A stretch of 55,292 nucleotides of DNA from Ignavibacteria bacterium. GTDB taxonomy: Bacteria > Bacteroidota > Ignavibacteria > Ignavibacteriales > Melioribacteraceae. The stretch covers positions 1 through 55,292 of the forward strand of contig JAAYAN010000119.1 of the NCBI GenBank assembly GCA_012719345.1, in the 5' to 3' direction. Below, in pieces: positions 1 to 55,292 of this stretch; positions within the stretch are counted from its first letter, which is position 1, and each line of letters starts with the position of its first letter. The translations under genes and the position numbers were made by a program. Under the pieces are notes generated by a model. That model did not search any database, was not told the DNA's origin, and saw only the letters and a program-made list of their open reading frames with translations.

Positions 1-162
1 ATCGGGATTTGGTATATCAATATCACCCAGAACTAAATAGTGAAAATGAAAAGAAATAATTTTATTTTGAAAAAGACAAAATTAAATAAATCAACTAACC
101 GGAAAATTTTCCTAAACGTAAATAATTAAGAAGTAATAATTAAAAATTAAGAATTATTGTTG

Positions 163-190
163 CCCGGCAAATGCCGGGTATTTTATTTTA
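163..190 (+). terminator. Rho-independent terminator of a gene left of the window
   Basis: CCCGGC (163-168) and GCCGGG (173-178) form a 6-bp G/C stem around an AAAT loop, followed by a T-rich tract on the + strand only. It should end a + strand gene whose 3' end lies at the left edge of the window. Which frame of the first ~60 bases is that gene's tail cannot be told. It also separates that gene from the convergent metallo-hydrolase. Confidence 0.7.
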
Positions 191-203
191 AAAGGTAATG
201 TAT

Positions 204-1148
204 TTATTCAAGTGTGAATGTCTGACCTATATTATCCAAACCGATTTTCAGATTATAATTCACTGCCGATTTATTCATCCAATCAATCGGTTCATTAAAA
301 GGTTCGGAGCTTTGGCTGAAGGTTTTTGTATGAATTGGAATAAAATATTTTGCATTCATTCGTGCAGCCATTACAAGGGCTTCTTCGGGATTGCAGTGAT
401 TCCATTTCCAAGGATTGTATGCCCCGATTGGCATTATGGCTATATCAATATTCTCATTTTTCAGCACATCTAATTTATCTGTCATTGCAGTATCGCCGCC
501 AAAAACAATAGACTTTCCGTTCATTCGTATATGATAAGCATTGTAACTTCTTCCATCCTTCATATACCCGCGCGAACGATCTTTTTCCCAAGGGTATCTC
601 CAGCCGAAATGTTTCACTTCAATTGCTTTAATGCTGATTCCATCAATAGAAGTTTCATCATTCCAGTCTAAAACCGATACCGATTTCCATTCAATATCCT
701 GAATTACATCTTTTGTTAGATATGCTGTAACTACATCAATTTCTCCGGGATATTTTTCTCCGAAATATTCGAGTGTCGGAACATCCGTATGATCCATATG
801 TGCATGCGAAAGAAGTATCAAATCGGGTTTAGGAATTTCCTCAATTTTTAATGCAGCAGGTGTCATTCTGGATGGACCAATTGTATCCCATAAAAATCTG
901 ATTCCTATTTTCTTTGATATAACTGGATCTGTTAGAATCCATTTCCCATAAAAATTAATAAGCACGGTAGAGTGACCGAGCCAGCTCAAGGTTATGTTAT
1001 CATTTTTCCAATCTGCCGGAGACGGGATATATTTTAAAGCAGGCAAAGGAGCAGAAAATAGATTTTTGGAAAAAGGATTTCCAGGAATAAGAAAAGTTCC
1101 GCTTAATAATGTGCTGTATTTTAAAAATTTTCTTCTGCTTGTGTCCAT
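204..1148 (-). CDS. Tat-exported metallo-beta-lactamase-fold hydrolase (UlaG/NAPE-PLD-like)
   Basis: This 314-residue protein is an MBL-fold metal-dependent hydrolase. The N-terminus carries a twin-arginine signal (SRRKFLK, residues 4-10) followed by a hydrophobic stretch, so a folded, metal-loaded enzyme is probably exported to the periplasm. The metal site is visible as SHAHMDH (about 114-120), with further ligands in FGGDTAMTD and PIHTKTF near the C-terminus. The WLGHSTVLI segment near residue 57 is typical of the family that includes UlaG and N-acyl-phosphatidylethanolamine phospholipase D. The substrate cannot be read from the sequence; a phospholipid or a lactone is possible. It lies 43 bp downstream of the TPM-domain gene on the same strand and may be co-transcribed with it. 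Confidence 0.85.
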   Translation of the reverse strand: MDTSRRKFLKYSTLLSGTFLIPGNPFSKNLFSAPLPALKYIPSPADWKNDNITLSWLGHSTVLINFYGKWILTDPVISKKIGIRFLWDTIGPSRMTPAALKIEEIPKPDLILLSHAHMDHTDVPTLEYFGEKYPGEIDVVTAYLTKDVIQDIEWKSVSVLDWNDETSIDGISIKAIEVKHFGWRYPWEKDRSRGYMKDGRSYNAYHIRMNGKSIVFGGDTAMTDKLDVLKNENIDIAIMPIGAYNPWKWNHCNPEEALVMAARMNAKYFIPIHTKTFSQSSEPFNEPIDWMNKSAVNYNLKIGLDNIGQTFTLE

Positions 1149-1191
1149 ATTAAAAAGAATAACGAAAATACTAAAAGAAAAATTCCACCAT

Positions 1192-1650
1192 TTATTTAAC
1201 CACTATTTCATTCGGTAATTCATTTGTGTCGTCCTTATGAATAGGGAAGTGTTTTGCCAGAATATTTCCCATTTCATTTACGGCATCAATTGTTCCCGAA
1301 AGAAAATTACCGCTTTTAAATGCTTGTTGCATCCGGTTGCGTATTTCGTCCCAGGTATTTTGTCCTATAATTTTATTGATCCCGGAATCGCCAAGAATGT
1401 AAAAACTTTTCTCTTCCAGCAGCAAATAAATAAGTATACCGGTTTTATCGCGTGTCTTATCCATTTTTAATGAGAAAAATTCTTTCTCTGCAAGCTGGCG
1501 CAAGGACTTTTTTCCCGAAAAAACAGGTCTTTTTTCGGAAATTGAAATTCGAATTTCCCCGGATGTTTTTTTCTCGTTTTCGGAAATTGCATCGGATATT
1601 TTTGCCAAATCTTCCTTCGTAAAATATTTGTCTACTAATTTATGTGCCAT
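1192..1650 (-). CDS. TPM domain protein
   Basis: This 152-residue protein has the TPM fold known from plant TLP18.3, Psb32 and bacterial YgcG-type proteins. The family core is seen as TSGEIRISI near residue 30, then GILIYLLLEEKSFYILGD (about 75-92) and a C-terminal helical segment. There is no signal peptide and no C-terminal membrane anchor, so this is the short cytoplasmic form rather than the usual exported one. Bacteroidota often carry such a short TPM protein next to a longer one or near LemA; neither partner is here. Some plant members have phosphatase activity, but none can be claimed for this protein. Confidence 0.75.
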   Translation of the reverse strand: MAHKLVDKYFTKEDLAKISDAISENEKKTSGEIRISISEKRPVFSGKKSLRQLAEKEFFSLKMDKTRDKTGILIYLLLEEKSFYILGDSGINKIIGQNTWDEIRNRMQQAFKSGNFLSGTIDAVNEMGNILAKHFPIHKDDTNELPNEIVVK

Positions 1651-1780
1651 ATTTATTCACTTTTAGCTGTTAAAATTGATTTACTTTCAAAGCTTAGGTA
1701 TATTTAAATCTTATTTTTCCGCAAAATTGTTTTCATATAATTTAAGAAGTATAATAAAAAATAAATATGAGGTAAATGTA

Positions 1781-3409
1781 ATGGAATTAAAATTAAAAAA
1801 ATCGGATAAATTTGCCGGAAGAAAAGGTCCGGTTTTACTGATAGTAATGGATGGGGTTGGCATTGCAGCACCAACTGAGGGGAATGCTGTTTATAAAGCT
1901 AATACTCCGGTTCTAGATAAATTGTTTAAGGAAAAATTATTCACAAAGCTTAAAGCTCACGGTCCTGCTGTTGGTCTTCCAAGCGAAGATGATATGGGTA
2001 ACAGCGAGGTTGGACATAATGCTTTGGGTGCAGGACGCGTTTTTGCGCAAGGAGCAAAGCTTGTAAACAACTCTTTTGATTCAAGAAAAATATTTGAGTC
2101 CGATGTATGGAAAAATGCAGTTTCTGCAGCAAAGGGGAATAATACTTTACATTTTATCGGTTTGCTTTCGGACGGAAATGTTCATTCGCATATCGATCAC
2201 CTTTTTAAAATGATAAAAAAAGCAGCAGAAGAAGGAGCAAAAAAACTTCGTGTTCACACTTTGGTTGACGGACGTGATGTCGGTGAAAAAAGCGCACTGG
2301 AATATATTTGTCCGTTAGAAAAATTACTAAATGATATATCGGCAGAAAAAGGATATGATTATAAGATTGCATCCGGCGGCGGAAGAATGATAACAACAAT
2401 GGACAGATACAATGCCGATTGGAGTGTTGTTAAAAGAGGATGGGATGCTCATGTTCTCGGAATCGGCCGAAAATTCAAATCTGCTTCCGAGGCAATACAG
2501 ACTTATTATAACGAAGACCCGAAAATGACAGATCAATATATGGAATCTTTTGTTATTGTAGATGAAAACGTAAAACCGAACGGAACAATAGAAGACGGGG
2601 ACAGCGTGATATTTTATAATTTCAGAGGCGACAGGGCAATAGAAATATCCCGTGCTTTTGAAGAAAAAGATTTTAATGAATTCGACAGAATTCGTATGCC
2701 TAAAGTATTCTATGCCGGTATGATGGAATACGACGGCGATCTTCATATCCCTTCCAATTATCTTGTAACTCCTCCGGCAATAGAAAGGACAATTTGCGAA
2801 TATCTCTGCAGCGAAGGAGTTACTTCGTTTGCAATTTCCGAAACGCAAAAATACGGACATGTAACATATTTCTGGAATGGAAACCGTTCAGGTTATATTA
2901 ACAAGGATCTTGAAACCTATGTTGAAATTCCTTCTGATAAAATAGCTTTTGATAAAGCTCCTAAAATGAAAGCTATGGAAATTACCGACAAGTCTATTGA
3001 ACTTCTCAAATCAGGAAAATATAAATTCGGTCGTATTAATTTTCCAAACGGCGATATGGTAGGACACAGCGGGATAATTGAAGCAGCAATTGAAGCAGTT
3101 GAAATAGTAGATAAAAGCGTGGGCAGACTTATTGAAACAGTAAATGAACTTGGCGGAATTACTGTAGTTACTGCCGACCATGGCAATGCTGATGAAATGT
3201 TTACCGAAAAAAACGGTGTCCGTACAGTAAAAACTGCTCATACTTTGAATCCGGTCCCTTTTGTAATAATCGATTCGGGTTACAAAGGCGAATATGAAAT
3301 GGCAAATGTTGAAAATCCAGGTTTAACAAATATTGCATCTACATTATTAAATCTGCTTGGTTTCGAAAAAGTTGAAGATTACGATTCTTCGCTTATCACA
3401 ATTAAATAA
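1781..3409 (+). CDS. gpmI: 2,3-bisphosphoglycerate-independent phosphoglycerate mutase
   Basis: It interconverts 3- and 2-phosphoglycerate in glycolysis and gluconeogenesis using two metal ions (Mn in characterised members) and a phosphoserine intermediate. The alkaline-phosphatase-superfamily motifs are complete: metal-binding VMDGVG (Asp24), the nucleophile in GNSEVGH (Ser75), and TADHGNADEM in the C-terminal phosphatase domain. The frame is open from 1676, but ATG 1781 is preferred: a GAGG stands about 8 nt upstream and the family N-terminus begins here, giving 542 residues, slightly over the usual 510-520. It is transcribed alone, divergent from the TPM gene, and ends in a strong terminator. 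Confidence 0.95.
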   Translation: MELKLKKSDKFAGRKGPVLLIVMDGVGIAAPTEGNAVYKANTPVLDKLFKEKLFTKLKAHGPAVGLPSEDDMGNSEVGHNALGAGRVFAQGAKLVNNSFDSRKIFESDVWKNAVSAAKGNNTLHFIGLLSDGNVHSHIDHLFKMIKKAAEEGAKKLRVHTLVDGRDVGEKSALEYICPLEKLLNDISAEKGYDYKIASGGGRMITTMDRYNADWSVVKRGWDAHVLGIGRKFKSASEAIQTYYNEDPKMTDQYMESFVIVDENVKPNGTIEDGDSVIFYNFRGDRAIEISRAFEEKDFNEFDRIRMPKVFYAGMMEYDGDLHIPSNYLVTPPAIERTICEYLCSEGVTSFAISETQKYGHVTYFWNGNRSGYINKDLETYVEIPSDKIAFDKAPKMKAMEITDKSIELLKSGKYKFGRINFPNGDMVGHSGIIEAAIEAVEIVDKSVGRLIETVNELGGITVVTADHGNADEMFTEKNGVRTVKTAHTLNPVPFVIIDSGYKGEYEMANVENPGLTNIASTLLNLLGFEKVEDYDSSLITIK

Positions 3410-3412
3410 TAA

Positions 3413-3447
3413 AAAACCGGTCTGATAATTTTTCAGACCGGTTTTTT
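3413..3447 (+). terminator. Rho-independent terminator after gpmI
   Basis: CCGGTCTGA (3417-3425) pairs perfectly with TCAGACCGG (3433-3441). The stem is flanked by an A-run on the left and a T-run on the right, so it may work in both directions, but only gpmI needs it. Confidence 0.9.
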
Positions 3448-3531
3448 TAATAGTCAGAAATAAATATCTTGCATAATATCAATAATTTCCCAATTTTCAC
3501 AAAGATTTTTAAACCTTTATCGGGAGTTTCA

Positions 3532-4593
3532 ATGTTTAATCGTTTCGGCATCATAATTCTTATGGCAATTTCGTTTGCAAGTATTCAGAAAGCACAAACG
3601 GTTGTGGGGAAATATGCAGGAGAATTTATGGCAATAGGTGTTGGCGGACGTGCCTTAGGTATGGGCGGCGCTTATGTTGCTGTCGGCGGAGATGTAACAT
3701 CAGGTTATTGGAATCCAGCCGGACTTGCCAGAATAAATTATCCGCAAGGCGTGCTTATGCACCAGGAACTGTATGGAAGTATTGTTAATTATAATTATGC
3801 GGCAGTTGCAATTCCTTATAACGAAGATATGACATTTGCCGTAAGCGCTGTAAGATTAAGCATCGACGGAATTCCTGATACACGCAACGCAGGAAGAGAC
3901 CGGGAAACCGGACAGATAATTGATTATAACGATCCAGCCTGGAGAATGATACATCCTAACTGGGATTTGGATGTTTCGAAGATCACTGAATTTAATAATA
4001 CAGACTGGGCTTTTTATCTTTCTTTTGCAAAACGTCACTCCGAAAATTTTTACTGGGGAGCCAACGTAAAAATTATCAGAAGAGATTTAGCGGAGTTTGG
4101 AGCTACCGGAATAGGATTTGATATAGGAGCTTGGTACAATCCTTACGAAAATCTATTTTTGGGCGCTAACATTCAGGATGTTACAACTACTTATGTTGCA
4201 TGGTCAACCGGCAGAAACGAACTGATAAGTCCTACAGCAAAAATTGGTGCAGCGTATCAAACCGAATTTTTAGGATTAAACTTTTTGCCGGCACTCGATT
4301 TTGATATACGCTTTGAAGGACGCGAATATGCTTCTTCTTTTAATATGGGAGCTGTAAGTTTTGATGTTCACACAGGAATTGAAATTGATTATAAGAATGT
4401 TGTTGCACTCAGGGCAGGGTATAACGACATAAAGCAAATAACTTTAGGCGCCGGAATTAAACTTCCTAAACTTAATATCGACTATTCTTTTGCAAGATTT
4501 AATCAGTCTGAGCTGGAAAGACTTGACGATAGTCATAAAATTTCGTTAATTTTAACACTTGAAGATTTAAGATTTTTAAGAAAAGGAAATTAG
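3532..4593 (+). CDS. PorV/PorQ-family outer-membrane protein
   Basis: This 353-residue protein starts with a signal peptide (residues 1 to about 22) and is followed by the glycine-rich start of PorV/PorQ and FadL-like barrels: GGRALGMGGAYVA, then GDVTSGYWNPAGLA. The rest alternates as expected for amphipathic strands, consistent with a 14-stranded outer-membrane barrel. PorV-type proteins act in the type IX secretion system as shuttles for cargo with C-terminal sorting domains, but many Ignavibacteria carry several paralogs of unknown role. The frame is open from 3469, but ATG 3532 has GGGAG five bases upstream and begins exactly at the signal peptide. No other T9SS gene is nearby, so the specific role is open. 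Confidence 0.85.
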   Translation: MFNRFGIIILMAISFASIQKAQTVVGKYAGEFMAIGVGGRALGMGGAYVAVGGDVTSGYWNPAGLARINYPQGVLMHQELYGSIVNYNYAAVAIPYNEDMTFAVSAVRLSIDGIPDTRNAGRDRETGQIIDYNDPAWRMIHPNWDLDVSKITEFNNTDWAFYLSFAKRHSENFYWGANVKIIRRDLAEFGATGIGFDIGAWYNPYENLFLGANIQDVTTTYVAWSTGRNELISPTAKIGAAYQTEFLGLNFLPALDFDIRFEGREYASSFNMGAVSFDVHTGIEIDYKNVVALRAGYNDIKQITLGAGIKLPKLNIDYSFARFNQSELERLDDSHKISLILTLEDLRFLRKGN

Positions 4594-4827
4594 ATACAAA
4601 AATGAATTAGTTTAAGTGTGCTTTAAAAATAGTACTTATTATAAATTAGTTCATCAAAATTATTATGAAGTTTAATTTAACACATCGCATCAACCAGAAA
4701 ATTTTTCCATTTGGATCTTAGGGCAGTTATGTTTTTAGTTTACACTATATTAAAAAGGAATTTACTAATTACTCTGCTGCAGGGATCAATATCAATCAAC
4801 AAAAGTCACCAAGGAGGACATTAGTAA

Positions 4828-5040
4828 ATGGCTGAAAGAGAGACAGGTACAGTTAAGTGGTTTAATTCTTCAAAAGGCTTCGGCTTTGTAACAAGAGAAA
4901 AAGGCGGAGATGTTTTTGTTCACTACAGTTCAATATCAAACGAAGGATACAAAACTCTTGAGGAAGGACAGAAAGTACAATTTGAAGTTGCAGAAGGACC
5001 AAAAGGTCTTCAGGCTCAGAATGTTTCTGTTGTAAAATAA
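4828..5040 (+). CDS. Cold-shock protein, CspA family
   Basis: This 70-residue single cold-shock domain binds single-stranded RNA and DNA and acts as an RNA chaperone. RNP1 (KGFGFV) and RNP2 (DVFVH) are both present, after the usual GTVKWFN start. A strong AAGGAGGA ribosome-binding site lies 8-16 bp before ATG 4828, which suggests high expression. The 234-bp gap upstream holds no gene and could include a long leader of the kind that regulates csp genes; this cannot be shown from sequence alone. A perfect terminator follows the stop codon. Confidence 0.95.
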
Positions 5041-5049
5041 TAAAACTGA

Positions 5050-5080
5050 AAGGCGCAGAAATGCGCCTTGTTTTTATTTT
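5050..5080 (+). terminator. Rho-independent terminator after the csp gene
   Basis: AAGGCGCA (5050-5057), a GAAA tetraloop, and TGCGCCTT (5062-5069) form a perfect 8-bp hairpin followed by a T-rich tract. The T tract overlaps the stop codon of the convergent decarboxylase gene. Confidence 0.92.
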
Positions 5081-6528
5081 TTGTCCCGCAGCAATTCATT
5101 CAATTTTTTGTTGAACAGATCAGTTGCTGTTTTTATTGTATTGGAATTTGTTCGTAATCCTGATATTACAACCCTTATTGTGAATTTTCCAGCAGCAACG
5201 GTGTGCGAAACAAAAATCTTTCCCGTTTCATTTACAGCATCCATCAGCTTTTTATTGAACTCATTCAGATATTTTTCTTCAATACCTTCGGGTTTTGCCC
5301 GGAAACAAATAGTGCTGAAAGTTAAAGGAGCAACCAATTCAAAGGATTTGTTTGAAAGAAGAATATTTTTAAATTCTTCTGCCAGTTTGAAATGATTTCT
5401 TATAATATTCTGTATCCCTTCAACGCCGTAATAATGAATTGTGAACCAGACTTTAAGCGACCTGAATTTGCGGCCAAGCTGAAGACTGTAATCCATCTGG
5501 TTTTTTACTTCTTCATCCTGATCGGTTTTAAGATACTCGGCTGAAAGACTTATTCCCCGGCGGAGAACATCACGTTTGCGAGTAAGAAAAATGCTTATGT
5601 CTATCGGCATAAACATCCATTTCTGGGGATTTATCACTATCGAATCCGCCATTTCCCAGCCGTTTGTAAGATGACGCTTTTCGGGAACCACTGCCGAATT
5701 TCCTCCATGTGCAGCATCTATGTGTAGCCAGATATTTTCTTTCTTGCAGATCTCAGCTATTTCTTCAATCGGGTCGATACTTGTAACCGAAGTAGTGCCT
5801 ATTGTTGCAACAATGCACATAGGAATTTTACCTTCAGCTTTGTCTTTAGCAATGCATTTTTTTAATTCTTCTACATTCATACGGAATTGCTCGTCCATCC
5901 CGATTTTTGTAAGACTTTCAAGTCCGAAACCTAAAGTAATAACAGCCTTATCAACTGAATTATGCGCAAATTCCGATGCGTAAATTTTAAACCGGGGTGA
6001 GTTATTCCATCCGCCGAGACCTTTTTGCCGCAGATTGAATTTATTAGCTTGTTCGCGTGCCGCTATTATTCCGTGCATCGTGCTTGCCGAAGCACCGTCG
6101 TAAATTATTCCCCAAAAATCTTCGGGTAAGCCCACCATCTGCCGGAACCAGTTCATTGTAACTTCTTCAAGTTCAGTTGAAGCAGGCGACGATTTCCAAA
6201 GCATTCCGTTAATATTGAAAGCTGCGCTAAGGAATTCAGCCAGAATTCCGGGACCGGCGCTGGAGGAATTGAAATAAGCCATAAATCCGGGATGATTCCA
6301 GTGAGTCATTCCGGGCATTACTTTTTTATCAATCTCACCGAACAGCTCTTCGAATGGCTGCGGATTTTGAGGAGGCGTAAGAGGGAATTTATTTTTTACT
6401 TCACCGGGATTTATTTGCGCGAGAGCAGGAAACTCCTCGATATTTTCAAGATACGAAGCTATCCAGTCCACCATTTTGTAACCGTATTCGCGGAATTCCT
6501 GCGAAGACATATCTGCATATTCTTTCAT
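5074..6528 (-). CDS. PLP-dependent group II amino-acid decarboxylase (aromatic-L-amino-acid type)
   Basis: This 484-residue protein belongs to the aspartate aminotransferase-fold group II decarboxylases, which release CO2 from amino acids such as DOPA, tryptophan, tyrosine or glutamate. The PLP site is seen as WLHIDAAHGG (Asp271) and INPQKWMF (Lys303, the Schiff-base lysine). HWNHPGFMAYF (about 76-86) matches the substrate-pocket segment of aromatic decarboxylases. Length matches AADC (about 480). The substrate cannot be fixed by eye; His274 replaces the tyrosine common in DAAYAG. The hydrolase gene lies just upstream on the same strand, with 5 bp between them, so the two are probably one operon. 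Confidence 0.88.
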   Translation of the reverse strand: MKEYADMSSQEFREYGYKMVDWIASYLENIEEFPALAQINPGEVKNKFPLTPPQNPQPFEELFGEIDKKVMPGMTHWNHPGFMAYFNSSSAGPGILAEFLSAAFNINGMLWKSSPASTELEEVTMNWFRQMVGLPEDFWGIIYDGASASTMHGIIAAREQANKFNLRQKGLGGWNNSPRFKIYASEFAHNSVDKAVITLGFGLESLTKIGMDEQFRMNVEELKKCIAKDKAEGKIPMCIVATIGTTSVTSIDPIEEIAEICKKENIWLHIDAAHGGNSAVVPEKRHLTNGWEMADSIVINPQKWMFMPIDISIFLTRKRDVLRRGISLSAEYLKTDQDEEVKNQMDYSLQLGRKFRSLKVWFTIHYYGVEGIQNIIRNHFKLAEEFKNILLSNKSFELVAPLTFSTICFRAKPEGIEEKYLNEFNKKLMDAVNETGKIFVSHTVAAGKFTIRVVISGLRTNSNTIKTATDLFNKKLNELLRDKK

Positions 6529-6533
6529 TTATT

Positions 6534-7373
6534 TTAATCCTTATTTATCCAATCAATAAAAATTTTCTGTAATTCAATTCTTTTACTCGAAAAAGAATGT
6601 CCGCTGTCCAAAATTCTATCGGTAAATGTTATTCCCGCTTCTTTAAAAGAATTTACTAGAGGAATGTGATGATAAACTAATGGTGAAACAGAATCACTCT
6701 TTGATCCGACAAGCAAAATGTTTTTACCGGAATATTGCGGAATATGTTTTATAATATCCCATTCTTCGCGGTTATTTATCATCTCATCGTAAAGATTATT
6801 TGTTTCAAAAGTGCCAATATAATTTTCAGTTTCGGAAATGCTTTGTTTTGTAATTGAAGCGAATTCTTCGTTTTTTAACATTAGTTTAGAAAAATATCCG
6901 AAATTGAATCCTGCGAGAAAAGCAATTTTTTTTATTCCGGGAAACTGCGCTCCGGCAATCATTGCGCAAAAGCCGCCCATACTGTGTCCGGCAATTATAA
7001 TATTTCGGCTGTCAATTCTGTACTGATTATCTTCTGGTAAAGATTGTATTTCTCTGACAACATTTGCAGTATCTTCTATGCAATTTGAAAAGGAAAACTT
7101 TCCGGGACTTCCCCAGATTCCGCGATAGTGGAAAAATACAGTATTATATCCGGCTCGCCTCAAAGTCTGGGCAATATCAAAATTATTTTCGTTCCCAGGA
7201 AATCCGTGAAGCAGAATTACTGTTGGATGAGGACCTTTTCCGTCAGCCATAAAAACAGTTCCTAACAGTTTCATTCCTTCCGAAATAAATACCGCCGAGG
7301 ATATTCCTGGAGGAAAATCCGGATCTGTATTTCTAATATCTTCGCAAATTGGGTTGAAATTACATTCTGCCAT
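6534..7373 (-). CDS. Alpha/beta-hydrolase (acyl esterase or peptidase-like)
   Basis: It is a single-domain alpha/beta-fold hydrolase of 279 residues. The oxyanion-hole segment is ILLHGFPGNENNFD, the nucleophile elbow is GHSMGG, the acid is probably the Asp in GSKSDSVSP, and the histidine lies in DSGHSFS. The frame extends 17 codons upstream to 7424, but those residues (Phe/Tyr-rich) look like untranslated DNA. ATG 7373 gives a normal start, with GGAG about 10 nt before it. There is no signal peptide, so it should act in the cytoplasm. It sits upstream of the decarboxylase with a 5-bp gap. Esterase, thioesterase or peptidase activity are all possible. Confidence 0.8.
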   Translation of the reverse strand: MAECNFNPICEDIRNTDPDFPPGISSAVFISEGMKLLGTVFMADGKGPHPTVILLHGFPGNENNFDIAQTLRRAGYNTVFFHYRGIWGSPGKFSFSNCIEDTANVVREIQSLPEDNQYRIDSRNIIIAGHSMGGFCAMIAGAQFPGIKKIAFLAGFNFGYFSKLMLKNEEFASITKQSISETENYIGTFETNNLYDEMINNREEWDIIKHIPQYSGKNILLVGSKSDSVSPLVYHHIPLVNSFKEAGITFTDRILDSGHSFSSKRIELQKIFIDWINKD

Positions 7374-7596
7374 CAGCCAAACACTCCGGTATAAAAAGTA
7401 AAAATTGAAATATAAAGATAACAAAATCCTTAGTTAATTTAGGATTAAATCATTGATCAAACCGGGCAGTTTGTTCCAAAAAATATATCTCCTAAGAAAA
7501 AAGGAGCAAAATCTGTTGCATGTTTTATTAAATCTTACTAATTATAAAGGAATCGATTTACAGATTAAAAACATTTATACGGAGTGATTTATCAAA

Positions 7597-8085
7597 TTGA
7601 AAATCAAAACTTCCGGTTATTTATTTGCACTATTACTGCTGCTTTTATCCTGCAAAGAAAAATCAACGGAACCTGAAAGCGGACTTATTGTAAAGCCGAC
7701 AGTAAAAATATCAACAACAAATTACTCAAGCGCTTTATTCAATTCAACATTTCCGGATACTGCATCTCTGCACAGGATTTCCCAAGCATATTCCAATGAT
7801 TTTTCAGAAGAGACAAAGGCAAAGTTTGCAGTGTATATGAAAAGTGAAGTATTAAAACTGGGCGGAGATTTAGGCGTTTTCGAAAGTGCGCTGTATAAAT
7901 CCGGGTGTTTTTCTTCGCAAATGCCGGTTTTGCCCACCTATGCAGAACAGGCAAAATACGAAAATAAGAATGTCTGGATTATTCAATATACGCGCAGTCA
8001 GGGCGGTTCCGGTTTCGGGCATTATCATTTTTTTGCAATCGGTCTGGAAAAGCTTGATACTTTAGCATGGGGAAGCTGTCGCTAA
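7597..8085 (+). CDS. Hypothetical lipoprotein
   Basis: This 162-residue protein begins with a lipoprotein signal: a hydrophobic run ending in the lipobox LLSC at about residue 19, then a charged linker (KEKSTEPES). Processing by Lgt (encoded at 26.5-27.3 kb) and signal peptidase II would anchor it to a membrane. The start is TTG 7597, with GGAG at 7581-7584. The C-terminal half has aromatic and glycine residues (GGSGFGHYHFFAIGLEK) but I recognise no family. It is a single gene between two unrelated transcription units. Confidence 0.65.
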   Translation: MKIKTSGYLFALLLLLLSCKEKSTEPESGLIVKPTVKISTTNYSSALFNSTFPDTASLHRISQAYSNDFSEETKAKFAVYMKSEVLKLGGDLGVFESALYKSGCFSSQMPVLPTYAEQAKYENKNVWIIQYTRSQGGSGFGHYHFFAIGLEKLDTLAWGSCR

Positions 8086-8194
8086 ATAAAATTAACTACA
8101 GTTTCTCGTAAAAGCTGATTTTAATCTTGTTTAGAAACTCAAATATTTGTTTTTTATAAATACAAATTTACAAGATTAAAATTTTTGAGGAAAA

Positions 8195-9553
8195 ATGTTT
8201 GTAGATACCCATGCTCATCTTTTTTATGAAAATTTCGAGAAAGATATTGATACAGTTGTAATGAATGCAAAGGCAGCAGGAGTTTCAGGAATTTTAGTTC
8301 CGGGAACTGATTTCAAAACAACGGAGCAGGCAATAGAAATAGCCGGAAAATATGAAGGGATTTATGCGGCAGCCGGAGTTCATCCTACCGATTCGAAAGA
8401 CTGGGAAATATCCTGGAAAGATAAAATAAAGAATTTCGCCGGAAATAAAAAAGTTGTAGCAATAGGAGAAATCGGTCTGGATTATTACTGGGATTTTTCA
8501 CCGAAAGAACAGCAGATTAAAGCATTAAGAGCGCAGCTTGAACTGGCTTTGGAATTGAATCTTCCCGCAATTATTCATAACCGCGATGCAAATGAAGATA
8601 TAATGAGTATTCTTAGGGAATACCGGAAAACCTGCTTAAAAGTTCAGATGCATTGTTTTGCCGGTTCTGCCGAAGATGCTTACGAACTTGCTGAGATGGG
8701 ACATTATCTTTCTTTTACCGGAAATATTACATATAAAAAAGCCGATAAATTAAACGAAATTGTAAAAAGCGTGAGTATCGAAAATTTATTGCTGGAAACC
8801 GACTGTCCTTTTATGACCCCAGTTCCGCACCGCGGCAGCAGAAATGAACCTGCTTATATAAAATACAATGCACAGCGGATAGCCGAAATTCATAATACAA
8901 CTATTGAAGATATTGCACGTACAACTTCTTATAATGCATTCAGACTTTTTGGAATCGGCAAAAAACCCGAACTAAGTTATACATATCAGCTGGGAAACTC
9001 GCTTTATATAAATGTAACAAACCGGTGCAATGCCGATTGTTTCTTTTGCGACCGCAAAGGTGAAGCTGTTTTAAGCGGCTACAATTTAAAAATGCAAAAG
9101 TCGAAAGAACCCGAAGCGGAAGTTTATATTAAAGAAATAGGTGACCCGAAAAAATATAAAGAAATAGTTTTTTGCGGATACGGTGAACCGACAATCAGGT
9201 GGGAAACAGTTAAAAAAGTTGCAGAATTCGTAAAGAAAAACGGCGGAAAAACACGAATGAATACTAACGGGCACGGAAATTTTATCAACAAAAGAGATAT
9301 AACTCCCGAACTTGCAGGATTAATTGATACCGTTTCTATAAGCCTTAATTCTGTTAATCCCGAACAATATGCCAAAATTATGCGGGTAAAACCTGAGATG
9401 CACGCAGAAATGATTAATTTTGCGAAAAAAGCTAAAAATTTTACAAGAATTGTTTTAACGGTTGTGGGTATTAAAGAAGTTGATAAAGCTGAAGCAAAAC
9501 GTTTTGTAACCGAAGAAATAGGTGTCGAATTCAGAGAGAGAGGATATTTTTAA
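8195..9553 (+). CDS. TatD-family DNase fused to a TatD-linked radical SAM domain
   Basis: Two enzymes share one 452-residue chain. Residues 1 to about 260 are a complete TatD metal-dependent nuclease: DTHAH (His6, His8), GEIGLDY, IIHNRDA, QMHCFAG and ETDCPF supply the metal site. Residues about 265-452 are a small radical SAM domain with CNADCFFC (Cys278, Cys282, Cys285) for the 4Fe-4S cluster, then a GYGEPTIRW glycine-rich segment and MNTNGHG. A radical SAM protein linked to TatD is a known family; here the two are fused. Its substrate is unknown. GAGG lies 5 nt before ATG 8195. The stop codon abuts the start of the dacB-like gene, so the two are translationally coupled. Confidence 0.88.
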   Translation: MFVDTHAHLFYENFEKDIDTVVMNAKAAGVSGILVPGTDFKTTEQAIEIAGKYEGIYAAAGVHPTDSKDWEISWKDKIKNFAGNKKVVAIGEIGLDYYWDFSPKEQQIKALRAQLELALELNLPAIIHNRDANEDIMSILREYRKTCLKVQMHCFAGSAEDAYELAEMGHYLSFTGNITYKKADKLNEIVKSVSIENLLLETDCPFMTPVPHRGSRNEPAYIKYNAQRIAEIHNTTIEDIARTTSYNAFRLFGIGKKPELSYTYQLGNSLYINVTNRCNADCFFCDRKGEAVLSGYNLKMQKSKEPEAEVYIKEIGDPKKYKEIVFCGYGEPTIRWETVKKVAEFVKKNGGKTRMNTNGHGNFINKRDITPELAGLIDTVSISLNSVNPEQYAKIMRVKPEMHAEMINFAKKAKNFTRIVLTVVGIKEVDKAEAKRFVTEEIGVEFRERGYF

Positions 9554-10966
9554 ATGAAAATCTGCAAATTGTTACTTTTTTTTATCTGTTGTATTTCTTT
9601 ATCTGCACAGAAAAAAAGTAATATATCGGAATTTGATAGAATTATTTCTAAACATAATTTTTCTGCTTCAATCGTCGGGGTTGAAATATTTAACCTGACA
9701 GATTCGCAAGAAGTCTTTTCAAAAAATAACAAAATTTTAATGCGCCCTGCTTCAAATATCAAAATCTTAACAACAGCAGCAGGACTTTTATTTTTGGGTG
9801 CTGATTATGATTTTGAAACCTCCCTTTTCTATGACGGACAAATTACAGATTCAATTTTAATCGGTAATGTTTATTTTAAAGGGGGGTTCGATCCATCATT
9901 CAATTTGTCCAATCTCGATTCCTTAACATCCTTATTAAAAATATCAGGAATTAAAAAAATAAAGGGAAACATTTATGCCGATATTTCTGCAATGGATTCG
10001 CTTTACTGGGGTAACGGCTGGATGTGGGATGATCAGCCTTCGGTAAATGATCCTTGTTTAACTCCGCTCTGCATTAACAGAAATTCCGTAAGGGTTAATT
10101 ACTCTCCCGAAAAAACGGGTGATAAAGTAAATGTTAAAATTGTTCCGGATACTGATTATTTTGAAATTTCCAATCAGTCAGTAACAACAAATACAGGGAA
10201 AAGCGATTTGTTAATTTCCCGCGATTGGCTGAATCATTCCGATAAAATAATAGTAAAAGGAAACCTTCGAAGAAATTCAGGCTCCGATTCTGTAGAGTTT
10301 AATGTTACCGATATGAACGGATATTTTCTTTCGCTGGCGGAAATATCTTTGAAAAAAAACGGTATAGTATTTTCTGGCAATAAAGATACGCTGACGACAC
10401 CTATAGAAGCAGGATTAGTCGGAAAGACGGCAAAGAAATTTTCGTCAATCATCGGAAGGATGAATAAACAAAGTGATAACCTTTATGCCGAAATGACTTT
10501 GCGAGCTTTGGGATTAAAGTATTACGGAGCGCCTTCTTCAGCTGAAAAAGGATTAAAAATGATTGATAGTCTGATTTTTTTGACAGGGAAAAATCCCAAA
10601 AATTACAGAATTGCAGATGGTTCGGGTTTATCGCATTATAATCTGATAACCAATGAGTTGATTGTTTCAATATTAAAATATTTTTACTACAAGAATCCTG
10701 ATTTATATCAGGAATTTATAAAATCGTTTGCAGTTTCGGGAACCGACGGAACCATTAAGAACAGACTTCGTTCGGAATTATTAAAAGGGAAAGTATTTGC
10801 AAAAACAGGGGCAATTTCGGCAGTAAGCACAATAAGTGGTATTGTAAAAACCAAACGAGGGAAAGAACTGGCGTTTTCGATTTTTGTTAACAACTATGTT
10901 GGCGGAGCCGGCAGGGCACGGGCTTTTCAGGACGAATTGCTGGAATATCTTATCATCAACTATTAA
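9554..10966 (+). CDS. dacB: D-alanyl-D-alanine carboxypeptidase/endopeptidase, PBP4 family
   Basis: This 470-residue periplasmic enzyme trims the terminal D-Ala of peptidoglycan stem peptides and can cut D-Ala-mDAP cross-links. A signal peptide occupies residues 1 to about 19. The three penicillin-binding motifs are present: SNIK (Ser67, Lys70), SDN in the middle, and KTG (Lys417). Length and the large insertion between the first two motifs fit class C PBP4 (DacB). Its ATG follows the TatD-radical SAM stop codon without a gap. A hairpin with no T tract follows (10971-11005). Confidence 0.92.
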   Translation: MKICKLLLFFICCISLSAQKKSNISEFDRIISKHNFSASIVGVEIFNLTDSQEVFSKNNKILMRPASNIKILTTAAGLLFLGADYDFETSLFYDGQITDSILIGNVYFKGGFDPSFNLSNLDSLTSLLKISGIKKIKGNIYADISAMDSLYWGNGWMWDDQPSVNDPCLTPLCINRNSVRVNYSPEKTGDKVNVKIVPDTDYFEISNQSVTTNTGKSDLLISRDWLNHSDKIIVKGNLRRNSGSDSVEFNVTDMNGYFLSLAEISLKKNGIVFSGNKDTLTTPIEAGLVGKTAKKFSSIIGRMNKQSDNLYAEMTLRALGLKYYGAPSSAEKGLKMIDSLIFLTGKNPKNYRIADGSGLSHYNLITNELIVSILKYFYYKNPDLYQEFIKSFAVSGTDGTIKNRLRSELLKGKVFAKTGAISAVSTISGIVKTKRGKELAFSIFVNNYVGGAGRARAFQDELLEYLIINY

Positions 10967-11053
10967 AGTGCCTGTGTCATCAGCTATTTATAGCGATAAC
11001 ACAGGTTGAGAAATTATTATTTAAGCGTTGCTGCAAATAATTAAATCCGGAAC

Positions 11054-12973
11054 TTATTTCAGATCAAGTACAACTCCTGCGTAAAATGTTCTTCCGGGTG
11101 TTCCATAAAGAAATACTTCCTGATAATCCTTATCAAAAAGGTTTTTTACTTTACCGTAGACTTTAAATTTATCAAGTATTTTTATTGAGGCGTTTATATC
11201 TACAAGTCCGTATGCCGGAAGTGTAATTCTTTCTGCCGGATATTTCTCAAAATCTTTATCTTCGCGTTTTCCCACATATCTGTAATTAACATTAATATCC
11301 GATATTTCAAATAATCTATAATTTAAATTTAAATTAAAAGTATGTTCGGCGCGTCGGAGAAGTTTTTTCCCGGCATCTTTTGTATTTACGCCAAGGTCTT
11401 TAGTTTTTGTTAAGGTATAATTTGCATTGAAATCGAAATTATAAAAATCATTAACCCGTAATACCGCTTCCAATCCTTTAGTTTCGGCTTTATTGATATT
11501 TATAGATTTATAAGTCAGCGGATCGAAGCCGATAAGATTTTTAATATCGTTAAAGAAATATGTTATTCCGGCAGATACTTTGTTTTCTAGTAAATATTGT
11601 TCAATCCCAGCATCCCATCCTTTGCTTTCTTCAGGTTTTAAATCGGCATTTCCCGAAAGTGGTTCGAATAACTGATAAAGCGAGGGAGATTTAAATCCTG
11701 TTCCATAAGTAAATTTTACTTTTGTACCTGTTTCGTTAATAAAATAGGCAGGGGCAATCCGGAAAGAAGCTTTAGAACCGAATTTTTTATGATTATCATT
11801 TCTTATTCCTGCTGTGAGAAATAGATTCTGATAGTTAAACTGATCTTGCAAAAATAATCCAAAGTTAGATGTTTCTGTAACAGGCAGAATCGATTGATAA
11901 GGTCCCCACATACTATTTGAATAATATTCGGAAGCTGCTTCTTCAATTTCATTTTCAATGCCAATGCTCACTTTGTTAAAAGGCAGATTAAGAACAGCCA
12001 TAATATCGGTTTTAATTTTATTTGCATCTGTGTGATTAAGCGAACTTGTAAAAGGATTTTTTGAATCTGTTTCATCTTTCTGATATCCAAAGCGCCGGAA
12101 ATAACTTCCGCCGACTTTAAGGTTAAGAATTTCATTCATAAAAGAATTTTCAAATTCTGCCCGCCACACTTGTTCTTCATTTTCAACTTCGTAATTCGGG
12201 TCGTCACCCAGCTTTGCGGACTGGTCAATATCAGCTTTATTTGCGCTGTATTTATAAATAAGCGATAATTTCGAATTTTCCGAAAAACTCAGCCCGATTC
12301 TCGAAGAAAAAGATTTTGCTCTGAATCCGTCCTTTTCAGTATTTCCGTTTGCTTCATCCGCTGCCGAAATGCCTTCTGCCTGTTGATAAGAATAGTTTGC
12401 AGAAAAATCAAAAATTCCCGACTTTCCAAGAACACTTCCGTTCCATTTGTAATATGCATTAGAACCTGTTTCAGCATTAATTACCAGGTTTTTCCCTTTC
12501 GCTCCGCTCTTTGTTATAATATTAATTACACCGCCTATTGCATCCGATCCGTAAAGCGTGCTTTGGTTTCCTCTAACAATTTCTATCCTTTCAACATTAT
12601 TAAGTTGAAGAGTAGAAAAATCATATAAATTACCGGCAGCTGCCGGATCGTTCAATTCAACTCCGTCAAGTAAAACCAGAGTGTGATTAGAATTGGTTCC
12701 GCGTGTGAATACACTTGTAAGCTGTCCTTGTCCGCCTTGCTCAACGAGATTTATTCCCTCAACATTTCTTAAAAGGTCAGTTACGGTATTTACTTTCATT
12801 TTTTCAATTTGTGCTGCAGATAAAACAGTTATTGAGCTTGCCAGTTCATTAACAGATGTTTCAGTCTTTGTTGCAGTAATTGTTACAGGGACAAGTTCTG
12901 TTTTAAATTCCTCCTGCTGGGCAAAAACGCCGGCAATAAAGAAAAATGATAAAATGATAAAAAACTTTTGCAT
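11054..12973 (-). CDS. btuB: TonB-dependent outer-membrane receptor, BtuB-like cobalamin transporter
   Basis: This 639-residue outer-membrane receptor has a signal peptide (1 to about 18), a TonB-box/plug region (PVTITATKTETSVNELASS, then the LRNVEGINL and RGNQSTLYGSDAIGGVINI plug motifs) and a 22-stranded barrel ending in an aromatic-poor but amphipathic strand. The length is close to E. coli BtuB (about 614). The cobalamin riboswitch directly upstream on the same strand strongly supports vitamin B12 or another corrinoid as ligand. AAGGAG stands 8 nt before the ATG. The inner-membrane BtuCD/BtuF components are not in the window. Confidence 0.9.
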   Translation of the reverse strand: MQKFFIILSFFFIAGVFAQQEEFKTELVPVTITATKTETSVNELASSITVLSAAQIEKMKVNTVTDLLRNVEGINLVEQGGQGQLTSVFTRGTNSNHTLVLLDGVELNDPAAAGNLYDFSTLQLNNVERIEIVRGNQSTLYGSDAIGGVINIITKSGAKGKNLVINAETGSNAYYKWNGSVLGKSGIFDFSANYSYQQAEGISAADEANGNTEKDGFRAKSFSSRIGLSFSENSKLSLIYKYSANKADIDQSAKLGDDPNYEVENEEQVWRAEFENSFMNEILNLKVGGSYFRRFGYQKDETDSKNPFTSSLNHTDANKIKTDIMAVLNLPFNKVSIGIENEIEEAASEYYSNSMWGPYQSILPVTETSNFGLFLQDQFNYQNLFLTAGIRNDNHKKFGSKASFRIAPAYFINETGTKVKFTYGTGFKSPSLYQLFEPLSGNADLKPEESKGWDAGIEQYLLENKVSAGITYFFNDIKNLIGFDPLTYKSININKAETKGLEAVLRVNDFYNFDFNANYTLTKTKDLGVNTKDAGKKLLRRAEHTFNLNLNYRLFEISDINVNYRYVGKREDKDFEKYPAERITLPAYGLVDINASIKILDKFKVYGKVKNLFDKDYQEVFLYGTPGRTFYAGVVLDLK

Positions 12974-13099
12974 AGAAGTTACTCCTTATAAATTATTAAA
13001 AGTGTAACTCCGCGGGTAAATTCTTGGTAAGAAAATAGATGTGTCTTTGTTTTCACATTTATAATCATTCCCTCCCCACGAAGGTTGATTTTTCATTTA

Positions 13100-13248
13100 C
13101 GGCAGGTCTCCTGACTCAGGACAACTATCAGCGCCTTCCCATCCGGAAAACGGAAAGTGGCATCTTGCTGATATTATTAATCCATTACAGTTGCGGGGCA
13201 GTGCCGGATTTTAACCGGTTTCCCTATTATCCTAAAGGACCGTAAATA
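13100..13248 (-). promoter_or_regulatory. Cobalamin (AdoCbl) riboswitch controlling the btuB-like gene
   Basis: Read on the minus strand, the region contains the B12-box GAGTCAGGAGACCTGCC (13101-13117) and the core segments AATAGGGAAACCGGT, AATCCGGCACTGCCCCGC and AACTGTAATGG in the correct order, plus a GCCACT arm. The order and spacing fit the class I cobalamin aptamer. About 125 nt of leader separate it from the btuB start. Near the start codon, AGTTAC can pair with GTAACT, which includes the end of the ribosome-binding site, so translational control is plausible. High cobalamin should switch the receptor off. Confidence 0.93.
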
Positions 13249-13462
13249 TTTCAATTTAGGATGTAAATGTAATTCTTAATCTTGTAAAATACAATTATTC
13301 GAAATTTCCAGCGGATAATTGCATTTTGATTCAAAACACATTTGAAGTCTGAGAATTAATTTAATCGCTTAAGCACTAATTTTTACAAATTCATATAGTT
13401 AAACTTTTTTCCTCACTCTTCGAATATATTAGCAAATGAAAACGTAAATTATTTGGAATAAA

Positions 13463-13864
13463 ATGATGGATAGAATAATTAAAACTACACTATTAGTAAT
13501 TGCAATTACATTGTTAATGATAAATTTAAATTCAATATCCGCGAACAATTGGTTGCAAGGGGATGATTACCTCGCATTTGCCGAAGTTATGCCTGCTCCT
13601 GTTGGCGGATATCCTGAGCTATATAAAAAAATAAAATATCCCGAAGTTGCCCAAAAAGCAGGCATAAAGGGTAAAGTTTATATGATTGCTTTTATAGATG
13701 AAACCGGTAAAGTAGTTGAATGTACTTTGTTAAGAGGAATTGGCGGCGGTTGTGATGAGGTAGCAATGGAAGCTGTAAAGGGAACTAAATTTACACCAGG
13801 TATGAATAACAATAAACCTGTAAAAGTAAAAGCTTCAATTACAGTACCTTTTGAAATTAAATAA
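13463..13864 (+). CDS. TonB C-terminal-domain protein
   Basis: This 133-residue protein has an N-terminal hydrophobic segment (about 5-24) and then a TonB C-terminal domain: KIKYPEVAQKAGIKGKVYMI, a VVECTLLRGIGGGCDEVAMEA-like core, and a final TVPFEIK strand. It lacks the proline-rich spacer of a full TonB. The hydrophobic segment ends in SISANN, so it may be cleaved, leaving a soluble periplasmic domain, or it may stay as a short anchor. It is divergent from the btuB-like gene and could serve it, although its lack of a spacer argues against spanning the periplasm. ATG codons at 13463 and 13466 are both possible starts; no clear ribosome-binding site is present. Confidence 0.8.
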   Translation: MMDRIIKTTLLVIAITLLMINLNSISANNWLQGDDYLAFAEVMPAPVGGYPELYKKIKYPEVAQKAGIKGKVYMIAFIDETGKVVECTLLRGIGGGCDEVAMEAVKGTKFTPGMNNNKPVKVKASITVPFEIK

Positions 13865-14010
13865 ATATTAAAAAGATTCTGGATGAAAGTTCAACATCTT
13901 TTAAAGCTAAAATTTTATATAAACTGAATTTCTAATATTAAGCTCTAAAAAGAAAGATCTCTCACTTTAGCTTTAAGTTAAAGTAATTTATTGTAATAGT
14001 TAAGATAAGT

Positions 14011-14040
14011 GATACCCGGAGTTAGCCGGGTATCTTTTTA
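14011..14040 (+). terminator. Rho-independent terminator downstream of the TonB-domain gene
   Basis: GATACCCGG (14011-14019) pairs perfectly with CCGGGTATC (14026-14034), followed by TTTTT on the + strand. It ends the TonB-domain transcript 147 bp after its stop, and its T tract reaches the stop codon of the convergent gene. Confidence 0.85.
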
Positions 14041-14397
14041 TTTAAAGAATGTTTCCAGTAATTCCATTACATCTTTTCTGAATTTTTCTGAATCAAGCAA
14101 TTTATCGCCGATTTTAAGATTCATTTTATTGTCATCTGTTTCAACAACTAAGTTTTCTTTTGCAGTAACAAGTGAGTTGCAATGTTTTATATTTTCATCT
14201 TTGGCAACCCGTGTTTGAAAACGTTTTACGGTGCCTGTTACAGCCATATCCCATTTTTTTATGGATTCGTAGAGATGATTTGCAGTCATAATAAAATTGT
14301 ACATATTGTCGCCATTGTGGTCTGCAGCTAGCCTTGCATTGTCTCTTTTAAGCTTTTCATAAATATTGCGGGGGTTGTTAAATGCGTGGGCGGTCAT
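14038..14397 (-). CDS. Hypothetical small, probably all-helical protein
   Basis: I do not recognise the family. The 119-residue protein has a good ribosome-binding site (AAAGGAGAACAAA before ATG). It has no signal peptide or membrane segment. Predicted by eye it is mostly helical, with the segments NFIMTANHLYESIKKW (about 34-49) and IKHCNSLVTAKENLVVE in the second half. An aromatic/His-containing helix followed by a short Lys-His element recalls HEPN-type or similar small helical proteins, but the canonical RX4-6H motif is not clearly present. It stands alone between convergent and co-directional neighbours with its own likely promoter. Confidence 0.6.
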   Translation of the reverse strand: MTAHAFNNPRNIYEKLKRDNARLAADHNGDNMYNFIMTANHLYESIKKWDMAVTGTVKRFQTRVAKDENIKHCNSLVTAKENLVVETDDNKMNLKIGDKLLDSEKFRKDVMELLETFFK

Positions 14398-14494
14398 TTT
14401 GTTCTCCTTTCGATTGTTTTATTTTTGGAAAAACTAGTAACTATCATTAAGGAAAATAGCTTTGTTTTAACGAAATTGCAACAGTCTGAAGAAA

Positions 14495-15472
14495 TCATTC
14501 TTCGTTAAATATAAATATTCCTTTCTTTAAAGAACACATCCAAATATTATTATGTCTGTCAGCTGCAACCGAAAAAATATATTCATTCTGCAAAGGTGAA
14601 TTGCCTGGGGTGAAAATTTTTATTTTATCACCTTTAAGAACAGCTACACCATTTCCAAAAACGGAAATCCAAATATTCTCATCGTTAGATTCTACTATCG
14701 AATAAATCCGCGAAGATTTCAATCCGGAGTTGGAAGTATTTAAAATTTTCCAGTTTTCATCGTTCCGGATTGCAAGTCCGGAATATTTATATCCGGCATA
14801 AACTTTATTTTTTCTGGTTACACACAACGAATAAACGCTGCTTTGCGGCAAATCGGGAAAAGTACCCCAAACACCATCGGTTAAATTGCACAATCCATTT
14901 ATTGTGCCGATCCAAAGAGTATTGCTGCTGTCAACAGCTAAAGATGGAATTTTATTACCTAACAGCGGAGAGTTGTTTGAATTAAATACACTGAATGTTT
15001 TACCGTCAAATTTCGCAAGGCCGCCTCCCCAGGTACCGATCCAGATATTTCCGCTTTTATCTTCGGCAAGCGAGTAAATGGTATCATCCGGCAGACCTGA
15101 ATTATTTTTAGAAAAAAGCTTTATTGAATCATCCCAAATTTTAACCAATCCTCCGCCAAATGTACCAATCCATTTAGTGTCTTCTCTTGATACAAGGATT
15201 GTATAAATACGGTTATCTTTGAAATTTACTGTATCATTTTTATAATGCTGCCAATTTCCATTTTTTAAAACGGAAAGTCCCTCTCCATATCCAGCTATCC
15301 AGGCGTAGCCATTTTTATCGAAAGCAACTGCCCGGACGGAATTGCCTGGCAGACCTGAATTTTCTGCAGTCAGATTTTCCCACTTAGCTGAAGAATTATC
15401 TCCGCTTGAAGTGCATCCGTAAAAGGATAAAAGAAAAATAATTAAAACTAAAACTGCAATAAATTTTTTCAT
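14495..15472 (-). CDS. Lipoprotein with two-component-regulator-type propeller (Reg_prop) repeats
   Basis: This 325-residue protein has a lipoprotein signal with the lipobox FYGC at about residues 17-20. The rest consists of about six to seven propeller repeats of roughly 40 residues, each with a variant of SGLPGNSVRAVAFDKNG and WIGTWGGGLAKF. In Bacteroidota such repeats usually form the periplasmic sensor of hybrid two-component systems; here they stand alone on a lipid anchor, with no kinase. It starts 6 bp after the LTA-synthase-like gene on the same strand, so they are very likely one operon. A scaffold or ligand-binding role in the envelope is plausible but not shown. Confidence 0.82.
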   Translation of the reverse strand: MKKFIAVLVLIIFLLSFYGCTSSGDNSSAKWENLTAENSGLPGNSVRAVAFDKNGYAWIAGYGEGLSVLKNGNWQHYKNDTVNFKDNRIYTILVSREDTKWIGTFGGGLVKIWDDSIKLFSKNNSGLPDDTIYSLAEDKSGNIWIGTWGGGLAKFDGKTFSVFNSNNSPLLGNKIPSLAVDSSNTLWIGTINGLCNLTDGVWGTFPDLPQSSVYSLCVTRKNKVYAGYKYSGLAIRNDENWKILNTSNSGLKSSRIYSIVESNDENIWISVFGNGVAVLKGDKIKIFTPGNSPLQNEYIFSVAADRHNNIWMCSLKKGIFIFNEE

Positions 15473-15478
15473 AAAAGA

Positions 15479-17497
15479 TTATTTACTGCTGTTTTTTGAA
15501 GACAGTCTTTCCGGAATGAACTGCTTGTTATTTTTTATTTGCCATTGTGCAGTTTGAAGATTCACTTTTGCGTATTCCTCCATTTCGGCAGAAATATCCG
15601 GTAAAGAATCGTAATAATTGGTTTTATCGGCAGATTTGTATTTATAAAGTGATTTTAATCCGTTATCTCTTACAATCAAGAAATAATCGCTGTTGAGCAC
15701 ACCGTATTTATCATCTGCCGAAAAATAAATATACGGACGTTTTTCTTTGAAAAGATCAATCCCCAAAGTGTTATTAGTGTAGCTGAAATTTAAAATACCC
15801 ATCAGTGTAGGAAAAATATCTATCTGTCCGGCAATGGAAGTATTTATTTGTCCTTCCGGAAAAAGAGCGGGACAATAAATAATAAAAGGGGAATGATGAT
15901 ATTCAAGAGGCATATCGTACTCAGCTTTCCTAACAGCTCCGTGATCGGCTGTAAAAACAAAAATTGTGTTTTTAAACCAATTTTGTTTTTGTGCGGATTT
16001 AATAAACCGGCTTATTGACCAGTCGGCATATTCTACAATTTTTTCTTCATCCTTATTGGATTTCGGCTTAAAATAATCTGGAATTATAAAAGGCTGGTGA
16101 TCGCTTGCTGTCATATAAACGGCAAGAAACGGGTCCCCTTTTTTGCTGTAATTATTAAGGTAAGGAATTGAAAAATTGAAAAGGTAATCATCGCATACGC
16201 CAAGGGTGCTTTTAATTCTTTCGGCTGGATAATCATCCTGCGAAATAACTTCACTAAAATCGTTTAATTTTAAAAATCCTTCGGCATTATCAAACTGTCC
16301 GTCGTGCGTTGTAAAATAAACAGATGAGTAACCGTAATTTTTAAGCGCGCTGCTTATTCCGTTATATTTTTTCATTGCAGAACCTTTCATTGGGTGCTGC
16401 CTGAAAATAGCGGGATAAGAAAAAAGTGTGCTGAAAATTCCGTTGAAAGTATGAATTCCTGCAGTATAATAATTATTAAAAATGCAGCTTTTATTTGAAA
16501 TACTGTCGAGAAAAGGAGTAAGATTTTTTTTATTACCGAACCAGCCCATTTTAGAAGAGCTCATACTTTCCATTATTACAATTACAACATTGAATTTTTT
16601 CTGTGGCAAACCAGATAGGTTTTTTATTTCCCGTGCAATCGGATATTCGCTGTTTACAGTTTTGTAGTTTAAATATTCCCGGAATTTTTTAAGCGCGTCT
16701 TTTTCATCATAAATGCTTATGAATGCGTTTTCTGGTTTCGAAGCATCAAGATAACTGCGGAGGAAAGTAAAAACAGGATTTAATCCTAGTTGGTTTAGAA
16801 ATGCATCGTTTGAGAAATATGCGGTTCCAACCTGAATAGGGGCTTTAAAAGCTATGCGTCCTCTTATTGCCAGAAATATTACAAGAAAAAATAATATTGA
16901 AACCAAAGCATTTTTAAGATAAAACAAAGCCGGATGAGAATTTGTTTGTTTGTTTTCTTTAAAAATTAAAGATAGTCTTTTTATAAAAAAGAAAACAAAA
17001 ACAAGAAAAGGAATTATGTAAAGCCAATATAAAGGTGTTTGAATTATCATTTTAAACATAAATGCCGGACTTTCAATCCACTCGAAAACAGATACCGTAA
17101 GTCGCGAAAAAAAATGGTTGAAATAAGGAATATCAATTGAACAGATTAAGAAGGCAAGCGAATACATTACCGATAAATAAATAACAAGCACTTTATCGAT
17201 TGCGGGAATCCTTCGTTTAAAAAATGAAAGTGAAGTCATTATTAAAAAGGGAAGAATTAAAATATAGCCCGAAATAACAGTATCAAAACGAAATCCCATA
17301 AAAAAAGCCTGTAAAGCAAGGGGAAATTTATCGTTGCCGGCATTAGTAAATTTTTCATTTTCTGTTAGAAAAAGTATGATTCGGAAAATTGTAAAAACCA
17401 GCATACCTGATAAATAAACTTTTAATATTTTTTGGATATGATTGTAAGAATTTAAGAATTTAATAAGAAACTTCCTTAATTTAAAAAGCGATAACAA
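15479..17497 (-). CDS. LTA-synthase-like membrane sulfatase-fold phosphotransferase
   Basis: This 672-residue protein has five hydrophobic segments in the first ~230 residues and then an extracytoplasmic sulfatase/alkaline-phosphatase-fold domain. VVIVIMESMSSSKMGW supplies the metal-binding Glu, the IHTFNGIFSTL segment matches the nucleophile-threonine region of LtaS-type enzymes, and VFTADHGA is the C-terminal metal motif. Such proteins transfer phosphoglycerol or phosphoethanolamine from phospholipids to lipoteichoic acid or glycans (LtaS, MdoB/OpgB). A Gram-negative needs no LTA, so a glycan, lipid A or another surface molecule is the likelier acceptor. The start is TTG 17497; a downstream ATG at residue 32 would leave all membrane segments. 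It is divergent from the cassette at 17537, with only 39 bp between. Confidence 0.85.
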   Translation of the reverse strand: MLSLFKLRKFLIKFLNSYNHIQKILKVYLSGMLVFTIFRIILFLTENEKFTNAGNDKFPLALQAFFMGFRFDTVISGYILILPFLIMTSLSFFKRRIPAIDKVLVIYLSVMYSLAFLICSIDIPYFNHFFSRLTVSVFEWIESPAFMFKMIIQTPLYWLYIIPFLVFVFFFIKRLSLIFKENKQTNSHPALFYLKNALVSILFFLVIFLAIRGRIAFKAPIQVGTAYFSNDAFLNQLGLNPVFTFLRSYLDASKPENAFISIYDEKDALKKFREYLNYKTVNSEYPIAREIKNLSGLPQKKFNVVIVIMESMSSSKMGWFGNKKNLTPFLDSISNKSCIFNNYYTAGIHTFNGIFSTLFSYPAIFRQHPMKGSAMKKYNGISSALKNYGYSSVYFTTHDGQFDNAEGFLKLNDFSEVISQDDYPAERIKSTLGVCDDYLFNFSIPYLNNYSKKGDPFLAVYMTASDHQPFIIPDYFKPKSNKDEEKIVEYADWSISRFIKSAQKQNWFKNTIFVFTADHGAVRKAEYDMPLEYHHSPFIIYCPALFPEGQINTSIAGQIDIFPTLMGILNFSYTNNTLGIDLFKEKRPYIYFSADDKYGVLNSDYFLIVRDNGLKSLYKYKSADKTNYYDSLPDISAEMEEYAKVNLQTAQWQIKNNKQFIPERLSSKNSSK

Positions 17498-17536
17498 AAA
17501 TTATTATTTTTTGAAAAAAAAACAAACCCCGAAAAA

Positions 17537-18130
17537 ATGAAATTATTTAACAAAATTATAAATTTCGCTGTATTTAATTTCAGAAAACATATTTTCTCTG
17601 TTAATAAAATTATAGAAGCAGAGTTCAATTTAACAAAATCCATAAGAGAAATTGAACCTTCAATAAAAATAAATTGCGAAAAAATTTCAAAATCTCATCT
17701 CGGAAAATTATCGGCTAATCTGCCGCCAAATAAAATAGAAAAAATGAAAAGACGGTTAAACAAGGATTTTTACGGCTTTGCTCTTATAACAGAATCCGGT
17801 AAAATTGCTTCGTACGGTTGGATTACATTTAAGGATGATTACGATTCATCAACCGGAATATTAATGAAGGCAACATCCGAAACTGCAATATTTATTGATG
17901 CTTTTACCTTTCCGGAATTCAGGGGCAAAAAACTGCAATCTTATTTAACGGCAAGACGTTTGGAGTTATTAAAAAGTATGAATTATAAAAAATGCATTGC
18001 AGCATATCTTGATGATAACTGTTTTTCTAGGAAAAATTTCATTTCGGCTGGTTTTTCGGAAACTTTCAAATGGACAGTTATAAATCTATTTGGTTATAAA
18101 AAAGCAATAAAATATAAAATTAAAGATTAA
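17537..18130 (+). CDS. GNAT-family N-acetyltransferase (cassette gene 1)
   Basis: This 197-residue protein has a GNAT core in its second half: IASYGWITF (strand 4 region), IFIDAFTFPEFRGKKLQSYL (the acetyl-CoA pyrophosphate loop, here FRGKKLQ in place of R/QxxGxG/A), and a final strand near GFSETFKW. The first ~60 residues are basic and hydrophobic and may touch the membrane. It shares the unusual FTFPEFR segment with the GNAT protein at 20439, so the two are paralogs. It is the first gene of a tight + strand cassette and is divergent from the LTA-synthase-like gene. The acceptor is unknown; an amine on a surface-polymer precursor is an inference. Confidence 0.75.
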   Translation: MKLFNKIINFAVFNFRKHIFSVNKIIEAEFNLTKSIREIEPSIKINCEKISKSHLGKLSANLPPNKIEKMKRRLNKDFYGFALITESGKIASYGWITFKDDYDSSTGILMKATSETAIFIDAFTFPEFRGKKLQSYLTARRLELLKSMNYKKCIAAYLDDNCFSRKNFISAGFSETFKWTVINLFGYKKAIKYKIKD

Positions 18131-18196
18131 AAATATTTTATTAGAACTTCATTTCATAAATTTCGGTAAACCATTTATTATTTTTCGGAAAACAAT

Positions 18197-19327
18197 TTGC
18201 TCAGCAAAATAATTACGTTATTAATTCACCTTCGAAGAGACGTAAAAGAAATACCAGAAATTTTAAGTTTTGCAAGAAAAACATCCAGCAGTTATAAAAA
18301 CTCTTTTATGCTTAATCTTTGCAGGTCTCTCTGGCTGAAATATAAACATAATTTTTCGCCCAAGGAATACTTCTATCACGGTTATCTTGCTCCGGAAAAT
18401 TTCAAGGATAAGAAAAAGGAATTTATCAGCCGTAAAAAACTTTCGGAGATGCAGCTTAAAATCAATCCTGCCGGATACAAACTTTTAACTGAAGACAAAT
18501 CGTATTTCCATAAATTTTGTAAATCGGCAAACCTGCCTGTCTCAGATTTTTACGGCGTTTATCTGCGGCAGTTTTACGGAACAGACGGATCCGGAAACAT
18601 ATTAAATGGGGAAAAAAAATGGCAAGAATATTTATCGGAAAAAGTAAACGGCGGTTTTGTAATTAAACCTATAAACGGCGCTTACGGAAAAAGTATTTCG
18701 GCTTTTACAAATACAAACGGAGTTATCAAAGACATTAACGGGAATACTATATCGGCTGGAAATATTTTCGATTTGATGAACTGTGATAAAAAGTATAAAA
18801 GTTTTGTTATAGAAAAAAGACTTTTTGCCTGTGCAAAATTATCCGAGATGCTTGGATCGGATAATCTTCACACTTTAAGATTAATTACTTTTGCAAACTC
18901 CGCTGAAAATGCGGAGATATTATCGGCAGAGCTTAAAATTGTAAAAGGGAAAAATTTTGCTGCAAATATCGATTTCGGCTCTACCGGAAATTTAATCTCG
19001 CAAGTGGATTTAAATACTGGCGGACTTGTAAATTTAATTAAGTGCAATCAGGAAAGCGGGCAAAATATTTTTTTAGATAAAATTCCTTCTGCCGGATTGA
19101 ATATTACCGAAGTATTTATCCCTCAATTTAACGAAGCAAAAAAATTGGCGCTGAATGCAGCAAAAATATTTCTTCCCATAAGGTATATCGGTTGGGACAT
19201 TGCTGTTACCGATGAAGGAGTTTTTTTGCTTGAAGGAAATATGTATTTCGATTTTCCTACAAGCGAAGAGGAATATAAGAAAATAAGAAAAAAATTTGCG
19301 CAAATTATAAACGATTATAATAAATGA
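18197..19327 (+). CDS. ATP-grasp ligase, sugar-transfer-associated type (cassette gene 2)
   Basis: This 376-residue protein fits the ATPgrasp_ST group, which is related to alpha-L-glutamate ligases and found near polysaccharide genes. FVIKPINGAYGKSI (about 154-167) is the nucleotide-binding loop, FVIEKRL and HTLRLITF follow, and IGWDIAVTDEG plus LLEGN are the Mg-ATP carboxylate motifs near residues 334-352. ATP-grasp enzymes activate a carboxylate as acyl phosphate to form an amide. TTG 18197 is chosen as start because it aligns with the start of the next gene: MLSKIITLL versus MSIAKIILKL. The stop overlaps the next start by 4 nt. Confidence 0.8.
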   Translation: MLSKIITLLIHLRRDVKEIPEILSFARKTSSSYKNSFMLNLCRSLWLKYKHNFSPKEYFYHGYLAPENFKDKKKEFISRKKLSEMQLKINPAGYKLLTEDKSYFHKFCKSANLPVSDFYGVYLRQFYGTDGSGNILNGEKKWQEYLSEKVNGGFVIKPINGAYGKSISAFTNTNGVIKDINGNTISAGNIFDLMNCDKKYKSFVIEKRLFACAKLSEMLGSDNLHTLRLITFANSAENAEILSAELKIVKGKNFAANIDFGSTGNLISQVDLNTGGLVNLIKCNQESGQNIFLDKIPSAGLNITEVFIPQFNEAKKLALNAAKIFLPIRYIGWDIAVTDEGVFLLEGNMYFDFPTSEEEYKKIRKKFAQIINDYNK

Positions 19328-20442
19328 GTATTGCGAAAATAATATTGAAGTTGCGACATTTTAAACGCGATTGCGGATATGTTTCCGAATTGTTGAAACT
19401 TTCATTTTCTGAAAGCACCAATTACTTGAATCCGCCGCATAAAATATTCCCTCACGGCTTAAAATTGCTTTTTAAATATCGTTTTACCCCTTATTTTGCA
19501 AAAGATCTCGGAATTCTTAATCCTTCAACTGATATAAAGTTGATTGAAAAACTGATCAGCCGCGAAAGATTTTCCGAAATCCAGCTTAAAATCAATCCTC
19601 TTGAATTTACACCGCTTACCGAAAATAAAGGTCTGTTTTATCATTTTTGCCGCTTGAATAAAATTCCTTATCCCGAAGTTTATGCAGAATATTTTAAGGA
19701 TTCATCCGGAATTATTAAAGATTTTAACGGAATACCAAAAGAAACCGATTGGATTGAGTGGTTTGAAAATAAAAGTCCCGACGAAATTGTTATCAAACCT
19801 CATTTGGGTGTTTACGGACACGGAATTCTTCCGGTAAAAAGGTTAAAAAACAAACTTTACGATTTTTCTGGAAAGGAATTGCTGCCTGATACAATAATTG
19901 ATTTTATGAAAAATAATAAAGAATTTAAAAGTTTTGTAATTCAGGAAAGATTGAAAGCGCATAAAAGTCTGAAATTATTAACCGAGAACGAAAATATCTC
20001 ATCTGTTCGAATAGTAACCTTAATTGATAAAAACGATGATGTAAAAATATTGTATGCAGCCGTAAAGCTTGTATCGGGCAAAAATTTTATAGATAACCAC
20101 GAAAGAGGTTCTACCGGAAATGTTATTGCTTTACTTGATATTTCGAATGGAGAAATTCAGACTGCGTTTTGTGCTGCAGATAAACTTGGCAAAGCAGGCG
20201 AAGTAAAGTTTCATCCAATAAGCGGAAAAGAGATTATAGGCGTTAGAATACCGATGTGGAGCGATCTTGTTAATACGGTAAAATTTGCCGCTTTAAAATT
20301 CAAACCTTTGCGTACTGCAGGCTGGGACGCAGCAGTGACTGATGACGGAATTAAAATTCTGGAAGGAAATGCATTGTTCGATCCGCCGAATTTTTTCAGT
20401 AAAGGACGGTTTATTGAAAAAGAATTGTTGGAAAATCAATGA
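19324..20442 (+). CDS. ATP-grasp ligase, paralog of the preceding gene (cassette gene 3)
   Basis: This 372-residue protein is a paralog of the upstream ATP-grasp enzyme along its full length. Shared landmarks include ISRERFSEIQLKINP, IVIKPHLGVYGHGI, FVIQERLKAH, VRIVTLID, and AGWDAAVTDDG with ILEGN at the C-terminus, so the ATP and metal residues appear intact in both. Two different ligases in tandem suggest two successive amide-forming steps or two substrates. ATG 19324 overlaps the upstream TGA as ATGA, and its own stop overlaps the next ATG in the same way, indicating translational coupling. Confidence 0.8.
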   Translation: MSIAKIILKLRHFKRDCGYVSELLKLSFSESTNYLNPPHKIFPHGLKLLFKYRFTPYFAKDLGILNPSTDIKLIEKLISRERFSEIQLKINPLEFTPLTENKGLFYHFCRLNKIPYPEVYAEYFKDSSGIIKDFNGIPKETDWIEWFENKSPDEIVIKPHLGVYGHGILPVKRLKNKLYDFSGKELLPDTIIDFMKNNKEFKSFVIQERLKAHKSLKLLTENENISSVRIVTLIDKNDDVKILYAAVKLVSGKNFIDNHERGSTGNVIALLDISNGEIQTAFCAADKLGKAGEVKFHPISGKEIIGVRIPMWSDLVNTVKFAALKFKPLRTAGWDAAVTDDGIKILEGNALFDPPNFFSKGRFIEKELLENQ

Positions 20443-21008
20443 TAAGTAAAATTATTTATGCACTAATTTTTCTGTTCAAAAAATATATTTACTTTCAAAA
20501 GTATTTTACAGTGGGAGTTGTTAATCTTAATTCAATTTGTCCGGACAAAGATTTTACGGGCAATTTTGAAATTGAGGAGATAGACTGTAAAGATAACCTC
20601 GGTTTAATTATGCCCGATGAAAAATTAGTTAGAAAATATTACTACCGTTGCAAGAGAAATATGAAATGTTTTGTTTGCAAAGTTAATGATAAAATAGCGG
20701 GAATATCTTGGATTTCTTTTTCCAGAAAATTTAACGAAGGTGTAAAAATAAATATGAGTTCTAAAGATGCTTTGCTCTTGGAATCGTTTACATTTCCTGA
20801 ATTCAGAAATAGGGGAATTCAGAAAGCACTTATTCAAACAAGACTTCTATGGCTTAAGTGTAACAATTTTGAACGAGTATTTGTAATTTACGAGCCGGAT
20901 AATATTTATTCCGAAAAAGCTCTGATGCGTAATGATTTTGCAGTTTATAAAAGATTGAAAGTTTTTAGAATAATCGGTTTCTATTTCCAAAAAAATGCAG
21001 AGTTGTGA
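20439..21008 (+). CDS. GNAT-family N-acetyltransferase, paralog of cassette gene 1 (cassette gene 4)
   Basis: This 189-residue GNAT protein resembles the first gene of the cassette: IAGISWISF, LLLESFTFPEFRNRGIQKAL and then a helix LIQTRLLWLK. Here the acetyl-CoA loop is closer to the classical form (RNRGIQKAL). The N-terminal 25 residues are hydrophobic and basic as in the paralog and could be a membrane-associating helix. ATG 20439 overlaps the stop of the ATP-grasp gene. The acceptor cannot be read from the sequence. Confidence 0.75.
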   Translation: MISKIIYALIFLFKKYIYFQKYFTVGVVNLNSICPDKDFTGNFEIEEIDCKDNLGLIMPDEKLVRKYYYRCKRNMKCFVCKVNDKIAGISWISFSRKFNEGVKINMSSKDALLLESFTFPEFRNRGIQKALIQTRLLWLKCNNFERVFVIYEPDNIYSEKALMRNDFAVYKRLKVFRIIGFYFQKNAEL

Positions 21009-21010
21009 AA

Positions 21011-22108
21011 ATGATAAAAATTAAAAGAGTTGATAATGTTACAGACTTTTACAGTTTAGAAAAGATATGGGAAGATTTGCTTGAAGAATGTCCGGATAAG
21101 CACATTCAGCTATCGTTTGACTGGTGCCGGACATGGCTGGACGTTTTTGGAAAAAAAACTGAATTATTTGTACTTATTGCCGAAAATGGTGATGAAATTT
21201 TAGGGATTGCTCCTCTGGTAATTGTAAAAAACGGTTCATTTTTCGGAAATTCCTTAAAATACCGGCAAGTAGTTTTTATCGGTACAGGTTTTACCGACCG
21301 TTCTGATTTTATAATAAAAAAACACAACGAAGAAATAATAAGAGAGTTTTTCAGTTATATTTATCAAAGCATAAATTTGTGGGATGAATTAGACCTTAGA
21401 CAGATTAATACATTGTCATCAAATTTCGAACTGATAAAAAAGTATTCGCAAAGCAGTCTGATAAACGAGCATAAATTTTTCAAAGTAATTAACACCCCTT
21501 ATCTGCCTATTGAAGGCGATTTTGAAACCTACTTAAGCGGACGAGCTAAATTATTCCGAAAACAATTGCGAATGTACACAAACAATTTAACAGAAGATGG
21601 TAAAACGCTCGATTTTGAAGTAATAACAGAAGTAAAAGATGAGCATATCAATTTGATAATTGAAATGGCTGAATACAGAAAATCACTTTTCGAACGGAGG
21701 AATATTTTTCTTGAAAAACAGAAGTTTGATTTCATACAAAAAATGATACCGCTGTTTAACAAAAAAAACAGGATATTTCTTTTTTTCCTTAAATACGAAG
21801 GCAAATTGTTAAGTTATGATTTTACTTTCAGTTACAATAAAACTGTATATGATTGGAATACATCCTATAATCCCGACTTTAAAAAATATTCTGTTGGCAG
21901 GCTTTTGAATAAATTTATTATAGAATATTGTTTTGCAAACGGGTATAAAGTTTATGATCTTATGGCGGGGGATGAGGACTATAAACTAAAATGGACAAAG
22001 GTTTTTAGCGAAAATTATAATTTGCGGGTAAGGAAAAAGAATATAAAATTTTCTATAGCAAACTATTATGAAAAAGTTAAAAAAATGGTAAAGAAAACTA
22101 ATGTTTAA
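21011..22108 (+). CDS. FemAB/BioF2-like GNAT-fold acyltransferase (cassette gene 5)
   Basis: This protein of 365 residues matches the Acetyltransf_6 (BioF2-like, FemAB-related) group, which is frequent in exopolysaccharide loci and transfers acyl or aminoacyl groups. An N-terminal GNAT-like half ends near residue 160. The C-terminal half carries YDWNTSYNPDFKKYSVGRLL and YKVYDLMAGDEDYKLKW, which match the family's conserved end segments. ATG 21011 is listed; GTG 21005 in the same frame would overlap the previous stop by 4 nt, as elsewhere in the cassette, and is an equal alternative. Its stop lies 8 nt inside the flippase gene. Confidence 0.78.
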   Translation: MIKIKRVDNVTDFYSLEKIWEDLLEECPDKHIQLSFDWCRTWLDVFGKKTELFVLIAENGDEILGIAPLVIVKNGSFFGNSLKYRQVVFIGTGFTDRSDFIIKKHNEEIIREFFSYIYQSINLWDELDLRQINTLSSNFELIKKYSQSSLINEHKFFKVINTPYLPIEGDFETYLSGRAKLFRKQLRMYTNNLTEDGKTLDFEVITEVKDEHINLIIEMAEYRKSLFERRNIFLEKQKFDFIQKMIPLFNKKNRIFLFFLKYEGKLLSYDFTFSYNKTVYDWNTSYNPDFKKYSVGRLLNKFIIEYCFANGYKVYDLMAGDEDYKLKWTKVFSENYNLRVRKKNIKFSIANYYEKVKKMVKKTNV

Positions 22109-23576
22109 CGATCTTAAAAAGTTGTTGAATCAATCTTTTATATACGGAATCAGCTCTGTAATAGAACCGTTTATCAGATTTATAATGTTGCCGCTTTACA
22201 CACGCTATCTTACTCCTGAAGATTACGGGACACTGGCTCTTACCGGCGTTGTGGGAATGTTTCTTTCTTCTGTAATTGGGCTTGGGGTTTCTTCGGGAAT
22301 GCTGAGGTTTTATTTCCAGTATAAAACTAAGGAAGAAAAGGATGAAGTTATAACGACGGTTATGATTTTTACAATCATATCTTCAGCTTTATATTTAACG
22401 GTGCTTCTTGCAATAGAACCTTTTGTTTCGGGAATTTTGTTTTCAATAGAAAATTCGGGGGTGTACTATAACCTTGTAATTGGGGGGACAGTTCTTGAAA
22501 TTGCTGCAAACCGGCTTTATTCAGTTTTTAGGGCAGAAGAAAAAGTTAAAATATTTACAACATTTACAATTACATCGCTTATAATGCAGTTTTTGCTGAA
22601 TATACTTTTTGTAGTTGTTTTTGAGCGCGGTGTAAGAGGAATACTTGAAGCAACAATTATTTCTACAATATTCAGCATATTTTTACTTATGCCTTCAGCA
22701 ATTAAAGGCAAAAAAATGCGATTTTCTAAAACCAAACTGAAAGAAATCCTTTCATTCAGTGCGCCTCTTGTACCGGCTGCAATTTCGCATATTGTACTAA
22801 ATCTTTCAAACAGATACTTCCTCGATTATTTTATATCGAAACGCGGAGTAGGAATTTTTCAGCTTGGCGTAGGAATATCGAATGTCCTTTCAATTGCAAT
22901 AACTAAACCATTTAAAATTGCCTGGCCCCCTTATATGTACAGCGTTTCCGATAAACCAAATGCAAAAGATATTTATAGAAATGTGCTTGTTTACTATTCT
23001 TTTTTAGCATTTTGGGCAGCAATGGCAATTTCGGTAGCAGCAAAAGAAACCCTTGTAATATTAACAACTCCGCCATTTTATTCTGCCTATAAAGTTGTTC
23101 CTTTGCTTGTTGTTTCGCTGGTTCTGTTCGGGATGATGGGAATTCTTGTAGCGGGAATTCATCTTACTAAAAAAACAAAATACGTGTCATATATTTTTAT
23201 GGTTGCAGCAATTATAAATCTTGCGCTCAATTTTATTTTAATTCCGTTCGGCGGAGTTCAGGGGGCGGCACTTGCAACCGTAATAACATTCCTTTTTCTG
23301 AATATTTGTTACTTTGTTTATTCCCAAAGACTTTATCCGATAAATCACGATTTCAGAAGACTGTCAATAATTGTATTCGTTTCTTCTGCTTTGTTTCTTT
23401 TCTCGCATTTCTTTATTACAGCTGATAATTTATTTCTAACCATTCCATTGAAAGGTTTAATTATAATTTCTTTCCCGTTTATTTTATGGCTGGTAGGTTT
23501 TTTTAATCCAAACGAAAAGGATAGAATAATTTATATAGCAAGGCTCATCTATCATAAAATCCTCAGAAAAAAATAA
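22101..23576 (+). CDS. Wzx-like polysaccharide flippase, MOP superfamily (cassette gene 6)
   Basis: This 491-residue integral membrane protein has about 12-14 hydrophobic segments. The start SFIYGISSVIEPFIRFIMLP and TRYLTPEDYGTLAL is characteristic of polysaccharide-biosynthesis flippases (Wzx/RfbX), which move undecaprenyl-linked intermediates across the inner membrane. It is the last gene of the cassette and overlaps the acyltransferase by 8 nt. No glycosyltransferase, Wzy polymerase, Wza or Wzc is next to it, so its cargo is either made elsewhere or is not a conventional polysaccharide. It could also carry a lipid-linked peptide. Confidence 0.88.
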   Translation: MFNDLKKLLNQSFIYGISSVIEPFIRFIMLPLYTRYLTPEDYGTLALTGVVGMFLSSVIGLGVSSGMLRFYFQYKTKEEKDEVITTVMIFTIISSALYLTVLLAIEPFVSGILFSIENSGVYYNLVIGGTVLEIAANRLYSVFRAEEKVKIFTTFTITSLIMQFLLNILFVVVFERGVRGILEATIISTIFSIFLLMPSAIKGKKMRFSKTKLKEILSFSAPLVPAAISHIVLNLSNRYFLDYFISKRGVGIFQLGVGISNVLSIAITKPFKIAWPPYMYSVSDKPNAKDIYRNVLVYYSFLAFWAAMAISVAAKETLVILTTPPFYSAYKVVPLLVVSLVLFGMMGILVAGIHLTKKTKYVSYIFMVAAIINLALNFILIPFGGVQGAALATVITFLFLNICYFVYSQRLYPINHDFRRLSIIVFVSSALFLFSHFFITADNLFLTIPLKGLIIISFPFILWLVGFFNPNEKDRIIYIARLIYHKILRKK

Positions 23577-23586
23577 ACAGGCTTAG

Positions 23587-23619
23587 TTTGAATTATTTCT
23601 GCATATTTTCTTATATTTC
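23587..23619 (+). promoter_or_regulatory. Putative Bacteroidota-type promoter for the amino-acid kinase gene
   Basis: TTTG (23587-23590) is separated by 21 bp from TATATTTC (23612-23619), one mismatch from the TAnnTTTG -7 element used by the primary sigma factor in Bacteroidota. The start codon follows 34 bp later. Confidence 0.4.
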
Positions 23620-23653
23620 GCATTCTTTTTCAATTTTTATGGAATAATTATAA

Positions 23654-24520
23654 ATGATACACCGTGTTGCCAGATTGTTTGATAAGGTTCAGAATGATGC
23701 AGAAGTTGCAAAATGGATCAGAGTATTTTCGCGTACCGACAGAAATTTTGCTGTCATCAAAATAAGCGGAGCTTCACTTTTTCAGTATCCTAATGAAATA
23801 TGCGAAGATCTGGCTATTTTATCAAAGCTTGATTTGCACGTTCCAGTAGTTTACGGATGGGGAAATGCTCTTACAAAAAAACTTGAACTTGCGGGTCAGA
23901 AAACACTTATGCATCACACAGGTGTCCGCGTTACGCGAAAAAGCGATCTCATTTTTATGGAAGAAGTAGCACACGAGCACGGAATGATGATTGTTGAAGG
24001 ATTAAACGAAAGAGGAATTCCTGCAGAAATTGCTTTGGATATTTTTTCAGCAGAAAGAAAACCGCTTGACGGAATTGATTTCGAGCATTTTACAGGTGAA
24101 ATTAAAAATGTAAATACCGATAAATTGAAGGAATACTTGTGTAAAGGAATTATTCCGGTTATTCCGCCGATTGGCAAAAATGAAGCAGGACAAATATTTA
24201 ATATTAATGCAGATACCGCTGCAAAAGCCATTGTTCTTGATCTTATTCCTCAAAAATATATCCTTTTAACAAATACCCGCGGAGTGCTTGATAAAAGTGG
24301 CGAATTAATATCCCAAATTTCTATTTCTGCTGATTATTTAAACCTTGTTGAACAAGGAATAATTAACGAAGGAATGAAATTAAAAATTGACGAAGCGAAA
24401 GAAATAATAGAAGGAATGGCGCATCTCGAAGAAGATATTGCTGTTCAGATTGCCAATCCCGAAAACATTTTAAGCGAGCTCTTTACCGACGGCGGAAAAG
24501 GAACATTTGTTAAAAAGTAA
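23654..24520 (+). CDS. Amino-acid kinase-family protein, acetylglutamate-kinase-like
   Basis: This 288-residue protein has the amino-acid kinase fold. It resembles the kinase half of bifunctional N-acetylglutamate synthase/kinase and fungal ARG5,6-type enzymes more than classical ArgB. The first motif is VIKISGASL (Lys36) where ArgB has KxGG; VVYGWGNALTKKL replaces the HGGG substrate loop; FNINADTAAKAIV and LLTNTRGVLD are the usual C-lobe segments; and EGMKLKIDEAKEI replaces the GGM.PK motif. The GNAT domain of the fusion enzyme is absent. No arginine-pathway gene is near. N-acetylglutamate phosphorylation is the best guess; another small acylamino-acid substrate is possible. Confidence 0.7.
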   Translation: MIHRVARLFDKVQNDAEVAKWIRVFSRTDRNFAVIKISGASLFQYPNEICEDLAILSKLDLHVPVVYGWGNALTKKLELAGQKTLMHHTGVRVTRKSDLIFMEEVAHEHGMMIVEGLNERGIPAEIALDIFSAERKPLDGIDFEHFTGEIKNVNTDKLKEYLCKGIIPVIPPIGKNEAGQIFNINADTAAKAIVLDLIPQKYILLTNTRGVLDKSGELISQISISADYLNLVEQGIINEGMKLKIDEAKEIIEGMAHLEEDIAVQIANPENILSELFTDGGKGTFVKK

Positions 24521-24602
24521 ACCTTTATGAATTTTTATTTTGTAGAAAATTCCGGTTTTTAAATAAACTAGTGTATAAGCTGCAAAAGCTGGTTAAAAAA
24601 CT

Positions 24603-26045
24603 TCAGTCCTCATTTATAATTTTCTGCATCCTGAATGCGCGCGGGTATTGGCTTTTTAAACCTTCTTTAGTATTTACGGCAGTTCCTATAAATTTCCCGT
24701 TATGCTTTATTACTTTTTGCCCAGTTTCTCCGAAATCTTTTTTAATTATTCCGCCGTTCAAATAAATTTCCATTTGGTTTAAATCTTCAAGTTCAATAAA
24801 ATTTTTTGTGATATTATTCTTAAGTATCTGTGCGCCAAGAGTGTGCAGCCTTAAAGTATTCCTTTTATCAACCGAACCGAACTTTGAGCCGATACGAAGA
24901 AAAATATCCTGCCCGTCATATCCCCAATCCTTGTTCACAAAATAGAAATCCTCCGATTTTACAAGATATTTGTACTCTAGTAAAACTGTTTTTTTAATTC
25001 CGTACCATTCAGCCAGCTCATTTAAATAACCCGAAATCTTCCTGTTATCAACTTCAGCAAAAAATAGTTTTTCTTTTTTTGCCGGGAATGGTTTAACCGG
25101 TTCTGTGTTTCCGGTTTTTTTTAATTTTGCAACAAAAAATCCTTCCGAATCAATTTCCCAGGGAATAATCCTTCGGGCTTTAGAAATTGATTCATTAAAA
25201 CTTATTCCGCTAAACTCTTTATAAGTATCCGATGATTTAACAGGAAGATTTATTTCAACCATTTCTACAGGATATTTATTTAAAATTTGATTAAGTACAA
25301 GCTCGTTTTCTTCAATTGTTAGAGTGCAGGTGGAGTAAACAATTTCGCCGCCGGGTTTCAACATTTTAATAGCGGAAACCAAAAGTTTATGCTGTATTTC
25401 GGAAAGCGCCGCTGCGTGGTTTTCTGTCCACCAGTTATTTACCTCACCCTTTTTATGCATAATTCCCAAAGCACTGCATGGGGCATCTACAAGAATTTTA
25501 TCGAACCATTCATGAAAATAAGAACCGAGCTGCTCTCCTTTTCCTAAAATAATTCCGGCATTAGTAAAATTCATTTTATCAATATTGAATACAAGACTTT
25601 TTACGCGCGCGTTGCTTTGTTCGTTCAATATTAAAGTACCTTTGTTCTGCATCATTCCAGCAATCTGTGTGGATTTTGAGCCCGGAGCAGCGCATAAATC
25701 CAGAACTCTTTCGCCTTCCTTAGGATTTAAAACAAGCGGCGGAATCATTGAGGACAGACTTTGAATGTAATATTTTCCGAAAGAATAACTCAGCGTTTTC
25801 CCTATTTTTTCGTATCCTGTTAATACATAATATGCCAAAGGAATATTTTTAACCGGCTCCAACTCTACTCCGCAATTCTTCAATTCATCAATGATTTTGC
25901 TTGCGTCTTCCTCTGCGCTGATTCTAATGCAGGTTTTTACCGAAGGATTTTTATAATATGCACTGTACTTTTCTAAATATTTGCTTCCGAAATTTTTCAG
26001 AATATAGCTTGCAATATTTTTGCTTATTTCAATTTTCTGTATCAT
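24603..26045 (-). CDS. rsmF: RsmB/NOP-family rRNA (cytosine-5) methyltransferase, RsmF-like
   Basis: This 480-residue enzyme methylates C5 of a cytosine in 16S rRNA using S-adenosylmethionine. The SAM motif is VLDLCAAPGSKSTQIAGMM, motif IV is VDAPCSALG and motif VI is YSTCTLTIEENE, supplying the two cysteines of the m5C mechanism. After the catalytic domain (about 90-310) comes a C-terminal region of ~150 residues of the RsmF-like PUA/FAE type, with FYFVNKDWGYDG and LRLHTLGAQIL. The family has several members; RsmF is preferred over RsmB because there is no N-terminal NusB domain. It is the last gene of a four-gene operon with lgt. Confidence 0.82.
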   Translation of the reverse strand: MIQKIEISKNIASYILKNFGSKYLEKYSAYYKNPSVKTCIRISAEEDASKIIDELKNCGVELEPVKNIPLAYYVLTGYEKIGKTLSYSFGKYYIQSLSSMIPPLVLNPKEGERVLDLCAAPGSKSTQIAGMMQNKGTLILNEQSNARVKSLVFNIDKMNFTNAGIILGKGEQLGSYFHEWFDKILVDAPCSALGIMHKKGEVNNWWTENHAAALSEIQHKLLVSAIKMLKPGGEIVYSTCTLTIEENELVLNQILNKYPVEMVEINLPVKSSDTYKEFSGISFNESISKARRIIPWEIDSEGFFVAKLKKTGNTEPVKPFPAKKEKLFFAEVDNRKISGYLNELAEWYGIKKTVLLEYKYLVKSEDFYFVNKDWGYDGQDIFLRIGSKFGSVDKRNTLRLHTLGAQILKNNITKNFIELEDLNQMEIYLNGGIIKKDFGETGQKVIKHNGKFIGTAVNTKEGLKSQYPRAFRMQKIINED

Positions 26046-26476
26046 TAATACCGGTGAAGAAATAGTGAATTGAAAATTGTATTTGCCGCTTCAAAAAAGT
26101 TTTTCTTTTCAGGAAATTCGTTTCTGAATGATTTAATTATTTCTCCCAGAAGCCCGTCCAGATATTTTTCGTATTGTTTCACTGTCCTTTCCAAATCCTT
26201 TTTTCCCACAGGAATCATAAGCTTTGAAGGCATTGTTCTGTTTGAATAAAGTATATATTTCGCCTGAAAAATATCTTCAGCCTGAAAAACTTTTTCGCCT
26301 TTCATATCAACCAGTTCGTAACTGCCAAAAAGTTCGGAGCCCAAAACTAAAGTCTTTGCCGGCAAATCGATTTCATAACAATTATCCGAATTTACAAAAT
26401 CTTCGGGGAACTTTTTTAAATTTCCGTTGCGTAAATCGAATACCCAGTTGTGAATAAAATCTTTTTCAGTCATCAT
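26045..26476 (-). CDS. Hypothetical protein in the lgt-rsmF operon
   Basis: I do not recognise this 143-residue protein. It is cytoplasmic with no signal or membrane segment. The first half appears beta-rich (IDLPAKTLVLGSELFGSYEL) and the second half helical (KKDLERTVKQYEKYLDGLLG). Its stop overlaps the RsmF-like start by one base (TAATG), and lgt lies 11 bp upstream, so it is co-transcribed and probably translationally coupled to the methyltransferase. Confidence 0.7.
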   Translation of the reverse strand: MMTEKDFIHNWVFDLRNGNLKKFPEDFVNSDNCYEIDLPAKTLVLGSELFGSYELVDMKGEKVFQAEDIFQAKYILYSNRTMPSKLMIPVGKKDLERTVKQYEKYLDGLLGEIIKSFRNEFPEKKNFFEAANTIFNSLFLHRY

Positions 26477-26487
26477 CTTTCTATTTT

Positions 26488-27318
26488 TTACAGGGCATTG
26501 TTTTTTATATTCTTCTTGGAAGAATAGTTTTTTGCAGACTGTTTCTTTTTATAGAAAAACAATATATATATTCCCAGTAAAATAAACGGTATGCTTAAAA
26601 TCTGTCCCATTTTTAAAATCATATCTTGTTCAAAAGCTTCCTGTACGTCCTTAACAAACTCAATTAAAAATCTTGCCGTAAAAAGATAAATAAGGAAAAT
26701 CCCGAAAATAAAACCTTCTTTCATTTCGCGCCATTTTTTGCGGTAAATTCCTATAAGTACAAAAAAAAGAACAAGATATGATAAGGCTTCATACAATTGC
26801 GCCGGGTGCCGAGGTTCAGTTTCCGGAGGCATTGCATTTACAAAAATAAAACCCCACGGAATATTTGTGTAAGTTCCAATTATTTCGGAATTAAATAAAT
26901 TACCGAGTCGAACGAAACATCCGCCAAGCGCAACAGTAATTACTATGCGGTCTAAAACCCATAAAAATGACTGATCTTTGTGTTTTTGGCAGTAAAAATA
27001 TATAGCTGCCAGAATTCCTATTGCCGCTCCGTGACTTGCCAGACCGCCTTTCCACACTTCTAAAATTTTTAAAGGATTTGATAAATAATTTACGGGGTCG
27101 TAAAATAAAACATGTCCAAGCCTTGCACCGATTACTGTTCCGAAAAACATATAAAGAAACAGATCATTTAAATCATTTTCCGATTTACCTTCGTTCTTAA
27201 AAATGTAGCTCATTATTTTGAAACCGGCTAAAAAAGCTACGGCAAAAAGAACGCCGTAATATCTTATTGATAAAGGCCCGAGTGAAAAAATTTCGGGATC
27301 AACATTCCAAGTTATCAT
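26488..27318 (-). CDS. lgt: Prolipoprotein diacylglyceryl transferase
   Basis: It transfers diacylglycerol from phosphatidylglycerol to the lipobox cysteine of prolipoproteins, the first step of lipoprotein maturation. The 276-residue sequence has seven hydrophobic segments. IGARLGHVLFYDP holds the conserved Arg-His region, GCFVRLGNLFNSEIIG is the Lgt signature, and RHPAQLYEA follows. It is the general maturation enzyme needed by the lipoproteins found at 7.6, 14.5, 41.9, 42.5 and 47.3 kb. It stands in an operon with the YjbR-type gene (13 bp upstream) and two downstream genes. Confidence 0.95.
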   Translation of the reverse strand: MITWNVDPEIFSLGPLSIRYYGVLFAVAFLAGFKIMSYIFKNEGKSENDLNDLFLYMFFGTVIGARLGHVLFYDPVNYLSNPLKILEVWKGGLASHGAAIGILAAIYFYCQKHKDQSFLWVLDRIVITVALGGCFVRLGNLFNSEIIGTYTNIPWGFIFVNAMPPETEPRHPAQLYEALSYLVLFFVLIGIYRKKWREMKEGFIFGIFLIYLFTARFLIEFVKDVQEAFEQDMILKMGQILSIPFILLGIYILFFYKKKQSAKNYSSKKNIKNNAL

Positions 27319-27331
27319 TACATCCTCATCA

Positions 27332-27685
27332 TTAAATCTGTTTAAGCTGTTCGCGCACTTTTTTGCTTAATCCGAAAACTACAAGATTATACGAATCGTC
27401 AATCCATTTTTTAATCAAAGCATCGTTTAGTCTGCCTGTTAAATCAATTGTATTCCAATGTTTTTTACTCATATGATAGCCAGGAGTAACTTCTTCGTAT
27501 TTCTCTCTCAGCTCAACCGCTTTTTCGGGATCGGTTTTCACATTTATGGAAACCGGGGAATCGAGTGAAAGCAGTAGGAAAATTTTTCCGGCAACCTTAT
27601 AAACAGGAGTAATTTCATCGAAAGGAAGGCATTCCTCAACCATTTTTTTATTTAAGCAATATTCGCGAATTAATTCAGCATCCAT
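27332..27685 (-). CDS. MmcQ/YjbR-family protein
   Basis: This 117-residue protein has the CyaY-like fold of the MmcQ/YjbR family, often called DNA-binding without much proof. Family landmarks are REYCLNKKMVEECLPF at the start, KIFLLLSLDSP, the basic KTDPEKAVELREKYEEV and GYHMSKKHWNTIDL. It is the first gene of the operon with lgt. No active-site function can be stated. Confidence 0.85.
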   Translation of the reverse strand: MDAELIREYCLNKKMVEECLPFDEITPVYKVAGKIFLLLSLDSPVSINVKTDPEKAVELREKYEEVTPGYHMSKKHWNTIDLTGRLNDALIKKWIDDSYNLVVFGLSKKVREQLKQI

Positions 27686-27733
27686 TATAAATTATGTAAA
27701 AAATTTGTAGTTTTCAGTTCGTTATTTATATGT

Positions 27734-27741
27734 TATTTTTG
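27734..27741 (+). promoter_or_regulatory. Putative -7 element of the prc promoter
   Basis: TATTTTTG matches TAnnTTTG and lies 67 bp before the Prc start codon in the gap between divergent genes. A TTTG at 27704-27707 is 26 bp upstream, somewhat farther than usual, so only the -7 element is supported. Confidence 0.3.
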
Positions 27742-27808
27742 TTTCAAAATAAAGAAACCAATTCTTTCTGGAATTGTATACCGGAAATTTAATAAAAGGC
27801 TAAATCAA

Positions 27809-29875
27809 ATGAAAAAATTATTCCTGATGCTGTTCGTTTTTGCGAATATTTTTATTAATGCTCAAGTAAATGATACTAAAACCGAGCATAATACAATCGA
27901 TTCGAACGCAGTTCTTTCACCGGAACCGAAATTCGCAAAAATCAGCAAATCTGTTGCAATGATCTTATCGCGTTATCATTATAAAAAAGTAAAAATCGAT
28001 GATTCTCTGTCTTCCGAAATTTTTAATAATTACCTTACCAACATCGACAATAACAAAATGTATTTTTTAGCATCCGATATAAATAACTTTGCAGTTTACC
28101 GGTATTCTTTCGACGAAAATCTTTTGTTCGGCAACCTCGAACCGCCATTTTCAATTTTTAATATATTTAAAGAAAGAGTTACAGAAAGGGTAAAATACGT
28201 TGAAAAATTACTTGAAAAAGAATTCGATTATGCAGCAGATGAAAATTATTCGCCCGACAGAACAAAAAGCAGCTGGGCAGAAACAGAGGATGAGATAAAT
28301 GAAATTTGGCGTAAAAGAGTTAAAAATGAAGCGCTAAATATGAAACTTGCAGGAAAAGAATGGGATAAAACCCGCGAGACTTTATTAAAACGTTATCACA
28401 ATTTTCATAAAGCGGTTCTTCAATATAAACCGGAAGATGTATTTCAGATTTATATGAACACATATTCCGAAACTATCGATCCTCACACAAGCTATTTTTC
28501 ACAGAAAAGTTCGGATAATTTTGATATACAGATGAAACTATCGCTCGAAGGAATAGGTGCTACTCTGCGAACTGACAATGATTACACAAAAGTTGTTGAA
28601 CTTGTACCCGGAGGTCCTGCCGCAAAATCCGGTTTGCTTAAAGCAAACGATTTAATTTCCGGTGTGGGACAAGGCGAAGACGGCGAAATTGTAGATGTTA
28701 TCGGCTGGCGAATTGATGATGTTGTTTCACTTATACGGGGAAAAAAAGGTACTGTTGTAAGGCTGCAGATTCTGAAATCGAGTGCCGGAGCCGATATGCT
28801 GCCCGATACTATTTCTATTGTCCGCGATAAAGTTAAACTTGAAGAACAAGCGGCAAAATCCGAAATAATTGAGATAGAAAGTGATAATCAAAAATATAAA
28901 ATCGGCATTGTTTCTATTCCATCGTTTTATATCGATTTTGAAGCACGTATGAAAGGAGAACCGGAATACAGGAGCACTACTCGCGATGTTAAAGCTCTTC
29001 TTAAGCAATTAAATGGAAACAAAGTTGACGGAATTGTAATTGACCTTAGGAATAACGGAGGAGGAGCTTTGCAGGAAGCAGTTGAACTTACCGGACTTTT
29101 TATAAAAGAAGGTCCTGTTGTTCAGGTAAAAGGAACCGACGGTGTAATTGATGTGGAAAAAGACGATGATCCTACCCTTTACTATAAAGGTCCTTTGGCA
29201 ATATTGGTTAACAAATTCAGCGCTTCAGCATCCGAAATATTTTCGGGTGCAATTCAAGATTACGGCAGAGGACTGATAATTGGAGAACAGACTTTCGGGA
29301 AAGGGACAGTACAGACATTGCAGAATCTGGATAACTTTGTTCCGAATGAAAAAAATCCTGGAAAACTGAAATTTACAATTGCCAAATATTACAGGATAAA
29401 CGGCAGCAGTACGCAGCATCTGGGAGTTATTCCCGATATTATTTTCCCTTCCAGCGGGGATGCAAAAGAATATGGCGAAAGCTCTAATAAAAGCGCTTTA
29501 CCTTGGGATCAAATCGGTTCAACAGTTTTTTCGAAACATTACAATTTTGAAGAGGTGATTCCTTCTCTTAAAGAAAAACATGATGAAAGAATAAAAAAAG
29601 ATGCCCAATTTCAATATATTATCGAAGACATTGAAGAATATGATAAAAGAGTTGATAATAATTCTTTTTCCTTAAATTATGAAATCCGTAAAAAAGAAAG
29701 GGAAGAAGCTGAACTTAAAAAGAAAGATCGGAATGAAACTCAGGAAGTCCAGCCCGAAATTGATGTTGAGGAACTTGAAGAAATTCCTATTTCAAAAGAT
29801 AAAAAGGATGACCCTTTTTTAATAGAAACCGGGTACATTCTTTCTGATTTGATTATGATGGAAACTGCAGAATAA
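27809..29875 (+). CDS. prc: Carboxy-terminal processing protease, Tsp/Prc family (S41)
   Basis: This 688-residue periplasmic protease degrades or trims proteins from the C-terminus. A signal peptide covers residues 1 to about 18. A helical N-terminal domain of the Tsp type (to about 230) contains IDPHTSYFS. A PDZ domain follows (about 245-340, LVPGGPAAKSGLLKANDLI), then the S41 protease core with DGIVIDLRNNGGGALQEA and the Ser-Lys dyad in KFSASASEIFSGA and GEQTFGKGTVQ. The C-terminal tail is rich in Lys and Glu (about 600-670). The YbaK gene starts 1 bp after its stop, so the pair is co-transcribed. Confidence 0.93.
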   Translation: MKKLFLMLFVFANIFINAQVNDTKTEHNTIDSNAVLSPEPKFAKISKSVAMILSRYHYKKVKIDDSLSSEIFNNYLTNIDNNKMYFLASDINNFAVYRYSFDENLLFGNLEPPFSIFNIFKERVTERVKYVEKLLEKEFDYAADENYSPDRTKSSWAETEDEINEIWRKRVKNEALNMKLAGKEWDKTRETLLKRYHNFHKAVLQYKPEDVFQIYMNTYSETIDPHTSYFSQKSSDNFDIQMKLSLEGIGATLRTDNDYTKVVELVPGGPAAKSGLLKANDLISGVGQGEDGEIVDVIGWRIDDVVSLIRGKKGTVVRLQILKSSAGADMLPDTISIVRDKVKLEEQAAKSEIIEIESDNQKYKIGIVSIPSFYIDFEARMKGEPEYRSTTRDVKALLKQLNGNKVDGIVIDLRNNGGGALQEAVELTGLFIKEGPVVQVKGTDGVIDVEKDDDPTLYYKGPLAILVNKFSASASEIFSGAIQDYGRGLIIGEQTFGKGTVQTLQNLDNFVPNEKNPGKLKFTIAKYYRINGSSTQHLGVIPDIIFPSSGDAKEYGESSNKSALPWDQIGSTVFSKHYNFEEVIPSLKEKHDERIKKDAQFQYIIEDIEEYDKRVDNNSFSLNYEIRKKEREEAELKKKDRNETQEVQPEIDVEELEEIPISKDKKDDPFLIETGYILSDLIMMETAE

Positions 29876-29876
29876 A

Positions 29877-30344
29877 ATGCAAAAAACAAATGTTTTAAGA
29901 ATTTTGGATACTAAAAATATTGAATACAGCATTTTTGAATACGATGTTGATGAAGAATCGCTTGATGCTGTAACAGTTGCCGAGAAAATCGGTGCCGATC
30001 CCGATCAGGTTTTTAAAACGCTGATTGCCAGAGGTGATGGAAACAGTATTTTCGTTTTTGTTATTCCCGGTCAGTACGAACTTGATCTAAAAAAAGCAGC
30101 AAAAGCCAGCAGAAATAAGAAAATAGAAATGATAAAAATGAAAGAAATTCTGCCTCTTACAGGATATATCCGCGGAGGATGCTCTCCTATCGGGATGAAA
30201 AAGCAATATCCCACTTTTATTGATGAATCTGCTAATGTTTTTCCGGAAATTATATTCAGCGCAGGCAAACGCGGTATACAAGTAAAACTGTCTCCTATTA
30301 CTTTAGCCACTGTATCAAATGCAGAGTTTGTCGATTTAATTTAA
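29877..30344 (+). CDS. ybaK: Cys-tRNA(Pro)/Ala-tRNA(Pro) deacylase, YbaK/EbsC family
   Basis: This 155-residue protein hydrolyses tRNA(Pro) mischarged with cysteine or a related amino acid. The family pattern is complete: HIS-less start KNIEYSIFEYDVDEE, ADPDQVFKTLI, FVFVIPGQYELDLKKAAKA (catalytic lysine region), GYIRGGCSPIGMKKQ, and FSAGKRGIQVKLSP. It is the trans-editing partner of prolyl-tRNA synthetase, which is encoded at 34.4-36.1 kb. The start lies one base past the prc stop codon. Confidence 0.92.
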   Translation: MQKTNVLRILDTKNIEYSIFEYDVDEESLDAVTVAEKIGADPDQVFKTLIARGDGNSIFVFVIPGQYELDLKKAAKASRNKKIEMIKMKEILPLTGYIRGGCSPIGMKKQYPTFIDESANVFPEIIFSAGKRGIQVKLSPITLATVSNAEFVDLI

Positions 30345-30345
30345 T

Positions 30346-30388
30346 ACGGTTCAATTATTATTTCTTTTTATTTGAATCGTTTTTTTTT
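30346..30388 (+). terminator. Terminator after the prc-ybaK operon
   Basis: ACGGTTCAA (30346-30354) pairs with TTGAATCGT (30372-30380) with one G-U pair, and eight T residues follow. The T tract runs into the likely -7 element of the next gene. Confidence 0.65.
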
Positions 30389-30395
30389 ATATTTG
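30388..30395 (+). promoter_or_regulatory. Putative -7 element for the 54-codon gene
   Basis: TATATTTG is a perfect TAnnTTTG match, 28 bp before the start codon at 30424. It overlaps the end of the preceding terminator T tract. No TTTG at the standard distance is seen. Confidence 0.35.
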
Positions 30396-30423
30396 TTTTC
30401 TTAAAAAATAAGGATTTTAAAAA

Positions 30424-30588
30424 ATGGCTAAACAACAGACCTTCGCTGATAAAGCAAAGAAGAGAACACAAGCAACACAAATCAATGTGAAATTTGTGAA
30501 AACTATTAAAACTGATAAAGGAACATATAAATTCCAAGAAAAATTTGTTAAAGTTGATGATATAAATCAGGTTACAAGTTTTAAATAA
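30424..30588 (+). CDS. Small basic protein, 54 residues (DUF4295-like in size and pattern)
   Basis: ATG 30424 opens a 54-codon frame ending at TAA 30586-30588. The product is strongly basic, with MAKQQTFADKAKKRTQ at the start and a TDKGTYKFQEKFVKVDD segment. Size, lysine content and the TxKGTYKF-like motif recall DUF4295-type small proteins that sit near ribosomal protein genes in Bacteroidota, but the match is only by eye. AAGG precedes the start by about 9 nt. A terminator upstream and a hairpin downstream isolate it as its own transcription unit, which supports it being a real gene. An RNA- or ribosome-associated role is an inference. Confidence 0.75.
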   Translation: MAKQQTFADKAKKRTQATQINVKFVKTIKTDKGTYKFQEKFVKVDDINQVTSFK

Positions 30589-30612
30589 AAGGCGGCATTC
30601 AAACCCGCCTTT
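30588..30612 (+). terminator. Probable terminator after the 54-codon gene
   Basis: AAAGGCGG (30588-30595) pairs perfectly with CCGCCTTT (30605-30612). The tail ATCACATTTC is only partly T-rich, so termination strength is uncertain. Confidence 0.55.
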
Positions 30613-30764
30613 ATCACATTTCATTTCTTCAATACCGATTTCACTTGCTATTAAATAAGTAATTTTTATATTTAAAATTAAAATCACATTAAGCTAAACT
30701 CTTAAGCGGAGGATTACTTTATCGAGTAAATTCATTTATTAACTAATTAAAAAAGGTGGCAGTT

Positions 30765-32102
30765 ATGTTAAAACCTAAAACATTAAAACTATATGGTTTG
30801 CGAAATATCGACGAACTACCACAACTTAAAAATCTGTCGGAAAAGACAAGATTTGCATTAAAGGTTGTATCAAATATTTTACCATTCAGAACAAATAACT
30901 ATGTTGTTGAGGAATTGATTGACTGGGATAATATCCCAAATGATCCTATTTATCAGCTTACGTTTATGCAGAAAGATATGATTGATGAAGAATCGTTTTC
31001 TTTGATGGCTGATGCGTTAAAACGCAATAATCAATCCGAAATTCAAACAGTAGCCAAACAATTGCGCAATAAATTAAACCCTCATCCTTCGGGGCAATTA
31101 ACTGCAAATATACCATTATTGGAAGGGAATCCTGTTTCTGGTGTGCAGCATAAATATAAAGAAACAGTATTGGTTTTTCCTTCTTCGGGACAGACGTGCC
31201 ACGCCTACTGTACTTTTTGTTTCAGATGGGCGCAGTTTGTCGGTGACGATTCACTTAAATTTGCTACTGATGAATCTTTGCGTTTTCAGGAATATTTAAA
31301 AAAACACAAGGAAGTAACCGATATTCTTTTTACCGGCGGCGACCCCATGATAATGAGCGCTGCCAAGCTTGAAGCATATATTCTCCCGCTGCTTCAGCCG
31401 GAATTCAGACATATTAAAAATATCCGGATCGGAACTAAATCAATATCCTATTGGCCATATAAATATCTTACAGATAAAGATTCGGACAGAACTCTTTCGA
31501 TATTTGAAAAAGTAATTAATGCAGGAAAACACCTTACAATCATTTCTCATTTAAATCATTACGCAGAGCTTTCAACTACAGCCGCAGTTCTTGCTGTTCA
31601 GAAAATAAGAAACACAGGAGCTGTTATAAGAGCACAATCCCCAATATTAAGGCATATTAACGATATTCCCGATGTTTGGTCAACATTATGGCAGATGCAG
31701 GTAAAAAACGGTATTATCCCTTATTATATGTTTGTTGAAAGAGAAACTGGCGCAAAAAAATATTTCGAGATGCCTATTTTCAGGGCTTATAATATTTTTA
31801 CTGAAGCCTTTAAAAAAGTATCCGGACTTTCAAAAACCGTACGCGGACCCGTTATGTCAGCAAATCCCGGAAAAGTTTTGATTGATGGAATTTCTGAAAT
31901 TAATAACGAAAAGGTATTTGTTCTTAAGTTTATTCAAGCAAGAAATCCTGACTGGATAAACAAACCTTTTTATGCAAAATTCGATCCAAAAGCTACATGG
32001 CTGCTTCAGCTTGAACCGGCTTTCGGGAAATCAAAATTCTTTTACGAAGACGAATTAGAGGAAATTCTCGAGGAACGTAAAATAGATTTATTAGCAGGAT
32101 AA
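30765..32102 (+). CDS. Lysine 2,3-aminomutase-family radical SAM protein (KamA-like)
   Basis: This 445-residue protein belongs to the PLP- and SAM-dependent aminomutases. CHAYCTFC (Cys145, Cys149, Cys152) binds the 4Fe-4S cluster; ILFTGGDPMIMSA is the SAM-binding GGDP motif; IRIGTKSISYWPYK and the PLP-lysine region follow. Classical KamA converts L-lysine to L-beta-lysine; relatives act on glutamate or on EF-P lysine (EpmB). The chain is longer than EpmB (about 340) and lacks EF-P genes nearby. The N- and C-terminal parts differ enough from clostridial KamA that the substrate should stay open. ATG 30765 is preferred to GTG 30756 because AAGGTGG lies 6-12 nt before it. Confidence 0.85.
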   Translation: MLKPKTLKLYGLRNIDELPQLKNLSEKTRFALKVVSNILPFRTNNYVVEELIDWDNIPNDPIYQLTFMQKDMIDEESFSLMADALKRNNQSEIQTVAKQLRNKLNPHPSGQLTANIPLLEGNPVSGVQHKYKETVLVFPSSGQTCHAYCTFCFRWAQFVGDDSLKFATDESLRFQEYLKKHKEVTDILFTGGDPMIMSAAKLEAYILPLLQPEFRHIKNIRIGTKSISYWPYKYLTDKDSDRTLSIFEKVINAGKHLTIISHLNHYAELSTTAAVLAVQKIRNTGAVIRAQSPILRHINDIPDVWSTLWQMQVKNGIIPYYMFVERETGAKKYFEMPIFRAYNIFTEAFKKVSGLSKTVRGPVMSANPGKVLIDGISEINNEKVFVLKFIQARNPDWINKPFYAKFDPKATWLLQLEPAFGKSKFFYEDELEEILEERKIDLLAG

Positions 32103-32103
32103 A

Positions 32104-32130
32104 AAAAATCCGGCTGATGCCGGATTTTTA
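32104..32130 (+). terminator. Bidirectional terminator after the kamA-like gene
   Basis: TCCGGC (32109-32114), loop TGAT and GCCGGA (32119-32124) form a perfect stem with A-run before and T-run after. It lies between convergent genes and can serve both. The same 16-base hairpin occurs on the opposite strand at 33.1 kb. Confidence 0.88.
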
Positions 32131-32134
32131 TTTC

Positions 32135-32548
32135 TTAATATTTTATAACAGGTTCAAGTTTTGCCGCATCTTTTATCCATCTTTCAACTTTTACTTTTGC
32201 AGGAAGAATTCTTACAAGCTTTTTACCCTGCGAATTAACTTCTGCCATTTTTGCTGTTAAATTTTCTGCTTTCCTGTTACGCAATTCTTTTACTGTATCT
32301 ACACCGGCTTTTTCCAATAATTCGGAATACTCGCTGCCAATGCCTTTTATACGGAAAAGATCTGCCATGTTAACCCATTTAAGAACTAAAGAAGCATCTA
32401 AACCGGATTTCCGGGCTATTTCGTCTCTGCCTTTTTTAGTTGCTCCTGCTATTAGTAAGGCTCTTATTGATTTAACTCCTGCTTTTGCCAATTTTTCTGC
32501 ATAAACCGGTCCTATGCCTTCAATGTCAGAAATTTTGTAATATGCCAT
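32135..32548 (-). CDS. DUF4332 helix-hairpin-helix protein
   Basis: This 137-residue protein has two helix-hairpin-helix-like units: ISDIEGIGPVYAEKLAKAGV (about 7-26) and FRIKGIGSEYSELLEKAGV (about 70-88). This is the DUF4332 arrangement. Similar units bind DNA non-specifically or act as protein modules. It has no enzyme domain. It is 12 bp downstream of the DUF2780-like gene and probably co-transcribed. Confidence 0.85.
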   Translation of the reverse strand: MAYYKISDIEGIGPVYAEKLAKAGVKSIRALLIAGATKKGRDEIARKSGLDASLVLKWVNMADLFRIKGIGSEYSELLEKAGVDTVKELRNRKAENLTAKMAEVNSQGKKLVRILPAKVKVERWIKDAAKLEPVIKY

Positions 32549-32560
32549 TTTGTACCTCGT

Positions 32561-32980
32561 TTAATTTATTATTGGATGCTTTATATTTAAATTACTGAAA
32601 ACTTTAAACAAAATGTTCTGAAATTCTAATCCGCCTTTTTCTTTCCCAAATAAAATAATTTCGTTTATAAATTTATGGATCATTGAATGTTCTAACTTCA
32701 GTTTTGAAAATCCTGCAATAACATCAGCTAAACTTGTAAGATTTGTATTTACAATTCCGAATTTAGAGGACAGTTCATTCACTTTATGAAAAAAACCTCC
32801 GGGTTCGGGCGATGTTTCAATAAGAAATTTAACCCCTTCAATTTTTTTATTTATAATAAAAAATTCTTCTTCTTTCAATCGTACTTTAGCATATTTAAAT
32901 AAAATTCCTGCTCCGCCAGCTGCCTGAGTTTCATCAATATTAAGGTTATTCATCAAGTATCTTACAATTTCCATTTTCAA
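32561..32980 (-). CDS. DUF2780-like (VcgC/VcgE-type) protein
   Basis: The start MNNLNIDETQAAGGAGILFKYAKVRLKEEEF, read as two pieces around the GGAG, matches the DUF2780 pattern of an LG(V/I)xxxQAxGGxGALLxxAK segment. The 139-residue product continues with an amphipathic helix region containing FGIVNTNLTSLADVI, as in the family. There is no signal peptide. The function of DUF2780 is not known. It leads a two-gene unit with the DUF4332 gene. Confidence 0.65.
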   Translation of the reverse strand: MKMEIVRYLMNNLNIDETQAAGGAGILFKYAKVRLKEEEFFIINKKIEGVKFLIETSPEPGGFFHKVNELSSKFGIVNTNLTSLADVIAGFSKLKLEHSMIHKFINEIILFGKEKGGLEFQNILFKVFSNLNIKHPIIN

Positions 32981-33090
32981 AATAATAATTACTTATCGAA
33001 AAGTAAAAATTGACATAGAAGTAAAGTATAACTTTATCTGTTATTTTTTTGTAGTTTAGAGTTTAAATAAAATGTAGCATTTTTTGTTAC

Positions 33091-33116
33091 AAAAAAAATC
33101 CGGCATCAGCCGGATT
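33091..33116 (-). terminator. Rho-independent terminator after the nfu-like gene
   Basis: On the minus strand the sequence reads ATCCGGC, TGAT loop, GCCGGAT and then a run of eight T. The stem and loop are identical in sequence to the terminator at 32109-32124, in inverted orientation. Confidence 0.88.
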
Positions 33117-33125
33117 GGTATTTTA

Positions 33126-33668
33126 TTAGCCTGGTATCACGTCAATTGAAGGATGGATTTCACGTCGCAGTAGATTTTCGATTGCTACCAGAGTGCCTCT
33201 GATTGCACTCGGACAGCTTCCGCAGGCGCCTTGGTAACGGATAGTTAAAGTATATCCTTCCAGACCGAGAACCTGCAAGCCGCCGCCGTCGCCGGCAAGT
33301 GCAGGACGCACACGCATGTCAAGAATTTCAGTTATCTTACCGAGAAGCTCAGTTTCTTCTTCTTTGCTTATTTCTGTATTTTCTTCTGAAGGAATTGTCT
33401 TTTTATCGAAGTTTTTCAGAAAATTTACAAAATCTTTCTGAATAGCATTCCACGAAGTTTCTTCATTTTTTTCTATCGTAACAAATTTATCCATGTAGAA
33501 TACCGAAACGACTCCTTGTATTGTAAAAATTCCTTTTGCAAAAGGATCATTTTCCGCTTCGGCAATTGAACTGTAATTACGAGTTTCTTTAACAAGCAAT
33601 TTTTCATTTAATACAAATTTTAACGCCTGCGGATTTGGTGTTACAGCCACATCCTGAACTATTAACAT
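33126..33668 (-). CDS. Nfu/NifU-type iron-sulfur cluster carrier
   Basis: This 180-residue protein has an Nfu N-terminal domain (about 1-85, with TPNPQALKFVLNEKL and VSVFYMDKFVTI) and a C-terminal NifU domain with GDGGGLQVLGLEG and the CxxC cluster site GACGSCPSAIRGTL. It carries and delivers assembled 4Fe-4S clusters. The window holds two radical SAM proteins that need such clusters, but no link is implied. It begins 23 bp downstream of the rsmI stop codon on the same strand. Confidence 0.9.
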   Translation of the reverse strand: MLIVQDVAVTPNPQALKFVLNEKLLVKETRNYSSIAEAENDPFAKGIFTIQGVVSVFYMDKFVTIEKNEETSWNAIQKDFVNFLKNFDKKTIPSEENTEISKEEETELLGKITEILDMRVRPALAGDGGGLQVLGLEGYTLTIRYQGACGSCPSAIRGTLVAIENLLRREIHPSIDVIPG

Positions 33669-33691
33669 TTTTTACCTCTTCAAATTTCTTA

Positions 33692-34375
33692 CTAATTTAT
33701 TTTCCGGTTATCTGCAATTAAAACAAATTCGCCTTTTAGTTCCAGTTTATTAATAACCTTTTTTATATCCGAAATAGTTCCGCGAAATATATTTTCTTCG
33801 GGCATAGTTAGTTTATAAGCCAGACATATCTGCAAATCATTTCCGAACTCGCTTATTAAATCATCAAGAATTCTTTGAAGTCTGTATGGAGTTTCCATTA
33901 TCACAATGAGCTCTTTAATGTTCTTAAGTTTTTTAAGCTCAGCTTTTCTTTCATCTTTTTTGGCTGAAAGCCATCCGTAATAGTAAAAATTTTTAAGATT
34001 GAATCCCGAAGAAACCAATGCAGGAAGCAGACTGTTTGCACCGGGTATGGGTATAATTTTTATTCCGGCATTAATAGCATTTTGTACAAGATATAAACCG
34101 GGATCGGAAAAAAGCGGTGTTCCGCAATCGGAAATAAGTGCAAGATTTTTACCCGATTTCAGCAGATTTATAATTTCCGGGGTTTCTTCTTTTTCGTTAT
34201 GCTCGTTAATCTGTCGTAAATCTTTTTGAATATTTATTTCCGAAAGAAACCGGCGGGCAGGTTTAAGCTCTTCGCAAATAATTTCGTCGCAGTCTTTTAG
34301 AATATTTATTGCTCTTATTGTTATATCCTGATAATTTCCTATAGGAGTTGATACTATATATAAATTTCCGTTCAT
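33692..34375 (-). CDS. rsmI: 16S rRNA (cytidine-1402-2'-O)-methyltransferase
   Basis: This 227-residue tetrapyrrole-methylase-fold enzyme methylates the ribose of C1402 in the 16S decoding centre. The family start LYIVSTPIGNYQDITIRA, then LISDCGTPLFSDPG and IPIPGANSLLPALVSSG are diagnostic. It ends at KGEFVLIA-like residues and lacks the C-terminal ~50-residue extension of E. coli RsmI, which is common in Bacteroidota. It lies between proS and the nfu-like gene on the same strand. Confidence 0.92.
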   Translation of the reverse strand: MNGNLYIVSTPIGNYQDITIRAINILKDCDEIICEELKPARRFLSEINIQKDLRQINEHNEKEETPEIINLLKSGKNLALISDCGTPLFSDPGLYLVQNAINAGIKIIPIPGANSLLPALVSSGFNLKNFYYYGWLSAKKDERKAELKKLKNIKELIVIMETPYRLQRILDDLISEFGNDLQICLAYKLTMPEENIFRGTISDIKKVINKLELKGEFVLIADNRKIN

Positions 34376-34385
34376 ATAAATTTAA

Positions 34386-34406
34386 AGGCTGCAGAGGCAG
34401 CCTTTT
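34386..34406. terminator. Symmetric hairpin between proS and rsmI
   Basis: AAAGGCTGC, loop AGAG and GCAGCCTTT form a perfect 9-bp stem. The T tract is better on the + strand (TTTTTATT) than on the minus strand (TTTAAATTT), yet both flanking genes are on the minus strand. It may attenuate transcription from proS into rsmI. Confidence 0.6.
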
Positions 34407-34408
34407 TA

Positions 34409-36094
34409 TTAAATCAATTCTTTAACTTTTATGTAAAATTCTTCAAGTGATATTTTATATCTCTCTCCGGTTTTACGGATTTTAATTTCGACGCATTTTT
34501 CCTGAAGATTTTTATCACCGACAATAATCTGGACAGGCATCCCGAGAAGATCGGCATCGTTAAACTTAAAACCGGCCTGGGCATCGATGCGGTCATCAAA
34601 AATTACATCGTAGCTCATCTGCCGCAGATTGAAATAAATATCGTTGCAAGCTTGAACAATTTCGGGCTTTTTCATATTTAACCCTATTAAGTGAAAATGA
34701 AATGGAGCAAGTCTAAAATCCCACACAATCCCTTTATCATCATGATTTTGTTCAAGATAGCAAGCCAATACTCTGTCAACCCCGATTCCGTAGCTTCCCA
34801 TAATTATCGGGTGGTCTTTCCCGCTTTCATCAAGGAAATTTGCTCCTAAAGCTTCGGTATACTTTGTTCCGAGTTTGAAAATATGTCCAAGTTCAATGGC
34901 TTTAAAGACATCTAATTTTGCACTGCATCTTGTGCATTTTTCACCGGGTTGAACTGTTCGCAGGTCAAAAAAATCTGCGCTTTTTACATCCCGGTCAAAA
35001 TCAATTCCGCCAATGTGATAATCGTTTTTGTTAGCTCCGCTGAACATATTGTTAGCATTTTTTAACCTTTTATCAGCTATTATTCTTCCTTTAAAACCTA
35101 CAGGACCAATTGACCCGGCATCGGCGCCGGTAATTTCTTTTAATTCCTCGGGGTGAGCCGGACGAACGCCGGAACCGACAGCAGCTTCAAGTTTTATTTC
35201 ATTTACTTCGTCATTTCCCAGCATCAGCACAAGAATAGGAACTCCATCTAAAACATAAATTCTGGATTTAGCGCATTCGGTTTCGGAAATATTCAAAAAT
35301 CCGCAAAGTTCATCTATCGATTTTATGTTTGGGGTAGATATTTCATATAGTTCTTTACTTTCGGCATTTCGTGCAATATCGGCTGAAATAGATTGAGCAA
35401 CTTCCACGTTTGCAGCATAACCGCATTTTTCGCAATAAGCAACCGTATCTTCGCCTGCATCCGATTTAACCATAAATTCTTCCGATTTACTTCCGCCCAT
35501 TGCGCCGCTTGAAGCACCTACAACGAAAAATTTGATTCCGCAGCGCTCAAAAATATTTCGGTAAGCCCGCGCATGCAAATCGTAGGATTTATCAAGGTTT
35601 TCCAACGAAGAATCGAATGAATACGAATCTTTCATAAGGAACTGTCTTCCTCGGATAATTCCGCTGCGGGGCCGCGGTTCGTTTCGGAATTTAGTTTGTA
35701 TTTGATACCAAATCTGTGGAAGTTCTTTGTACGATTTAAGAGCACCTTTTGCGTGATAAGTCATAATTTCTTCGTGCGTCGGTGCAAGAACGTAATCTCT
35801 GTTTTTTACATGGAACATTGTATCGCCGAATGCTTCAACTCTGTTTGTCTGCTCCCATATTTCACGGGGATTCAAACCCGGCAGGTGAAATTCCTGACCG
35901 CCTATTGCATCCATTTCTTCGCGGATAATGTTTTCAATTTTTTTTAATACCTTGTATCCTAACGGAAGAAACGAATAAATACCTGCTGAAAGCATACGCA
36001 CCATTCCGGTACGGAGCATTAAAATATGACTGGGAATAACCGCATCGGCGGGAACTTCTTTAAGTGTAGGGATAAATGCTTTGCTGAGTTTCAT
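34409..36094 (-). CDS. proS: Prolyl-tRNA synthetase, bacterial type
   Basis: This 561-residue class II synthetase charges tRNA(Pro). Motif 2 and the start are seen as GMVRMLSAGIYSFLPLGYKVL and RNEPRPRSGIIRGRQFLMKD, and motif 3 as GSYGIGVDRVLACYLEQ. A large insertion between motifs 2 and 3 (about 220-400), with GSIGPVGF and VGSGVRPAHPEEL, is the YbaK-like cis-editing domain that removes Ala. A C-terminal anticodon domain follows. The Cys-tRNA(Pro) deacylase at 29.9 kb supplies the complementary trans-editing. Confidence 0.95.
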   Translation of the reverse strand: MKLSKAFIPTLKEVPADAVIPSHILMLRTGMVRMLSAGIYSFLPLGYKVLKKIENIIREEMDAIGGQEFHLPGLNPREIWEQTNRVEAFGDTMFHVKNRDYVLAPTHEEIMTYHAKGALKSYKELPQIWYQIQTKFRNEPRPRSGIIRGRQFLMKDSYSFDSSLENLDKSYDLHARAYRNIFERCGIKFFVVGASSGAMGGSKSEEFMVKSDAGEDTVAYCEKCGYAANVEVAQSISADIARNAESKELYEISTPNIKSIDELCGFLNISETECAKSRIYVLDGVPILVLMLGNDEVNEIKLEAAVGSGVRPAHPEELKEITGADAGSIGPVGFKGRIIADKRLKNANNMFSGANKNDYHIGGIDFDRDVKSADFFDLRTVQPGEKCTRCSAKLDVFKAIELGHIFKLGTKYTEALGANFLDESGKDHPIIMGSYGIGVDRVLACYLEQNHDDKGIVWDFRLAPFHFHLIGLNMKKPEIVQACNDIYFNLRQMSYDVIFDDRIDAQAGFKFNDADLLGMPVQIIVGDKNLQEKCVEIKIRKTGERYKISLEEFYIKVKELI

Positions 36095-36416
36095 TATAAG
36101 CCAATATATGTTAAAAAATAACTGTAAAGATAATGATTTGAAGCTCTACATTCAAAACAGAATAAGATTTTTTGAAAAGAAACACAGCAGTATTTTAAAA
36201 TTACAGGATATGATAATCGTAACTTCCTGAAAATTTTAATTTTTTGTAATAATGTTTCGCTAAAAAACAAAATAGTTTTCATAGCATACTTTTATTCCAC
36301 AAATCTATTTAACTGGCACCAGCTTTATTCAAATTTAAAAGAGAAGAATATTTTGATATAAAAATTCTTTGATATTGCGTAATTTTGCCGTGTTTAATAA
36401 CAAAAAATATATCCAA
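36095..36416. other. Gene-free divergent region between proS and the MORN-like gene
   Basis: About 320 bp of A/T-rich DNA lie between divergent genes and should hold both promoters. A 62-codon minus-strand frame (36094-36282) touches the proS start but has a Cys/Phe/Leu/Tyr-rich product with no ribosome-binding site. I see no RNA structure, repeat or other gene here. Confidence 0.5.
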
Positions 36417-37730
36417 TTGAATATCAAAAAAAAAATATTGACAATTACATTTATTTTGGTCATTTGTCTTTCGGCCCAGCAGAATCCTGAAATAAAACGT
36501 GAATCTTTTCCCAACGGGAAATTGAAGTCTGAAGGAACCTACGTGAACGGAGTTCGTGAAGGTACTTATAAAGAATACTATGAAACCGGCGAGCTTTGGA
36601 AAGAATGGAATTATATAGATGGCAAGGAAGAAGGGATTTCGACTTGGTATTTCCCAGATGGTGCAATAAGTATGGAATGGAATTACATAAACGGAAGCCT
36701 CGAAGGAATTTCTAAGTGGTATTATCTGACTGGAGAATTATGGGCTGAACCCAATTACGAAAACAATCTTCAAAACGGATTTACTAAAACGTATTATCTT
36801 AGCGGCGCCTTGCAAAGTATCTTGCATTACAAGAGTGGTCTGCTTGACGGATTGAGCAAAACGTTTTTTGAAAACGGGAAACTTGAAGTCGAAAAAAATT
36901 ATGTGCGCGGAAAACTGGAGGGTGTAAACCGGGTTTATTACGATTTTGGACAATTGGCGCTTGAGGCAAATTACAAAGACGATAAACTTGAAGGCGTTTC
37001 ATACTTGTATTACCCCGACGGCTCGATAAAAGTTATTGATACTTACAGAGACGGGATAATTATAAAACGCGATAAGTACGGTATTACAGGAAATTACGAA
37101 AAAACAATCGAGAATTTTTCGGAATATTATCCCGAAGGAACATTAAAGGCAGAAAACAATTATAAATCTGGCAAACCTGATGGAACAAACAGATACTATT
37201 ACCGCAGCGGTTTTTTAGAATCAGTTTTAAATTATAAAGAAGGTGTGTTGGACAGTGTTTGTATCACATATTCCGACAGCGGAAAAATTAAAACTGAAGC
37301 GATATATAATTCAGGCAAAAAAACAGGTACAGCACATTATTACGATTCTACAGGCGCTCTTGAAAAAACCGAAGAATATATAGACGGAGTTATGCACGGA
37401 CCCTGCCGTGAGTATTATTCAAGCGGAAAGATAAGAACCGAATCGGTTTATGTATTCGGATTTAAGGAAGGCAGAGAAATATATCACTATAATGAAGGCG
37501 GAATTGCGGCAGAATATTTATACGAAAAAAACATCCTTAACGGTTCGTTTACAGAATATTATTCCGACGGAGAAATTAAATCATTCGGAACTTACAGCAA
37601 CGGAGTTCTGAATGGCAAGTATTACGAGTACTATGAAACGGGATTGCTTAAAATCGAAGTAGAATACAGCGAAGGAATTCCGGTAACAAAAATTTCTTAC
37701 AGCGAAGATGGATTAAAAATAAGTAACTGA
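36417..37730 (+). CDS. Exported MORN-like/YwqK-type repeat protein
   Basis: The 437-residue protein consists of about 17 tandem ~23-residue repeats of the type YYETGELWKEWNYIDGKEEG, matching the MORN_2/YwqK family. In eukaryotes MORN repeats mediate membrane and protein contacts. Annotations of YwqK as an antitoxin rest on a single Bacillus context and should not be carried over. A signal peptide precedes the repeats (ILTITFILVICLSAQQ), so it is exported. TTG 36417 is preferred because it begins just before the signal peptide; an earlier TTG at 36369 would add 16 unlikely residues. Its stop lies 3 bp from the stop of the convergent antiporter gene. Confidence 0.82.
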   Translation: MNIKKKILTITFILVICLSAQQNPEIKRESFPNGKLKSEGTYVNGVREGTYKEYYETGELWKEWNYIDGKEEGISTWYFPDGAISMEWNYINGSLEGISKWYYLTGELWAEPNYENNLQNGFTKTYYLSGALQSILHYKSGLLDGLSKTFFENGKLEVEKNYVRGKLEGVNRVYYDFGQLALEANYKDDKLEGVSYLYYPDGSIKVIDTYRDGIIIKRDKYGITGNYEKTIENFSEYYPEGTLKAENNYKSGKPDGTNRYYYRSGFLESVLNYKEGVLDSVCITYSDSGKIKTEAIYNSGKKTGTAHYYDSTGALEKTEEYIDGVMHGPCREYYSSGKIRTESVYVFGFKEGREIYHYNEGGIAAEYLYEKNILNGSFTEYYSDGEIKSFGTYSNGVLNGKYYEYYETGLLKIEVEYSEGIPVTKISYSEDGLKISN

Positions 37731-37733
37731 CAA

Positions 37734-39185
37734 TTACATAAAGATTTTTTGTACTGCCTGCAGATTCTTTTTATTGATCAGTATCGAAAGAATATCTCCT
37801 TCTTCTAAAACAGTTCCTCCGCTAGGTACTATATTTTTTTCATCTCGGATTATCAATACAATCCGGCTGTCGGCAGGAAAGTTTATATCAACAATTTGTT
37901 TTCCGGCAATAGAAGAATTAAAAGGGACTATCAATTCGATTAAATCGGTGTCGCTATCTGTAGCTGACGAAAATTCCAGAGAGAGTTTCTTTTTAAGCTG
38001 AAGCGGAGCGGAAAGTTTAAGCCATTTTGCAACCGGATTTATAGACCATCCTTGGATTGTTGCAGAAGAAAGGACAACAAAAAATACTAAATTAAAAATC
38101 AGGTGCGAGTTTTCCACCCCTTTTAATAATGGAAAAGTTGCTAAAATAATAGGTACTGCTCCCCGTAACCCTACCCAGGATATAAACATTTTTTCTTTCA
38201 GATTAAACTTAAACGGTATAAGAGTAATAAAAACGCTTAAAGGTCTGGCAACAAGCATTAAAATCAAACTTAACAGAATTCCCGAACCTGTAACTAATAA
38301 TAATTCGGAAGGGAAAAGCAATAAACCCAACGTTAGGAACATCGAAATTTGTCCAAGCCAGGCAAAACCGTCAAAAAAACCAATTAATGCTTTTTTATGT
38401 ATAAATTGCTGATTGCTCATTATTAAACCGGCTATATAAATTGCAAGAAAGCCGCTGCCGTTTAACAAAGTTGTAAATGAATAAAGGAGAATAACTAACG
38501 CAAGCAGCAAAACAGAATAAATCCCTTCGTAAAAAAACTTAAGTTTATTTATAAATAATACAATCAGTTTCCCGCCTAAAATGCCAAAAACTAACCCGAG
38601 TCCTATCTGAAGAAAGAAAAATAAAACTAAATCGGAAATCGATTTATCGGGCGCCATAATAAGTTCTATCGTCCCGATTGTAAGAAATACTGCCATAGGA
38701 TCGTTGCTTCCGGACTCAAGTTCAAGCAGCGGTTTCACTGTTCCCTTTAGTCCTATATTACCGGTTCGCAAAATTGAAAAAACTGCTGCGGCATCTGTAG
38801 AAGAAATAATTGAACCGATAAGCAAACCCCAAAGGAAGGAAGTTTTAAAAATAACAGTTACAAAAAAGGCAATTACAAGTGCAGTTATAAGAGTTCCTAA
38901 AGTTGCCATCAAAAAAGCCGGCACCGATACAATTTTCGATTCCTTCCAATTTGTATCCAATCCGCCCGAAAATAGAATAAAAATAAGCGATAAAATACCG
39001 ATAGACTGTGCCATTGATGCATCGCTGAACTCTATTCCGCCCAAACCTTCGGAGCCTGCAAGAATTCCAACACCAATAAATAGCAGTAAAGTAGGTATTC
39101 CTACATTTTGCAGCGCTTTTGCTGTAAGTATGCTCACCAATAGAAGTATGCTGCCAATTAATAGAAGATATTCGAGACTTACCAT
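37734..39185 (-). CDS. Potassium/proton antiporter, CPA1 NhaP2/CvrA type, with TrkA-C domain
   Basis: This 483-residue inner-membrane protein has about 12 hydrophobic segments (to about residue 390) and a C-terminal cytoplasmic TrkA-C-like domain (about 400-483: LIELIVPFNSSIAGKQIVDI and VLEEGDILSILI). SIISSTDAAAVFSIL is the conserved ion-binding Asp region of the NhaP group and GLRGAVPIILATFPLL is typical of NhaP2. It exchanges K+ (or Na+) for H+ in pH and osmotic control. It is divergent from a second, CPA2-type antiporter 109 bp away. Confidence 0.9.
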   Translation of the reverse strand: MVSLEYLLLIGSILLLVSILTAKALQNVGIPTLLLFIGVGILAGSEGLGGIEFSDASMAQSIGILSLIFILFSGGLDTNWKESKIVSVPAFLMATLGTLITALVIAFFVTVIFKTSFLWGLLIGSIISSTDAAAVFSILRTGNIGLKGTVKPLLELESGSNDPMAVFLTIGTIELIMAPDKSISDLVLFFFLQIGLGLVFGILGGKLIVLFINKLKFFYEGIYSVLLLALVILLYSFTTLLNGSGFLAIYIAGLIMSNQQFIHKKALIGFFDGFAWLGQISMFLTLGLLLFPSELLLVTGSGILLSLILMLVARPLSVFITLIPFKFNLKEKMFISWVGLRGAVPIILATFPLLKGVENSHLIFNLVFFVVLSSATIQGWSINPVAKWLKLSAPLQLKKKLSLEFSSATDSDTDLIELIVPFNSSIAGKQIVDINFPADSRIVLIIRDEKNIVPSGGTVLEEGDILSILINKKNLQAVQKIFM

Positions 39186-39294
39186 AAGCTTTATAAATAT
39201 ATTTAGGCAAATATAAGCAAATTTACAAAGGATTTATTGAATACAAGAAATTTTAATTCTATTTTTGGCTGAATAAATAATTATTAGAAAGATT

Positions 39295-41266
39295 ATGAAT
39301 CAATTCGATATTATTCAGGATATTGTTCTTATTCTATTGGTTGCACTGCCAATAATATACATTTTTAAAAAAATTAATATGCCTGCAATAGTCGGATTTC
39401 TTATCTCAGGAATAATCATCGGGCCTTATGGATTTGCTTTAATGAAAAATCCTGACGGTATTGAAGTAATGGCAGAAATCGGCGTAATTTTACTTTTATT
39501 TACCATCGGTCTCGAAGTATCTTTTACCCAGCTGATAAAAATTAGGAAATTTCTTCTTATTGCCGGAGGCATTCAAGTTGCAGGAACTATACTTATTGCT
39601 GCATTAATCTTAAGCTCGATAGGGTTATCTTCCGGAACTTCAATCTTTATCGGGATGCTGGTGCCTTTCGAGTACAGCAATTGTATTAAAAATCCTTTCA
39701 GAAAGGCAGGAACTGCGAGCTCCGCACGGGAAAATATCCCTTGGTATTTTGATTTTTCAAGATTTGATAATTGTCCCGATGTTCCTTTTACTTCCTATTT
39801 TAGGCGCAACTGAGCCATTAAGTTTTAAAGAAATTATATTGAAAATGCTTTTTGCTTTTGGAACTTTAGCAGGATTATTATTGCTTGCAAAATTCCTTAT
39901 GCCTAAAATAATGTACATACTTGCAGGAATAAGATTGCGCGAAGCATTTACTACAGGTACAATACTTATTTTACTCGGGACTGCATATCTTACTCATTCG
40001 TTCGGATTATCTTTTGCTCTTGGAGCATTTATAGCCGGACTTATACTTGCTGAATCGGAATATAATTCGCAAATTATTTCTGATATTCTTCCACTAAAAG
40101 ATACTTTTAACAGCATATTTTTCGTATCTGTGGGAATGCTGTTAAATCTTGAACTTGTTTTAGAAAATCCTTTATTCATTTTAATTGTTACAGCTGCAGT
40201 AATTATTTTCAAATCATTTATAATTACAATAATTGTTCTTTTTCTCAGATATCCTTTACGCATAGCTTTGCTTACAGCACTAGGATTATCGCAAATAGGG
40301 GAGTTTGCGTTTGTGCTTTCGCAGGCGGGAAGTAAAACTGGACTTTTCGATAATCAGCTTTATAATATATTTCTTGCATCTTCAATATTTACAATGATAC
40401 TTGCGCCTTTTCTTATAAAACTTGCTCCCAAACTTGCATTTGCTTCAAGCAGTCTTGTACCGGTAAGAGAAAACGGTGAAGATGAAGAAACGAAGAATCT
40501 GACCGGGCAAGTTGTAATTGCAGGTTTCGGACTTAACGGAAAGAACTTGGCAAGGGTTCTTAAACAAACAGGAATAAGATATATTGTTACCGAATTGAAT
40601 CCGGATACTGTTAAAATTGAAAAAGCCAATAACGAAAAAATAATTTTCGGAGATATAAGCAAAGAAGAAGTGCTTCATCAGGTTCACATCGAAAATGCAA
40701 GCGTGCTTGTGTTCACAATATCCGATCCTATTACTACCAGGCGGTCGTTGTATACTGCAAAACGAATAAACCCTAAAATATTTACGGTAGTGCGTACAAG
40801 ATATCTTAATGAAATAGAGGAATTGAAAAAATTAGGCGCGGATGCAGTAATTCCTGAAGAATTTGAAACATCGCTGGAAATATTCAGAAATGTGTTGGAG
40901 AGATACCACATTCCGCTGAATGTTATAATGCAGCAAACATCAATTCTCCGAAGCGAATCTTACAGTCTTTTGCGTAACGATGAATCTGCCGCATCTTTTA
41001 TTCATCTCGATGAAATACTTGCACAGGGTTTAACGGAAACCTTTTTTGTAAATCAGGATAATCCTAATGCAGGAAGACTTCTTAGCGAAATTCATTTGCG
41101 GGAGCATTCCGATGCAACTATAATTGCAATAGTGCGCGACGGTAAAACAATTTCCAATCCAACAGGAAAGCAGAAAATACTTATCAACGATACACTTGTT
41201 ATTACAGGCACGCACAAATCGGTTGATGCGGCTATTAATATTTTAAGCGGGAGTGCAAATGATTGA
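39295..41266 (+). pseudogene. Kef-type CPA2 cation/proton antiporter with TrkA-N/TrkA-C domains, frameshifted
   Basis: Two frames make one Kef-like protein of about 658 residues. From ATG 39295 the frame reads normally to IFIGMLV (39661-39663), then becomes foreign until a stop at 39813. The other frame, from about 39665, continues the family exactly: LSSTAIVLKIL, then HGKISLGILIFQDLIIVP, with further membrane segments (ALGAFIAGLILAESEYNSQ), a TrkA-N Rossmann domain (VVIAGFGLNGKNLARVLK) and TrkA-C to 41266. After GTG only one base precedes CTT where three are expected (Val-Ala-Leu), so two bases are missing (or one is extra). There are no other defects. It is a recent mutation, recoding, or a sequence error. 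If intact, it exports K+ or Na+ in exchange for H+. Confidence 0.88.
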
Positions 41267-41777
41267 TTTTCAATATCCGTCTTTAGCAAAAAAGAATATA
41301 CTTATTCGGAAAGATTTATATAAATGCCGTGTTGAAAGAGAAAGATTGCAAAGAAAATTTAGAGATTAAAATTCTAATTTTATAATTATTCTCTTTGCCG
41401 CTTCTTTAATTTGGAGGTTGTTTCAAATTTATCATTTTAATTCTTTCCCTTTGGATTACGAATTAACATATAATAAAAATCTTGTTAAACTTCCTGAAGC
41501 CATATCAGTTGAAAGAATAGAAAATAAAAGAATAGTTTGTTATGTGATTATGAATAAAGCAGGAACACTTTGGATGGAAGGTGAAAATGTTGAATCGACA
41601 CAAGTGTTAAATAAATTAAAAGATATTAAAGAAAGACTTCCCAATGTAATAATATGTATGCATGTTGATGCTGATTGCGAAATGTCCAATGTGCAGGATT
41701 TTTAGATAACAGCAAGAAAGGCCGGAACTTTAAGGATAAATTTTGCAAGCCGATTTAAAAAATCAACTGATAAATAA
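41259..41777 (+). pseudogene. ExbD/TolR-like gene interrupted by two in-frame stops
   Basis: One reading frame from ATG 41259 to TAA 41775 encodes a complete ExbD-like layout but is cut by TAA 41367-41369 and TAG 41703-41705. Codons 1-36 are a basic cytoplasmic start (MIDFQYPSLAKKNILIRKDL). After the first stop comes a membrane segment (NFIIILFAASLIWRLF) and an ExbD-like periplasmic domain: LVKLPEAISVERIENKRIV, GTLWMEGENVESTQVL, LPNVIICMHVDADCEMS. After the second stop the C-terminal strand continues (ARKAGTLRINFASRF). The ATG overlaps the antiporter stop by 8 nt with GGGAG before it. ExbD's membrane Asp is not seen. An independent restart at TTG 41418 is unlikely. Confidence 0.6.
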
Positions 41778-41928
41778 TTAAATCACTTAATCTCCAGTCT
41801 ACAAAAACACACACTGCTGTAAACTTTAATAATCACTATTATTAATCTCCTCTTAATTTCGAGAGTGAAAAACAAGTTTTAAAAGGGCATAACTTTTGAA
41901 AATCCGTTAATTAAACAGCGGGTTTCTT

Positions 41929-42471
41929 ATGAAAAATATAATTATATCGCTTTTATTAGTTCTCATCATTCCGGGATGCTACACGTTAAATCATCATCCC
42001 GAGCTTCAGGCAAAAAACTCGAAAGGTGAAATGGATTTAATCTTTGTTACCAAAGAAACAAAGTGTTTGAATTGTCACAATGCAGAGCAGCTTGTAGATT
42101 ACGGTTATCTTGTTGCAGTAAACGATGACGAGTTTGAAAAAATTAAATTGAAATTTCCTTATTGGGCAGGCGACGTTGATGAAATTGTTATTCCGGACGA
42201 TGAATACATTCAATATAATCCTCAATTATATGAATTACCGGAAGATGAAACAGCTGATATTGAGATTATAGAATACGAGCCGTCTATTGTTATTTTTCAA
42301 CCTGTTATAGTCGGTCCGGCAATTTCAGACCCTGCCAAAAAAGAGCGGAAAACGGTAATACCAGAATATCTGAAAGATATAAGAAACAGCGGCGGAAGAG
42401 GGAGTGAAAACTCTGGAAATACTGAAGGGAATAATGATTCAAATGAAAGAGGAAACAGAAGACGAAAATAA
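41929..42471 (+). CDS. Lipoprotein with a single CxxCH motif
   Basis: This 180-residue protein has a lipobox IPGC (Cys17) after a hydrophobic run. CLNCHNAEQ (about 46-54) holds one CxxCH motif, which may bind covalent heme c or a metal; no second heme site or distal methionine is obvious. The middle is acidic (about 85-115), and the C-terminus is low-complexity, rich in Gly, Asn, Ser and Arg (SGGRGSENSGNTEGNNDS). I do not recognise the family. It is 8 bp upstream of another lipoprotein gene, whose ribosome-binding site lies at the end of this gene; they form an operon. Confidence 0.7.
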   Translation: MKNIIISLLLVLIIPGCYTLNHHPELQAKNSKGEMDLIFVTKETKCLNCHNAEQLVDYGYLVAVNDDEFEKIKLKFPYWAGDVDEIVIPDDEYIQYNPQLYELPEDETADIEIIEYEPSIVIFQPVIVGPAISDPAKKERKTVIPEYLKDIRNSGGRGSENSGNTEGNNDSNERGNRRRK

Positions 42472-42479
42472 GGAACTAT

Positions 42480-43208
42480 ATGAAAAATTTGCTGCTGTCG
42501 ATATTATCAGTTTTATTGCTTCCTTCCTGTGTTACATATAAAACAGTTACAGAGCCGGTTGGCGAAAATTACTTTTTTGAACAAGGCAGGAAATATATGG
42601 TAAGTGGAAGTACTGAAGCTGAAATTACAATTTGCCTTGAAGAAACAACCGGTAATGAAATGAAATTTTTTCTTCAGATAAAAAACTTGAATGATGATAC
42701 ATTAACAGTTGATCCGGCAGATTTTTATTGTCATCTAAATAAGTGCGATTTTGATAATGAGCAGGAAAGAATTAAAAATTTAAGTTACTGCATTAATCCC
42801 GAAACACGAATAAATACGTTAGAAAACCAATTAATAAAAAGAGAGGAGTCCTACTCACAAAACCAATTGGCAAATACAGCTTGCGGTTTGTCATCGTGCG
42901 CAATAGGAGGGGCATCGTATATTTCGGGAGATAAGGAAACTGGTGACGGCGCAATTGACGAGATGGCAAGAGTAACAGAAAGAATGGAAAGAGAACGGAT
43001 AGAATATGAGAATGATGTCAGCAAATTTAACTCCGAAAAGAATTACTGGTCTAACGAAGCTTTCAGAAAAACCACACTGAATGGAAATAGCACCTATGCC
43101 GGATTTGTCCACTTCAATGTAAAAAGTTCATCAAAATTTTTCCTGCTGTTCCCAGTAAAAAATTCTGTTATTTTATTTGAATACAATCAAAAACGTATTA
43201 AAATTTAA
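42480..43208 (+). CDS. Hypothetical lipoprotein, downstream partner of the CxxCH lipoprotein
   Basis: This 242-residue protein has a lipobox LPSC (Cys17) and no recognised family. The first ~90 residues look beta-rich and hold two cysteines (FYCHLNKCDF). Then comes a Gly/Ala/Ser-rich stretch with two cysteines (TACGLSSCAIGGASYISG, about 133-150), which might insert in a membrane, a charged helix, and a beta-rich end (FFLLFPVKNSVILFEYN). AAGGA precedes ATG 42480. It is transcribed with the preceding gene. Confidence 0.68.
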   Translation: MKNLLLSILSVLLLPSCVTYKTVTEPVGENYFFEQGRKYMVSGSTEAEITICLEETTGNEMKFFLQIKNLNDDTLTVDPADFYCHLNKCDFDNEQERIKNLSYCINPETRINTLENQLIKREESYSQNQLANTACGLSSCAIGGASYISGDKETGDGAIDEMARVTERMERERIEYENDVSKFNSEKNYWSNEAFRKTTLNGNSTYAGFVHFNVKSSSKFFLLFPVKNSVILFEYNQKRIKI

Positions 43209-43304
43209 GGAAAAGCTGGTTTTATTTTAAAAAAATCAGGGCATTTGTCATTGCTTAAAAATTATAAACTTTTATCCGTTCAAGAATGTTAATTATTAAA
43301 TTCA

Positions 43305-43312
43305 TATTTTTG
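43305..43312 (+). promoter_or_regulatory. Putative -7 element before the PafA-like gene
   Basis: TATTTTTG matches TAnnTTTG, 27 bp before ATG 43339. No matching TTTG element is seen about 20 bp upstream. Confidence 0.3.
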
Positions 43313-43338
43313 TTGTATTAAAAAAAAGTGAGTTTGTA

Positions 43339-44976
43339 ATGAATTTATTTATTAAAGCCATAGTTGTTTTTTCTTTTGTTTTATCCAGTGTTGTTTTTAT
43401 TAAGGCTCAAAATAAAGAAATGCCTAAACTTGTTGTAAGTGTTGTTATCGATCAGATGCGTTACGATTATTTGAACAAATTCAGCGATTTATACGGAGAA
43501 GGCGGATTTAAGCGGCTGATGAAGGGAGGCGCTAATTTTACTTTTACAAATCTTAATTACACTCCGGCATATACTGCTGTTGGACATGCAACAATTTATA
43601 CGGGAGCAACTCCGTATTTTCATGGAATAATTGCAAATGATTTCTATGACCGTTCGGCAAAAAAAATAATAGCTCCTTTATACGATGCTTCTTACAACAC
43701 CTTAGGCGCGCTTGATAAAAACGGAGAAAAATCGCCGAAAAAACTTATAGCAAGCACAATAACAGACGAACTGAAATTATTCTCTTCGGGAAAATCAAAA
43801 GTAATTAGCATTTCCACAAAGGACAGAGCGTCAATATTGCCGGGAGGACATATGGCTGACGCGGCATTTTGGTATAATCCCGGAAACGGAAGTTTTATTT
43901 CTTCTACATATTATATGAAAAATCTGCCCGGCTGGGTTATTTTGTTCAACGAGAAAAAAATTGCTTTAGAATATATGAATAAAGACTGGGAATTGAGCTA
44001 TCCGGCAGAAAAATATGTTTATACTCTTCCTGATAATTGTAAATGGGAACCAGATTATTTTAAGGAAGGAGATAATACTTTCCCGCATACTTTCAACAAT
44101 CTGACCGAAGATGAAAAACGTCATCTTATTAGTAATACACCATACGGAAATGAAATACTGTTTGACTTCACTGCAAAGGCATTGGCTGCAGAAGAATTAG
44201 GCAAAGATTCTATTACGGATTTTCTTGCCGTAAGTTTTTCGCCGACGGATTATGTTGGACACGTTTATGGTCCGAATTCTTTTGAAATTGCAGATACTTA
44301 TGCAAAAATGGATAATATTATTGAAAGAATGCTAAATCTATTAGATGAAAAGGTTGGTGAAGGCAACTATTTGTTTGTTATTACCGCTGATCACGGGGGT
44401 TCTTATCCTTTTGAATATTTAAAAGAAAACAATATGATATCGGGCGGATTTTTAAAAAAGGGAACTGTTGATAAAATAAACAATTTCATTCAGAAAGAAT
44501 TCGGTGATACAAATATTCTTGCAAGTTTATCAAATTCTCAACTATTTCTTGATAACGATTTGATTGTTAAAAAGGGATTTAATCCGCGGGAAGCAAGATT
44601 GAAAATAGCTGACTATCTTAAAAACAATTTTAGTGAGATTACTAAAGCAGTTACGCGCGATCAGCTTGAAACTTTATATCCGGCAAGAGATGGAAATGAT
44701 TTTCTGCTGAACGGGTTTCATCCGTTGCGTTCCGGGGATATTATGCTGGAATTTATTCCCGGTTATTATTATGCAAAACCAAAGACTGATGTAACATCGC
44801 ACGAAACCAGATATTCATCCGATTCGCATATACCGCTTATTTTTTATGGATGGAATATAAATGCCGGCACTTTTAATCAGCCTGCTTATATTGTTGATAT
44901 TGCCGCAACAATTGCTGATATGTTAGGAATAAACGCTCCCAATTGTTCAATGGGAATTCCACTGATAAAACATTAA
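43339..44976 (+). CDS. PafA-like alkaline phosphatase / type I phosphodiesterase
   Basis: This 545-residue exported enzyme is an alkaline-phosphatase-superfamily hydrolase closest in pattern to PafA of Elizabethkingia, which removes phosphate from many monoesters. A signal peptide covers residues 1 to about 23. VVIDQMR holds the first metal Asp (Asp38), YTPAYTAVGHATIYTG holds the nucleophile Thr79, Asn100 is in IIANDFYD, and STKDRASILPGG supplies the paired Lys and Arg (161, 163). ITADHGG and SDSHIPLIF are the C-terminal metal motifs. These agree with the PafA active site almost position for position. It would release phosphate in the periplasm. Confidence 0.9.
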   Translation: MNLFIKAIVVFSFVLSSVVFIKAQNKEMPKLVVSVVIDQMRYDYLNKFSDLYGEGGFKRLMKGGANFTFTNLNYTPAYTAVGHATIYTGATPYFHGIIANDFYDRSAKKIIAPLYDASYNTLGALDKNGEKSPKKLIASTITDELKLFSSGKSKVISISTKDRASILPGGHMADAAFWYNPGNGSFISSTYYMKNLPGWVILFNEKKIALEYMNKDWELSYPAEKYVYTLPDNCKWEPDYFKEGDNTFPHTFNNLTEDEKRHLISNTPYGNEILFDFTAKALAAEELGKDSITDFLAVSFSPTDYVGHVYGPNSFEIADTYAKMDNIIERMLNLLDEKVGEGNYLFVITADHGGSYPFEYLKENNMISGGFLKKGTVDKINNFIQKEFGDTNILASLSNSQLFLDNDLIVKKGFNPREARLKIADYLKNNFSEITKAVTRDQLETLYPARDGNDFLLNGFHPLRSGDIMLEFIPGYYYAKPKTDVTSHETRYSSDSHIPLIFYGWNINAGTFNQPAYIVDIAATIADMLGINAPNCSMGIPLIKH

Positions 44977-44996
44977 TCGGAACAAATTACATTCTT

Positions 44997-45037
44997 AAAA
45001 GCCGGGATTAATTTTAGAAATAATCACCGGCTTTTTT
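44997..45037 (+). terminator. Terminator after the PafA-like gene
   Basis: AAAAGCCGG (44997-45005) pairs with CCGGCTTTT (45027-45035); an inner GATTA/TAATC stem extends it. A T-run follows. Confidence 0.85.
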
Positions 45038-45261
45038 AATTTCAAATTTAATATTCAAATCATTTCCCGATTACTAGTTTAACCTTTCCTATATAATTTG
45101 CTGAGCGGCCTTATTCATTTTCCAAAACATCTACTGATATGTTAAAAGAATTAAGAAATAAAGATTTAAATATAAATCTTTGAAATCATAAAATATTCTT
45201 ATAAATAAAAATTTAGAATTTCCGAATATAACGTTCAGGAAAATTTTATAAAGGAGGAAAT

Positions 45262-47178
45262 ATGTTTTCCAAATTATCTAAAATGACAATTCGCGAAAAA
45301 ATGAAATATATATCTCGCTTATTCATAATAAATTTTATAATAGTTGTGGCGGCAGCAATTTATACAAATTATTGGAGCGATATGTCTCTTCACAAATTTT
45401 CGGATGAATATTTGATCTCATCCGGTTTACTTTTACAAGTTGATAGGGATCTTTATCAGGCAGCAATTGCTGAGAGATCGATGATTTTATCGCAATACGG
45501 TTCAGCCGAATACAGTAAATGGAATGACTTTTACAATGAAAATATTTCTCAGGCTGAAGAAAGATGGCGCAAATATGAAGAAATAAAAAAAAGCGAAAAA
45601 GAAGAAAGCCGGGCAGCAGATTTTCTTCCTTATCTTGAAAAATGGAAAGACAATTCAAAAAGTATAATAAATATGATTGCAACAGATACTTCCGAAGGAA
45701 AACAGTATGTTGCTAACCGCGTTCTTTCGGAAGATCAGTATTTTACTGAAATGAGAAAAGTAATTGACGATTTAACAATTATTCTGGAAGATGAAATTAT
45801 CCCCGAAGCACAGGGTCAGGCAAATTTGAATTTTATGATTACAATTGGAATAATTGCAGTATTGTTTGCGGGAGTACTATTTTTTTCAATTAAAATTGCA
45901 GATTATCAGGTTAAAACAATTGCCGAACCGATTGTAGAATTAAAAAAAGCTGCCGAAAAGATTGCTGCCAATGAAAAAAATGTTGCAGTGAAAGTGGAAA
46001 ATACAGATGAAATTGGCGACCTGGCAAAATCATTCAATATGATGTCGGCAAATATCGAAAAATCGATGAATGAAATTAACGAGAAAAATATTGCCGCAGA
46101 AGAGGCTAATAAATCTTTGGTTGAATATAAAAACTATCTTGATCATTCAGTTGAAGAACTTCTTGATGCTATGAATAAGTTTTCGGCTGGAGATCTTGAA
46201 GTAAATCTGGAAATACAAAAGAGCGATGAAATAGGAAAACTGTTTGACGGATTTAATAAATCAGTTGCAAATATTAAAAGCATAATAATTTCTGTACGCG
46301 AAGCAATAGAAGCTACTGCCGCTGCTGCCGCGGAAATATCAAGTAGCACCGAACAGATGGCTACTGGCTCGCACGAACAAAGTACAAAAACGCTTGAAGT
46401 TGCAGGTGCCGTTGAAGAGATGACAAAAACTATTCAGGAAACAGCAACTAATGCAAGCGGTGCATCTGATGCATCAAGGCAGTCCAAAAAACAGGCAATT
46501 CTTGGTGTTGATACAGTTAATCTTTCCAAAACAGGAATGCAGGAAATTGTATCATCGTCTGTAAAGACTGCAGAAGTAATTGCTTCGCTTACCAACAAAA
46601 CCGACCAGATAGGAAATATTGCTCAGGTAATTGATGAAATTGCCGACCAGACAAATTTGCTGGCGCTTAATGCAGCAATAGAAGCAGCCCGCGCAGGAGA
46701 GCAGGGAAGAGGGTTTGCAGTTGTTGCTGACGAAGTGCGAAAACTTGCCGAGCGAACCACAAAAGCTACTAAAGAAATTGCTGAGACGATTAAAGCTGTA
46801 CAAATGGAATCCAGAGAAGCAGATAAATCTATGGAAGAAGCAAAAAAAATAATAAATCACGGAATGGAACTGAACGAAAAAGTTGAGTCCGTACTAAACG
46901 AAATTCTAAAAAGCGCCGAATCGGTATCAGGACAAATTGAACAAGTTGCCGCTGCCAGCGAAGAACAATCGACCGCAGCTTCTCAAATAAGTTCAAGCAT
47001 CGAAACGATTAACTCGGTAACAACGGAGTCGGCTGCAAGCATCAGCGAAGTTGCCCGTACTGCTGATGATTTGAGCAGAATGACTGAAAATTTGCAGAAT
47101 CTTATCAGCAATTTTAAAGTCGATATGAAAAGAGCTGTTGCCAGATCCGGATTCGGTTTACAAAACAGGCATTTCTAA
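45262..47178 (+). CDS. Methyl-accepting chemotaxis protein
   Basis: This 638-residue receptor has two membrane segments (about 17-38 and 190-210) around a helical periplasmic sensor domain of the four-helix-bundle type ([13 protein letters not shown], long charged helices). A HAMP domain (about 210-265) follows, then a second HAMP-like unit with [16 protein letters not shown] (about 300-345), and the MCP signalling domain with the hairpin tip [20 protein letters not shown]. Methylation helices flank the tip. AAGGAGG lies before ATG 45262. No CheA, CheW, CheR or CheB gene is in the window, so the pathway is encoded elsewhere. The ligand is unknown. Confidence 0.93.
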
Positions 47179-47198
47179 AAAAACAAACTCCATCCTAT

Positions 47199-47230
47199 AG
47201 CCGGTAACAATTTACCGGCTTTTTATTTAA
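47199..47230 (+). terminator. Terminator after the chemoreceptor gene
   Basis: AGCCGGTAA (47199-47207) pairs perfectly with TTACCGGCT (47212-47220), followed by TTTTATTT. Confidence 0.9.
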
Positions 47231-47302
47231 ATACTTTCTTAACTGTTATTTTAATTTTAAATAAGTTATTTTTCATAGAAATTAAAAAAAACTTTGGCGA
47301 CT

Positions 47303-48304
47303 ATGAAAAAATCAGCAGTAATTTCAATAACGATAATATTTCTATTATTATTTTCAACAAACTGTAAGAATAAGGAAGATAAACCGGAAACTGATAAAAA
47401 AACGGGATACAGCATAATGCAAAAAGATGATGTTCCGGATTTTTCCGGGAAAAATGCGCTTGATTATGTTTTTAAACAAGTTGAATTCGGTCCGCGCAAC
47501 CCCAATTCGAAAGGGCATAAGGCCGCACTTGAGTATTTATCAAAAGAATTGGCGCAATATACCGATACATTGATTCTGCAGGCATTTACATATACGGGAT
47601 ATAACGATGAAAAACTTTTTCTCACAAATATCATTGGAAAAATAAATCCTCAGGCTTCTAACAGAATATTGCTTTGCGCACATTGGGATACAAGACCGAT
47701 GGCTGACCAGGATCCCGATCCGGCAAAAAGGGATTTACCTATTTTAGGTGCAAATGACGGAGGAAGCGGAGTTGCCGTTTTGCTGGAAACAGCGAAAATA
47801 TTAAAAGAAAAAAAACCGCTCTTCGGGGTGGACATAATTCTTTTTGACGGCGAAGATTACGGAAAAGCAAGCGATATAAGTAATTTCTGTATCGGGTCGA
47901 AATATTTTGCAGCTAAAAAAAGCAGAGATTATAATCCAGAAATAGGTATCCTTTTGGATTTGATAGGCGATAAGGAAGCTAAATTATTTAAAGAGGCAAA
48001 TTCTACGGCTATTAATAAAAGACTTGTTGATGAAATCTGGAAAATAGCAGCGCGCAAAGGATATAAGAAATTTATCGACCAGACCGGTTCGGCAATTTAT
48101 GATGACCATATCCCGTTATCCGAAGCGGGAATTATGACCATCAATATTATCGATTCGGAACTTGTAGGAGGACATGCAAGCGATCTCCGCAGAAATTACT
48201 GGCACACTCATAAAGATACACCCGATAACTTAAGCGCCGAAACTCTGGGAGAAGTTGGCACTGTATTAATAAATCTGATTTACTCCATTCAATTCAATAA
48301 ATAA
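47303..48304 (+). CDS. M28-family lipoprotein peptidase, glutaminyl-cyclase-like
   Basis: This 333-residue zinc enzyme resembles the Bacteroidota glutaminyl-peptide cyclotransferase/M28 aminopeptidase group. The lipobox is FSTNC (about residue 20) after a hydrophobic run. Zinc ligands and catalytic residues are seen in LCAHWDTRPMAD, GANDGGSGVAVLLE, FDGEDYGKASD and the C-terminal YWHTHKDTPDNL. It either removes N-terminal residues or forms N-terminal pyroglutamate on exported proteins. ATG 47303 is preferred; a TTG nine bases upstream adds three residues and no better ribosome-binding site. It starts the two-gene unit with prmA. Confidence 0.87.
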   Translation: MKKSAVISITIIFLLLFSTNCKNKEDKPETDKKTGYSIMQKDDVPDFSGKNALDYVFKQVEFGPRNPNSKGHKAALEYLSKELAQYTDTLILQAFTYTGYNDEKLFLTNIIGKINPQASNRILLCAHWDTRPMADQDPDPAKRDLPILGANDGGSGVAVLLETAKILKEKKPLFGVDIILFDGEDYGKASDISNFCIGSKYFAAKKSRDYNPEIGILLDLIGDKEAKLFKEANSTAINKRLVDEIWKIAARKGYKKFIDQTGSAIYDDHIPLSEAGIMTINIIDSELVGGHASDLRRNYWHTHKDTPDNLSAETLGEVGTVLINLIYSIQFNK

Positions 48305-48305
48305 A

Positions 48306-49154
48306 ATGAAAAAATACAAAGAATTTAAAATAATACTCGAGCCGTTTGAACCTGAAATTGTAACCGGACTTTTATGGGATTTGGAAATTACCGGAATAAA
48401 TGAAGAGAAAGATTTTCTTGTTGTTTTTGCTGATGAGAAAAGCAGTACAGGAACAAAGGGAATAGAATCAATTTTATCTAAATTGCAAAAGGAAAAAATT
48501 CTCCGGTCTTTTTCTGTAAGCGAAAGTCTGTTAGAAGACAAAAACTGGAACGAAGAATGGGAAAAAAGCATTCAGGTAGTTGAGGTAGATGGAAAAATTG
48601 TTATAAAACCTTCTTTCCGTAAATACGAAGAAAAGCCCGGTCAAATTATAATAACTATCGATCCGAAAATGTCTTTCGGTACAGGGGAACATCAAACTAC
48701 GCAAATAATGATTAAACTTCTTGAAAAGCATCTGATTCCAAGTTGCGAACTTCTTGATGTTGGCAGCGGTACCGGAATATTAGCCATTGCAGCAGTAAAA
48801 CTAGGGGCAAAAAATGCAGTTGCTGTTGATATTGATGAATGGTGTTTGATGAACGGATTGGAAAATTGCCGGTTGAATAATGTTGAAGATAAAATTGATA
48901 TAAAACAAGGCGAATTAAAAGATATAGAAGATAAAAAATTTGATATGGTTCTGGCAAACATCAATAAAAATATCCTTATCGAAATTAAAAATGAAATACG
49001 GAAAAGGCTATCATCAAAAGGCATACTAATACTTTCGGGACTATTATTCTCAGATGAAAATGATATTTGCTCGCATTATGAACCAATAGGATTTAAAGTA
49101 ATTGAAAAGATGCAAATGAAAGAGTGGATTGGACTTGTATTAAAATGGTATTAA
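48306..49154 (+). CDS. prmA: Ribosomal protein L11 methyltransferase
   Basis: This 282-residue enzyme trimethylates ribosomal protein L11. It has the small N-terminal substrate domain (about 1-80), a linker with WNEEWEKSIQVVEVDGKI and the FGTGEHQTT motif, then the Rossmann SAM-binding domain with LLDVGSGTGILAIAAVKLGA and MVLANINKNIL. It starts one base after the peptidase stop codon and is probably translationally coupled to it. Confidence 0.93.
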   Translation: MKKYKEFKIILEPFEPEIVTGLLWDLEITGINEEKDFLVVFADEKSSTGTKGIESILSKLQKEKILRSFSVSESLLEDKNWNEEWEKSIQVVEVDGKIVIKPSFRKYEEKPGQIIITIDPKMSFGTGEHQTTQIMIKLLEKHLIPSCELLDVGSGTGILAIAAVKLGAKNAVAVDIDEWCLMNGLENCRLNNVEDKIDIKQGELKDIEDKKFDMVLANINKNILIEIKNEIRKRLSSKGILILSGLLFSDENDICSHYEPIGFKVIEKMQMKEWIGLVLKWY

Positions 49155-49222
49155 TCACAACATTTTTGGGCATATTAAATATTTTATAAAATAAACGATT
49201 ATATGCAAAAAATACTTTTTTT

Positions 49223-50539
49223 ATGGCAAATCTGGTGCAAGAAATTAATCAATTAAAAAAACGCCTTGATTTAAAAGAGGCAGAGCTTAGGCAGTTTAAA
49301 GAAGATATTAAGGAATCTGAAGCAGCGGCAAAAAGGAACGGAGAACTTCTTCACTCGGTAGTTGAAGCGGCAGCAAGCAAAATAGGGCAGGATTTTTTTG
49401 ACAATATTGTAATTAAACTTTCGGAGTGGCTGGGAGCAGAATGTGTTTTAATAGGGCGGATGACCGAAAATGAAAGGGTGGAAGCTGTGCCGCTTTTACT
49501 TGACGGGAAAATATCGCACGGGTTTTCATACGAACTTGCCGGTTCTCCTTGTGAAATTACTTCGCGAAAAGGCTATTGCTGCTATACTGAAAATGTGATT
49601 AACCTTTTCCCGAAAGATCAAATTTTGGTTGATCTTAATGCAGAATCTTACATCGGTTCAGCTTTATTTAACAAGGACGGCAATGTTAACGGTGTTATTT
49701 GCGCAGTATCAAGGAGAAAGCTTGATGTGCCTTCGTATGCGCAGGATATTATGAAAATTATCGGGGCAAGGGTAACTGCCGAATTAGATAGAATTAAAAT
49801 GGAAGAGGAGCTAAAAAAATCGGAAGCTCAGCTAAGGGAAAGCAATGCTGCCAAAGATAAATTTTTCTCAATTCTCGCTCACGATCTTAAAAACCCATTA
49901 AGTTCAATTCTTGGATTTTCAAAATTACTGATTACCGATTACGATGTTTATTCTGCACAAGAGCACCAAGATTTTGTTAAAACAATTCATAACGCCACAC
50001 AGCAGACTTATATTTTATTAGAAAATCTATTAACCTGGTCGCTTTCGCAGCAAAAGGTTCTGGAATACCGTCCTAAATTAATATTACTTAAAAGTATTGT
50101 TGATGATTCGTTAGTTGTTTTAAACAACCATGCTTTAAGCAAAAAAATAAAGATTAAAAATTTGTTACCGGAAAATATTGAGGTTTTTGGCGATTACGAT
50201 ATGCTGTCGGTTGTATTCCGGAATCTCATTTCAAATGCAATTAAATTTACTAAAAGCAGCGGGACAATTAAAATATTTCTAAGTGATATCAAATTGGATA
50301 ATAACAATCAATGTGAAATAGTTATTCAAGATAACGGCGTTGGAATAACTTCTGAAAGACTGGGAAATTTATTTAATATGCTTAAAATGAATTCAACCCG
50401 CGGAACTAAAGATGAAAGCGGAACCGGTCTTGGTTTGGTTTTATGCAAAGAATTAATTGAGAAACATAACGGCTCAATCAGGGCAGAAAGTAAACCCGGA
50501 GAAGGCAGCAGCTTTTTTGTAAAGTTAAATAAAGGCTGA
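49223..50539 (+). CDS. Soluble GAF-domain sensor histidine kinase
   Basis: This 438-residue kinase has a coiled-coil start (about 1-30), a GAF-like domain (about 35-190), a short coiled coil, a HisKA domain with ILAHDLKNPLSSILGF (phospho-acceptor His220) and an HATPase domain with NLISNAIKFT, DNGVGI and GTGLGLVLCKEL. There is no membrane segment, so it senses a cytoplasmic ligand. No response regulator gene is adjacent; it is an orphan kinase. Its stop codon lies 2 bp from the stop of the convergent AddB-like gene. Confidence 0.92.
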   Translation: MANLVQEINQLKKRLDLKEAELRQFKEDIKESEAAAKRNGELLHSVVEAAASKIGQDFFDNIVIKLSEWLGAECVLIGRMTENERVEAVPLLLDGKISHGFSYELAGSPCEITSRKGYCCYTENVINLFPKDQILVDLNAESYIGSALFNKDGNVNGVICAVSRRKLDVPSYAQDIMKIIGARVTAELDRIKMEEELKKSEAQLRESNAAKDKFFSILAHDLKNPLSSILGFSKLLITDYDVYSAQEHQDFVKTIHNATQQTYILLENLLTWSLSQQKVLEYRPKLILLKSIVDDSLVVLNNHALSKKIKIKNLLPENIEVFGDYDMLSVVFRNLISNAIKFTKSSGTIKIFLSDIKLDNNNQCEIVIQDNGVGITSERLGNLFNMLKMNSTRGTKDESGTGLGLVLCKELIEKHNGSIRAESKPGEGSSFFVKLNKG

Positions 50540-50541
50540 TT

Positions 50542-53500
50542 TTAGTTTATATCGCTAACTCTGCAAATACTTTTAAAATTGCAGTAAGCACATACCTTTT
50601 TTTCTTTATCGGGCAAGGCAGACAAACCGAATTTCCCTTCTTGAATAGAATCAGAATATTGCTTAATATATTTCCTTACTGTGTCAATAAGATTACGGTT
50701 TGCTTCTAAGGGGTCGCTTTTTTTATCGGGAAAAACCATTTTCTTTTCTAACTTATCCGAATATTTAAGAGAGTAAATTTGCATAGCATAAGGTATATGT
50801 TCAATTCCTGTCTTCTTTTGCAATAAATAAACAGCAGCATCGGCATAAACCGGTAACTGAAGTGATAAACCATTGTAAAGATCATCTTTGGTGATATTTG
50901 CTTTCCCGGTTTTATAATCAACAACCGAAACAGTATTATCTCGTATTTCAATACGGTCAATCTTGCCGCGCAGCTTAACACCTTCAATTTCAAAAGGTTC
51001 GTCGGAGCTTAAGAGCTCATCTCTCTTATCGGAATAAACCGAGCCGAAAGCGGTTTCGAAATATTCTGGGCTAAATCCCGTATTATCGTTCCTCTCATTT
51101 AACAGGAATTTGTATAGAATGGAATTCTCAATTTTTCTGTTGATGCCGAAGATTTTTTCTTTATCCCAGAATGCCATCGGCGATTTAAATATATCTTCTT
51201 TCTCAAGTTTCTTTTCGGCAAAATTAAAAAGCATTTTAATTGCTGTCGAAAATTCTTCGTCGCTGCAGCCGGCTAATTTAATGTTTTTCGCTTTTAGCTC
51301 GATAAAAAAATCGAAAAGAATATCGTGTAAAAAATTTCCTATTTCTAAACCGGCAGCTTCTTCATCGGGCTCTTCAATTATTTCTAAATGCAAAATCCTT
51401 TCTGCAAAAAATTTGAATGGACATTTCGCATAGGTTTCGAACTGGGTAATCGAATATTGTTTTTCTGTATTTGGAATTGGACCGGTATAACCGTTCCAGC
51501 CGTTAATTGATAAATCATTTTGCTGCCGGAGCTTGTTAATTTTTATCTTTTCAAGGATATTATTTTTATCATCGGGAAGATGATCTGAAAGTATGTTTTT
51601 CATTTCTTCCTGATTGAGCAATGCCGATTTCCCGAAAAGAATACCGGCTTCTTCATAATTAAGAACATAATTTTTGTAGTGCGAAATATCCTTTTTCTCG
51701 CATTCAAAAATTGCTAAAAAATCTTTAATGAATGAAGAAATCTCCAACTCGGTTTTCCCATCCGATGCTGGATAAGAAAGCCAGAGCTTTTTATTCCAGG
51801 AGTTTAAGGCAGTGTAAAATTTATATCTTTCCTCCGAAAGGTGAATATTTTCCTGTTTAAAATATGAACCCGATGAAAATATTTCCGGCTGGTAGCGTGT
51901 AGGGAAATCGCCGTCGCACATTCCGCCTAAAAATAAACAGCCGGCATTTATTCCGCGTATTTCTTCAACCGAAGTAACAAGTACGCCGTAACCGGATTTT
52001 TCTTTAACATTAAACCTTGAGGATGAGGAAATCAATCTTAATTTATCAAGAAAATACTGTAAAGGAAATTTAGACGGAGTATTTTCTGATGAGGCAAAAA
52101 GATTAAAAATTTCGGAGATTGTATCGAAAAAAAGACTTAGTGCTTTTATGTTCTCTTCGGTTTTAGTTCCCGAATGCCTTAAAATATTTGAAACAAAACC
52201 CGAATCAATAATCAGTTTTTCTAATTCCAGAATAAACTCTTTGTATGTTAGATTTTTTTCGAAGGGTTTAAGAATTTTTTCGATATAACATATTGTATGT
52301 AAAGCTGAATTATAATCTTCTTTCGAAAAACCTTTATAATCTTCTCCTGATTCACTTTCAAATTCGGAAGATAAAATCAATTCTTTCAGTTTATTAATCC
52401 AATTAAATCTGCCCGAAACAATTCCGAAAACCGAACATATTCTTTCAAGATTTTTAGGATTAAATTTATCGGGTAAAAAATAGCCGGAATAACCGATTCG
52501 CAGGATATCTTTATAATAAAAATCGTTTTCAAGAATTTCCAGAAGTTTAATTAATGCAATAACCGGCTGCGAACTGTCCGTATGTATCCGGTCAGTAAGA
52601 TTAAGCGGAATGCCGTATGATGAAAAAATATCGCGAACGAAGGAAGAGTAGTTGGAAATAAGATTAAAAGCCACACAGATTTCCGAAGGTTCGGTTTTCC
52701 CTTCTTTTAGTAATAGTTTTATTTCTTTGGCAATTAGTTCAACCTCTTCAACTCTGTTTTTGGATTCAATCAGGGTGACCTTTTCTTTGAATAAATCAGT
52801 GCAGAAATTCTTTTTTAAAAACAGATTTTCACGGATGATATTTTTAAACTCATATGATGGTGAAGCTGATTTATCAAATACTTGTCGGAATCCTTTTTTC
52901 TCAAAAAAATAAAAGCATTCGTTAAGATGCGAAAAAATCATTTGATTGTTAACGTAATAATCGAAATTTACAAATAATTCGTTTTGTAAAAAGTCGCTGA
53001 TGTAGCTTATTATTTCAATTTCGGGTTTATAAAATTGATTGAACCCTGAAATAAAAGCTGTTTTAACTTTTGGGAATAAGCTTTCGAAGGATTTTTTAAT
53101 TAATTTTTTATCTTGAATTATCAACTCGCGGTAAATATCTCCGATTTCCAATGATTTCAATGTTTTGCAACTTTTAATATAGGAATCGTAAATCAGTGCT
53201 ATATCTTTAGCTTTGCGTTTTTCGAGGGGTGTTAATTTTTCTGCTTCCCGAAAAAGCATTTCCGGCGATACTAAATTTTTCTTGTATTCGGAAATTACGT
53301 TTTTAATTCTTTCCAATGTTCCGTCGGGAATACTGCTTCCTTTACCTCCAAAATAACCAAGTTCAAGATTGTTTATAGAAGTTTTTAACATTACAGCCAT
53401 TGCTGCTTCGCTTGCTTCGGAAAAAGGAATTAAATTTTTTAATAATTTTACGGATAGGGTTGTTAAAGTTTCAATTGTAATACCTGATGTGGTTTTACCC

Positions 53501-53652
53501 GGACATTCTTTGATAAGCTGTTTTTTAAGATTGCGCAATTTCCTGTTTGTAGGAACAATAAATAAAATATTATCAATCTTGTTTTGATTTATCAAATCAC
53601 TTATTAAATGATCGGTATCAATATTTTTAATATTATTTTTAGAAATTATCAT
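50542..53652 (-). CDS. addB: AddB/RexB-like PD-(D/E)XK helicase-nuclease subunit
   Basis: This 1036-residue protein fits the B subunit of AddAB, which processes double-strand breaks for recombination. The N-terminal part is a degenerate UvrD-like helicase fold (FIVPTNRKLRNLKKQLI at the start, no canonical Walker A). The C-terminal nuclease has GKIDRIEIRDNTVSVVDYKTG (about 895-915). An iron-sulfur staple is formed by YAKCPFKFF (about 740) and CAYCNFKSIC (about 1020-1029). Bacteroidota members are often annotated only as PD-(D/E)XK nuclease family. The AddA partner is not in the window and cannot be next upstream, where a divergent gene lies. Confidence 0.85.
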   Translation of the reverse strand: MIISKNNIKNIDTDHLISDLINQNKIDNILFIVPTNRKLRNLKKQLIKECPGKTTSGITIETLTTLSVKLLKNLIPFSEASEAAMAVMLKTSINNLELGYFGGKGSSIPDGTLERIKNVISEYKKNLVSPEMLFREAEKLTPLEKRKAKDIALIYDSYIKSCKTLKSLEIGDIYRELIIQDKKLIKKSFESLFPKVKTAFISGFNQFYKPEIEIISYISDFLQNELFVNFDYYVNNQMIFSHLNECFYFFEKKGFRQVFDKSASPSYEFKNIIRENLFLKKNFCTDLFKEKVTLIESKNRVEEVELIAKEIKLLLKEGKTEPSEICVAFNLISNYSSFVRDIFSSYGIPLNLTDRIHTDSSQPVIALIKLLEILENDFYYKDILRIGYSGYFLPDKFNPKNLERICSVFGIVSGRFNWINKLKELILSSEFESESGEDYKGFSKEDYNSALHTICYIEKILKPFEKNLTYKEFILELEKLIIDSGFVSNILRHSGTKTEENIKALSLFFDTISEIFNLFASSENTPSKFPLQYFLDKLRLISSSSRFNVKEKSGYGVLVTSVEEIRGINAGCLFLGGMCDGDFPTRYQPEIFSSGSYFKQENIHLSEERYKFYTALNSWNKKLWLSYPASDGKTELEISSFIKDFLAIFECEKKDISHYKNYVLNYEEAGILFGKSALLNQEEMKNILSDHLPDDKNNILEKIKINKLRQQNDLSINGWNGYTGPIPNTEKQYSITQFETYAKCPFKFFAERILHLEIIEEPDEEAAGLEIGNFLHDILFDFFIELKAKNIKLAGCSDEEFSTAIKMLFNFAEKKLEKEDIFKSPMAFWDKEKIFGINRKIENSILYKFLLNERNDNTGFSPEYFETAFGSVYSDKRDELLSSDEPFEIEGVKLRGKIDRIEIRDNTVSVVDYKTGKANITKDDLYNGLSLQLPVYADAAVYLLQKKTGIEHIPYAMQIYSLKYSDKLEKKMVFPDKKSDPLEANRNLIDTVRKYIKQYSDSIQEGKFGLSALPDKEKKVCAYCNFKSICRVSDIN

Positions 53653-53808
53653 TGTTTAAATTCGAATGATTAATAAATTACAAGCGAACATTTTATCAGC
53701 ATTGCTTGTTTTGTGGTTACAAAATTAACTTATAAACGAACATGAAAATTATTATATTTTGAAAAGAGTTTTAATAATAAGTTATAACATAAAGAATTAA
53801 GGTCATAA

Positions 53809-54462
53809 ATGAAAAATATATTTTACATAATAGTTTTGTTTATTTCCTTTCCGGTGTTTGCTCAAAAACTTGGTGAAATGGCGCCCGAAGAACTCCCGGG
53901 AGAATTTCCGCCGTATCAATTCGGTTTCGATTTAATGTTTACCGAAGGAGGATTTGGATTCGGTACTTTTTTAAGGCGCGAAATTATAACAGATATTACT
54001 GCTTTTATAGATATTTCTATAAGCGAAGCAAAAGGCGAAAAAGAAATGGAATACTATGATTATTACGGACAGCCATTTGTTATAAACAAAAAAAACCGCG
54101 TTTTTCTTGTTCCTTTAAATGTCGGTTTGATGTACCGTTTATTTTCACACCAGCTTACTGATAATCTGCGTCCTTATATAATCGCCGGAATAGGTCCCAC
54201 ACTTATTTTAACTACACCCTACGAAAGAAACGGCGAGCTTGTGGAATTCTTTAACTCTTTTAAATATTCGCATCCGTATTATACATTGGGCGGATATTTC
54301 GGCGTAGGCGCAAATTTCGGATTGAGCCGCGACTATGTTATAGGCGTAAACGTCCGCTATTTTTATACGAAGTTAGGCAAAGGCATCGAAAATGAAACCG
54401 GCAATTTTCAGAAAGAATTCGGCGGAGTTTTTCTTGCAATAAATCTTGGTTTTATGTATTAG
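53809..54462 (+). CDS. Outer-membrane beta-barrel protein of unknown function
   Basis: This 217-residue protein has a signal peptide (1 to about 18, ending VFAQ) and alternating amphipathic strands (FGFDLMFTEGGFGFGTFL; YIIAGIGPTLILTTPY; LGGYFGVGANFGLS) typical of 8-stranded OmpA/OmpW-like barrels. The last strand ends in an aromatic residue (NLGFMY) as required by the BAM machinery. The ligand is unknown. It lies 37 bp upstream of the xylanase gene on the same strand and may share its transcript. Confidence 0.8.
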   Translation: MKNIFYIIVLFISFPVFAQKLGEMAPEELPGEFPPYQFGFDLMFTEGGFGFGTFLRREIITDITAFIDISISEAKGEKEMEYYDYYGQPFVINKKNRVFLVPLNVGLMYRLFSHQLTDNLRPYIIAGIGPTLILTTPYERNGELVEFFNSFKYSHPYYTLGGYFGVGANFGLSRDYVIGVNVRYFYTKLGKGIENETGNFQKEFGGVFLAINLGFMY

Positions 54463-54499
54463 TTCAATCATTTTTTAAAATCTATTAAAAGGTAATTTT

Positions 54500-55292
54500 A
54501 TGAAGAAAAGTGTTTTATTGTTTCTAACTATTATGTTTATAAATATTCAAGCGCAAACTGAGAGCATCCCTCTGCTGAAGGATGTTTTTAAAGATAAATT
54601 TTATATAGGCAACGCTCCAAGCGATTACATAATAAAAGGAAATGACCAAAAAGCATTGGAAATTTTAGCTGAACAGCACAACAGTATTACTGCCGAAAAT
54701 GTTATGAAATGGGAATCAGTACATCCGCAGCCGGGAAAATACAATTTTGAAGCTGCCGACAGATTTATTGAATTCGGGCTGAAGAATGATATGTATATTA
54801 TCGGGCACACGCTTGTTTGGCATTCGCAGACTCCAAGATGGGTTTTCCAAGATGCAAATGGAAATCCCGAAACACGTGAAGGATTAATTGCAAAAATGGA
54901 AGAGCATATAACTACAGTTATGAGCAGATATAAAGGCAAAGTTAAAGCTTGGGATGTTGTTAACGAAGCATTTAACGAGGATGGGACTTTGCGTAGCAGT
55001 CCTTGGCAGAAAATTATTGGCGACGATTTTATTAAAATTGCTTTCCAAATTGCCAATAAAGTTGATCCCGATGCAAAATTAATTTATAACGATTACAATT
55101 TGTGTTTCAAAGCAAAACGCGAGGGATGCATTAAATATATTAAAAGTCTGCTTGATGAAGGTGTAAAAATTGACGCGATAGGAGAACAAGGCCACTGGGA
55201 TATGGTTAGTCCTAAAAATGAAGAAATTGTTTGTTTTTTTGAAGATGTGAAGAAAATCGGATTAAAAGCAATGATTACAGAGCTGGATATAA
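54500..55292 (+). CDS. GH10 endo-1,4-beta-xylanase, 5' part (cut by window end)
   Basis: ATG 54500 opens a frame that runs off the right end; 264 residues are visible. It has a signal peptide (1 to about 19, ending IQAQ) and a GH10 TIM barrel: NSITAENVMKWESVHPQPG, IIGHTLVWHSQTPRWVF, the acid/base in AWDVVNEAF (Glu156), YNDYNL, and the nucleophile in MITELDI (Glu261). It hydrolyses internal beta-1,4 links in xylan. The catalytic pair is complete; only the last ~80-100 residues and any sorting domain are missing. The minus-strand frame at 54625-55056 is a shadow of this gene. AAAGGTAA precedes the ATG. Confidence 0.94.
   Translation, partial: MKKSVLLFLTIMFINIQAQTESIPLLKDVFKDKFYIGNAPSDYIIKGNDQKALEILAEQHNSITAENVMKWESVHPQPGKYNFEAADRFIEFGLKNDMYIIGHTLVWHSQTPRWVFQDANGNPETREGLIAKMEEHITTVMSRYKGKVKAWDVVNEAFNEDGTLRSSPWQKIIGDDFIKIAFQIANKVDPDAKLIYNDYNLCFKAKREGCIKYIKSLLDEGVKIDAIGEQGHWDMVSPKNEEIVCFFEDVKKIGLKAMITELDI

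What the first reader, a model, noticed from the sequence alone, without database searches (positions are those of the whole stretch)
17537..23576. Six-gene GNAT/ATP-grasp/acyltransferase/flippase cassette with no glycosyltransferase
Seen directly: six + strand genes, five joined by overlaps of 4-8 nt or by short gaps (only genes 1 and 2 are 66 bp apart), encode GNAT, two ATP-grasp ligases, GNAT, a FemAB/BioF2-like acyltransferase and a Wzx-like flippase. Known: ATPgrasp_ST and BioF2-like proteins occur in exopolysaccharide loci, and Wzx moves lipid-linked intermediates. The absence of any glycosyltransferase, polymerase or export porin is unusual. Inference: the cassette makes an amide/acyl-rich lipid-linked or peptide-like surface molecule, or modifies a glycan made elsewhere, and flips it across the inner membrane.
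Basis: partly seen in the sequence, partly recalled or inferred. Interest (0 to 1): 0.68.

Follow-up and report, generated by a model that had tools for sequence, protein, structure and literature searches.

The report
Amide-forming flippase cassette lacking glycosyltransferases
Six adjacent genes in an uncultured Melioribacter-like bacterium appear to encode enzymes that add acyl or amino-acid groups by amide bonds to a lipid-linked surface molecule, most likely a sugar chain built by genes elsewhere, together with a pump that flips it across the inner membrane.

Summary
In detail: six + strand genes (GNAT, ATP-grasp, ATP-grasp, GNAT, FemAB/BioF2-like, Wzx-like) with the stated spacing. The 55-kb contig was scanned and holds no recognisable glycosyltransferase, polymerase, initiating transferase or exporter. 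New here: the first four genes are two paralogous GNAT+ligase pairs (ligases 34% identical, GNATs 27%), and a same-family Melioribacter MAG carries one such pair. The ligases form a supported subclade of ATPgrasp_ST, scattered over five phyla and mostly away from glycosyltransferases. The six-gene order was found in no other genome. But the flippase and the FemAB protein have their best matches, among sequences examined, in canonical sugar loci of the same genome: a Wzx (46-49%) beside Wzz, glycosyltransferases and a WecA-like enzyme, and a FemAB (27%) beside two GT4 enzymes. GNAT-FemAB adjacency recurs in glycosyltransferase loci of other genomes, and one acidobacterial XrtA-type locus joins Wzx, ligase, ATP-grasp, GNAT, FemAB and glycosyltransferases. 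Best reading: a 'decorate and flip' satellite acting on a lipid-linked glycan made elsewhere. A sugar-free, peptide-like lipid-linked product is not excluded. Substrates are unknown. New variant of a known kind.

The parts
17537..18130 (+). GNAT-fold acyltransferase 1 (197 aa), divergent acyl-CoA motif (FRGKKLQ)
   Evidence: no significant Pfam match; paralogue of gene 4, 27%, E 5e-17; AlphaFold model pLDDT 82 matches GNAT structures
18197..19327 (+). ATP-grasp ligase 1 (ATPgrasp_ST subclade), TTG start
   Evidence: PF14397 E 8e-34; 34% to ligase 2; subclade in tree
19324..20442 (+). ATP-grasp ligase 2 (ATPgrasp_ST subclade), ATP-grasp fold of the carboxylate-amine ligase kind
   Evidence: PF14397 E 3e-36; model pLDDT 88; VIA-align Z 17.1 to ArgX, 16.9 to RimK, about 16 to LysX and Ddl
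20439..21008 (+). GNAT acyltransferase 2 (189 aa), motif FRNRGIQ
   Evidence: PF00583 E 8e-6; 39% over 121 aa to the Melioribacter BM5_bin.15 GNAT next to a ligase
21005..22108 (+). FemAB/BioF2-like acyltransferase (Acetyltransf_6), GTG start
   Evidence: PF13480 E 3e-25; best match of those examined is own-genome C250 gene beside two GT4, 27% over 347 aa
22101..23576 (+). Wzx-like MOP-superfamily flippase (491 aa)
   Evidence: PF13440 E 3e-17; HfsF model 3e-18 but below its cut-off; 46/49% to a Wzx split over contigs C82/C133 in a canonical EPS locus of the same genome
23654..24520 (+). acetylglutamate-kinase-like protein 77 nt downstream; doubtful member of the operon
   Evidence: AA_kinase 9e-22; acetylglutamate kinase models 3e-53, below cut-off; the only such match in this genome
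15479..17497 (-). divergent membrane phosphoglycerol-transferase/LTA-synthase-like sulfatase; doubtful member
   Evidence: Sulfatase PF00884 1e-40; phosphoglycerol transferase I model 2e-15, below cut-off

Best explanation
The cassette is a probably horizontally acquired 'decorate and flip' module for a surface molecule. In the cytoplasm two GNAT + ATP-grasp pairs build amide-linked substituents: the ATP-grasp enzyme activates a carboxylate as an acyl phosphate and joins it to an amine, and the GNAT acylates an amine. The FemAB-like enzyme adds a further acyl or aminoacyl group. The acceptor is most likely an aminosugar- or uronic-acid-bearing, undecaprenyl-linked glycan (or its nucleotide-sugar precursor) assembled by glycosyltransferases encoded on other contigs, and the Wzx-like protein flips the decorated lipid-linked unit to the periplasm. 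Shown: gene content, paralogy, folds, and glycan-locus homologues of Wzx, FemAB and GNAT. Inferred: acceptor, donor groups, order of steps, horizontal origin, and partnership with a distant glycosyltransferase set.
For: Wzx has a 46-49% identical homologue whose halves (aligning to query 1-264 and 263-476) abut at the ends of contigs C82 and C133. That locus also has Wzz, GT4 enzymes, a weakly matching Wzy and a WecA-like PF00953 protein. FemAB's best own-genome relative lies beside two GT4 genes, a PIG-L-type deacetylase and NDP-sugar genes, and another of the five PF13480 places lies beside a GT4 (C187). The order GNAT then FemAB recurs in glycosyltransferase loci of three other phylum genomes (L099, L100, L102). 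An acidobacterial contig (L095/L225) carries FemAB (TIGR03019), an XrtA-type GT, a Wzy-like protein, Wzx (29%, 6e-74), a subclade ligase, deacetylases and a weak ATP-grasp + GNAT pair. Same-order genome G091 has two FemAB + ATPgrasp_ST in a GT-rich locus. The ligase fold is that of carboxylate-amine ligases. Precedents: VimA, a putative N-acetyltransferase, is inferred to put Ser or Gly on a sugar amine in T9SS linking sugars (PMC7468200); HfsK, FemX-like, modifies holdfast polysaccharide on indirect evidence (PMC5362036). Patchy occurrence: 4 of 146 relatives with a ligase-2 match, own genome included. None of 20 relatives has the cassette beside the conserved RsmF-Lgt block.
Against: No sugar-handling enzyme recognised in the window. 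The close ligase subclade lies near a glycosyltransferase in only 2 of 7 loci, and elsewhere near radical SAM, HPr-kinase-like or sulfotransferase genes, or alone. The genome has five other PF13440 places, most with glycosyltransferases of their own, so no particular glycan is assigned. The six-gene order is seen in one MAG only. No substrate evidence exists.
Confidence: 0.55

Rival explanations
1. A sugar-free or nearly sugar-free lipid-linked peptide/amide surface molecule: the two ligase/GNAT pairs and the FemAB enzyme make a short N-acylated peptide on a membrane carrier, and the Wzx-like protein flips it.
For: No sugar enzyme in 55 kb. All five enzymes are of amide- or acyl-transfer families. 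The ligase fold is closest to ArgX/RimK/LysX/Ddl, which ligate amino acids. Subclade ligases occur near radical SAM and HPr-kinase-like genes. FemX-type enzymes transfer amino acids.
Against: Wzx, FemAB and GNAT relatives sit in glycan loci. No carrier-transfer enzyme and no carrier protein was recognised. Wzx-like flippases are known for lipid-linked glycans.
Confidence: 0.2
2. Ordinary remnant or fragment of a larger polysaccharide locus, left after rearrangement and possibly without present function.
For: Homologues of all component types occur together in larger EPS loci (L225; L065). Cassette GC is 32.3%, below the range of 33.3-37.3% of same-size windows in the rest of the contig, as expected of transferred surface loci.
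Against: All six genes are intact with tight overlaps; no fragments of other polysaccharide genes were found nearby; the two paralogous pairs point to selected expansion rather than decay.
Confidence: 0.17
3. An anchor or linking-sugar pathway of the type IX secretion kind (VimA-like amino acid transfer to a linking sugar).
For: VimA is a putative N-acetyltransferase that determines addition of Ser or Gly to the linking sugar (PMC7468200). A propeller protein with a weak PorZ match (65 bits, cut-off 260) lies at 14495-15472.
Against: No Wbp genes recognised in the window; the Vim pathway as described has no ATP-grasp ligases; the PorZ match is below cut-off; the cassette is rare in the family, whereas a core secretion part should be common. 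VimA homology was not tested.
Confidence: 0.05
4. A small-molecule (siderophore- or antibiotic-like amide) biosynthesis cluster with a MATE-type exporter in place of a lipid-linked flippase.
For: Gene 6 has a weak match to the MATE efflux model (2.7e-9, below cut-off); ATP-grasp and GNAT enzymes occur in such clusters (general knowledge).
Against: Gene 6 is much closer to polysaccharide flippases, including a Wzx in an EPS locus; no receptor or regulator is attached.
Confidence: 0.03

Closest known systems
Wzx/Wzy-dependent exopolysaccharide loci, including XrtA/PEP-CTERM type (TIGR03019 FemAB, TIGR03087 GT, TIGR03097 polymerase-like)
   Same: Wzx-like flippase, FemAB-like acyltransferase, ATP-grasp and GNAT genes all occur there (L225)
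   Different: Cassette has no glycosyltransferase, polymerase, chain-length or export gene and carries two GNAT+ligase pairs
Wbp/Vim linking-sugar pathway of Porphyromonas gingivalis (VimA, PMC7468200)
   Same: Acetyltransferase-type enzyme implicated in putting an amino acid on a sugar amine of a lipid-linked surface glycan
   Different: No ATP-grasp ligase described there; no Wbp genes here; homology to VimA not tested
Caulobacter holdfast genes HfsK and HfsF (PMC5362036)
   Same: FemX-like acyltransferase; cassette flippase hits the NCBIfam HfsF model at 3e-18
   Different: Flippase score 66 against a cut-off of 700; no ATP-grasp enzymes known there; no glycosyltransferases here
ATP-grasp/GNAT amidoligase systems predicted by Iyer et al. 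2009 (PMC3268129, cited in PMC12419801; not readable here)
   Same: Linked ATP-grasp and GNAT genes predicted to make peptide-like metabolites or modifications
   Different: Could not be compared gene by gene; whether ATPgrasp_ST pairs with a Wzx appear in that paper was not checked
Solved carboxylate-amine ATP-grasp ligases ArgX, LysX, RimK, Ddl
   Same: Catalytic fold, Z 16-17
   Different: 10-17% identity; an extra helical N-terminal part of about 50-75 residues; acceptor carrier or protein unknown

Membership tests
Wzx/Wzy-dependent polysaccharide locus | Wzx-type flippase | tested here: met
   PF13440 3e-17 and 46-49% to a Wzx of an EPS locus in the same genome
Wzx/Wzy-dependent polysaccharide locus | glycosyltransferases in the locus | tested here: not met
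   no Pfam GT in the scanned ORFs of the 55-kb contig; no GT4/GT2 HMM hit
Wzx/Wzy-dependent polysaccharide locus | Wzy polymerase, Wzz, exporter or initiating transferase in the locus | tested here: not met
   no matching Pfam family among the scanned window ORFs; a highly divergent Wzy could be missed
Sugar-transfer associated ATP-grasp (ATPgrasp_ST, PF14397) | score above the curated cut-off | tested here: met
   117.5 and 125.3 bits against 31.4
Sugar-transfer associated ATP-grasp (ATPgrasp_ST, PF14397) | association with sugar transfer | tested here: inconclusive
   17 of 26 wider-family loci have a GT4/GT2 gene in the fetched stretch, but only 2 of 7 loci of the close subclade
FemAB/BioF2-like Acetyltransf_6 | PF13480 match above cut-off | tested here: met
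   89.6 bits against 22
XrtA/PEP-CTERM FemAB (TIGR03019) | score above equivalog cut-off | tested here: not met
   21.3 bits against 260
HfsF holdfast flippase (NF050818) | score above equivalog cut-off | tested here: not met
   66.3 bits against 700
GNAT acyltransferase (gene 1) | GNAT fold | tested here: met
   model pLDDT 82; top Foldseek matches are GNAT structures, E 6e-7
GNAT acyltransferase (gene 1) | Q/R-x-x-G-x-G/A acyl-CoA motif | tested here: not met
   FRGKKLQ in gene 1, FRNRGIQ in gene 4; activity of gene 1 uncertain
Wbp/Vim linking-sugar pathway | VimA homology and Wbp genes | not tested
   no VimA sequence compared; no Wbp genes recognised in the window

The most novel reading that the evidence does not exclude
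A self-contained pathway in which ATP-grasp/GNAT pairs and a FemAB enzyme build a non-glycan, peptide- or polyamide-like molecule on a membrane lipid carrier, flipped by a Wzx homologue that has switched from glycan to amide cargo.
Probability: 0.15. Interest if true: 0.85.

Novelty: new variant of a known kind. Interest (0 to 1): 0.42.

Why it matters
If it is a satellite module, bacteria can change the chemistry of a surface glycan by acquiring one compact operon without touching the glycosyltransferase locus, which would matter for phage and immune recognition and for predicting surface structures from genomes. If the product has no sugar, it would be a new class of lipid-linked surface molecule and a new cargo for the Wzx family. 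Either way the two GNAT+ligase pairs give defined enzymes whose substrates can be tested directly.

Tried and rejected
(1) Same gene order elsewhere: not found in 146 relatives, 391 class, 395 phylum and 79 family genomes searched with a ligase, a GNAT alignment or PF14397, nor in the genome-contig scan. The latter used two narrow peptide patterns and is no proof of absence; no same-genus genome was listed among the relatives. (2) Sequence search of solved structures: nothing for ligase 1 or gene 4, nothing useful for genes 1 and 5. (3) PHROGs: no match for genes 1-5, so no phage origin indicated. (4) Plasmids: only distant ATPgrasp_ST (about 23-29%). One, on a Shinella plasmid, sits in a surface-molecule-like cluster with a flippase, acyl carrier protein, AMP-binding enzyme and sugar dehydrogenase; another on a Lichenicola plasmid stands alone. 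(5) Empty site: the RsmF-Lgt block is conserved in relatives without the cassette, but the sulfatase side is not, so insertion boundaries cannot be set. (6) Promoter/terminator scan uninformative: promoter-like sites 42 against 30.6 (sd 5.8) in shuffles, terminators at expectation. (7) Papers: none found that characterises ATPgrasp_ST by that name; Iyer et al. 2009 not held. (8) The acetylglutamate-kinase-like gene as part of a LysW-like (LysX/LysZ) system: considered because the ligase fold resembles ArgX/LysX; no LysW-like carrier was recognised among the neighbouring ORFs, though none was searched for specifically, so kept only as a lead.
Full report
OBSERVATION. The six genes are present at the stated places and in the stated spacing. 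Genes 2-6 overlap by 4, 4, 4 and 8 nt; 66 nt separate genes 1 and 2. Pfam confirms two ATPgrasp_ST ligases, a GNAT, an Acetyltransf_6 protein and a Wzx-type flippase. Gene 1 has no significant Pfam match but is a paralogue of gene 4 (27%, E 5e-17). Its AlphaFold model (pLDDT 82) matches GNAT structures. The 46 window ORFs examined (every principal ORF of 120 aa or more, plus two shorter ones) were scanned with Pfam: no glycosyltransferase, polymerase, initiating transferase, chain-length or exporter family was found.

The two ligases are paralogues (34%, E 2e-62) and the two GNATs are paralogues, so the first four genes are two GNAT+ligase pairs arranged GNAT-ligase-ligase-GNAT. The Melioribacter sp. 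BM5_bin.15 MAG (same family by the kinship table) carries a ligase fragment directly followed by a GNAT at a contig end; its GNAT is 39% identical to gene 4 over 121 aa and the ligase fragment 41% to ligase 2. In a maximum-likelihood tree the two window ligases and that fragment group together (88/81), the two window ligases as sisters with weak support (93/60). All lie in a nine-member subclade (98/96) with sequences from a Pelobacter MAG, a Thermoanaerobaculia MAG, Legionella parisiensis, an Acidobacteria MAG, Thioalkalivibrio denitrificans and a planctomycete. The subclade is thus rare in the genomes sampled and scattered over five phyla. Conserved ATP-grasp positions (ligase 2 numbering K158, R229, the GWD motif, E347, N349) are kept in both window ligases. 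Gene 1 has lost the glycine of the acyl-CoA motif (FRGKKLQ against FRNRGIQ in gene 4), so its activity is uncertain. Cassette GC is 32.3%, below the range of 33.3-37.3% of same-size windows in the rest of the contig.

LINEAGE. The genome is 4.02 Mb in 323 contigs and the window is one whole contig. Only 4 of 146 relatives, own genome included, have a match to ligase 2, and 10 of 391 class genomes pass E 1e-12 with the subclade profile. The RsmF-(26045-26476)-Lgt block to the right is conserved in relatives, but none of 20 has the cassette, the sulfatase-like gene or the kinase-like gene beside it. All relatives listed are other genera, so a strict empty site could not be shown.

CONTEXT OF RELATIVES. 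The wider ATPgrasp_ST family is often, not always, near glycosyltransferases: 17 of 26 loci with my HMMs. The close subclade is so in only 2 of 7 loci (short contigs and homemade HMMs make these counts approximate). Subclade contexts include a radical SAM and HPr-kinase-like neighbourhood (Thermoanaerobaculia), a radical SAM gene and a second ATPgrasp_ST (Pelobacter), ligase-GNAT-ATP-grasp-sulfotransferase (Thioalkalivibrio), a lone gene 1.4 kb from a flippase (Legionella) and a lone gene (planctomycete). The Acidobacteria contig is the fullest parallel: FemAB (TIGR03019), an XrtA-type GT, a Wzy-like protein, Wzx (29% to the cassette's), GT4, the subclade ligase, two deacetylases, and a weak ATP-grasp + GNAT pair. 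More distant tandem ATPgrasp_ST arrays stand between housekeeping genes in other phylum members.

GLYCAN LINKS. The own genome has six PF13440 places, one of them this cassette, and 26 PF00534 places, none in the window. The best match of those examined to the cassette Wzx is split over the ends of contigs C82 and C133, its halves aligning to residues 1-264 and 263-476 at 46 and 49% identity. That is most simply one gene cut by the assembly, in a locus with Wzz, GT4 enzymes, a weakly matching polymerase and a WecA-like enzyme. The best FemAB match of those examined lies on C250 beside two GT4 genes and a PIG-L-type deacetylase; one further PF13480 place (C187) is beside a GT4. GNAT followed directly by FemAB recurs in three other phylum genomes in loci that hold GT4 genes (L099, L100, L102). 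In same-order genome G091, two FemAB genes precede an ATPgrasp_ST gene in a GT-rich locus.

MECHANISM. Ligase 2 models as an ATP-grasp ligase (pLDDT 88) closest to ArgX, RimK, LysX and Ddl at Z 16-17. From knowledge of that superfamily it should activate a carboxylate as acyl phosphate and join it to an amine. GNAT and FemAB-type enzymes transfer acyl or aminoacyl groups. Published parallels are VimA, inferred to place Ser or Gly on the amine of a linking sugar (PMC7468200), and HfsK, which modifies holdfast polysaccharide on indirect evidence (PMC5362036). I therefore prefer a module that decorates a lipid-linked glycan and flips it, with the glycosyltransferases elsewhere (0.55). A sugar-free lipid-linked amide is the main rival (0.2), a remnant the next (0.17). 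No substrate is known, and none of these can be decided from sequence.

VERDICT. Real and intact; an unusual assembly of known parts. It fails the locus-level definition of a polysaccharide locus (no GT, no polymerase) but works most likely as an accessory to one. New variant of a known kind.

Noticed in passing
window 23654-24520: Acetylglutamate-kinase-like gene 77 nt after the flippase on the same strand. It is the only such match in this genome, only about 30% to relatives' versions, and no other arginine gene was recognised in the window.
   Followed up: partly
window 39295-39813 and 39749-41266: Two overlapping ORFs match consecutive parts of one Na+/H+ exchanger (PF00999), suggesting a frameshifted or split gene; another exchanger lies at 37734-39185 on the opposite strand.
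   Followed up: no
window 15479-17497: Membrane sulfatase/LTA-synthase-like protein divergently transcribed 39 nt from the cassette; a possible phosphoglycerol or phosphoethanolamine transferase for the same surface molecule.
   Followed up: no
L061 7247-13363, L062 7602-10180, L063 3-4240: Arrays of two to five tandem ATPgrasp_ST genes set between housekeeping genes, without GT4/GT2 genes by HMM; the flanking gene order is conserved between L061 and L062 while array length differs. Function unexplained.
   Followed up: partly
L099 8278-10750, L100 8925-11470: Conserved trio: GINT1_N-like protein, GNAT, FemAB-like protein (37-41% identical between two phylum genomes) inside exopolysaccharide loci.
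   Followed up: partly
L093 5156-9104, L092 6792-11213: Subclade ATP-grasp ligases near related radical SAM genes (23%, E 7e-10), in L093 with an HPr-kinase-like gene; resembles peptide-modification clusters.
   Followed up: no
L250 1283-11612 (Shinella plasmid): ATPgrasp_ST in a cluster with a flippase, acyl carrier protein, AMP-binding enzyme, PLP enzyme and nucleotide-sugar dehydrogenase: another amino-acid-activating surface-molecule locus.
   Followed up: no
L202 14429-15233 and L208 17027-17719: Own-genome contigs C82 and C133 end in what look like the two halves of one Wzx gene, so they are probably adjacent and together form one large EPS locus.
   Followed up: partly
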